This document shows, one piece after another, positions 1-40,355 of a stretch of 40,355 bases of DNA. How positions within the stretch are numbered: position 1 is the stretch's first letter; each line of letters opens with the position of its first letter. Source of the DNA: Chlorobiota bacterium (GTDB taxonomy: Bacteria > Bacteroidota > Bacteroidia > Bacteroidales > B39-G9). The DNA is taken from positions 1 to 40,355 of the forward strand of contig JAADFW010000036.1 of NCBI GenBank assembly GCA_013152655.1, in the 5' to 3' direction. The notes under the pieces were generated by a model that was not told where the DNA came from, did no database searches, and saw only the letters and a list, made by a program, of their open reading frames with translations. The position numbers and the translations under genes were made by a program.

Positions 1-20
1 TAATACTAATTAATAATTAT

Positions 21-1952
21 TTGAATATATTTAATAAAATACAGGTTTTCATTTTTTTTATTGTGGCTATGAATATTAATTATTCATTTTCGCAGACAAT
101 GAAAGACACCATTAAGTTGAATGAGATTAAGGTATTTGAAAGAATTGATTTTGCCCCAATTGGTAGTAAAGCAAATAAAATAGATTCTGTTTCATTAGCT
201 CAAAATGTTGGGAATACACTTTCTGAGCTTATTATGGATCATTCTCCGTTATTTATTAAGTCTTATGGCTATGGTGCACTGGCAAGTGCTTCTTTCAGAG
301 GAACATCTGCAAATCAAACGCAGGTTTTGTGGAATGGCATCAATATTAATTCACCAATGTTAGGACAAACTGATTTTTCATTAATTCCTGTTTTATTTGT
401 TGATGAAGTGTTAATAAATTATGGAGCAGGCTCGCTACAGGAAACAAGTGGCGGGATAGGAGGAAGTATAAATTTGATAAATAAGCCAAATTGGAAAAAC
501 AAATTATCTGTTAATTTTATTAATTCTTTTGGTAGTTTTCATAGTACAAATAATGTAATATCTGTTAAGGCCGGAAGTGCTAAACTTCAAAGTAGTACAA
601 AACTTTTTTATGTTTCATCGGCTAATAATTTCAACTATTTTGATAGAAATAAAGATACTGTTTTGGAAAGAAAATACGCTGATTATAATGGTAAAGGCGC
701 GTTACAAGAAATATATTTTCGGTTAAATAGTAATAATATTATTTCCGGAAAGCTATGGCTTCAAAAGAACTATCGAAATTTACCATCAAATATAACAGTT
801 GAAGAAGATTCACTAACTGCTTTTCAGAAAGATAATACTATTAAATCTGTTATTGAGTGGGATAATTTTAGTGAAAAAGGAAAACTTAAAACTTATTTAA
901 GTTATATAAAAGATGAGTTATTCTATTCTAATAAAGATTTGAATTTGAATACGTTAAGCAAAAGTGAAGAAATTAAAAACCAAATAAAATATATTTATAA
1001 TTTAACTCAAAAACATCATATAAATACAAATGTAAATTACCAACATTACAGAATAATTTCAGATAATTATAAAACAATAATAAATGCCGGAATTGTAAAC
1101 GCATCGGTTATTCTTAATGGTAAATTAATTACTAATTTGTCTTATTCTTTGGCTTTGCGCTATGAAAACTTTGATTTTAACCAATCTTCAGGCTTAATGC
1201 CTTTAATTGGATTAGAATACTTAGTTTTCAAAAAAAATCCGGTAACACTCTATTTTAATTTTGCTAAAAACAACCGGTTTCCAACTATGAATGAGCTATA
1301 TTGGTTTCCGGGAGGTAATAAAAACCTGATTCCTGAAACTAGTAGAAATTTTGAAACAGGCATAAAATATAACAAATCAATAAATGTAAATTTCAATTAC
1401 AAATGTCATTTAACAGTGTATGACGCGTATATTGATAATTGGATAATATGGCAACCAATGGAATCGTCAAATTTAAACTGGATGCCGGTTAATTCTAAAA
1501 AAGTTCATTCACGTGGGATAGAAGCGTATTCAAATTTAACTGCTTCATTATCAAATTATAATATTAATTTAAAAGGCTTTTATAATTATGCCTTAACAAC
1601 AAATATGGATATTTATAACAAAGATGATTCAACTATAATTAATAAGCAGTTAATTTATATTCCTGTAAACAATTTGAAAGCAATATTGAATATAAGCAAT
1701 GCAAACAATACGTTTTCGTTTCATTATACTTTTACTGACAAACGTTATGTTTTAGCTGATAATAGTTCATACATGCCTTCATATGGGTTGCTTGATATTA
1801 TTGCTTCACGACAGTTTAAATACAACAAGCTATCTTTAAATATTGATTTTGCCATAAAGAATATTACAAGTGTAAATTATCAGTCGATTGAGAATTATCC
1901 AATGCCGGGAAGATATTATTCATTTACCTTAAAAATTAAGTACTTTGATTGA
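21..1952 (+). CDS. TonB-dependent outer-membrane receptor, BtuB-like (plug plus barrel); frame is open to the window edge, so the TTG start is uncertain
   Basis: Signal peptide-like N-terminus; plug-domain pattern (GNTLSELIMDHSPLFIKSYGYGALASASFRGTSANQTQVLWNGININSP, GGIGGSINLINKP); aromatic-rich barrel; C-terminus ends in an alternating hydrophobic strand. The next gene is a YncE-like lipoprotein. Confidence 0.85.
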   Translation: MNIFNKIQVFIFFIVAMNINYSFSQTMKDTIKLNEIKVFERIDFAPIGSKANKIDSVSLAQNVGNTLSELIMDHSPLFIKSYGYGALASASFRGTSANQTQVLWNGININSPMLGQTDFSLIPVLFVDEVLINYGAGSLQETSGGIGGSINLINKPNWKNKLSVNFINSFGSFHSTNNVISVKAGSAKLQSSTKLFYVSSANNFNYFDRNKDTVLERKYADYNGKGALQEIYFRLNSNNIISGKLWLQKNYRNLPSNITVEEDSLTAFQKDNTIKSVIEWDNFSEKGKLKTYLSYIKDELFYSNKDLNLNTLSKSEEIKNQIKYIYNLTQKHHINTNVNYQHYRIISDNYKTIINAGIVNASVILNGKLITNLSYSLALRYENFDFNQSSGLMPLIGLEYLVFKKNPVTLYFNFAKNNRFPTMNELYWFPGGNKNLIPETSRNFETGIKYNKSINVNFNYKCHLTVYDAYIDNWIIWQPMESSNLNWMPVNSKKVHSRGIEAYSNLTASLSNYNINLKGFYNYALTTNMDIYNKDDSTIINKQLIYIPVNNLKAILNISNANNTFSFHYTFTDKRYVLADNSSYMPSYGLLDIIASRQFKYNKLSLNIDFAIKNITSVNYQSIENYPMPGRYYSFTLKIKYFD

Positions 1953-2994
1953 AAACATAAGAATAATTATTAAAATACTAATTGTTTCAATTTTCATAAT
2001 AGGTTGCGAAGACTCTTTTGGCCCTGTTGAAACAGAACAAGATGATATTCTATATAATGAAAATGGTGTTTTTATTCTTAATGAGGGAAATTTTATGAGT
2101 GGTAACGGATCGTTATCATTTTATAGCATTGATTCTCAAAAAGTTTCAAATAATGTATTCTTAAATGTTAATCATAAATCTTTAGGCGATGTAGTGCAAT
2201 CAATGGTTATTAAGGATACAATTGGCTTTATTGTAGTAAATAATTCAAAGAAAATTGAAGTTATAAACATAAATACCTATAAAGAAATAACTACGATTAC
2301 CGGATTTGGATTGCCAAGATATATTCAATTAATTAATGAAACAAAAGCTTATGTAACAGATTTGAAAAATCCTACAATTCAAATTATAAATCCCAACACG
2401 TATAATATTACCGGGCAGATAAATGTTGGCAAAACAACAGAAGCTATTACTCTTGTGCAACCCAATGTATTTGTTACTAACTGGTCTTTTGGAAACCAGG
2501 TTTTTGTTATAAATACTGAAACCGATCAAATTATTGATTCAATTATGGTTACTAAAGAACCAAATAGCATAGTAGCAGATAAAAATAACAGGATTTGGGT
2601 TTTAAGTAGTGGTGGATTTATGAATGATGAACTTCCTGTTTTAACATGTATTAATTCTGAAAATTTCCGAATTGAAAAAACATTGGTATTTCCGGATATT
2701 AATCTTAATCCAACACATCTGATAATAAACGGTACTAAAGATTCGCTATATTTTATTAATAACGATATTTATAAGATATCTATTAATGCAACTAAAATAC
2801 CTGATGAAACATTTGTAAACAGAAATAGTAGAAAGTTTTATTCGATAAGTTATCATGCAAAATCAAATTTATTGTTTATAACCGATGCGCTTGATTATAA
2901 TCAAAAAGGTGTTGTTTGGATTTATGACATTTCAGGAAATGAAATTGATCATTTTAATGCAGGTATTATTCCTTCCGGGATTTGTTATAAGTAA
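1945..2994 (+). CDS. YncE/DUF5074-like beta-propeller lipoprotein, candidate BtuG-like cobalamin-binding surface lipoprotein
   Basis: Lipobox (VSIFIIGC); repeated propeller-blade motifs (INTYKEITTITGFGLPRYIQ, INPNTYNITGQINVGKTTEAI, INTETDQIIDSIMVTKEPNSIV); 8-nt overlap with the upstream TonB receptor. Confidence 0.7.
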   Translation: MIENIRIIIKILIVSIFIIGCEDSFGPVETEQDDILYNENGVFILNEGNFMSGNGSLSFYSIDSQKVSNNVFLNVNHKSLGDVVQSMVIKDTIGFIVVNNSKKIEVININTYKEITTITGFGLPRYIQLINETKAYVTDLKNPTIQIINPNTYNITGQINVGKTTEAITLVQPNVFVTNWSFGNQVFVINTETDQIIDSIMVTKEPNSIVADKNNRIWVLSSGGFMNDELPVLTCINSENFRIEKTLVFPDINLNPTHLIINGTKDSLYFINNDIYKISINATKIPDETFVNRNSRKFYSISYHAKSNLLFITDALDYNQKGVVWIYDISGNEIDHFNAGIIPSGICYK

Positions 2995-3001
2995 ATTGAG
3001 T

Positions 3002-3120
3002 AACCGTAAGTCCGAATTATATTCGGACTACTCTATAAAACAAACTTCATAAAATGTAGTTATAATATTTATTAATTGTAATTGCTGCAAATTTAGTCCG
3101 ATTGGAAATCGGACCAACAA
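3002..3120. repeat. REP/BIME-like repeat copy A upstream of the RAYT gene, with two perfect hairpins (3009-3029 and 3096-3114)
   Basis: Matches 3914-4032 at 115/119 positions by eye, same orientation. Hairpins agtccgaat-tat-attcggact and gtccgatt-gga-aatcggac. Confidence 0.9.
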
Positions 3121-3123
3121 TAA

Positions 3124-3145
3124 ATCCGAATAGTATTCGTACTAT
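3124..3145. repeat. Degenerate third REP-like hairpin just before the RAYT start codon
   Basis: aatccgaatagtattcgtacta resembles agtccgaattatattcggacta (4 mismatches in 22); core inverted repeat cgaata-g-tattcg at 3127-3139. Confidence 0.6.
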
Positions 3146-3172
3146 ATTTTTTACTTATTAATAAAGTTTATA

Positions 3173-3811
3173 ATGGAAAAAGAAGAATATCGGAGGCACT
3201 TACCTCATATTCAACCTAAAGAAGGTGTCTTTTTTATTACATTTCGGTTATATGGTTCATTACCGGTAAGCATTTTACAAAAATTAAAAGAAGAAAAAGA
3301 GATAAATATCATTAGACAAAGAAAACAATTTGGATCTAAAAAGGATCAAATGAAAAAAGCTATTCGAAAGGAAAATGAGCAATATAATGAGGTATTTAAT
3401 AGTATGCTTGATAATCCAAAATCAGGAACTACTTATTTAGCAAATAAAACTATTGCTAAAATTGTAGCTAATTCTATTCATTTCCTTGATGGTAAAGATT
3501 ATAAATTAATATGTTATACCATTATGTCGAATCATGTACATATGATAATTTATAAAATAAAAAAACCTCTTTTTAAAATTTTACAATCATTAAAGCGCTA
3601 TACAGCTAGAGAAGCAAACAAAATTATAAATACTCAAGGTTCATTTTGGCAAAAGGAAAGTTATGATAATTTGATTAATAGTAGGAACGAATTAGCTAAT
3701 AAAATTAAGTATGTGGTTGAAAATCCGGTGAAAATAAATTTGGTTAAGAATTGGGAAGATTGGGAATTTTCTTATTGTAATCCTGAATTTCTACATTTTT
3801 TGTTGGATTGA
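3173..3811 (+). CDS. REP-associated tyrosine transposase (RAYT, Y1/HUH family)
   Basis: HUH motif in YTIMSNHVHMIIYK; catalytic-Tyr region GSFWQKESYDNLI; C-terminal KIKYVVENPVKINLVKNWEDWEFSY typical of the family; flanked by REP-like repeats. Confidence 0.88.
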   Translation: MEKEEYRRHLPHIQPKEGVFFITFRLYGSLPVSILQKLKEEKEINIIRQRKQFGSKKDQMKKAIRKENEQYNEVFNSMLDNPKSGTTYLANKTIAKIVANSIHFLDGKDYKLICYTIMSNHVHMIIYKIKKPLFKILQSLKRYTAREANKIINTQGSFWQKESYDNLINSRNELANKIKYVVENPVKINLVKNWEDWEFSYCNPEFLHFLLD

Positions 3812-3913
3812 TAACAGTCAGTATAACCAAATTGTATCTGAATGTTTTCTGAAATTATTGTAGTAGGAAGATAGTAACTTTTATTTATTTTTTTAATGAA
3901 TGCAAACCTAGTC

Positions 3914-4032
3914 AACCGTAAGTCCGAATTATATTCGGACTACTCTATCAAACAAACCTCATAAAATGTAGTTATATTTTTTATTAATTGTAATTGCTGC
4001 AAATTTAGTCCGATTGGAAATCGGACCAACAA
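3914..4032. repeat. REP/BIME-like repeat copy B downstream of the RAYT gene, hairpins at 3921-3941 and 4008-4026
   Basis: 115/119 identity with 3002-3120, direct orientation. Confidence 0.9.
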
Positions 4033-4067
4033 AAAAGAGGCCTTTATAGAATTTAAAGGCCTCTTTT
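4033..4067. terminator. Bidirectional rho-independent terminator between convergent genes
   Basis: 14-bp perfect stem aaaagaggccttta (4033-4046) / taaaggcctctttt (4054-4067), 7-nt loop, A-rich before and T-rich after. Confidence 0.85.
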
Positions 4068-4087
4068 ATTTATAAACTATAACCAAT

Positions 4088-4966
4088 CTACATTTTTCTT
4101 CCTCTTCGTATGGTTATTTCTTTTACCTCGTCGCCAATTGTCACAGTAGCTTTGTTATCGCACTCGCCATCACCATAATCCAATATTCTTTTTTCAGAAT
4201 CTTCCGGTAATAATTCCATTGTTCCCTCGGTAATCCAGCGACAATCTCTTTGAACTCTTAATGCTTTAGTTATTGTAATAGTATAATTTATTCCATCTCT
4301 GTTAACTCCGCCGCCATTTCCGGTAATTAAAAATACATCATCCATAACACCTCCCATTCCCTGGTTCATCATGTTTGTTTCTTCGCCTTCAATCCACACT
4401 TTTTCACGAGTTGAATACCATTCAATAGCATTTCCTTCTTCAGGAGTAATTTTCCCATTTTCAACAATTATGCTAAAGAAGATGAAGTTATCTTCATTTC
4501 TACCTTCGTTTGTTACTGTTTTAGTTCCTTCAACTTTAGCATTATCTACATAAAAATCTTCAGTAGTTATGGTTCTAACAGAACCTTCTTGCCATAAACG
4601 GCCGGTAATTGTAGCAATAATTTTACCTCTTCGCTCAACACCGTTGTCACCTACACAATTGGTGTCGCCAAAATCTATTGTAATTGTTTTTGGAAAATTT
4701 GGGCCTACAGGGTCAATAGTAACAGAAGCACAATCGCCAAATGACCATCTGCCAATAAAACTACTTTTATCTGTTGAGCTTTCATCACCCTGTTCAACTT
4801 CTTCAACTATATTAAATAAATCGTTAAAGCTGCTTTCGGCTAAAGTGTTGTCGCTACTGGTTGTTGTACTCACATTTGTAGAACTATCTTTTTGACAAGA
4901 AGTAAAAAACAAACTAAATCCTGCTAATAATACCAGGCTCATTAAAATTTTTTCTAATTTTTTCAT
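4088..4966 (-). CDS. Hypothetical lipoprotein
   Basis: Type II signal peptide MKKLEKILMSLVLLAGFSLFFTSC; no further domain recognised. Confidence 0.7.
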   Translation of the reverse strand: MKKLEKILMSLVLLAGFSLFFTSCQKDSSTNVSTTTSSDNTLAESSFNDLFNIVEEVEQGDESSTDKSSFIGRWSFGDCASVTIDPVGPNFPKTITIDFGDTNCVGDNGVERRGKIIATITGRLWQEGSVRTITTEDFYVDNAKVEGTKTVTNEGRNEDNFIFFSIIVENGKITPEEGNAIEWYSTREKVWIEGEETNMMNQGMGGVMDDVFLITGNGGGVNRDGINYTITITKALRVQRDCRWITEGTMELLPEDSEKRILDYGDGECDNKATVTIGDEVKEITIRRGRKM

Positions 4967-5210
4967 TTTATTAATTTTTTAAAGTTTGACATGATGATCT
5001 GTATAATTAATTTCTCTTTTGCTATACAAGATCGTAAATTGTTTATTTGCCTGTTTTGACTATAAAACGCTAATAAGGTTTAATATGAATAAGGATATTT
5101 TTTACTCTATTTGTTTAAGTAATTAATAATAAGCAATTTATAATTTGTCAGTAAAACCACTTGCGGGTATTAGGCAACACTTTTATAGTTGTAAAATATT
5201 CTTAAATCCA

Positions 5211-6476
5211 CTATACTGATTGTAATTCAATAACGGTAATTTCAGGAAGAATACCAACTCTGCCAGGGAAGCCAATATAACCAATTCCCCTGTTGACATA
5301 TAAATATTGATTATTCACAGAGTATAAGCCTGCCCAGCGTGGATATTTCCATTTTACCGGACTCCATTTAAAATTTCCAATTTCAATACCAAATTGCATT
5401 CCATGTGTATGTCCTGAAAGAGTTAAGTCAATATTAGTGTTATTTAAAACCTGTGCATCCCAATGGCTTGGATCATGAGAAAGTAAAATTTTAAACTTAT
5501 TATCATCAATTCCATTCATCGCTTTTTTTAAGTCACCATGTTGTGGAAATGGTGGTAAACCCCAATTTTCAATTCCAATAATAAAAATTTGCTGTCCGTT
5601 AATTGTGATGGTTCTATTTTCATTTAATAAAATATCAAAACCAATTTTTTTATGAATATCAATTAATGTGTTTAAGTTTTGTTGTTTTTCTTCTTGTGTT
5701 TTCCATGGAACATAATCTCCATAATCATGATTGCCCAATATAGAAAATTTTCCTTTTTTAGCTTGAAATTTTCCAAGTATATCAATAAATTCATTGGTTT
5801 CAGCAGCAAAATTATTTACCATATCGCCGGTAAAGAATATAAAATCGCAGGCTTGTTTATTAATCAAATCAACAATATGCTTTACTTCATTTTGTTTGCC
5901 TGTAAAGCTTCCAATATGAAAATCAGATATTTGTAGAATTCTTAAGCCATTAAAACTTTCCGGCAAATTATTAAAACTAAGTTTTACATTCTTAACGCGA
6001 TAATCAAATCTTCCTTTTACCATTCCCCATAAAATAGATACAAACGGTACAGCAGCTGCAACAATACCTATTTGTGTAATAAACTTCCCCCTGCTTATAA
6101 CATTTGTGGTTTCATTTGTAGGGGGAGCAGAATTGAATAGTTTGGTTATTAATAGCTTAGACACATAGACAATATCGTCGGTTAAGTGAAAAATTACAAA
6201 TACTAATTTAGGAACGGTAACAAGTATGATAAACCCAAATAGTAAAAAAGCTTTCCTGTAAAAATCAGGTGTTCTGTAATTCGAAAAGTTAAGGCTTATT
6301 AATACAATTCCTAAAAATATGAGTAAAGTAATAAACCAGTAAGAATAATAAATTATTAATCTGGCCAACAATTGTAAATTAGAAGTAATTAACCTAATTC
6401 CTTTAAATGAATAAAGATCAATTAAAAATAAAAAAATGAATATTATTGCAAATCGGATAATATATTTTAACAGCAT
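5211..6476 (-). CDS. Membrane-anchored metallophosphoesterase (YkuE-like)
   Basis: ISDFHIGSF, FTGDMVNN, ILGNHDYGDY, LSHDP, LSGHTHGMQFG metallophosphoesterase motifs; N-terminal transmembrane segments. Confidence 0.9.
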   Translation of the reverse strand: MLLKYIIRFAIIFIFLFLIDLYSFKGIRLITSNLQLLARLIIYYSYWFITLLIFLGIVLISLNFSNYRTPDFYRKAFLLFGFIILVTVPKLVFVIFHLTDDIVYVSKLLITKLFNSAPPTNETTNVISRGKFITQIGIVAAAVPFVSILWGMVKGRFDYRVKNVKLSFNNLPESFNGLRILQISDFHIGSFTGKQNEVKHIVDLINKQACDFIFFTGDMVNNFAAETNEFIDILGKFQAKKGKFSILGNHDYGDYVPWKTQEEKQQNLNTLIDIHKKIGFDILLNENRTITINGQQIFIIGIENWGLPPFPQHGDLKKAMNGIDDNKFKILLSHDPSHWDAQVLNNTNIDLTLSGHTHGMQFGIEIGNFKWSPVKWKYPRWAGLYSVNNQYLYVNRGIGYIGFPGRVGILPEITVIELQSV

Positions 6477-6517
6477 TTTTATTTAATAAATTTTATAAGG
6501 AAAATTATTAGGACTAA

Positions 6518-6787
6518 TTAGTTATAAAGGATTAATAGTATTTTAAATGCATCTTCTATATTTCCTTTTTCAATCATTTTTTTTGCGAATAAATGAATTT
6601 TCTTTTTTAGAAGAGCATTATTGTCTCCATGGTTATGAAAAATCTTTTTTATTTCAGCACTTTTCTTCATTTTTTCAATTTCACCTGTATCGGGTAGTTT
6701 AGGGAGCATTGCTATTCTTGCCAGGTCGTTTCCGGTTAATACTTCACTTAAACGAATATCTAAAGGTAAATTAAGGTAAATTATCAA
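6518..6787 (-). CDS. Small hypothetical protein, start uncertain
   Basis: ORF directly downstream of, and overlapping by 17 nt, the flavin reductase ORF on the same strand; no family recognised. Confidence 0.45.
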   Translation of the reverse strand: MIIYLNLPLDIRLSEVLTGNDLARIAMLPKLPDTGEIEKMKKSAEIKKIFHNHGDNNALLKKKIHLFAKKMIEKGNIEDAFKILLILYN

Positions 6788-7424
6788 AACCTATTCCCGG
6801 TTCACCGGAAGGTTTTTCAACTTCTATAAGTGAATTGCCGAAAGCTTTACACCAGTAATTTCCGCCCATTCTACCAACTAATTTTAACTTGTCAGGATTT
6901 ATAAAACCATCATCATTCAAAATATTTTTTTTTATATGAACCATAACAATTTCACAAATAACAAGGTTACCCGCACCACCGCCACTACCGGTTTCAATAA
7001 CTTGCTTTACTTTACATTCAATACTTACCGGCGATTCTTTAACTCTAAAAGGTTTTACAAATTCAGATTCAACCTGAGTAAAGCCTGCTTTAATGAATTC
7101 ATCAATATTTTTTGCATAATCTGAACTACTAAGATTTACCTGGTATATCATATCAAAATTTACAACATTTATAACTACTTCAGGAACTTCTTTTAAGTTT
7201 TCATATGTATCTTTTAAACTTCCGTCTCTTCCTCTTCTTGAAGGTGAAAAAATTAATGTAGGTGGATTAATTCCAAAAATATTAAAGAAACTAAAAGGAG
7301 CAAGGTTGACATTTTCATTTTTGTCAATAGTGCTTGCAAGTGCTATTGGGCGTGGACCGATAGCATATAACATTTGTTTAAAAAAATCGGAATGCGGCTT
7401 ATTTTTAGGATTAATTTTTATCAT
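6771..7424 (-). CDS. Flavin reductase (FMN-binding split-barrel) family protein; likely start MIKINPKNK
   Basis: Flavin-reductase pattern (AIGPRPIALASTIDKNENVNLAPFSFFNIFGINPPTLIFSP). ATG at 7424 preferred over the upstream start because fahA stops at 7432. Confidence 0.85.
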   Translation of the reverse strand: MIKINPKNKPHSDFFKQMLYAIGPRPIALASTIDKNENVNLAPFSFFNIFGINPPTLIFSPSRRGRDGSLKDTYENLKEVPEVVINVVNFDMIYQVNLSSSDYAKNIDEFIKAGFTQVESEFVKPFRVKESPVSIECKVKQVIETGSGGGAGNLVICEIVMVHIKKNILNDDGFINPDKLKLVGRMGGNYWCKAFGNSLIEVEKPSGEPGIGFDNLP

Positions 7425-7431
7425 ATAAGAA

Positions 7432-8703
7432 TTATTTAGCAGGTAAAATTTTTGTAACAACTTCACCAAAACCTATTCTTATTTTTTTATTCTTAGCGTA
7501 AGCTTTCATAATAATTGTATCATTATCATTAACAAATTTTCGTACTGAACCATCAGTTAACTGAATTGGTTTTGTTCCTTTCCATGCCAATTCAAGCATA
7601 GAACCATAAGATTCAGGTGTTGGCCCGCTAATTGTTCCGGATGCACATAAATCGCCAATATTTATATTACAGCCGTTAACAGTATGGTGAGCTAATTGTT
7701 GCGGCATGTTCCAATAGAGATATTTCATATTAGAAGCACTAATCTGTGATTCTTTTTCATCTTCAGGCTGTAAATAAACTTCAAGGTTTATGTCATAATT
7801 ATTATTTCCGTCAATTTGTAAATAGGGTAATATTTTAGGATTTTGTGCAGGACCTTCAGTTTTATATGGTTCTAATGCATCTAAAGTAACAATCCAGGGT
7901 GAAATAACTGAACCAAAATTTTTACCTAAAAACGGGCCAAGGGGTACATATTCCCATTTTTGAATATCTCTGGCAGACAAATCGTTGAAAATTACTAATC
8001 CGAAGATATAATCTTCAGCTTTCTGAATGTTTATTACTTCACCTAATTCAGTCTTTTTCCCGGTTATAAATGCCATTTCCAATTCAAAATCCAATGATTT
8101 TGTTTCGCCAAATTCAGGAAATACATTTTCTTCTACTTTGATTTGTCCTTTAGGCCTGTAAATATTTGTACCGGAAATAACAATAGAAGAACTTCTGCCA
8201 TGATATGCAACCGGTAAATGCCTCCAATTTGGCAAAACAGCATTATCCGGTTTTCTGAACATCATACCTACATTTTTTGCATGTTCGTAACTTGAGTAGA
8301 AATCGGTATAATCGCCAATTTTTACAGGCATAAGCATTTCAACTTTATTTATACGGTGTAATATGCTCTGTTTGGCTTTAATATTATCTCTCAATTCAGG
8401 ATTATCAATATTAAACAGTTCTGATAACCGATTGCGAACTTCTCTCCAAATGGGTTTTCCTAATGCAATAAAACCGTTGAGAAATTGTTTCGAGAAAACT
8501 GAAGTGTCAATATTAGTATGATTAAAATAACCAAAATCTGCAAGTGTTTGTAAATCAACTACTGTATTTCCAATGCGTGTTGCCGGCCTTGGAGTCAATT
8601 TTTTAGTTTTAAATATTCCAAAAGGTATATTTTGAACAGGAAAGTCGCTATCATCATCAACTTCTATCCAAGTTTTTAAATTTGGGTTATTTGCTTCTAT
8701 CAT
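7432..8703 (-). CDS. fahA: Fumarylacetoacetase
   Basis: [40 protein letters not shown]-type N-terminus; [53 protein letters not shown]. Confidence 0.95.
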   Translation of the reverse strand: [423 protein letters not shown]

Positions 8704-8734
8704 AATATTTTTTTTATAAAAAGCTTTGTTTAAT

Positions 8735-9826
8735 TTATAAAGTTCCTCTTTTTGCCTGTTCCAGTTCTATTGACTCAAACAGTGCTTTGAAATTACCTTT
8801 TCCGAAAGACTTTGCACCTTTTCGTTGTATTATTTCATAAAAAACTGTTGGCCTGTCTTCAACCGGTTTTGTAAATATTTGAAGTAAGTATCCGTCATCG
8901 TCTCTATCTATTAATATACGAAGTTTTTTTAACGTTTTTAATTCTTCATCAATTGGGCCTACTCTTTTTAAAACGGTATTATAATATTCATCGGGGATTG
9001 TTAAAAATTCAATGCCACGTTTTCTTAATTCACTAACAGTTTCAATTATATTATCAGTTGCTAAAGCAGCATGTTGCATACCCGCACCGTTATGAAAATT
9101 TATATATTCTTCAATTTGAGATTTCTTCTTTCCTTTTGCTGGCTCATTAATTGGGAATTTTATTCTGCCATTGCTATTTGACATTACTTTCGACATAAGT
9201 GCTGTGTATTCAGTTGAAATATCTTTATCGTCAAATGAAATTAATTGGGTAAAACCCATTACATCATGATAAAAATTTGCCCATTTGTCCATTTCGTTCC
9301 ATCCAACATTTCCAACCATATGGTCTATATATTTTAAGCCTACATCTTTAGTTTTATATTCTGTTTCCCATTTAATAAATCCTGGAATAAAAGGGCCATT
9401 ATAATTTTTTCTGTCAATAAATAAATGTACTGTATCGCCATAAGTGTGGATGCCTGATTGGATAATTTCTCCATATTCATCAGTCAATATTTCTGGGTTT
9501 TTATATGGCATAGCTCCACGGCTTATTGTTTCGTCAAAAGCTTTTTTTGCATCGTCAACCATTAACGCAATTACCTTTGCACTATCGCCATGTCGTTTAA
9601 CATGCTCGGCAATTTCTGAATTTTCAATTAATGAAGCCGTGAAAACAAATCTTATTTTATCTTGTTGCAAGACATATGAAACACGGTCGGTTAGCCCGGT
9701 TTCTAATCCGGCAAATGCCAATGGCTGAAAACCGAAAGCAGTTTGATAAAAATAGGCTGCCTGCTTTGCATTTCCAACATAAAATTCAACGTAATCGGTT
9801 CCGTTTAAAGGTAAAAAGTCTTGCAT
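8735..9826 (-). CDS. hppD: 4-hydroxyphenylpyruvate dioxygenase
   Basis: Two VOC-like halves; IDHMVGNV, GMQHAALATDNI, LLQIFTKPVEDRPTVFYEIIQRKGAKSFGKGNFKALFESIE. Confidence 0.95.
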   Translation of the reverse strand: MQDFLPLNGTDYVEFYVGNAKQAAYFYQTAFGFQPLAFAGLETGLTDRVSYVLQQDKIRFVFTASLIENSEIAEHVKRHGDSAKVIALMVDDAKKAFDETISRGAMPYKNPEILTDEYGEIIQSGIHTYGDTVHLFIDRKNYNGPFIPGFIKWETEYKTKDVGLKYIDHMVGNVGWNEMDKWANFYHDVMGFTQLISFDDKDISTEYTALMSKVMSNSNGRIKFPINEPAKGKKKSQIEEYINFHNGAGMQHAALATDNIIETVSELRKRGIEFLTIPDEYYNTVLKRVGPIDEELKTLKKLRILIDRDDDGYLLQIFTKPVEDRPTVFYEIIQRKGAKSFGKGNFKALFESIELEQAKRGTL

Positions 9827-9885
9827 TTTTTATTAATTATTTTTTTACTTATGCTTTTGATTTACAGTTATTTTTAATATTAAAT

Positions 9886-11043
9886 CTACTCAATCCATGA
9901 GCGGAAATAGTTTTTATCTTCAACTTTAAGTGCTTCGCTGGTAATTTTTAACGGATTAAAAGTATCAATCATTACAGCTAATTCATTGGTTTTTTTAGCA
10001 CCAATACTTTTTTCAACAGCTCCCGGATGCGGGCCATGCGGTATTCCAATAGGGTGCAAAGTAAATTGTCCTTCAGTTACATTTTTTCTGCTCATAAATT
10101 CACCATCAACATAATATAAAACTTCATCAGAATCAACATTGCTATGGTTATACGGAGCAGGAACAGCTTTTGGGTGATAATCGTATAATCGAGGAACAAA
10201 GGCACATATTACAAAATTATTTGCTTCAAAAGTTTGATGAACAGGAGGCGGTTGATGTAGCCTGCCTGTTATAGGCTCAAAATCATGTATTGAAAAAGCA
10301 AATGGATAGAGATATCCGTCCCATCCAACAACATCAAACGGATGTGTTGCATAATGATAAGGATAAATTAAATCTTGTTTTTTGGTTAGAATTAAGAAAT
10401 CGCCTTCTTTCTCAATTGTTTCAAGCTCAACCGGTTTACGTATGTCACGCTCATAAAATGGAGCATGCTCAAGCAATTGCCCGTTTTTATTTAGATATTT
10501 TTTTGGGAATTGAATTGTACTAAACGATTCAATAATTAGAAGCTTATTATCTTCTGAGTTAAAAATTAGCTGATAAATAGTTCCTTTTGGAATGATAAGA
10601 TGATCACCATATTCAAAATATATTTTTCCGAACATGGTTTTTAGAACTCCACTTCCTTTGTGTACAAATATTAATTCATCGGCATCTGAATTGCGAAAAA
10701 AATAGTTTTCCATCGATTTTTTAGGTGATGCCATTGTAATGTACACATCTTCATTTATCAATAGTGGTTTTCTACTTTTTACATAATCTTCTTCAGAATT
10801 AACTTTAAAACCCTGAAAACTTCTGTGTTGCATATTTTTGTTAAGCACAATTTCGGGTACAACGGAATAAGCCTTATCAATTTTCAACACATTAGTAGGA
10901 GGGTAGCAATGATAAGTTAGGGAATAGACAGAAGAAAAACCTTCGGTAGAAATTAATTGCTCTGCATAAAGATTTCCATCTGGTTTATTAAATACAACAT
11001 GTCTTTTGCGTGGAATTTTACCTGATGAATGATAATGTGGCAT
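9886..11043 (-). CDS. hmgA: Homogentisate 1,2-dioxygenase
   Basis: Cupin-like; CAFVPRLYDYHPKAVPAPYNHSNVDSDEVLYYVDGEFMSR, FTLHPIGIPHGPHPG; clustered with hppD and fahA. Confidence 0.9.
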   Translation of the reverse strand: MPHYHSSGKIPRKRHVVFNKPDGNLYAEQLISTEGFSSVYSLTYHCYPPTNVLKIDKAYSVVPEIVLNKNMQHRSFQGFKVNSEEDYVKSRKPLLINEDVYITMASPKKSMENYFFRNSDADELIFVHKGSGVLKTMFGKIYFEYGDHLIIPKGTIYQLIFNSEDNKLLIIESFSTIQFPKKYLNKNGQLLEHAPFYERDIRKPVELETIEKEGDFLILTKKQDLIYPYHYATHPFDVVGWDGYLYPFAFSIHDFEPITGRLHQPPPVHQTFEANNFVICAFVPRLYDYHPKAVPAPYNHSNVDSDEVLYYVDGEFMSRKNVTEGQFTLHPIGIPHGPHPGAVEKSIGAKKTNELAVMIDTFNPLKITSEALKVEDKNYFRSWIE

Positions 11044-11317
11044 TTATAATTAGTATTTTAATTAAGAATATTTAATTAGAATTTAGTTTTACAATTTGGA
11101 CTAAATTAAAATAATTTTTAAAACTATCCGTAAATAGTTCTATATTTTTTAAAAATACGTCTTATATTTTACTATCTAATAACCAAAGCAGGCGATTAAT
11201 AAAATATTAACTAAATAAGTTAATAGAATAAAAAAAGCTATTCTGTGAAATATAGTATTTGGAATGATTTTAAGGAAGCATTATTCTAACAGAGAATAAA
11301 TATATCAGGGAAACGCT

Positions 11318-12328
11318 CTATTTTTCTCCTTTTAAAAATTTAGGTATCCTTCCATTTTTAATTGATTCTGAGCGCAACCTGCGGCCAACAATTTTTTCAA
11401 CTATTTTACCTGTTTCAAGTATTTTATCAATGTCAACTCCGGTTTCAATACCCATTTCGTCAAACATAACTAACATATCTTCAGTTGATATTAAGCCTGT
11501 TATGCCAGGATCTTTATAGTAATAAGAACCTGTACCGGCAACCGGAATACCATTCACAAAATTAGCAGGCTGGCCTCCAATACCACCAAGGGTTGATTCA
11601 TAATTAGTAATTCCTGCTTGTAAAGCAGCTAATACATTAGCTAAACCCCAACCACGTGTAGTATGAAAATGAGCGATATGTTTTGATGTATCAGGAATGG
11701 CATCTAATACCCTGGAGAAATAATTATAAACTCTGTCAGGTGAAGCAGAACCATCATGATCAGCATGTTCAACATCAACTGCTCCTATATCTAACCATCG
11801 TTTTGTAAATTCAAGTGCTTTGTTAATTTCGGTTGGCCCTTCAATAGGGCATCCCCAAATTGTACTAACAGTTCCATTAACTTTAATCCCAACGTCATTT
11901 GCCTTTTTTATATATTTCTCACTCATTTTCCAGTATTCCTCTAAAGATAAACCGGAGTTTTTTTTATGATGCGACTCGCTGGTTGAAACCATTAATAATA
12001 TTCTGTCGGGGCCATATCCTTCTTTCCGCGCTTCAATTGTACGTTCAATTGCTCTTTCTCTAATTGTTACAGCAGTAATTTCAACTTCATCAATAAGCGA
12101 ATTAACCTTTTTACTATTTTTTAATCTCTTCATTAATTCATCAGCATCATTAAATTGAGGCATTCCCTTTGGGTTTCCAAAATTTGTAACTTCAATATTT
12201 TTATAACCGGATAGAATTAATTGCTCAGCCACCCATAATTTGGCTTCGGTAGGTATAATGCTCTCTTCGTGCTGAAAACCGTCACGGACAGTAATGTCGC
12301 TTACTTTTACTTTTTTTGGATATTTCAT
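11318..12328 (-). CDS. HMG-CoA lyase-like / pyruvate carboxyltransferase-type DRE-TIM metallolyase (substrate uncertain)
   Basis: DRE-TIM start VSDITVRDGFQHEE; HFHTTRGWGLANVLAALQAG; GIGGQPAN in place of the HMGL GLGGCPYA. Confidence 0.8.
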   Translation of the reverse strand: MKYPKKVKVSDITVRDGFQHEESIIPTEAKLWVAEQLILSGYKNIEVTNFGNPKGMPQFNDADELMKRLKNSKKVNSLIDEVEITAVTIRERAIERTIEARKEGYGPDRILLMVSTSESHHKKNSGLSLEEYWKMSEKYIKKANDVGIKVNGTVSTIWGCPIEGPTEINKALEFTKRWLDIGAVDVEHADHDGSASPDRVYNYFSRVLDAIPDTSKHIAHFHTTRGWGLANVLAALQAGITNYESTLGGIGGQPANFVNGIPVAGTGSYYYKDPGITGLISTEDMLVMFDEMGIETGVDIDKILETGKIVEKIVGRRLRSESIKNGRIPKFLKGEK

Positions 12329-12468
12329 ATTTTTTAGTAATTGCGTTTAAGCAAAAATAAGAAAAATATAAAAAGAGATACTCTATTTTAATATATTCAA
12401 GTGTTATGAATTAAATAACAACCTATTAAAGTAGTATTTACGCTTTTCATGTTTTGAACAATAGGCTT

Positions 12469-13560
12469 TTATGATGGCTGCCCCAATTTTTTTAACATTT
12501 TAGCATGGTTTATTATAGCTGATAGAAAAGTTGGTTGAACATTGTATGGAATATTAAATTCACTTGCTGTTTTTTTGACAATTGTTGCCAGCTTTTTATA
12601 ATGTATATGGCAAATATTAGGGAAAAGATGATGTTCAATTTGAAAATTTAACCCACCAACATACCACGAAAGTATTTTCGACTTAGGAGCAAAATCAGTT
12701 GTTGTAAGTAATTGATGTACAGCCCAGCTATTTTCCATATCTCCATTTTCATTGGGCATAGGGTATTTAGAAGTAGGCATTACATGTGCAGGCTGAAAAA
12801 CAATTCCTAATATAAAACCTGTTACAAAATGCATTGCAATAAAAAATATAATAGTTAACCACCAGGCTACAGGTGAAAAAATCATTGGAATAAACAATGC
12901 AACAATATAATATGTAATTTTTAGAAATATCATTTCTGTATAAATTCTTTTAAAAGATTTCTTGCGCGTATCTAATAATCCTTCCTTATTATACCTGCTA
13001 ATTTGTTTAAGCTCTTTGGTAGTAATCCATAAAATTGTCATTAAACCATAAAAAAACCAGGCATATAAGTGTTGAAACCTATGTGCTTTATAATGTTTTT
13101 CGAGAGGAGAAAAGCGAAGAACTTTCCCGGGTGCAATATCTTCGTCTAAACCGGTAACATTAGTGTAGGAATGATGTAAAACATTATGTTGAATTTTCCA
13201 AATACCTGCGTATCCACCGGCTAAATTTAGTAAATAACCCAAATAATTATTAACCTTTCTGTTTTTAGAATATGCACCATGGTTAGCATCATGCATTATT
13301 GACATTCCAATACCTGCTGTTCCTATTCCCATTACTAACCATAATATTAAATTTATGAATGTAAGTTGAAAAAAACCTGTAGCAACCAGAAAATAGGGAA
13401 TAATATATATTGAGAGAATCATAACTGTTTTAAAAACCATTGCACCATTTGCATGTTTGGTGATTTTGTTTTCATTAAAATACTCTTTAACTCTTTGCTT
13501 TAATGTTTTCAGAAAATCTTTGTTTTTGTCTTTAGAAAATCTAACGTCTTTTGTGTTCAT
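12469..13560 (-). CDS. Membrane fatty acid desaturase (acyl-CoA / linoleoyl-CoA desaturase family)
   Basis: Histidine boxes HDANHGAYS, HNVLHHSYTN and QIEHHLFP; several transmembrane helices. Confidence 0.92.
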   Translation of the reverse strand: MNTKDVRFSKDKNKDFLKTLKQRVKEYFNENKITKHANGAMVFKTVMILSIYIIPYFLVATGFFQLTFINLILWLVMGIGTAGIGMSIMHDANHGAYSKNRKVNNYLGYLLNLAGGYAGIWKIQHNVLHHSYTNVTGLDEDIAPGKVLRFSPLEKHYKAHRFQHLYAWFFYGLMTILWITTKELKQISRYNKEGLLDTRKKSFKRIYTEMIFLKITYYIVALFIPMIFSPVAWWLTIIFFIAMHFVTGFILGIVFQPAHVMPTSKYPMPNENGDMENSWAVHQLLTTTDFAPKSKILSWYVGGLNFQIEHHLFPNICHIHYKKLATIVKKTASEFNIPYNVQPTFLSAIINHAKMLKKLGQPS

Positions 13561-13910
13561 GTTTGTTTGTAATTTATTATGTCAATATTTTTTTTGTCTA
13601 TGAAAACAGACAAAAAGGTGAAATTTAAAATTGGAAAATTGATATTTTATGGGGAAATCCAGAATTTATTTTTTTGTTTCAAAAGTAGATAAATAAATCA
13701 TTTAAACTAAATTTGAGAAAAATAGTGAGTTTAATTATTAGTGTTTTTGTAATATATAAACATATTCAATTATTGTAATAATTTGAATTATAATATATTA
13801 CGTGGCTTGATTATATTTTTTTAGCAAAAATTAAATAATTGTTAATCTTAAATAAACTATACCTAATTAGTTTAAATAAAATAGTTTTAGCCAAATATTC
13901 ACAGATTATT

Positions 13911-14435
13911 TCAAACAATTTTGTATTTATCTATAGCTTTAATTTCTAATATTTTACCAAAATACATTCGGTGATAATCTTTGATAGGATACTTTTTTTC
14001 AATATTTGGATTTAAAAAATTAGCAGGCTTAAAATCATCCCAATAAATTTTCTCACATTCAATAATAAGCTCAGCTTCTTTAAATGCAGGTGCTTCAATT
14101 TTATTTGATTCAATAGGGGTTAATCCCGATTCTGCAATTTTGTCACCATCGCGGCCTGATTTTGTTCCCAGTAAATTCAATTCAGGTTTATATTTTTTAT
14201 CAAAAGCACTGAGTGTAAATGTATCGTATTTATTAATAAATTCGTACGTATATCGAGTTGGCCTTACAACAACAACAGCAACCGGCATACTCCACATATT
14301 TCCGAAAAAGCCCCAGGCAACTGTCATAGTATTATATTCTTTAGTATTAAAATTACCACTTGTTAGAAGAAACCAATCATTTAGCCAGATATCGGTTGGT
14401 TTTGCAATAAACCGGTTAATAGGAATTGTATTCAT
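13911..14435 (-). CDS. Flavin reductase family protein
   Basis: FLLTSGNFNTKEYNTMTVAWGFFGNMWSMPVAVVVVRPTRYTYEFI split-barrel flavin-reductase pattern. Confidence 0.8.
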   Translation of the reverse strand: MNTIPINRFIAKPTDIWLNDWFLLTSGNFNTKEYNTMTVAWGFFGNMWSMPVAVVVVRPTRYTYEFINKYDTFTLSAFDKKYKPELNLLGTKSGRDGDKIAESGLTPIESNKIEAPAFKEAELIIECEKIYWDDFKPANFLNPNIEKKYPIKDYHRMYFGKILEIKAIDKYKIV

Positions 14436-14506
14436 AAAAAATAGATTTAGTGATTAAAATATTGTAAAAAATAACTAAATTTACATAAATAGCAGGCAGT
14501 AAAAGT

Positions 14507-17500
14507 ATGAAAATAAAACTTATTAAAGTACTATTTGTAAGTATCTTGACTTTATATAGTTGTTTTCTAAATTCACAAACAACTTATATGTTGAAAGACT
14601 TTTCTCAAACTACAGAATCTTCTAATCCTGCCTATTTTATAACAAATAATAACCTGACATATTTTATTGCTGATGATGGAATTCATGGAACCGAACTATG
14701 GAAAACAAAAGGAACAGTAGAAACAACTGAATTGGTTTATGATATTTATGAAGGCAATGAAAGTGGAATTAATAATGATAAAGGACAGAAAGTATTTATT
14801 GACAGTATATTATATTTTGTAGGTGATGATTTATATCAGGGTAAAGAAATATGGAGAACAGACGGTACAAATGAAGGAACTTATAGAGTGAAATGGTCAC
14901 TTAGCTCAATTATAAACCTTCAGGCATTTAAATCGGAATTATTATATATTTCAGGCCATAAGTTGTGGTTAAGCACTAACAATGTTACTGAATTTAATGC
15001 GATTGATAACAATATTACTACATATGGAAGTATTCCCGCAATGCATTTACTTGTTGTTGGAGATACTTTGTATTTTGTAGGATGGGATGAAACTCATGGA
15101 TATGAACTCTGGTTAAGTGACGGAACTCCGGAAAGTACAAAACTTGTAAAGGATATAAATACCGGCTCTGAAAGTTCTTTTGAAAATGGGCCAATAAGTC
15201 CGCCTTTTGTTGCATTAAACAACATACTATATTTTGTATGCAAAACACAGGAATATGGCAGAGAAATATGGAGAAGCGATGGAACAGAAGAAGGGACTTA
15301 TATTTTAAAAGATATAAATCCGGGAACCAAGAATGGTTTTGAAATGTATAATGTTGCTGATTATTATAAATCTTTTTACTTATACAATAAAAAAATATAT
15401 TTTGCCGCTAATGATGGGCAACATGGAGGTGAATTATGGGTAACGGATGGAACAGAAGCGGGAACTTATATGGTTAAGGATATTAGTCAAAATGGAAGTA
15501 GTAATCCATATAATTTTATTGGATTTAATAATGAGCTTTTTTTTAAAATTAATTACGGAACCAATTTATGGAAAACCGACGGTACTTCTGCAAATACAAA
15601 ACTTATAATTCAAGGGAATTATTTTAAGGATTTTAGCATTATAAGAGCCACGTCAAATAATTTATATTTTACAAAAAAGTATGATAATAGCGAACTATGG
15701 AGAATGGATAAAGATTATGACTGTTACAAAATTGGAAACTTTAATTATATTAAAACATTTCAACCTACCGATAATTCTCTGTATTTTTCTTTTAACGACT
15801 CAATTATTGGTTATGAACTTTGGAATATAAATGATTCAACTAATGATTATCATTTAGTTGATGATATTAATAAAAATGGTAATTCACATCTTGGCGAATT
15901 AACTGTACTAAATAATTCTCTTTTTTTTACGAGTAAAAATAATTTGCACGAAACAAAATTATGGGTTAGTAATGGAATGGATAAATATACTAAATCAATA
16001 ATGAGCACTGAATACATTTCTGATTTTCCAAAAAATTTGATTATATATAAGAATATGGTCTTTTTTACAGATAATAATTCTTCAATATACCATGGTTTAT
16101 TTAAAACAAACGGGACTAAAGAAAGTACAAAAATTGTTAAAGAGTTTGATAATCAAATTAAATCATTAGAAATATACGACGATTATTTATATATTGAAAA
16201 CAATACAGGCATTTGGAGAAGTGATGGTACTGAAAAAAATACTTCTTTAATACCAATGACAAATAGTTTTACCCATAATAGTTTCTTTGTTTATAAAAAT
16301 GGTTTGTTTCTTACTTATTATTCCACTTTATATTATTTAGATACGTTGAATAACAATTTATCCGAAGCATTGTACTCATTTGATAGTTTTGATTTTAATC
16401 CTTTTATTTTTAATGGAAAATTCTTCTTTTATGCAGAAAAAATAAATATGAACACTTTTCCTGAAACTTATTATAATGGATTTTGGGTTTCAGACGGTAC
16501 AAAAGAAGGTACATATTTGTCTTTATCGTTTAAGGCTCTTGATGATTTTATAATATATAAAGATCATCTAATTATTTCAGGAATGATTGAAGATGAAAAT
16601 TTTGGTTTGTTTAAATCGGATGGAACAAGTAAAGGAACATTAAAAATTGAAGATTTAAGCTTTAATAGATTGATAAATCAACTTACAATCTTTAATGATA
16701 CTTTATATTATACAAAATCTGATTTATATTTTTCAAATGTAGAATTGTATAAAACGAATACTGTTATAAACAATTCAATACTGGTTAAAGATATATTTAT
16801 TAATGGAAATGATGAGATTTCTAATTTATTTGCTACCGACAGCCTTTTATTTTTTAGTGCAAATGATGGAGTTCATGGTATTGAACCCTGGCAGACTAAA
16901 GGAACAGAAAACTCAACAATAATGATTTCTGATATTAATAAATCAGGTTCGTCAAATCCTTCCAATTATACATTAATGAATAATAATTTATACTATATTG
17001 CTAACGATGGAGTACATGGAAGAGAATTATGGGCAACTATTTATCAGCCAATATTTAAGCTTCAAGCAGATAGTAAAATAATTTTTGGAGAAGTAAGCAA
17101 TAATCAACCAATTTTACAATTGAACTATATTATCATACCCGATACGGGAACTATTGCCTTTAAAATACTATCAGGAAACTTTGAAAAAGCTTTTAAAATA
17201 GATAATGAAAGAGTTATAAGAGTTTCAAATGAACAATATTTGAATCAATTCGAATTTAATAGGTATAATCTTACTATTGAAATGAATAATGGAACAAAAA
17301 CCGATACGGCAACTTTTATCATTCAAACATCACTTTACAATTTTTATAATGATAATTATCCAGAAAAGGTTTTAACTGAATATACAGATGATGAAATAAT
17401 GGTTTATCCTAACCCATGTTTTAAATCATTTAGTATTATATCTGAGATAATGCTAATATATAAGATTGAGATAATTTCTCTAAAGGGAGATGTTGTATAT

Positions 17501-17629
17501 AGTCAGATGTTTAAAAAAGGAATATTAGAAAAATCTATTGCATTACATAATAAGAAAGGTGTTTTAATATGCAGAATATTTTTGAAAGATAAAGTAATAA
17601 ACAAGAAGATTATTTTTGCTGAATATTAA
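14507..17629 (+). CDS. Large secreted ELWxxDGT-repeat protein with T9SS-type C-terminal sorting domain
   Basis: About 15 ELWxxDGT-like units (e.g. GTELWKTKGT, KEIWRTDGT, YELWLSDGT, REIWRSDGT, GELWVTDGT); signal peptide; C-terminal VYPNPCFKSFSI...KKGVLICRIFLKDKVINKKIIF. Confidence 0.9.
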   Translation: MKIKLIKVLFVSILTLYSCFLNSQTTYMLKDFSQTTESSNPAYFITNNNLTYFIADDGIHGTELWKTKGTVETTELVYDIYEGNESGINNDKGQKVFIDSILYFVGDDLYQGKEIWRTDGTNEGTYRVKWSLSSIINLQAFKSELLYISGHKLWLSTNNVTEFNAIDNNITTYGSIPAMHLLVVGDTLYFVGWDETHGYELWLSDGTPESTKLVKDINTGSESSFENGPISPPFVALNNILYFVCKTQEYGREIWRSDGTEEGTYILKDINPGTKNGFEMYNVADYYKSFYLYNKKIYFAANDGQHGGELWVTDGTEAGTYMVKDISQNGSSNPYNFIGFNNELFFKINYGTNLWKTDGTSANTKLIIQGNYFKDFSIIRATSNNLYFTKKYDNSELWRMDKDYDCYKIGNFNYIKTFQPTDNSLYFSFNDSIIGYELWNINDSTNDYHLVDDINKNGNSHLGELTVLNNSLFFTSKNNLHETKLWVSNGMDKYTKSIMSTEYISDFPKNLIIYKNMVFFTDNNSSIYHGLFKTNGTKESTKIVKEFDNQIKSLEIYDDYLYIENNTGIWRSDGTEKNTSLIPMTNSFTHNSFFVYKNGLFLTYYSTLYYLDTLNNNLSEALYSFDSFDFNPFIFNGKFFFYAEKINMNTFPETYYNGFWVSDGTKEGTYLSLSFKALDDFIIYKDHLIISGMIEDENFGLFKSDGTSKGTLKIEDLSFNRLINQLTIFNDTLYYTKSDLYFSNVELYKTNTVINNSILVKDIFINGNDEISNLFATDSLLFFSANDGVHGIEPWQTKGTENSTIMISDINKSGSSNPSNYTLMNNNLYYIANDGVHGRELWATIYQPIFKLQADSKIIFGEVSNNQPILQLNYIIIPDTGTIAFKILSGNFEKAFKIDNERVIRVSNEQYLNQFEFNRYNLTIEMNNGTKTDTATFIIQTSLYNFYNDNYPEKVLTEYTDDEIMVYPNPCFKSFSIISEIMLIYKIEIISLKGDVVYSQMFKKGILEKSIALHNKKGVLICRIFLKDKVINKKIIFAEY

Positions 17630-17688
17630 CTTTAAAAGTAATTATTTAATAAAAAAACAAGCCTCAAATATGTATTATTACAACTGTT

Positions 17689-18192
17689 CTATTTCAAATT
17701 ATCAAACATTTGCTTGAACATGGCTTTAGTATCTTCCGGTGTACGGGCAATTCCACTGCTCATTTGTGGCTTACCCTCAGTAGAGCACCATAAAAATGCA
17801 GGAATAGAGGTTATGCCAAAAATACCGGCTAATTCTCTTTCTTTTTGTGTGTTTACCTTATAAACATTAACTTTTCCTGCATATTCTTTTGCTAATTCTT
17901 CCAAAATAGGACTGGCTATTTTACATGGAGGACACCAATCTGCATAAAAATCAATAACACATGGTTTGTCTCCTTCAAATACCCATTTATCTGTGTTTTT
18001 TTCATAATTCATTACTTTTTCCAAGAAATCGGCTTTGGTTAAATGGATTACTTTTCCACTATCTTCGTCATTTTTTGAAGATTTTTTTATAACAGATGTA
18101 TCATTAGAATTGTTTTTCTCATGATTGCCAGCCTCACATCCAAAAACCGGTAAAAGTGTAATTGCAATTGTTATTAAAAAGATATTCTTCAT
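17689..18192 (-). CDS. Thioredoxin-family lipoprotein
   Basis: Lipobox LLPVFGC; FYADWCPPCKIASPILEEL; GITSIPAFL. Confidence 0.9.
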   Translation of the reverse strand: MKNIFLITIAITLLPVFGCEAGNHEKNNSNDTSVIKKSSKNDEDSGKVIHLTKADFLEKVMNYEKNTDKWVFEGDKPCVIDFYADWCPPCKIASPILEELAKEYAGKVNVYKVNTQKERELAGIFGITSIPAFLWCSTEGKPQMSSGIARTPEDTKAMFKQMFDNLK

Positions 18193-18241
18193 TTATTTAA
18201 GTATAAAATTAACATTTCGTTTTAGTATTATATATTATTTA

Positions 18242-18427
18242 TCAGGTCATTTTAATTGCACCATATGCACAATAGTTAGTGCATAAGCCACAATCAGTAC
18301 AATTACTCGAATTTATATTTGGTGCACTGTAAGGGCTGGTTTGTTCAATCGCATTATTCGGACAAACACGTATAACCGGACAGTAATGATTTTGTGGACA
18401 TCGTTCTGAAATAACCGTAACTTTCAT
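18242..18427 (-). CDS. Small 4Fe-4S ferredoxin-like protein
   Basis: CPQNHYCPVIRVCP and CTDCGLCTNYC motifs. Confidence 0.85.
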   Translation of the reverse strand: MKVTVISERCPQNHYCPVIRVCPNNAIEQTSPYSAPNINSSNCTDCGLCTNYCAYGAIKMT

Positions 18428-18434
18428 AAGTATT

Positions 18435-18731
18435 TTAAATTATAGAATTAATTTTAGAAATTATCTGATTAGCCTGCGTAACACCCGTAGTAATCCATTT
18501 TGTTTCACCTTCTTTAAATAGCATCATGGTTGGAATACTTCGTATGTTATATTTTAAAGCAATTTGCGGGTTTTTATCAACGTCAATTTTTAATATTTTA
18601 ACCTTTTCACCTAATTCAGATTTTACTTGCTTTAAAATAGGAGGCATCATTTTACAAGGTGCACACCAATTGGCATAAAAATCGATTAAGACAGGTGTTT
18701 TTTGTCGAACTATTTCATTAAAATTAGCCAT
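18435..18731 (-). CDS. trxA: Thioredoxin
   Basis: VLIDFYANWCAPCKMMPPILKQV; YNIRSIPTMMLFKEGE. Confidence 0.92.
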   Translation of the reverse strand: MANFNEIVRQKTPVLIDFYANWCAPCKMMPPILKQVKSELGEKVKILKIDVDKNPQIALKYNIRSIPTMMLFKEGETKWITTGVTQANQIISKINSII

Positions 18732-18788
18732 ATTATAACAATTTTATAGCACTTTTCTCAATAATCATGCCTTTTATGAATATATGCG

Positions 18789-18802
18789 TATATGTACATA
18801 TA
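18789..18802. promoter_or_regulatory. Candidate operator: perfect 14-bp palindrome upstream of the trx/ferredoxin cluster
   Basis: tatatgtacatata within a longer AT-alternating imperfect dyad (atatatgcgtatatgtacatatatgg), 57 nt of spacer to the trxA start codon. Confidence 0.4.
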
Positions 18803-19214
18803 TGGATTTAGAAAAAACAAAAATATGCTATTTTGGCAGTAATTAGATAGAAACAAATAATTAGATTTTCTGAATAAATATTTTTTTCTTATCTGAAATT
18901 CCTAAATTTAGTAAGGAGAAAAACAATAAATAACTATCAAATTATATTCATAACTAACTGTATATGAATGGAATAATATTGTAAATAGTGTGTCAGATAA
19001 TAACTTATTTATTAAAACAAAAAATTAACTTAATACAATAATAATTACAGAATTACATTAGTTCTAAACACAAATTTGTTTGGAGTAATATTTGATATTC
19101 AAGCGTCTCAATAAAAATACTTGATTAATAAAACGAAAAATCTGAGGAATACCACAATTTTCCTAAAAATAAATTAATTTTGAATTATAATTTTTAATAT
19201 AAAAAAAACAAAAT

Positions 19215-22200
19215 ATGGCATTCATAAATAATCTGTTAAGCAATTTTTTTGGTAAAAAATCAGACAGAGATATAAAAGAAATTTCACCTATTGTTGAAAA
19301 AATAAAAGAGGTATATGATGAAATAGCTGCCCTTTCTAATGATGGCTTACGTGAGCATACAAAGAAATTAGATAAAAAGATTCAGGAGTATATAAAAAAG
19401 GAAGACGATGAAATAAAAACATTAAAAGAGCAACTTGAAGGTACTGAACTTGATATTGAAGAACGCGAAAAGCATTATAATAGGATAGATAAGCTTAAAA
19501 AAGAAATTAAAGAAAAACTGGAAGAAGTTCTTAATGAAATATTGCCCGAAGCATTTTCTATTGTAAAAGAAACTGCCAGAAGATTTAAGGAGAATAAGGA
19601 GGTTGTTGTTACTGCTACCGACTTTGACCGTAATTTATCTACAACACGAGATTCAATAAAAATTGAAGGCGACAAAGCAATTTATAGCAATACATGGATT
19701 GCTGGGGGGAATGAAATTACCTGGGATATGGTTCATTACGATGTTCAATTAATTGGGGGTATTGTTTTGCATCAGGGTAAAATAGCTGAAATGGCTACAG
19801 GTGAAGGTAAAACACTGGTAGCTACACTTCCTGTTTTTTTAAATGCTTTAACTCACAGAGGTGTTCATATTGTTACTGTAAACGACTATTTAGCTAAACG
19901 TGATTCTGAATGGATGGGGCCAATTTATGAATTTCATGGCTTATCTGTTGATTGTATCGATAGACATCAGCCAAATTCTGACGACAGGAGAAAAGCTTAC
20001 CTTGCTGACATAACATTTGGAACAAATAATGAATTTGGCTTTGATTATTTGCGTGATAATATGGCTATTAATCCACAGGATTTAGTGCAGCGAGAACATA
20101 ACTATTCTATTGTTGATGAGGTAGATTCTGTTTTAATTGATGATGCAAGAACACCATTAATTATTTCAGGCCCGGTACCCAAAGGAGATAATCAATTATT
20201 TGATGACTTAAAATTTAAAGTACAAAGATTATATAATGAACAAAAAAATCTGGTTACTAAAATTTTGGCTGAATCTAAGAAATTAATTGCTGCTAACGAC
20301 AACGAAAAAGGAGGATTATTGTTAGTGAGGGCTTTTAAAGGATTACCTAAGAATAAAGCTTTAATCAAATATCTTAGTGAAGAAGGCAATAAAGCACTAT
20401 TATTAAAAACAGAAAACTTTTATATGCAGGATAACAACAAGCATATGCACAAAGTTACCGATGACCTGTTTTTTATTATTGATGAAAAAAATAATTCAAT
20501 TGAATTAACTGATAAAGGTATCGATTTAATAACTGCAGATTCTGACGATCCTAATTTCTTTATAATGCCGGACATTGGTACAGAAATAGCAGAATTGGAA
20601 AAAATGGATATTGATGCTTCTGAAAGAATTGCAAAAAAAGATAAACTACTTACTGACTATGCTGTAAAATCAGAAAGAGTACATACTATTAACCAGTTAT
20701 TAAAAGCTTATGCTCTTTTTGAAAAAGATGTTGAGTATGTTCTTATTGACAATAAAGTTAAAATTGTTGATGAGCAGACTGGCCGTATTATGGAAGGCAG
20801 GCGTTATTCTGACGGCCTGCATCAGGCAATAGAGGCTAAAGAAAATGTAAAAGTTGAGGCAGCAACTCAAACATTTGCAACCGTTACATTACAAAATTAT
20901 TTCAGAATGTATAATAAACTTGCCGGTATGACAGGAACAGCAGAAACAGAAGCCGGTGAATTGTGGAATATTTATGAACTGGATGTGGTTGTTATACCAA
21001 CTAATGTTCCAATTATACGTGATGATAGAGATGATTTGGTTTATAAAACAAAACGTGAAAAATATAATGCAGTAATTGATGAAATTGTTGAATTAGTTAA
21101 TAAAGGAAGGCCTGTTTTAGTAGGTACAACATCGGTTGAAATTTCAGAATTGCTAAGCCGAATGCTGAAAATTAAAAGAGTAAAACACAATGTATTAAAT
21201 GCAAAATTACATCAACGTGAAGCTGAAATTGTTGCTGAAGCAGGAAAAGAAGGAATTGTTACTATTGCAACTAACATGGCTGGTAGAGGAACAGATATAA
21301 AATTATCTCAAAGAGTTAAAGAAGCAGGAGGTTTGGCAATTGTTGGAACAGAAAGGCATGAATCAAGAAGGGTTGACAGGCAATTGCGTGGTAGAGCCGG
21401 AAGACAAGGCGACCCGGGTTCTTCACAGTTTTTTGTTTCGCTTGAAGATGACCTGATGCGACTATTTGGTTCCGATAGAATTGCTCGCTTGATGGACCGT
21501 ATGGGAATTAAAGAAGGTGAAGTTATTCAACATTCAATGATTTCAAAATCAATTGAAAGAGCACAAAAAAAGGTTGAAGAAAATAACTTTGGCATCAGAA
21601 AAAGATTGTTGGAATATGATGATGTGATGAACTCTCAACGAGAAGTAATTTATAATTTACGTCGTCATGCTTTATATGGCGAAAGAATAGGTGTTGACAT
21701 AGCAAATGGAATGTATGATGTTTGCGAGGGAATTGTGAATGAATTTCATGGAAATAAAGATTTTGGAGATTTTAGTATGGAATTGATCAGGGTTCTTTCA
21801 ATTGAAACTCCTTTATCTGAAGAAGAATATATTAAACTTGACCCAAATATTATTATTGAAAAAATTTATAACAAAACAATTGATTCTTACAAAAATAAAT
21901 CGGAGCTTATTGCAAAACAAGCCTATCCGGTAATAAAGAATGTTTTTGAAAAAAGTGGACATGTTTATGAAAACATTGTTGTTCCAATTACTGATGGAAC
22001 CAAAACGTTAAATGTTATTACTAATCTTGAAAAAGCCTATAAATCTGAAGGAAAAGAGTTAGTTCAATCTTTTGAAAAATCAACTTTTCTGGTAACTATC
22101 GACGAGGAATGGAAAGAGCATTTACGGGAAATGGATGATTTAAAACAATCTGTTCAGAATGCTTCTTATGAACAAAAAGACCCTTTGCTTATTTATAAGT

Positions 22201-22520
22201 TTGAATCTTTTGAATTGTTCCGCAGTATGATTGACCGAATTAATCGCGATGTTATTTCTGTTATAATGAAAGGGCATCTTCCTATTCAAGACTCATCTAG
22301 CGTACGTGAAGCTCAAGCCAGAAAACGTTCAGATTTTAGTAACTTAAAAATGAGCAAGTCTGATGCATCAAGGTATGGTGGTGGAGAGGGCAGCGGCAAT
22401 GCTGAGAAAGAACAGCAAAAACTGCAACCGGTAAGAGTTGAGAAAAAAATTGGACGTAACGATCCTTGTCCGTGCGGTAGTGGTAAAAAATACAAACATT
22501 GCCACGGTAAGGTTGGATAA
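19215..22520 (+). CDS. secA: Preprotein translocase ATPase subunit SecA
   Basis: [84 protein letters not shown]-terminal SEC-C motif [16 protein letters not shown]. Confidence 0.98.
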
Positions 22521-22576
22521 TTGTGGTAAACACAAATATTATTTGATTATATAATTTGAGAAAGTGAAAATAATTC

Positions 22577-23086
22577 ATGAGCAAAAGAGATTTAAAGTTA
22601 TACTTAAATAATCTCAATAAAGAGCAGTTAATTGAGCAATTGCTTGATCTATATTCTCGATTTAAAAACGTTAAAACTTATTATGATTTTGCGTTTAATC
22701 CCAATGAAAGAAAGCTCTTAGATGAAGCAAAATTCAAAATTACTAAGGAATATTTTCCTTTAAATGGCCGAAAGCCTAAGCGAAGAAGGTCAGTGGCTCA
22801 AAAAATAATTAAACATTTTATACAATTAGGCGTTGATTCATACATAATAGCTGATGTAATGTGCTACAACATAGAAACTGCTCAGCAATTTTCGCTTGAA
22901 AATAACATACAACAAGAAGCATTTTATAAAAGTATGCTTAAAAGTTACCGCGAAGCTGTTGAATATATTGAAGAAAACGGTATTATGCCTGACTTCAAAA
23001 CACGCTTAAATACTATTATTAGCCAAAGTATTGACCAGGATTGGTTAAATTCTGCCGGTTTTGAAAATGCATTTACATATGCATAA
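22577..23086 (+). CDS. Conserved hypothetical protein, probably DUF6155 family
   Basis: MSKRDLKLYLNNLNKEQLIEQLLDLYSRFK...FPLNGRKPKRRRSVAQKIIKHF; family name given from memory of this N-terminal pattern. Confidence 0.65.
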   Translation: MSKRDLKLYLNNLNKEQLIEQLLDLYSRFKNVKTYYDFAFNPNERKLLDEAKFKITKEYFPLNGRKPKRRRSVAQKIIKHFIQLGVDSYIIADVMCYNIETAQQFSLENNIQQEAFYKSMLKSYREAVEYIEENGIMPDFKTRLNTIISQSIDQDWLNSAGFENAFTYA

Positions 23087-23112
23087 TTAATCATTAAACT
23101 AAACCAAAGCAT

Positions 23113-23259
23113 TCATAATATTTCAGTAGGAATATCAGGACATGTTTTTGGCACTTGCAATTCAAAAATACTATCTTTTTCAAATTCAACATTTTCCGGT
23201 TTTCCGTCCAGGGCACTGTTTAACAAAGCACAAGTATATTGTATTATCAGATAGTTATT
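23113..23259 (-). pseudogene. Remnant of ATP-dependent phosphoenolpyruvate carboxykinase (C-terminal segment)
   Basis: Minus-strand open frame NNYLIIQYTCALLNSALDGKPENVEFEKDSIFELQVPKTCPDIPTEIL then TGA; resembles PckA C-terminal pattern (TRAmi.AAL.G.ldnVE[FY]e..piFgl.vPktcP.vPseiLNPRNTW). TAA directly upstream; no start and no catalytic domain. Confidence 0.65.
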
Positions 23260-23392
23260 TTAAGGCTGTTCCCTAAATAAAAAATAAGTTATTTTGAAAA
23301 AAACAGCATTTTTTTTAAAATTTAAAATTGCTTTTTTTTCAACTAACTATTTATATTAGATTTACGCTTCTTTAAAGTTGGAAAATCTTAAA

Positions 23393-25063
23393 ATGAAAAA
23401 ACAAATATTTACTCTTCTAATAATTTTAATTTGGAGTATTAATATAGAAGCTCAACAAATAAAATATCCTGAAGGCTTTATTGTAAAAGGGAAGGATTCT
23501 GCTTTAATTCCGTTAAAACGTTTAGATACTTTGAAAATTGGCTTGATTTCAGATGATACAATTGCAAAAGAGATGTTATTGAATTATACTGTAATTGAAG
23601 ACGACCTCGCTAAGGCTAATTTACTGATTTTTACAAGTGTAAAGGATTTTAATGACCATAATACCAAAAACAAAAATTTATTTCGTCAGAAAACTATATT
23701 GATAAAAGCTGATAGTATTGATCCGGATAGTACAACTGATATTGAAATAAATAAAATCGATAATACCAATACTATCAATAATGCAGATGCAATACAATTC
23801 ATTTTTGGTGGTGCGGCTGGTGTATATTCAAATGGAAATTACCGGTTTGGATTTGGTAATGCAAAAGATGTTGGCCTTGATTATAACAAAATGAAATTCA
23901 AAATAGACTCTATTGCCAATACTGCAATAAGAGATAGTGTTGCACCTGGCATTCAGGTTCTTGTAGCAAGATATGGAGTAGTGGTGTTTCATGAAACATA
24001 TGGCTATCACACTTATGATTCAATAACTAAGGTGAAAAAAAACAATATTTACGACTGGGCATCGGTTACAAAAATAACTTCTGCTTTACCTGCATTGATG
24101 AAGTTGCATGATGAAGATAAGTTTGACCTTGATGCAACATTGGGAACATATATTCCATATTTTAATCATGGAAATAAAAAGGATTTAATATTTAGAAGAA
24201 TATTATCACATAATGCAGGCTTAAAGCCATGGATTCCATTTTGGAAAACTACTTTAAGAAAAAATGGCACGTTTAAATGGAGAACTTTATCTTATGAGAA
24301 ATCAGAACATTACTCTGTTCAAATAGTACCAGGATTATATATTTACGACGAGTACAAGAAAAAAATATATCGGCAAATCAGAAAATCTAAAGTTGATAAA
24401 ACAGAACATCCTAAATATAAGTATTCAGGTTTGGCATTTTATCTGTTTCCTGCAATAGTTGAAAAATTAAGTTCAGAGGATTTCCAGAAATATTTGAGTG
24501 ATAATTTTTATAAACCACTTGGAGCAGTGACTGTAGGTTATAATCCAATAAACAGATTTGATAAAAACAGAATTATTCCAACTGAAATTGATACTGTTTT
24601 CAGGCATACTCAACTACAAGGAACTGTACATGACGAAGGAGCAGCAATGATGTGTGGAGTTTCAGGAAATGCCGGATTGTTCGGAACAACATTAGATTTG
24701 GCTAAAATTATGCAAATGTATTTATGGAAAGGAAAATATGGAGGAGAACGTTATATTTCTGAAAATACCATAAACAAATTTACTTTTGCACATTATGCCA
24801 ATGAAGGAAATAGGAGAGGACTGGGTTTTGATAAGCCAAAATTGGAGGAGAGGGAAGATGATTCTTGTTCGCCGGATGCATCAATGAGCAGCTTTGGCCA
24901 TAGCGGCTACACCGGAACATTTACCTGGGCAGACCCTGAGAGTGGAATTCTGTTTGTTTTTATGTCAAACAGAGTATATCCAACAAGAAATAACAGAAAA
25001 ATATATGAACTTAACGTCAGGCCATCCATTCATCAGGCTATTTATGATGCGATTATTGAATGA
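23393..25063 (+). CDS. Secreted serine hydrolase, class C beta-lactamase-like
   Basis: SxxK motif in DWASVTKITSALPAL; ILSHNAGLKPW; YKYSGLAFYL; FGHSGYTGTFTWADPESGI. ATG at 23393 preferred over TTG at 23378. Confidence 0.88.
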   Translation: MKKQIFTLLIILIWSINIEAQQIKYPEGFIVKGKDSALIPLKRLDTLKIGLISDDTIAKEMLLNYTVIEDDLAKANLLIFTSVKDFNDHNTKNKNLFRQKTILIKADSIDPDSTTDIEINKIDNTNTINNADAIQFIFGGAAGVYSNGNYRFGFGNAKDVGLDYNKMKFKIDSIANTAIRDSVAPGIQVLVARYGVVVFHETYGYHTYDSITKVKKNNIYDWASVTKITSALPALMKLHDEDKFDLDATLGTYIPYFNHGNKKDLIFRRILSHNAGLKPWIPFWKTTLRKNGTFKWRTLSYEKSEHYSVQIVPGLYIYDEYKKKIYRQIRKSKVDKTEHPKYKYSGLAFYLFPAIVEKLSSEDFQKYLSDNFYKPLGAVTVGYNPINRFDKNRIIPTEIDTVFRHTQLQGTVHDEGAAMMCGVSGNAGLFGTTLDLAKIMQMYLWKGKYGGERYISENTINKFTFAHYANEGNRRGLGFDKPKLEEREDDSCSPDASMSSFGHSGYTGTFTWADPESGILFVFMSNRVYPTRNNRKIYELNVRPSIHQAIYDAIIE

Positions 25064-25085
25064 TTAAAATAAATGTAAAAGTTTT

Positions 25086-25709
25086 ATGCCAATTATGGAA
25101 AATATAATAAATTTTCTGTTAGAACCTTACGAAACAGCTGATTTCTACATGATTATGCTTGAGTTTACAGCTGCATTATTAGGCATATTAAGCGTTTGGT
25201 TTTCGCGTAAGGAAAATATTTTGGTTTATCCCAGTGGAATAGTTAGCACCGGAATATATGTGTATTTATTAAATATATATGAACTTAGGGGTGATATGGT
25301 TATAAATGCCTATTTTTTTGTGATGAGCATTTACGGTTGGTACAACTGGTCGAGAAAAACAGAGGGAAATATTTCAATTGTAAAAATAACCAGGACAAAT
25401 TTCAGGGAAAAGATAATTGGAGTCTTTATATTTATTGCAGGAGTAATATTTGTATTTTTTGCATATAAAATTTTTAGTACTAAAATCACATATATAACCT
25501 ATACCGATTCGTTTACCACGGCCATATTTTTTGTCGCTATGTGGTATATGGCTTTAAAGAAACTGGAAAACTGGACACTTTGGATTGCCGGAAATATTGT
25601 TTCCATTCCATTATATCTCGTCAAAGGCCTGGGGTTTACTGCAATACAATACGCTGTGTTTCTAATACTTGCTGTTTTGGGATATATTGAATGGAGAAAA
25701 AAGGTATAA
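25086..25709 (+). CDS. pnuC: PnuC-type nicotinamide (mono)nucleotide/riboside transporter
   Basis: Multi-pass protein with VWFSRKENILVYPSGIVSTGIYVYL...YGWYNWSR...WIAGNIVSIPLYLVKGLGFTAIQYAVFLILAVLGYIEWRK. Confidence 0.9.
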   Translation: MPIMENIINFLLEPYETADFYMIMLEFTAALLGILSVWFSRKENILVYPSGIVSTGIYVYLLNIYELRGDMVINAYFFVMSIYGWYNWSRKTEGNISIVKITRTNFREKIIGVFIFIAGVIFVFFAYKIFSTKITYITYTDSFTTAIFFVAMWYMALKKLENWTLWIAGNIVSIPLYLVKGLGFTAIQYAVFLILAVLGYIEWRKKV

Positions 25710-25790
25710 GACAGAAGTTACAAATTATATGGATTAGTTTTAAAAATAACTTTTTTGTTTAAGAAAAACCATCAAAATGTTTTTTGCTAC

Positions 25791-26096
25791 ATGTTTTTAC
25801 AACGATTAGATAAATGGTTTTCATCCGTTAAAAAGCTTTTGTTTAAGTACAAAGACGGCTTTTATGAGTTGCCTTTAATTGCTAATTCTCCGGAAGCTAT
25901 TGTTAAGAGTATAACTAAAATGCCTTTTGTTAAGCATTCAGAAGCGACAGGGGTATTTGGAACAAATAACCCTTTTGTAAAAGCCGAGATTAAATACCAT
26001 AAAATTAATGAGGAATTATGGGTTATGGACTCAATTGCGGTTTATAAAGAAAATATCCTGTACAAGCGTATTACTGATAATTATCCGAATAATTAA
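25791..26096 (+). CDS. Hypothetical protein (ATG at 25791 preferred; TTG alternative at 25755)
   Basis: ORF co-directional with pnuC; no family recognised. Confidence 0.55.
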   Translation: MFLQRLDKWFSSVKKLLFKYKDGFYELPLIANSPEAIVKSITKMPFVKHSEATGVFGTNNPFVKAEIKYHKINEELWVMDSIAVYKENILYKRITDNYPNN

Positions 26097-26153
26097 AATC
26101 TCGTGTATCTAAAATTAATAAGAGTAATAATAATTTTGAATGACAAAAGCTCT

Positions 26154-26427
26154 ATTTAATTTAATATTAATTATAACTGACAGGATTTGGTTTTGGTGGG
26201 TAAAGGTGCAAAAACCTTACCAGGGCAAACAGTTGTTGAACTGTTTGAGCCAGGTTGCAGGGCTACTTTTGTATAGAGGTTTGGTGAATAGGCCGCAAAA
26301 ACCTTAACATAAAATATAACGATAGCGAACAACAAGTTGTCCGACATCTTATTTTATGTTAAATATGCCTTTCAGGCCTATTACGGTTTTTGCTTACATA
26401 AGTCCTATAATTAATATTATGTTAAAT
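26154..26427. repeat. Non-coding palindromic element with terminal inverted repeats and nested internal stems (structured RNA or MITE-like)
   Basis: 22-bp terminal inverted repeats (26154-26175 / 26406-26427, 20/22). Internal perfect stems: 26208-26216/26385-26393 (9 bp), 26226-26234/26239-26247 (9 bp), 26287-26294/26375-26382 (8 bp), 26304-26316/26350-26362 (13 bp). No ORF of 60 aa or more. Confidence 0.6.
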
Positions 26428-26442
26428 AGAAACAATTAAATG

Positions 26443-26472
26443 AAAGGAGAAGATAATAAAACCCTCTCCTTT
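26443..26472. terminator. Candidate terminator hairpin downstream of the TPR gene
   Basis: aaaggaga (26443-26450) / tctccttt (26465-26472), 14-nt loop, followed by A/T runs. Confidence 0.5.
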
Positions 26473-26498
26473 AAAAATTTTTTAACTATTCAAAAAAA

Positions 26499-27680
26499 CT
26501 ATTCACTTTTTACAGTTTTATTCTTAGCGGCCTCAATTAAATCTTTCATTTCTTTATATTTATCCATCATTTGCAATCTGTAATACATTTCTTTTAATGA
26601 TATCATAGTTTCAATATGTTCAGGTTTAATTTCATGTGCCTTTTCCAAATATGGCAAAGCAACTTTAAACTGATCGTAAGCCTTTTGTTTTTCTGCTTCG
26701 TATTGTTTGTTTGTTAATTTCAAATTATCATTTGCGGCTTTAATAATATCACCTGCCATATTATAATAAATAGCTCCGAGGTTTAGTAGTGCATCAAAAT
26801 AATCAGGCTTTAGCTCAATAGCTTTTTTATATGATACAATAGCATTATCTGTTTCTTTAAGCTGATCGTACAATGTACCTTGTGCAAAATAATAAGTTTG
26901 ATTTTCAGGATCATTTTCAATAGCAATTTTAAGATATTCCAGCGCTTCTTTTGATTTTCCTGTTGACAGGTAAAAATTTATTAATTCAACCATCAAAGCA
27001 TTATTATCTTCAGGAAATGCAGCAATTCCATCTTTTAGTGTAGCTAAGAATTTAACTGTATCACCTTGATTCTTCAATATATTTGCCATATAGCTATAAA
27101 CACCGGAGCCTCCATAGTTTAATTCAGAAACTTTTTTATACATTTTATAAGCTAAATCGTACATATGTGCTCTGTCAGCAGCTATTGCAGCGTTAAACAT
27201 AACTACTGTATCTGTTTTGTTAAATTCAGGCAATTCATTAATAGCTAAGCTATTAACAAAATCTTCGTATGATTTTTTATATTCACCATTGTTAAAGGCA
27301 TCTATCCCATCATTCATAAACTGAAGAGAAGCTGTTGTAAGTCTTGAGATAATGTCAATTTTATATTGATTTTTTGTGTCAAGTTCCATGGCCTTTTCGT
27401 ATGATTCTACTGCAACTTTCAAAGGATCAGGGTCTAAAGATTTAAATTTTTCATCTTTACTCTGATAAATAGAATGATAAATTTGTCCTCTATAATACCA
27501 TGTTTTTGCTTTACCTATTGTTTTTTCATGCTTGGCAGCAGCATCAATATTCTCTTTAGCCTTATCCAGCTCATTGTACTGTGGTTTCATATAATTGTAT
27601 GCACTTACAACTTTGGAGTTTTGTGCATAAATAAATGAAAAACTAATACTTAGAATTAATAATATTACAATTCGTTTCAT
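26499..27680 (-). CDS. Secreted tetratricopeptide repeat protein
   Basis: Signal peptide; TPR units (YYFAQGTLYDQLKETDNAIVSYKKAIELKPDYFDALLNLGAIYYNM). Confidence 0.88.
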   Translation of the reverse strand: MKRIVILLILSISFSFIYAQNSKVVSAYNYMKPQYNELDKAKENIDAAAKHEKTIGKAKTWYYRGQIYHSIYQSKDEKFKSLDPDPLKVAVESYEKAMELDTKNQYKIDIISRLTTASLQFMNDGIDAFNNGEYKKSYEDFVNSLAINELPEFNKTDTVVMFNAAIAADRAHMYDLAYKMYKKVSELNYGGSGVYSYMANILKNQGDTVKFLATLKDGIAAFPEDNNALMVELINFYLSTGKSKEALEYLKIAIENDPENQTYYFAQGTLYDQLKETDNAIVSYKKAIELKPDYFDALLNLGAIYYNMAGDIIKAANDNLKLTNKQYEAEKQKAYDQFKVALPYLEKAHEIKPEHIETMISLKEMYYRLQMMDKYKEMKDLIEAAKNKTVKSE

Positions 27681-27771
27681 TTCAAAAATTTTAAATTAGT
27701 TATTAGAATAATCAAAAATAAGTTTTTTTATAGAATTCATCAACAAAAATTACCTACTTCTATAAAACTAT

Positions 27772-30261
27772 TTATTCATTATTATTATTGTCTTCTTCTG
27801 TTTCTTCTGCTTTATCGCCGTTTCCATTCATAGCAATATAAGCAACAGCAGCTATTTCATCATTATCTTTTAAATTAATAAGCCTTACACCTTGTGTTGC
27901 CCTGCCCATTACACGCATTTGCGAAACAGCTATCCTAATGGCTATGCCAGATTTATTTATTATCATTAAATGATCAGAATCAACCACACTTTTAATAGCA
28001 ATTAAACTACCGGTTTTTTCAGTAATATTCAACGTTTTAACCCCTTTGCCTCCACGGTTGGTTATTCTGTAATCGTTAATACTGGAGCGTTTTCCATATC
28101 CTTTTTCAGAAACAACCAATACATCTTCGCTTTCATTTTCAATAGTTATCATTCCAATAACTTTATCGGTTTTCTTTAGGCTAATTCCTTTAACTCCCGA
28201 TGCAGTCCTTCCTATTGCCCTAACTATACTTTCGTGAAAACGAATTGCCTTTCCTGATCTTATTGCTATTAATATATCATGATTTCCATTTGTTAACTTT
28301 GCTTCTAACAAATGATCATTTTCCCGAATATTAATTGCATTTATTCCATTTTGGCGTGGCCTTGAGTACGCTTCAAGCGAAGTCTTTTTTATTATGCCGT
28401 TTTCTGTACACATAATAATGTAGTTATTATCTACATACTCTTTATCATCTAATTTTTTAACATTTATATAAGCTTTAACTTCGTCGTCAGGTTCAATATT
28501 CAATAAATTTTGAATGGCCCTGCCTTTTGAAGTTTTACTTCCTTCAGGTATCTGATATACTTTGAGCCAGAAGCATTTACCATTTTCTGTAAAAAACATC
28601 ATCGTATTGTGCATAGTAGCTATATACAAATGCTCTATAAAATCTTCATCACGTGTTGTGCTTCCCTTTGAGCCAACTCCTCCCCGTCCTTGTGTTCTAT
28701 ATTCAGATAAAAGTGTTCTTTTAATATAGCCCATATGAGAAATGGTTATAACTACTTCATCATCAGCATAAAAGTCTTCAGGATTAAACTCTTCTGCATT
28801 AGGAACTATTTCGGTTCTTCTTTCGTCGCCATACTTTTCTTTTATTTCAAGTAGTTCATCCTTAATTATTTGCATCCTAATCTCTTCATTTGCAAGTATT
28901 TCTTTCAAATGCTCAATTAGTTTCATTAGTCCATCATATTCTTCTTTTATTTTATCGCGTTCAAGGCCGGTAAGCTTCTGTAAACGCATGTCGAGTATGG
29001 CTTTTGCCTGAATTTCACTCAATTCAAATTTTTCCATTAACCCGTTTTTAGCCTCTTCCGGCGTTTTTGAAGCTCTGATTAGTGCAATAACTTCATCTAT
29101 ATGATCAAGTGCAATTAATAAGCCTACCAGAATATGTGCTCTTTTTTCAGCTTCATCTAATTCAAATTGTGTTCTCCTTTTAACAATTTCATGCCTGTGC
29201 TCAACAAAATTAATAATTAAGTCTTTCAGGTTTAATTGCTTTGGCCTTCCTTTAACCAATGCAATATTATTAACACTAAATGAGGTTTGTAGCTGGGTAT
29301 ATTTAAATAATTTGTTTAACACAACATTAGCAACGGCATCTTTCTTTAACGTATATACAATACGCATGCCTGTCCTGTCCGATTCATCATTAACATGTGC
29401 TATTCCTTCAATTTTTTTGTCATTTACCAAATCGGCTGTTTTTATTATTAATTCAGCCTTATTTACCATATATGGAATTTCAGTAACAATTATCTGTTCT
29501 CTTCCTGAAGGTTTGGTTTCTATTTCCGTTTTAGCACGTACAATAATTCTTCCTCTTCCGGTTTGAAAAGCCTCTACAACACCATTATAGCCATAAATTA
29601 TTCCACCTGTAGGAAAATCAGGAGCCTTTACAAACTCAATTAATTCGTCAATTTCAATCTCATTATTATTTATATATGCAATAATTGCATCAATAACTTC
29701 ACTAAGGTTGTGGGGTGGCATGTTAGTAGCCATTCCAACTGCAATTCCCGAAGCGCCGTTAACAAGCAAATTAGGTATCCTGGTTGGCAATACAGTTGGT
29801 TCTTTCAGTGTATCGTCAAAATTTAATTTAAAATCAACGGTATTTTTATCCAGGTCGGCAAGTGTTTCTTCTGCAATTTTCTTAAACCTTGCTTCTGTAT
29901 AACGCATTGCAGCCGGACTATCGCCATCAACAGATCCAAAGTTGCCTTGTCCGTCAATTAATGGATACCTTAACGACCATTCTTGTGCCATTCTTACCAT
30001 TGCATAATATACAGATGTATCACCGTGCGGGTGATATTTACCAAGCACCTCTCCTACAATTCTAGCCGATTTTTTATAAGCCCTTGAGGCAGATAATCCT
30101 AATTCAGACATTCCAAAAAGTACTCTTCTGTGTACTGGTTTCAAGCCATCTCTAACATCAGGAAGAGCCCTTGAAACAATTACCGACATTGAATAGTCAA
30201 TGTAGGCAGATTTCATTTCTTCTTCAATATTTACTTTTAATATTCTTTCGCCGTCAGCCAT
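27772..30261 (-). CDS. gyrA: DNA gyrase subunit A
   Basis: [30 protein letters not shown]-type N-terminus; [45 protein letters not shown]; GyrA-box-like QGRGGVG. Confidence 0.97.
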
Positions 30262-30489
30262 TTATCTATTTTTATTATTTAATTATATTTTAAGTTTATT
30301 TTATGATAATGATACATATCATGAAAAGCCCACTAAAGTAAGAATTTCAAGTGAATCTAGTGTTAAAAATATTAGATAATTATTAACATTTCTATGTTTA
30401 TAATTGGTTGCAGATTTAGCAATAATGTGTAATTTTGACAACAAAATTTATTTATCTTGTCACAACAGTAAAATATATTATAAAATATT

Positions 30490-33045
30490 ATGGATTCAAA
30501 ATATTCTCAACGTATTAAAGATGTAATTTCATTCAGTCGTGAAGAAGCGGTAAGGCTTGGTAATCAGCAAATTGGAACAGAACATTTGTTCCTTGGAATA
30601 TTGCGCGAGGGCGAAGGATTAGCAGTTGAAATATTACTATCGTTTGGTGTAAACTTATCTGAATTAAAACATATTCTGGAAAATAAAATAAGAACAAACC
30701 AAATATTAAACATTAAAGATATTGAAAGTATTCCTTTATTAAAATCAGCTGAACGGGTTTTAAAGCTGGTTTATCTTGAAGCAAAGTCATTACAAAAAGA
30801 AAAAGTAGATACAAGCCATTTATTATTGGCTATTTTGAAAGATCAGTCAAGTTATGTTACACAGGTACTTAAAGAAATGGATATTGACTATACAATGGTT
30901 AGAAATGCAATAGAACACGATCCTATTACTGACCAAAGCAATGAACCTCCGTATAGCGATGACGATCAGCATGGGAAATTTGGCAATCCACAGGGAGGTA
31001 GTGCACAGCCTGTTCCAAAGTCTAATTCAGATACTCCTGTTCTCGATAATTTTGGTATAGATCTTACCAAGGCTGCTGAAGAAAACAAATTAGATCCAAT
31101 TATTGGAAGAGACCTTGAAATTGAACGCCTGGCACAAATATTAAGTAGAAGAAAGAAAAATAACCCGGTACTGATTGGTGAGCCGGGCGTTGGAAAATCG
31201 GCTATTGCTGAAGGCTTAGCTATTAGAATTATAAAACGTAAAGTTTCGAGAGTTTTATTCGGAAAGCGTATTGTTACTTTAGATTTAGCTTCTGTAGTTG
31301 CCGGGACAAAATATCGCGGGCAATTTGAAGAACGTATGAAAGCTATTTTAAATGAACTATCGAAAACAAATGATATTATTTTATTTATTGATGAAATTCA
31401 TACTATTGTCGGAGCCGGTGGTGCTTCCGGTTCGCTTGATGCAGCAAACATGCTAAAACCGGCGCTTGCCAGGGGTGAAATTCAGTGTATTGGAGCTACA
31501 ACACTTGATGAGTACAGGCAGTTTATTGAAAAAGACGGCGCACTTGAAAGAAGATTTCAAAAAATAATGGTTGACCCTACTACACCGGAAGAAACAGAAG
31601 AAATTTTAAATAATATAAAAGACCGATACGAAGATCATCATAATGTTGCCTATACAAATGATGCGATTAAAGCTTGTGTGCAATTAACAATGAGGTATAT
31701 AAGCGACAGGCACTTACCCGATAAAGCTATTGATGCTTTAGATGAATCAGGTTCAAGAGTACACATTTCAAAAATAAATGTACCCGATAAAATCATTAAA
31801 CTTGAGAAGGATATTGAAATTATTAGAAAGGAGAAGAAAAAAGCAGTTAAAAATCAGGATTTTGAAAATGCTGCTAATTTCAGGGACAGAGAAAAAAGGT
31901 ATTTAATGCAATTAGAAGATGAAAAGGAAAGATGGGAAAAAGAGTTAATAAAACATCGTGAAGTTGTTGATGAAGAGAGTGTTGCTGCCGTTGTTGCTAT
32001 GATGACAGGAGTTCCTGTACAACGTATTGCACAAGCTGAAGGAACGCGGTTATTGAAAATGAAGGATGAAATAAAAAACAATGTGATTGGACAAGATGAA
32101 GCCATTGAAAAAATTGTAAAATCAATACATAGAAACAGAGCTGGCTTGAAAGATCCGAACAGGCCAATTTGTTCATTAATCTTTTTAGGCCCTACCGGTG
32201 TTGGAAAAACACAATTAGCAAAAGTGTTAGCCGAATATTTGTTCGATTCAGTTGATTCTTTAATAAGAGTGGATATGAGCGAATATATGGAGAAATTTTC
32301 AGTTTCGCGCTTAGTTGGAGCTCCTCCGGGTTATGTTGGTTACGAAGAAGGTGGCCAGTTAACTGAAAAGGTAAGGCGACGGCCCTATTCTGTTGTTTTA
32401 CTTGATGAAATTGAGAAAGCACATCCTGATGTTTTCCATTTATTATTACAAGTGTTAGATGAAGGAAGGCTTACAGACAGTCTTGGAAGACGTATTGATT
32501 TTAGAAATACGATTATAATTATGACCTCTAATATTGGTACGCGTCAGTTAAAGGATTTTGGACAAGGAATAGGCTTTTCTGCTGGTTCAAAAACACATGA
32601 TCAAAATGAATACGCAAAAGGAATATTGCACAAAGCTCTTAAAAAAGCATTTGCTCCTGAATTTTTAAACAGAATAGATGATGTTGTTATGTTTAATACA
32701 TTGCAACGTGAACATATTCATAAAATTATTGATATTGAACTTCGTGGTTTATATAAAAGAGTAAACGATTTAGGTTATAACATTAAAATATCACCTGCTG
32801 CTAAAGATTTTATTGCAAAAAAAGGTTATGATGTTCAATATGGTGCAAGGCCGTTAAAAAGAGCAATTCAAAAATATCTTGAAGATGAAATGGCTGAAGT
32901 TATAATAAGAGTTGCATTGAGTGAAGGTGATACAATAAAAGTTGGTTTTGATAAAAAAGCTGAAAAAATAACAACTAAAATTGAAAAGAATATAAAGAAA
33001 CTTGAAAACGGTAAAAAGGATACTCCTTTTGCATTACCTGAATAA
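30490..33045 (+). CDS. clpC: ATP-dependent Clp protease ATP-binding subunit ClpC
   Basis: Clp-N repeats; Walker A GEPGVGKSA and GPTGVGKTQ; UVR-like region NFRDREKRYLMQLEDE; C-terminal ClpB-D2 small domain. Confidence 0.95.
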   Translation: MDSKYSQRIKDVISFSREEAVRLGNQQIGTEHLFLGILREGEGLAVEILLSFGVNLSELKHILENKIRTNQILNIKDIESIPLLKSAERVLKLVYLEAKSLQKEKVDTSHLLLAILKDQSSYVTQVLKEMDIDYTMVRNAIEHDPITDQSNEPPYSDDDQHGKFGNPQGGSAQPVPKSNSDTPVLDNFGIDLTKAAEENKLDPIIGRDLEIERLAQILSRRKKNNPVLIGEPGVGKSAIAEGLAIRIIKRKVSRVLFGKRIVTLDLASVVAGTKYRGQFEERMKAILNELSKTNDIILFIDEIHTIVGAGGASGSLDAANMLKPALARGEIQCIGATTLDEYRQFIEKDGALERRFQKIMVDPTTPEETEEILNNIKDRYEDHHNVAYTNDAIKACVQLTMRYISDRHLPDKAIDALDESGSRVHISKINVPDKIIKLEKDIEIIRKEKKKAVKNQDFENAANFRDREKRYLMQLEDEKERWEKELIKHREVVDEESVAAVVAMMTGVPVQRIAQAEGTRLLKMKDEIKNNVIGQDEAIEKIVKSIHRNRAGLKDPNRPICSLIFLGPTGVGKTQLAKVLAEYLFDSVDSLIRVDMSEYMEKFSVSRLVGAPPGYVGYEEGGQLTEKVRRRPYSVVLLDEIEKAHPDVFHLLLQVLDEGRLTDSLGRRIDFRNTIIIMTSNIGTRQLKDFGQGIGFSAGSKTHDQNEYAKGILHKALKKAFAPEFLNRIDDVVMFNTLQREHIHKIIDIELRGLYKRVNDLGYNIKISPAAKDFIAKKGYDVQYGARPLKRAIQKYLEDEMAEVIIRVALSEGDTIKVGFDKKAEKITTKIEKNIKKLENGKKDTPFALPE

Positions 33046-33085
33046 TGTAGCAACAGTTTTTAGCTTTGTAGGATAGGAAAATAAT

Positions 33086-34405
33086 TTAGTTTTCCGATAA
33101 TTTGCCAACTAAGTCATATTCATTGGCTTCAGTAATTGTAATTTTATAGAATTGTCCAATTTGCATGGATGTATTTGATGATACTATTATCACTTCATTA
33201 TCCACTTCAGGCGAGTCAAATTCTGTACGGCCAATAAAATTGGCTCCTTCTCTCCTATCAATTAGTACTTTAAAGGTTTTGCCAATTTTAGAATTATTTA
33301 ATTCTAATGAAATTTCCCGTTGTATTTCCATCAATTCTTCCATTCTGCTTATTTTTTCCTCTTCCGGAATTTCATCTTTATAATTTATGTATGAATATGT
33401 ATCTTCTTCGTTTGAATAAGGGAAAATACCTAATCTGTCAAATCTTGATTCTTGAATAAACTGTTTGAGTTCTTTAAAATCCTGTTCTGTTTCACCCGGA
33501 TGGCCAGTCATTAATGTAGTTCTTATAGCAATTCCGGGAATTATATTGCGTATTTTTTTAATTAATTCAATAGTTTGATTTTGAGTAATTCCCCTGCGCA
33601 TTTTTTTCAGTACATTATCTGAACAATGTTGTAGTGGAATATCAATATATTTACAAATATTATTGTGCTGTTTCATTACATCTAATACTTCCAAAGGAAA
33701 ATCGGAAGGATAAACATAGTGCAGCCGCAACCACTGCAAACCATTTATTTTTGCCAGTTTATCAAGTAATTCTGCTAATTTATATTTATGATAAATGTCA
33801 AAGCCATAATAGGTTAAATCCTGAGCGATTAAAACAATTTCTTTTACTCCGTTATTTACAAGAAAAGCTGCTTCTTTAACAATGTTTTCAATAGGTTTTG
33901 AAATATGTTTTCCCCTCATTAGCGGAATAGCACAAAAAGAACATTTTCTGTTGCATCCTTCCGAAATTTTTAAATATGCATAATGCGAAGGAGTTGTTAG
34001 TAATCGTTCGCCTACTAAATCTTTTTTATAGTCAATTTGTAAAGTATCAATTATCTCTTTTAAGTTATTTGAACCAAAATAAGCATCAACATTAGGTATT
34101 TCTAATTCTAAATCCTTTTTATATCTTTCTGATAAGCACCCTATTACATATAAATTTTCGATTTGCTTGTTTTCTTTGGCTTTAGCAAATTCTAATATAG
34201 TGTTTATCGATTCTTCTTTTGCATCGTTAATAAAACCACAAGTATTAATAATAACTGTTTTTGCTGATAAATCGTTTGAATTATGAACTACTTTAAGATT
34301 ATTCAACTTAATCTGATTCATTAAAATTTCAGAATCAACAAGGTTTTTAGAACATCCTAAGGTTACAATATTTACCGTATCAGGTTTATTTATTTTTGTT
34401 TTCAC
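33086..34405 (-). CDS. rimO: Ribosomal protein S12 methylthiotransferase RimO
   Basis: NIVTLGCSKNLVDSE; radical-SAM ISEGCNRKCSFCAIPLMRGKHISKP; TRAM-like C-terminus. Confidence 0.96.
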   Translation of the reverse strand: MKTKINKPDTVNIVTLGCSKNLVDSEILMNQIKLNNLKVVHNSNDLSAKTVIINTCGFINDAKEESINTILEFAKAKENKQIENLYVIGCLSERYKKDLELEIPNVDAYFGSNNLKEIIDTLQIDYKKDLVGERLLTTPSHYAYLKISEGCNRKCSFCAIPLMRGKHISKPIENIVKEAAFLVNNGVKEIVLIAQDLTYYGFDIYHKYKLAELLDKLAKINGLQWLRLHYVYPSDFPLEVLDVMKQHNNICKYIDIPLQHCSDNVLKKMRRGITQNQTIELIKKIRNIIPGIAIRTTLMTGHPGETEQDFKELKQFIQESRFDRLGIFPYSNEEDTYSYINYKDEIPEEEKISRMEELMEIQREISLELNNSKIGKTFKVLIDRREGANFIGRTEFDSPEVDNEVIIVSSNTSMQIGQFYKITITEANEYDLVGKLSEN

Positions 34406-34543
34406 TAAATGTTATGAATTAATTTAACAAATTGAATTATTAAGGGTAATAAAACGATACAAAACTGTTATTATTAGAAAGCAAGAATGAATTATTTCTT
34501 TTCCTGTTAAGGAATGTGGAGATAATTCAAACTAATGCCGGAA

Positions 34544-35494
34544 TTATAAAAATAAAGAATCAACAAATTCTGATTTGTTAAACACTTGCAAATCATTAAT
34601 TCCTTCACCTATTCCAATGTATTTAACAGGGATTTTGAATTGGTCTGATATTCCAATAACAACGCCTCCTTTTGCTGTACCATCTAATTTAGTAAGAGCA
34701 ATTGCACTAACTTCAGTTGCTAATGTAAACTGTTTAGCTTGTTCAAAAGCATTCTGTCCGGTAGAACCATCTAAAATTAACAGAATTTCATGCGGTGCGT
34801 CAGGAATTACTTTTTTCATCACCATTTTTATCTTGGTTAATTCGTTCATCAAATTAACCTTATTATGTAATCTGCCAGCAGTATCAATTATTACAACGTC
34901 GGCTTTATTTGCAATGGCAGAAGATAAAGTGTCATATGCTACAGAAGCCGGGTCTGATCCCATTTTTTGCTTAATAAGTGGCACTTCAACTTTATTAGCC
35001 CAAATTTCTAATTGCTCAATTGCAGCAGCTCTGAATGTATCAGCTGCTCCGATAATAACTTTTTTTCCGGCTTTTTTAAATTGATTTGCTAATTTGCCAA
35101 TGGTTGTAGTTTTTCCAACTCCATTAACGCCAACTACCATAATAACAAATGGATTCGACATTTCAGGAATTGTAAAATCTTTATAATCTGTAGTTTTATT
35201 CTCTTCTAATAACGATTCAATTTCCTCTTTTAAAATTACATTTAATTCATTAGTACCTAAATATTTATCTTTCCTGACACGAGATTCAATCCTTTCGATA
35301 ATCTTGATGGTAGTATTAACTCCTACATCAGAAGATATTAAAACTTCTTCCAGGTTATCCAAAACTTCATCGTCAACTGCTGTTTTACCAACAATAGCAC
35401 GACTCAATTTCTTAAAAACACTTTCCTTTGTTTTTGAAAGCCCTTTGTTTAAATTTTCCTTTTTATCTTTTGAGAATATATTTAAAACACTCAT
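34544..35494 (-). CDS. ftsY: Signal recognition particle receptor FtsY
   Basis: GVNGVGKTTTIGKLANQFK; GAADTFRAAAIEQLEIW; DTAGRLHNKVNLMNEL; TKLDGTAKGGVVIGI. Confidence 0.97.
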   Translation of the reverse strand: MSVLNIFSKDKKENLNKGLSKTKESVFKKLSRAIVGKTAVDDEVLDNLEEVLISSDVGVNTTIKIIERIESRVRKDKYLGTNELNVILKEEIESLLEENKTTDYKDFTIPEMSNPFVIMVVGVNGVGKTTTIGKLANQFKKAGKKVIIGAADTFRAAAIEQLEIWANKVEVPLIKQKMGSDPASVAYDTLSSAIANKADVVIIDTAGRLHNKVNLMNELTKIKMVMKKVIPDAPHEILLILDGSTGQNAFEQAKQFTLATEVSAIALTKLDGTAKGGVVIGISDQFKIPVKYIGIGEGINDLQVFNKSEFVDSLFL

Positions 35495-35510
35495 TTGTAA
35501 TTATTTAAGT

Positions 35511-35548
35511 ATAAAAAAGGCTTTCTCCTATTTAAGAAGAAAGCCTTT
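35511..35548 (-). terminator. Rho-independent terminator after the rpmB-rpmG-DUF4295 unit
   Basis: 11-bp perfect stem aaaggctttct (35516-35526) / agaaagccttt (35538-35548), followed on the minus strand by a T-run. Confidence 0.8.
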
Positions 35549-35569
35549 AAATTTTATGCTTTTAAAAGA

Positions 35570-35725
35570 TTATTTTTTATTGAAAAAATCTTTAACGTGG
35601 CTCTCATGAATAATATCTTCTTTGAAGGAATAAGCACCGGATTTAGCCGATTTAACCATCTTAATTACCCTGGCGTAATTTTTTCCTTCACCTGTTTTTA
35701 AGGTAGCTACAACTTTTTTTGCCAT
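35570..35725 (-). CDS. DUF4295 family small protein, 51 aa; absent from the supplied ORF track
   Basis: Translated by hand: MAKKVVATLKTGEGKNYARVIKMVKSAKSGAYSFKEDIIHESHVKDFFNKK*. Sits between rpmG and ftsY as usual in Bacteroidetes. Confidence 0.88.
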   Translation of the reverse strand: MAKKVVATLKTGEGKNYARVIKMVKSAKSGAYSFKEDIIHESHVKDFFNKK

Positions 35726-35736
35726 TTTATTCTATT

Positions 35737-35919
35737 TTATTTAATTTCTTTATGAACAGTTACTTTTTTAAGAATTGGGTTATATTTTTTCAATTCTAAT
35801 CTTCCCGGAGTATTTTTTTTACTTTTTGTAGTAATATATCTTGAAGTACCGGGCATTCCACTATTTTTATGTTCAGTACATTCTAAAATTACCTGAACTC
35901 TATTTCCTTTTTTTGCCAT
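35737..35919 (-). CDS. rpmG: 50S ribosomal protein L33
   Basis: [52 protein letters not shown]. Confidence 0.95.
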
Positions 35920-35936
35920 TTTTATATATTAATAAT

Positions 35937-36179
35937 TTAATACGACTTTAAAAAACCTTTTGCTTTAGCCTCTTCTAAAGTAGCTTTAAGGCCTTTCTTA
36001 TTTATATTTCTAATACCAGAGGCAGAAACTTTTAAGGTTACCCATCTGTTTTCTTCAGCAAGGTAAAACTTTTTAATAAATAAATTTGGATAAAACTTTC
36101 TTCTGGTCTTTTTATGAGAGTGCGACACATTATTGCCTACCATCACTTTTTTTCCTGTTACTTGACAAACTCGTGACAT
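35937..36179 (-). CDS. rpmB: 50S ribosomal protein L28
   Basis: [33 protein letters not shown]. Confidence 0.96.
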
Positions 36180-36381
36180 TTATTTATAGTTTTTTTATAC
36201 AATTTTTTAAAACAGTTCGCAAAATACGCTATTTTTATTCAATTAATCAAATAATTAGTTCTAATTTTTCAGTAAAAATTACTCATAAATATTAACAATT
36301 TGCATTTTTTACCTCTATAATGCATTGATAACTACTAAATTATTTATTGTTTATAAGTTTAAATTTAAGCTAATCAATTAC

Positions 36382-37635
36382 TTATAAAGTTTGCATTGTA
36401 TATAGTATCTCAATTCTTAAAAGATTTAAAGCAGTTCGTGATGCTTTTTCAATAATTTGATTTCGCTCACCTGTAAAAATATATTTTTTCGAAATTGTTC
36501 TATTTGAGGATGAAACTGCAATCCATGTTGTACCTACCGGTTTTTCTGCTGTTCCTCCTGTTGGCCCGGCTATGCCCGATGTTGCAATTGAAAATGTACT
36601 GCCTAATTTTTTTCTAACACCTTTAGCCATTTCCTCAACAACCTGTTTGCTTACTGCTCCTGAGCTTTCAATACTTTTATTATTTACTCCGAGTGATTCA
36701 ATTTTTACTGTATTGGCATATGAAATTACAGCGCCTAAAAAATAGTTTGAACAACCAGGTATTGAAGTAATTAATTGTGCAATTTTTCCACCAGTACAGC
36801 TTTCAGCTGTAGCTAAAGTTAATTTGTTGCTAATCATTAAATTAGCTATAGAACTTTCCAAATTTTCTTTGTCAATACCTGCAATAGTGTTTGGTAGTAT
36901 TTTATTTAGTTTTTGAATCTCGTCATCTATTTGTTTTTCAGAATATTCGGTTTGTTTAGTATATATGGATAAGCGTAAGCGGATTAAACCGGGCGAAGGT
37001 AAATATGCCAATTTAATGTATTCTGGTAAATGCTTCTCCCATTGCTCAATTTTTTCAGCTAATATTGCTTCTGGAATTCCCGGAATTAGTACTGTTTTAT
37101 GTATTATCCTTTCTAATTTATATCTTTTTTGCAATTCAGGTATAATAATATTTTCCATCATTGCTTTCATTTCGTATGGAACACCCGGCATTGAGATTAT
37201 TATTTTATTACCTTGTTCAAACCACATACCCGGTGCAGTTCCATTTAAATTTCTAATAGGCATACAATTTTCAGGTATTTCTGCTTGCTTTTTATTGAGC
37301 TCATTTAAAACAGAATTTCTTGATTTAACAAATTTCTTAATATCTTCAAATGAGGGCTGGTGAAAAATTAATTTAGTATTAAAAAATTTACATAACGTTT
37401 CTTTTGTAATATCATCATTTGTAGGGCCCAAACCACCAGTTATAAATACGATTTCAGAATTTAATAACGAATTCTTCAAGGTATTAATAATATGTTCACT
37501 ATTATCGGAAATAGATATTATTTGATGAATCTTTACACCTATCAGGTTTAATTTTTTCGCCATCCAGGCAGAATTTGAATCAACAATTTGCCCTATTAAT
37601 ATCTCATCGCCAATGGTAATAATTTCTGCTTGCAT
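36382..37635 (-). CDS. cinA: CinA family protein, with N-terminal MoaB/MogA-like and C-terminal NMN amidohydrolase domains
   Basis: AEIITIGDEILIGQIVDSNSAWMAKKL; ITGGLGPTNDDITKE; TAESCTGGKIAQLITSIPGCSNYFLGAVISY. Confidence 0.95.
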   Translation of the reverse strand: MQAEIITIGDEILIGQIVDSNSAWMAKKLNLIGVKIHQIISISDNSEHIINTLKNSLLNSEIVFITGGLGPTNDDITKETLCKFFNTKLIFHQPSFEDIKKFVKSRNSVLNELNKKQAEIPENCMPIRNLNGTAPGMWFEQGNKIIISMPGVPYEMKAMMENIIIPELQKRYKLERIIHKTVLIPGIPEAILAEKIEQWEKHLPEYIKLAYLPSPGLIRLRLSIYTKQTEYSEKQIDDEIQKLNKILPNTIAGIDKENLESSIANLMISNKLTLATAESCTGGKIAQLITSIPGCSNYFLGAVISYANTVKIESLGVNNKSIESSGAVSKQVVEEMAKGVRKKLGSTFSIATSGIAGPTGGTAEKPVGTTWIAVSSSNRTISKKYIFTGERNQIIEKASRTALNLLRIEILYTMQTL

Positions 37636-37640
37636 TTTAT

Positions 37641-38372
37641 TTATATTAATTTGTTTGATTGGGTTTTGTTAAAATTTTTTAAGATAAAATAACCAATTGA
37701 TAGAAACTGCAAAAGTACACCAGAACCAAAGGCTAACCAGTTAAAACTTACCGGAATAAATGTACTTGAAAACTTCAAAACTTCAGCATTATTGATATTC
37801 ATCATTTCAAAAAATGAAAAATTTTGACGCATATATAATATATATGGTTGAACATAAGCAAAAAGTATGATAACAGAACCTATTATTAATAAGATAATCA
37901 ACAATTTTAGTTTAATAATTTTTGCATATTTATCATTAAAGTATGATATGGTTAAAGCTACTAAAATCATTGTAATAGAATTAATTACAGGAGTAATTAC
38001 CGGCCCTGTCCAGGTTAGAGGAATAAGAAATAAAATATCCCATGTTAAAATATTTTCGGGCCAGCCTATAAACAATTTAAGAAATACGTAATAAAAAATA
38101 TCCCAGATTGCAAAAACAAATAAAAAATATGCAAAGCGCATAATTCTATTTTTTCCTGTTAAAACAGCAATTGAAAAAAGCATTATAATTGTTGCCGCTT
38201 CCCTAACTATTTCAACTAAACCAATAAAAGGATCAATAGCATTTAATGGAAAGGAAAAGCCATTGGGATAATAAATATTGCGTAAATAAATTACAACAGC
38301 ACTTTCCATAAATGCCATTGCTATTGCGAAAATTAAAAGCCAGGCATATTTATTTAATGTGCTTCTTTTCAT
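37641..38372 (-). CDS. Hypothetical multi-pass membrane protein
   Basis: Several predicted transmembrane helices; 2-nt gap to the M48 protease on one side and 5 nt to cinA on the other. Confidence 0.7.
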   Translation of the reverse strand: MKRSTLNKYAWLLIFAIAMAFMESAVVIYLRNIYYPNGFSFPLNAIDPFIGLVEIVREAATIIMLFSIAVLTGKNRIMRFAYFLFVFAIWDIFYYVFLKLFIGWPENILTWDILFLIPLTWTGPVITPVINSITMILVALTISYFNDKYAKIIKLKLLIILLIIGSVIILFAYVQPYILYMRQNFSFFEMMNINNAEVLKFSSTFIPVSFNWLAFGSGVLLQFLSIGYFILKNFNKTQSNKLI

Positions 38373-38374
38373 TA

Positions 38375-39607
38375 TTATTTTAGAGCTTTTATTCTACGAT
38401 ATAATGTTGGATGCGAGTAATGAAAAAACACATACAAAGGATGTGGCATCAGGTTGCTTAAGTTTTTTGATGTTAACTTTTTAAGTGCTTTTATTAATTT
38501 ATTAGCATCGTAATGTTGCTTAGCAAAACGATCAGCAGAAAATTCATTTTTTCGCGATACTATATTCATTCCCAATCCAATAACTAATGATATAGGACTG
38601 TATAAAATTCCAAAAACAATTAATCCAATATGAAAGCTTACCCGCGGAACACCTAATGCTTGCGATATTTCAGGCATATTAATTATTAGTGATAAAAAAT
38701 ATAACATAATGCCTGTTTGTAAAACAGATAAAATCATGCCTGTTAAAGTATGCTTTAATTTATAATGTCCTATTTCATGGGCAAGCACGGCAACTATTTC
38801 TTTTGGTTCTAAATCATTTATTAAGGTATCGTAAAGTACAATTCTTTTCTTTGGGCCCAATCCACTAAAGTAGGCATTCGACTTTGTTGAACGTTTTGAG
38901 CCATTAATTACATATATATTATCTAATTTAAATCCTACTTTTTTGCTAAAATCTTCCAATTCATTTCTTAATTCACCTTCTTCAAGAGGAGTTTGTTTAT
39001 TAAATAAAGGAACTATAAGATTTGAATAAAACATAGTCATAAAAATCATGAATGAAGTTATAAGTATCCATGCATAAAGCCAAAATAGTGTTCCTGAAAC
39101 GGTATAGAACCAAACAATTAAGCCGATTATTAATCCGCCGAGTATTATGGTTAATATCCAGGATTTTAGCTTGTCAAAAATATATGTTTTAACTGTTGTT
39201 TTATTAAACCCAAATTTCTCTTCTATTACAAACGTATTATAAATTGAAAAAGGAGTGTTTAATATATCAGAAGCAAAATACAAAATACCAAAAAATAGTA
39301 ATGCATTTACAATTGGGTTTAAATTTATACTTTTAGCTATTTCATCAACATAAGCAAAGCCTCCAATAATAAGCATCCCAACTATTAAGATAAAATTAAA
39401 ACTACTGGTAATTAAAGAAAACCGGGTGTTCTCCTTTTCGTACTTTTGCTGTTTGGCATACTCTTCTTCATTATAAATGTCTTGCAATTCTTTGGGTAAT
39501 TTCTCTTTCCTGTATTTATTGTTTAATAAATCTAACCATCTTTCTAATAAATAATCAAGAGAAATTATTATAATAATAGATAAGAATATAATTTGTGTAT
39601 TAGTCAT
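38375..39607 (-). CDS. M48 family metallopeptidase (Ste24/CAAX prenyl protease 1-like)
   Basis: VAVLAHEIGHYKLKHT zinc motif; NAYFSGLGPKKRIVLYDTLI; NEFSADRFAKQHY. Confidence 0.95.
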   Translation of the reverse strand: MTNTQIIFLSIIIIISLDYLLERWLDLLNNKYRKEKLPKELQDIYNEEEYAKQQKYEKENTRFSLITSSFNFILIVGMLIIGGFAYVDEIAKSINLNPIVNALLFFGILYFASDILNTPFSIYNTFVIEEKFGFNKTTVKTYIFDKLKSWILTIILGGLIIGLIVWFYTVSGTLFWLYAWILITSFMIFMTMFYSNLIVPLFNKQTPLEEGELRNELEDFSKKVGFKLDNIYVINGSKRSTKSNAYFSGLGPKKRIVLYDTLINDLEPKEIVAVLAHEIGHYKLKHTLTGMILSVLQTGIMLYFLSLIINMPEISQALGVPRVSFHIGLIVFGILYSPISLVIGLGMNIVSRKNEFSADRFAKQHYDANKLIKALKKLTSKNLSNLMPHPLYVFFHYSHPTLYRRIKALK

Positions 39608-39651
39608 GTGCTAAAAAAATTAAGTATTTTTTATTAACTATAGAGATAAAC

Positions 39652-40355
39652 TTAAATACTTCCAAAATATTTTCGTAAAAGCCATTCTGTTGAAAGTAGT
39701 AGTAATATAACTATAAACAGCCATTTTAAATTTATCAGGCTTATATAATTATTGTCTTTATATACAGTTGACTTTATTGTTGTATTAGTAAGTATATCAT
39801 TTTTTAAATTTTCAATTTCATTGAAAGTATAAAACTTTCCGCCGGTTTGTCTGTCTATTTGATATAAAAGATGATAATCAGATGATGATTTCATATATTC
39901 AATATTTACAGGAGATACTGAGAAAACTCCTTTTTGCGAATATTTTTCATTGCCATATTCAACATTGGCTGTGTATTTATATATACCGGAATTAAATTCA
40001 CCAACATTTAAACGATACTTTTTATTTGATTTTACAAAATTGTAGTTTAGCTTGTGCCCTTTTTTGTCAGTTATTTCAAGAAAAATTTCCGGATCATCAA
40101 TCAATTCATAACTTTTATTATAAACTTCTGCACTAAAAATAATTTGCTCATTTTCAGAATAGTTTTTTTGTGTATGAACATAAAATTGCTGTTTTTTCGC
40201 TTCAACCGACAAATATTGAATAATTTTATTTATTAATTCATTAAACAGAAGGTTGTCACCATTCAATTTATAATCATATATTTTCCATCGCCAAATTCCT
40301 TCACCGGCTATCAGCCCAGTTTTATATTCCAAATTATTAAAAAAAGTTATTAATG
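39652..40355 (-). CDS. C-terminal part of a membrane-anchored protein of the Bacteroidetes VWA/BatA-associated type; 5' end lies outside the window
   Basis: GLIAGEGIWRWKIYDY...FNELINKIIQYLSVEAKKQQF pattern; terminal transmembrane helix. The frame is open through the window edge (INNFFNNLEYKTG), so the TTG start at 40332 is probably artefactual. Confidence 0.7.
   Translation of the reverse strand, partial: LITFFNNLEYKTGLIAGEGIWRWKIYDYKLNGDNLLFNELINKIIQYLSVEAKKQQFYVHTQKNYSENEQIIFSAEVYNKSYELIDDPEIFLEITDKKGHKLNYNFVKSNKKYRLNVGEFNSGIYKYTANVEYGNEKYSQKGVFSVSPVNIEYMKSSSDYHLLYQIDRQTGGKFYTFNEIENLKNDILTNTTIKSTVYKDNNYISLINLKWLFIVILLLLSTEWLLRKYFGSI

Follow-up and report, generated by a model that had tools for sequence, protein, structure and literature searches.

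A dif-linked DNA hairpin module of Bacteroidota as the probable right end of Xer-dependent integrative elements

The window, a stretch of 40,355 nucleotides covering positions 1 to 40,355 of contig JAADFW010000036.1 (assembly GCA_013152655.1) from a Chlorobiota bacterium placed in the Bacteroidales, holds a 274-bp non-coding element at 26154-26427. The original prediction had placed it between convergent genes and had described terminal inverted repeats enclosing a set of stems. The neighbours are indeed convergent, with an open reading frame on the forward strand (25755-26096) facing a gene for a TPR-repeat protein, beyond which lies gyrA (Table 1). Every stem that had been named, including the apical one, lies where it was reported, and the terminal repeats extend over 25 nt (26151-26175 and 26406-26430) with 92% complementarity. 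Such complementarity was thought unlikely to arise by chance, and the folding energies agree. With RNA parameters, the minimum free energy of 26140-26440 is -87.4 versus -60.7 ± 4.8 for dinucleotide shuffles (z = -5.6, with none of 100 shuffles reaching it). With DNA parameters and G-T pairs disallowed, z is -7.0 for 26150-26430 and -6.6 for 26290-26400, again with 0 of 100 shuffles as good in each case. The further claim that all stems nest in one fold survives only in part. The stems exist, but AATAGGCC/GGCCTATT is absent from the predicted fold because its bases are used by a local hairpin, GCCT-TTC-AGGC, located just 3' of the main stem; therefore, the stems cannot all form simultaneously. 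It is the local hairpin that homologues keep.

Table 1. Features of the element, its neighbours and one related locus.
Feature	Position	Strand	Basis or remark
Left terminal repeat, inverted dif-like site	26154-26177	-	20/24 versus reverse-complemented dif; pairs with dif on the folded strand
Hairpin CAAACAGTT-GTTG-AACTGTTTG	26226-26247	+	With flank 26222-26271, 80% identical to a stretch in G001
Outer stem, 5' arm GCAAAAACC	26295-26303	+	Differing complementary sequences in relatives
Main hairpin, folded dif-like site	26304-26362	+	Alignment A1, compensatory changes, match to own dif
Small hairpin of the three-way junction, GCCT-TTC-AGGC	26363-26382	+	DNA and RNA folds; variable hairpin there in homologues
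Outer stem, 3' arm GGTTTTTGC	26385-26393	+	Pairs with 26295-26303
Chromosomal dif site (predicted), AAGTCCTATAA-TTAATA-TTATGTTAAAT	26400-26427	+	Sequence, position, conservation
XerC box of dif	26400-26410	+	
Centre of dif	26411-26416	+	
XerD box of dif	26417-26427	+	
TPR-repeat protein, conserved right-hand neighbour of dif	26499-27680	-	Pfam; same neighbour in L212, L213, L214
gyrA (DNA gyrase subunit A), next conserved neighbour	27772-30261	-	Pfam
Conserved non-coding stretch	L212 5432-6287	-	Counterpart L214 9407-10195

Between the left dif-like repeat and the right repeat sits a three-way-junction hairpin of 110 nt, whose main stem is a folded dif-like site. In this stem, TTAACATAAAATA (26304-26316) pairs with TATTTTATGTTAA (26350-26362). 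The 5' arm, TTAACATAA, is an inverted XerD box followed by a conserved asymmetric bulge and an apical stem-loop, and the 3' arm carries XerC-like and XerD boxes (...TTATGTTAA). The element occurs as a single copy in its own genome, a draft of 287 contigs. The separate hairpin closer to the left repeat has its flanked counterpart in G001 on contig C250 (L031), next to a dif-like half-site. In that locus (positions 308, 2894 and 3461), genes of toxin-antitoxin type (zeta-like, HigB) lie between direct repeats, ATAATATTATTATGTTAAATA, which are dif-like with a 5-bp centre, and a hairpin, GGGCAAACA..TGTTTGAGCC, which recurs at window positions 26222-26271. The locus looks like an array of Xer modules.

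dif is the chromosomal site where Xer enzymes untangle chromosome copies. Judged by its sequence, position and conservation, the right terminal repeat is this site and the predicted substrate of the host XerC and XerD recombinases. Its XerD box is identical at 11 of 11 positions to the XerD box of E. coli dif. When the element was used as a query on 99 related genomes, matches at E ≤ 1 were found in 92, many of them weak, and the strong ones fell nearly all on its last 28 bases, AAGTCCTATAATTAATATTATGTTAAATAG. Across the order, the core is ~90-100% conserved over query positions 253-281 in the best-matching relatives, and the genome of the window has one such core. In G325, G522, and G494, three complete chromosomes of the same class that bear the hairpin, the cumulative GC skew peaks at dif, placing the site at the replication terminus there, and the GC skew of the window turns at ~26 kb. 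The pair of TPR gene and gyrA adjoins dif in other members of the order too (L212-L214). On the left, pnuC is the neighbour in the window and is missing from the dif contigs of relatives, so that the left flank offers no clean pair of occupied and empty sites. dif sites have been predicted for Bacteroidetes earlier (PMC3025954). Microvirus proviruses integrate at dif in Bacteroidales, and extra dif-like sites were described for those of Bacteroidetes, when chromosome dimer resolution was unstudied in the phylum in 2011 (PMC3091885).

A scan of 84,980 species genomes for an XerD box 28-58 nt ahead of dif returned 85 stretches, nearly all from Bacteroidota, and more than 50 of these have the same hairpin structure ahead of dif; pattern matches with dif and no hairpin (e.g. 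L083, L091, and L114) were excluded. The carriers belong to Bacteroidales, Cyclobacteriaceae and their relatives, Flavobacteriales, and other groups. One contig labelled Eubacteriales (L090, DAOUQP010000179) bears the hairpin with a Bacteroidota-type dif and is probably mis-binned. The shared layout consists of the outer stem, the main hairpin TTTAACATAAAATC-bulge-GTTATCG...CGATAAC-T-GATTTTATGTTAAAT, the small hairpin, a spacer and dif, with the hairpin upstream and mostly ~35-45 nt from the dif core. The outer stem is built from many different complementary sequences. In the 3' strand of the main hairpin, the 16 nt before the XerD box match the genome's own dif at 8.25 of 16 positions on average, compared with 4.95 after shuffling, and inverted dif-like sites upstream of the hairpin score at least 16/24 in 16 of 51 relatives, compared with ~4% of shuffles. 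We found no description of this module in the open-access literature on dif/Xer with Bacteroidota, defence systems or hairpins.

The homologues also covary. In alignment A1 (53 sequences, 19 stem pairs), 97.3% of cells are paired and 125 cells are compensatory, that is, changed on both sides, whereas shuffles give 36 and none of 500 reaches 125. When the partner is displaced by 1-3 columns, the pairing and the covariation score collapse. The XerD half-site patterns used for retrieval predetermine pairs 15-23/89-97, so that independent evidence comes only from the remaining 11 pairs, and these hold nearly all compensatory changes. The structured element put forward in the original prediction is therefore real, but its RNA nature is not supported. 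G-T pairs fill just 3 of 1003 stem cells overall. The 579 cells of the 11 independent pairs comprise 552 Watson-Crick, 3 G-T and 24 unpaired cells, giving a G-T frequency of 0.5%, whereas a small control of 18 tRNAs in related genomes has 3.2% in its acceptor stems (p = 0.024). All changes that keep pairing are two-sided, and none is one-sided. Covariation with near-zero wobble is what would be expected for a DNA hairpin.

A structured RNA of an uncharacterised kind, whether a gene or a regulator, would account for the strong fold with RNA parameters, the compensatory changes and the intergenic location. However, the stems of the element consist of dif and XerD half-sites, one end is dif itself, and no coupling was seen to a plausible target gene of RNA regulation. 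Rfam gave no match at gathering or relaxed thresholds, in line with the earlier failure to assign the element to a known RNA. With this and with a wobble count that favours DNA, an RNA gene was rejected and appears very improbable. The case calls for caution, as z-scores and covariation are insufficient to call an RNA and wobble pairs must be counted. A MITE, or another small transposon unrelated to Xer, was the second possibility raised at the outset, and the element is short, non-coding and bounded by terminal inverted repeats. Yet it is hardly credible, because the single copy in the genome, the lack of any transposase link, a right repeat that is a conserved dif present also in genomes without the element, and a position fixed at dif in relatives all speak against it; the copy number led us to reject it. 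The broader notion of a mobile element with terminal inverted repeats came close, as the module ends Xer-type integrative elements in relatives. The 274-bp element is thus no RNA gene and is best read as an attachment module of DNA.

With a covariance model of the hairpin (R1), under which the window scores 71 bits, the hairpin was found in 14 of 295 genomes of the order (an even draw) and in 13 of 396 genomes drawn from the phylum. Its distribution is thus patchy. Strong matches in whole-genome scans (above ~40 bits) were examined in ten genomes (G000, G002, G003, G012, G121, G154, G180, G205, G285, and G296), where they adjoin dif, a dif variant, another hairpin of the same array, or a contig end. 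Within genus g3, one species has the hairpin (G003) and another lacks it (G004). Tandem hairpins without cargo exist, in which the intact copy adjoins dif and the copies upstream are partly degenerate (L084, L117, and L067). In Brumimicrobium salinarum (L084), five tandem units of ~140 bp occupy 1883-2544 upstream of dif, and the 3' outer-stem arm is kept only in the copy adjoining dif.

In four relatives (G285, G002, G180, and G615), two hairpin copies 3.5-9.6 kb apart flank cargo. The order in G285 (L212) is hairpin, CCTATAAT-GTCCTGC-ATTATGTTAATATAG, cargo, an XerD half-site, ~850 bp of non-coding DNA, hairpin, dif, TPR gene and gyrA. Its two hairpins are identical, and its cargo encodes a C5 methylase, a HATPase, a response-receiver protein, a PtuA/HEC-04-like ATPase and Vsr. 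G002 follows the same plan, and the non-coding stretch between half-site and hairpin is 85% identical in the two genomes over 279 bp of its length. G180 carries CBASS (cyclase, E2, and 2TM effector) and a zeta-like toxin. In G615, a HATPase protein is followed, past the second hairpin and another variant core, by an AriA/HEC-01-like pair. Overall, the cargo of the four comprises CBASS, restriction-modification/Vsr, a HEC-01-like ATPase and a zeta-like toxin. The cargo proteins scanned include no recombinase or integrase and no phage gene; in the G002 insert, an IS630-like transposase was identified only by visual inspection. In G285 and G002, dif borders the insert on one side and a dif-like hybrid site borders it on the other, in direct orientation to each other. 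The sequence at left junctions can be read as a hybrid in which the XerC half of the chromosome joins the centre and XerD half of the element, ATAATGTYCTGCRTTATRTTAATATAG, a pattern found in 5 of 295 genomes of the order versus 0 for a reversed-pattern control. Just upstream of it, the hairpin is intact in G285 and G002 and degenerate in G154 and G043, and in G012 only outer-stem-like sequence is left; G615 has two hybrid-type cores. The element-type core of the left junction is common to different families and orders.

These arrangements point to the element as probably the right-end attachment module of an IMEX-like family of integrative elements that use Xer, standing in the window as a bare end at dif. 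Members of the family would carry no recombinase of their own and would integrate at dif through the host tyrosine recombinases XerC and XerD, with the inverted dif-like site and the three-way-junction hairpin as the right end. We infer that the module folds on single-stranded DNA, that XerC and XerD would then find double-stranded binding sites both where the terminal repeats pair and in the inner dif-like hairpin with its asymmetric bulge, and that XerCD links this folded strand to dif. Insertion would leave the hairpin and a regenerated dif on the right, and the XerC half of dif followed by the centre and XerD half of the element on the left. The regenerated dif could accept further elements, giving arrays of anti-phage defence cargo. 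The window would then have kept the right end alone after losing its cargo.

Several observations do not sit easily with a right-end module. The window itself contains neither cargo nor a left junction. The hairpin lies 40 nt away from the recombined junction, so that a direct role for it as an Xer substrate in folded, single-stranded form is proposed by analogy with CTXphi. Searches of IMG/VR, of 50,697 phage records and of plasmids did not reveal a free form, either plasmid or phage. Typical XerC/XerD genes of ~300 aa were not found in the 287-contig draft, which has only a 383-aa relative and fragments, and the reading gives no account of the ~850-bp stretch or the half-site before it in G285 and G002. 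In addition, several species of Cyclobacterium and Fulvivirga have the hairpin but no visible cargo, as might be the case for a resident chromosomal feature. This is the main rival: a hairpin or cruciform that helps or gates dimer resolution by XerCD/FtsK, similar to the accessory sequences of plasmid Xer sites, with cargo merely inserting nearby. It would explain the narrow range of spacing to dif, the tandem arrays in which the copy adjoining dif is the intact one, and a genus in which several species show no cargo in the stretch examined. It does not explain the patchiness, with no hairpin found in ~95% of the sampled genomes of the order and genus g3 split, or the doubled copies around cargo in four genomes, and the left-junction core common to families and orders also argues against it. 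We therefore consider a resident accessory element unlikely.

A right-end module has a precedent in CTXphi, a phage of Vibrio cholerae. Its folded ssDNA attachment site, attP(+), is formed by the pairing of two inverted dif-like sites (PMC4246890). Similarly, the DNA fold of the window pairs two inverted dif-like sequences on one strand (the 25-nt terminal repeats), the element has no recombinase and is proposed to depend on host XerC/XerD, and a functional dif would remain next to the insert after integration. Unlike CTXphi, it has an extra internal hairpin, dif-like and with a three-way junction, inside the terminal pair, whose spacing is 230 nt instead of 90; it also lacks phage genes, carries defence genes as cargo in relatives, and belongs to Bacteroidota. 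Integrative mobile elements exploiting Xer (IMEX) include TLCphi, VGJphi, the gonococcal genetic island and LME-1. Insertion at dif, checked cargo without a recombinase, and an intact and a variant dif flanking the insert are features in common with them, whereas a conserved structured right end common to elements with unrelated cargo and arrays of defence systems are not. The mobility of the present elements is predicted from sequence.

The same architecture of inverted dif-like sites pairing on a single strand would fit what is left of an ssDNA provirus of CTXphi or BMV type, similar to microviruses or filamentous phages and integrated at dif. The Microviridae proviruses BMV1-7 sit at dif in Bacteroidales, have no recombinase and in some cases possess an additional dif-like site close to one of their ends, but they contain virus genes, and no conserved hairpin of the present family was reported for them (PMC3091885). 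No Rep or major capsid gene was found by Pfam around 26.1-26.5 kb, where the genes are cellular, no phage gene adjoins any hairpin examined, and the cargo is of defence and toxin-antitoxin type. When applied to the IMG/VR loci drawn by two patterns, the covariance model detects no copy of chromosomal type, and the 50,697 phage records gave no match. A provirus remnant is thus improbable. Among the IMG/VR loci, those drawn by the pattern of the hairpin 3' arm (L157-L191) gave no covariance-model match, so that the pattern matches are due to chance, and the left-junction pattern had 0 matches in IMG/VR. The right-end region of G285 gave no match in the phage records and one 46-bp plasmid match.

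Other Xer-type sites were seen in IMG/VR contigs. L149, L156, L152, and L155 contain inverted dif-like pairs folding into a hairpin, and the first three of these contigs also have genes of tailed phages (portal, baseplate hub, tape measure, and amidase); the pairs are possible Xer-dependent attachment sites in dsDNA phages. Clusters of at least five XerD-type half-sites (TTATGTTAAA, in both orientations) with a spacing of ~20 bp occur in L140 and L144.

The hairpin may also resemble the attC site of integrons, with two inverted boxes, asymmetric unpaired bases, a variable terminal loop and a place at the ends of tandem cargo units. With respect to the attC box pattern RYYYAAC/GTTRRRY, GTTAAAT fits and the 5' box of the window, CCTTAAC, lacks the first R; homologues have GCTTAAC (L002) or GTTAATC/GTTAACC. 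Unlike integrons, the boxes are of XerD type and insertion occurs at dif and not at attI. In attC the hairpin is the junction itself, whereas here it is 40 nt away. No protein above the IntI cut-off (TIGR02249) was found in ten hairpin genomes, and IntI was rejected as the recombinase since tyrosine recombinases reached only sub-threshold scores. Each of G002, G003, G285, G180, G615, and G522 has at least two XerC/XerD-type genes of ~300 aa. The 383-aa recombinase of the window's genome (G000:C205:211-1011, reverse strand) is XerD/IntI-like and ~80 aa longer than XerC/XerD. It has relatives of ~380-395 aa in G003, G285, G325, G494, and G522 that are not clearly present in G180 and G615, and it is therefore no consistent partner. 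Contig C1 of the complete genome G494 contains dozens of clustered tyrosine recombinase matches, some in repeated copies (e.g. 1241713-1246323 and 2683871-2699992). More tentatively, dif might serve as the 'attI' of a defence-gene array, an integrase-free, integron-like capture platform at the Bacteroidota terminus where XerC and XerD would recognise folded ssDNA hairpins and stack defence-gene islands, regenerating dif each time.

In this study, we described a conserved, covarying structure of DNA, not RNA, that is tied to dif across a phylum. The hairpin provides a way to locate other ends of Xer-dependent islands with CBASS, restriction-modification and toxin-antitoxin genes. To our knowledge, recombination of a folded strand in the manner of CTXphi has so far been a specialty of phages. 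If it proves true here, it would extend the CTXphi trick to bacterial defence islands and would link dif/Xer to integron-like cassette capture.
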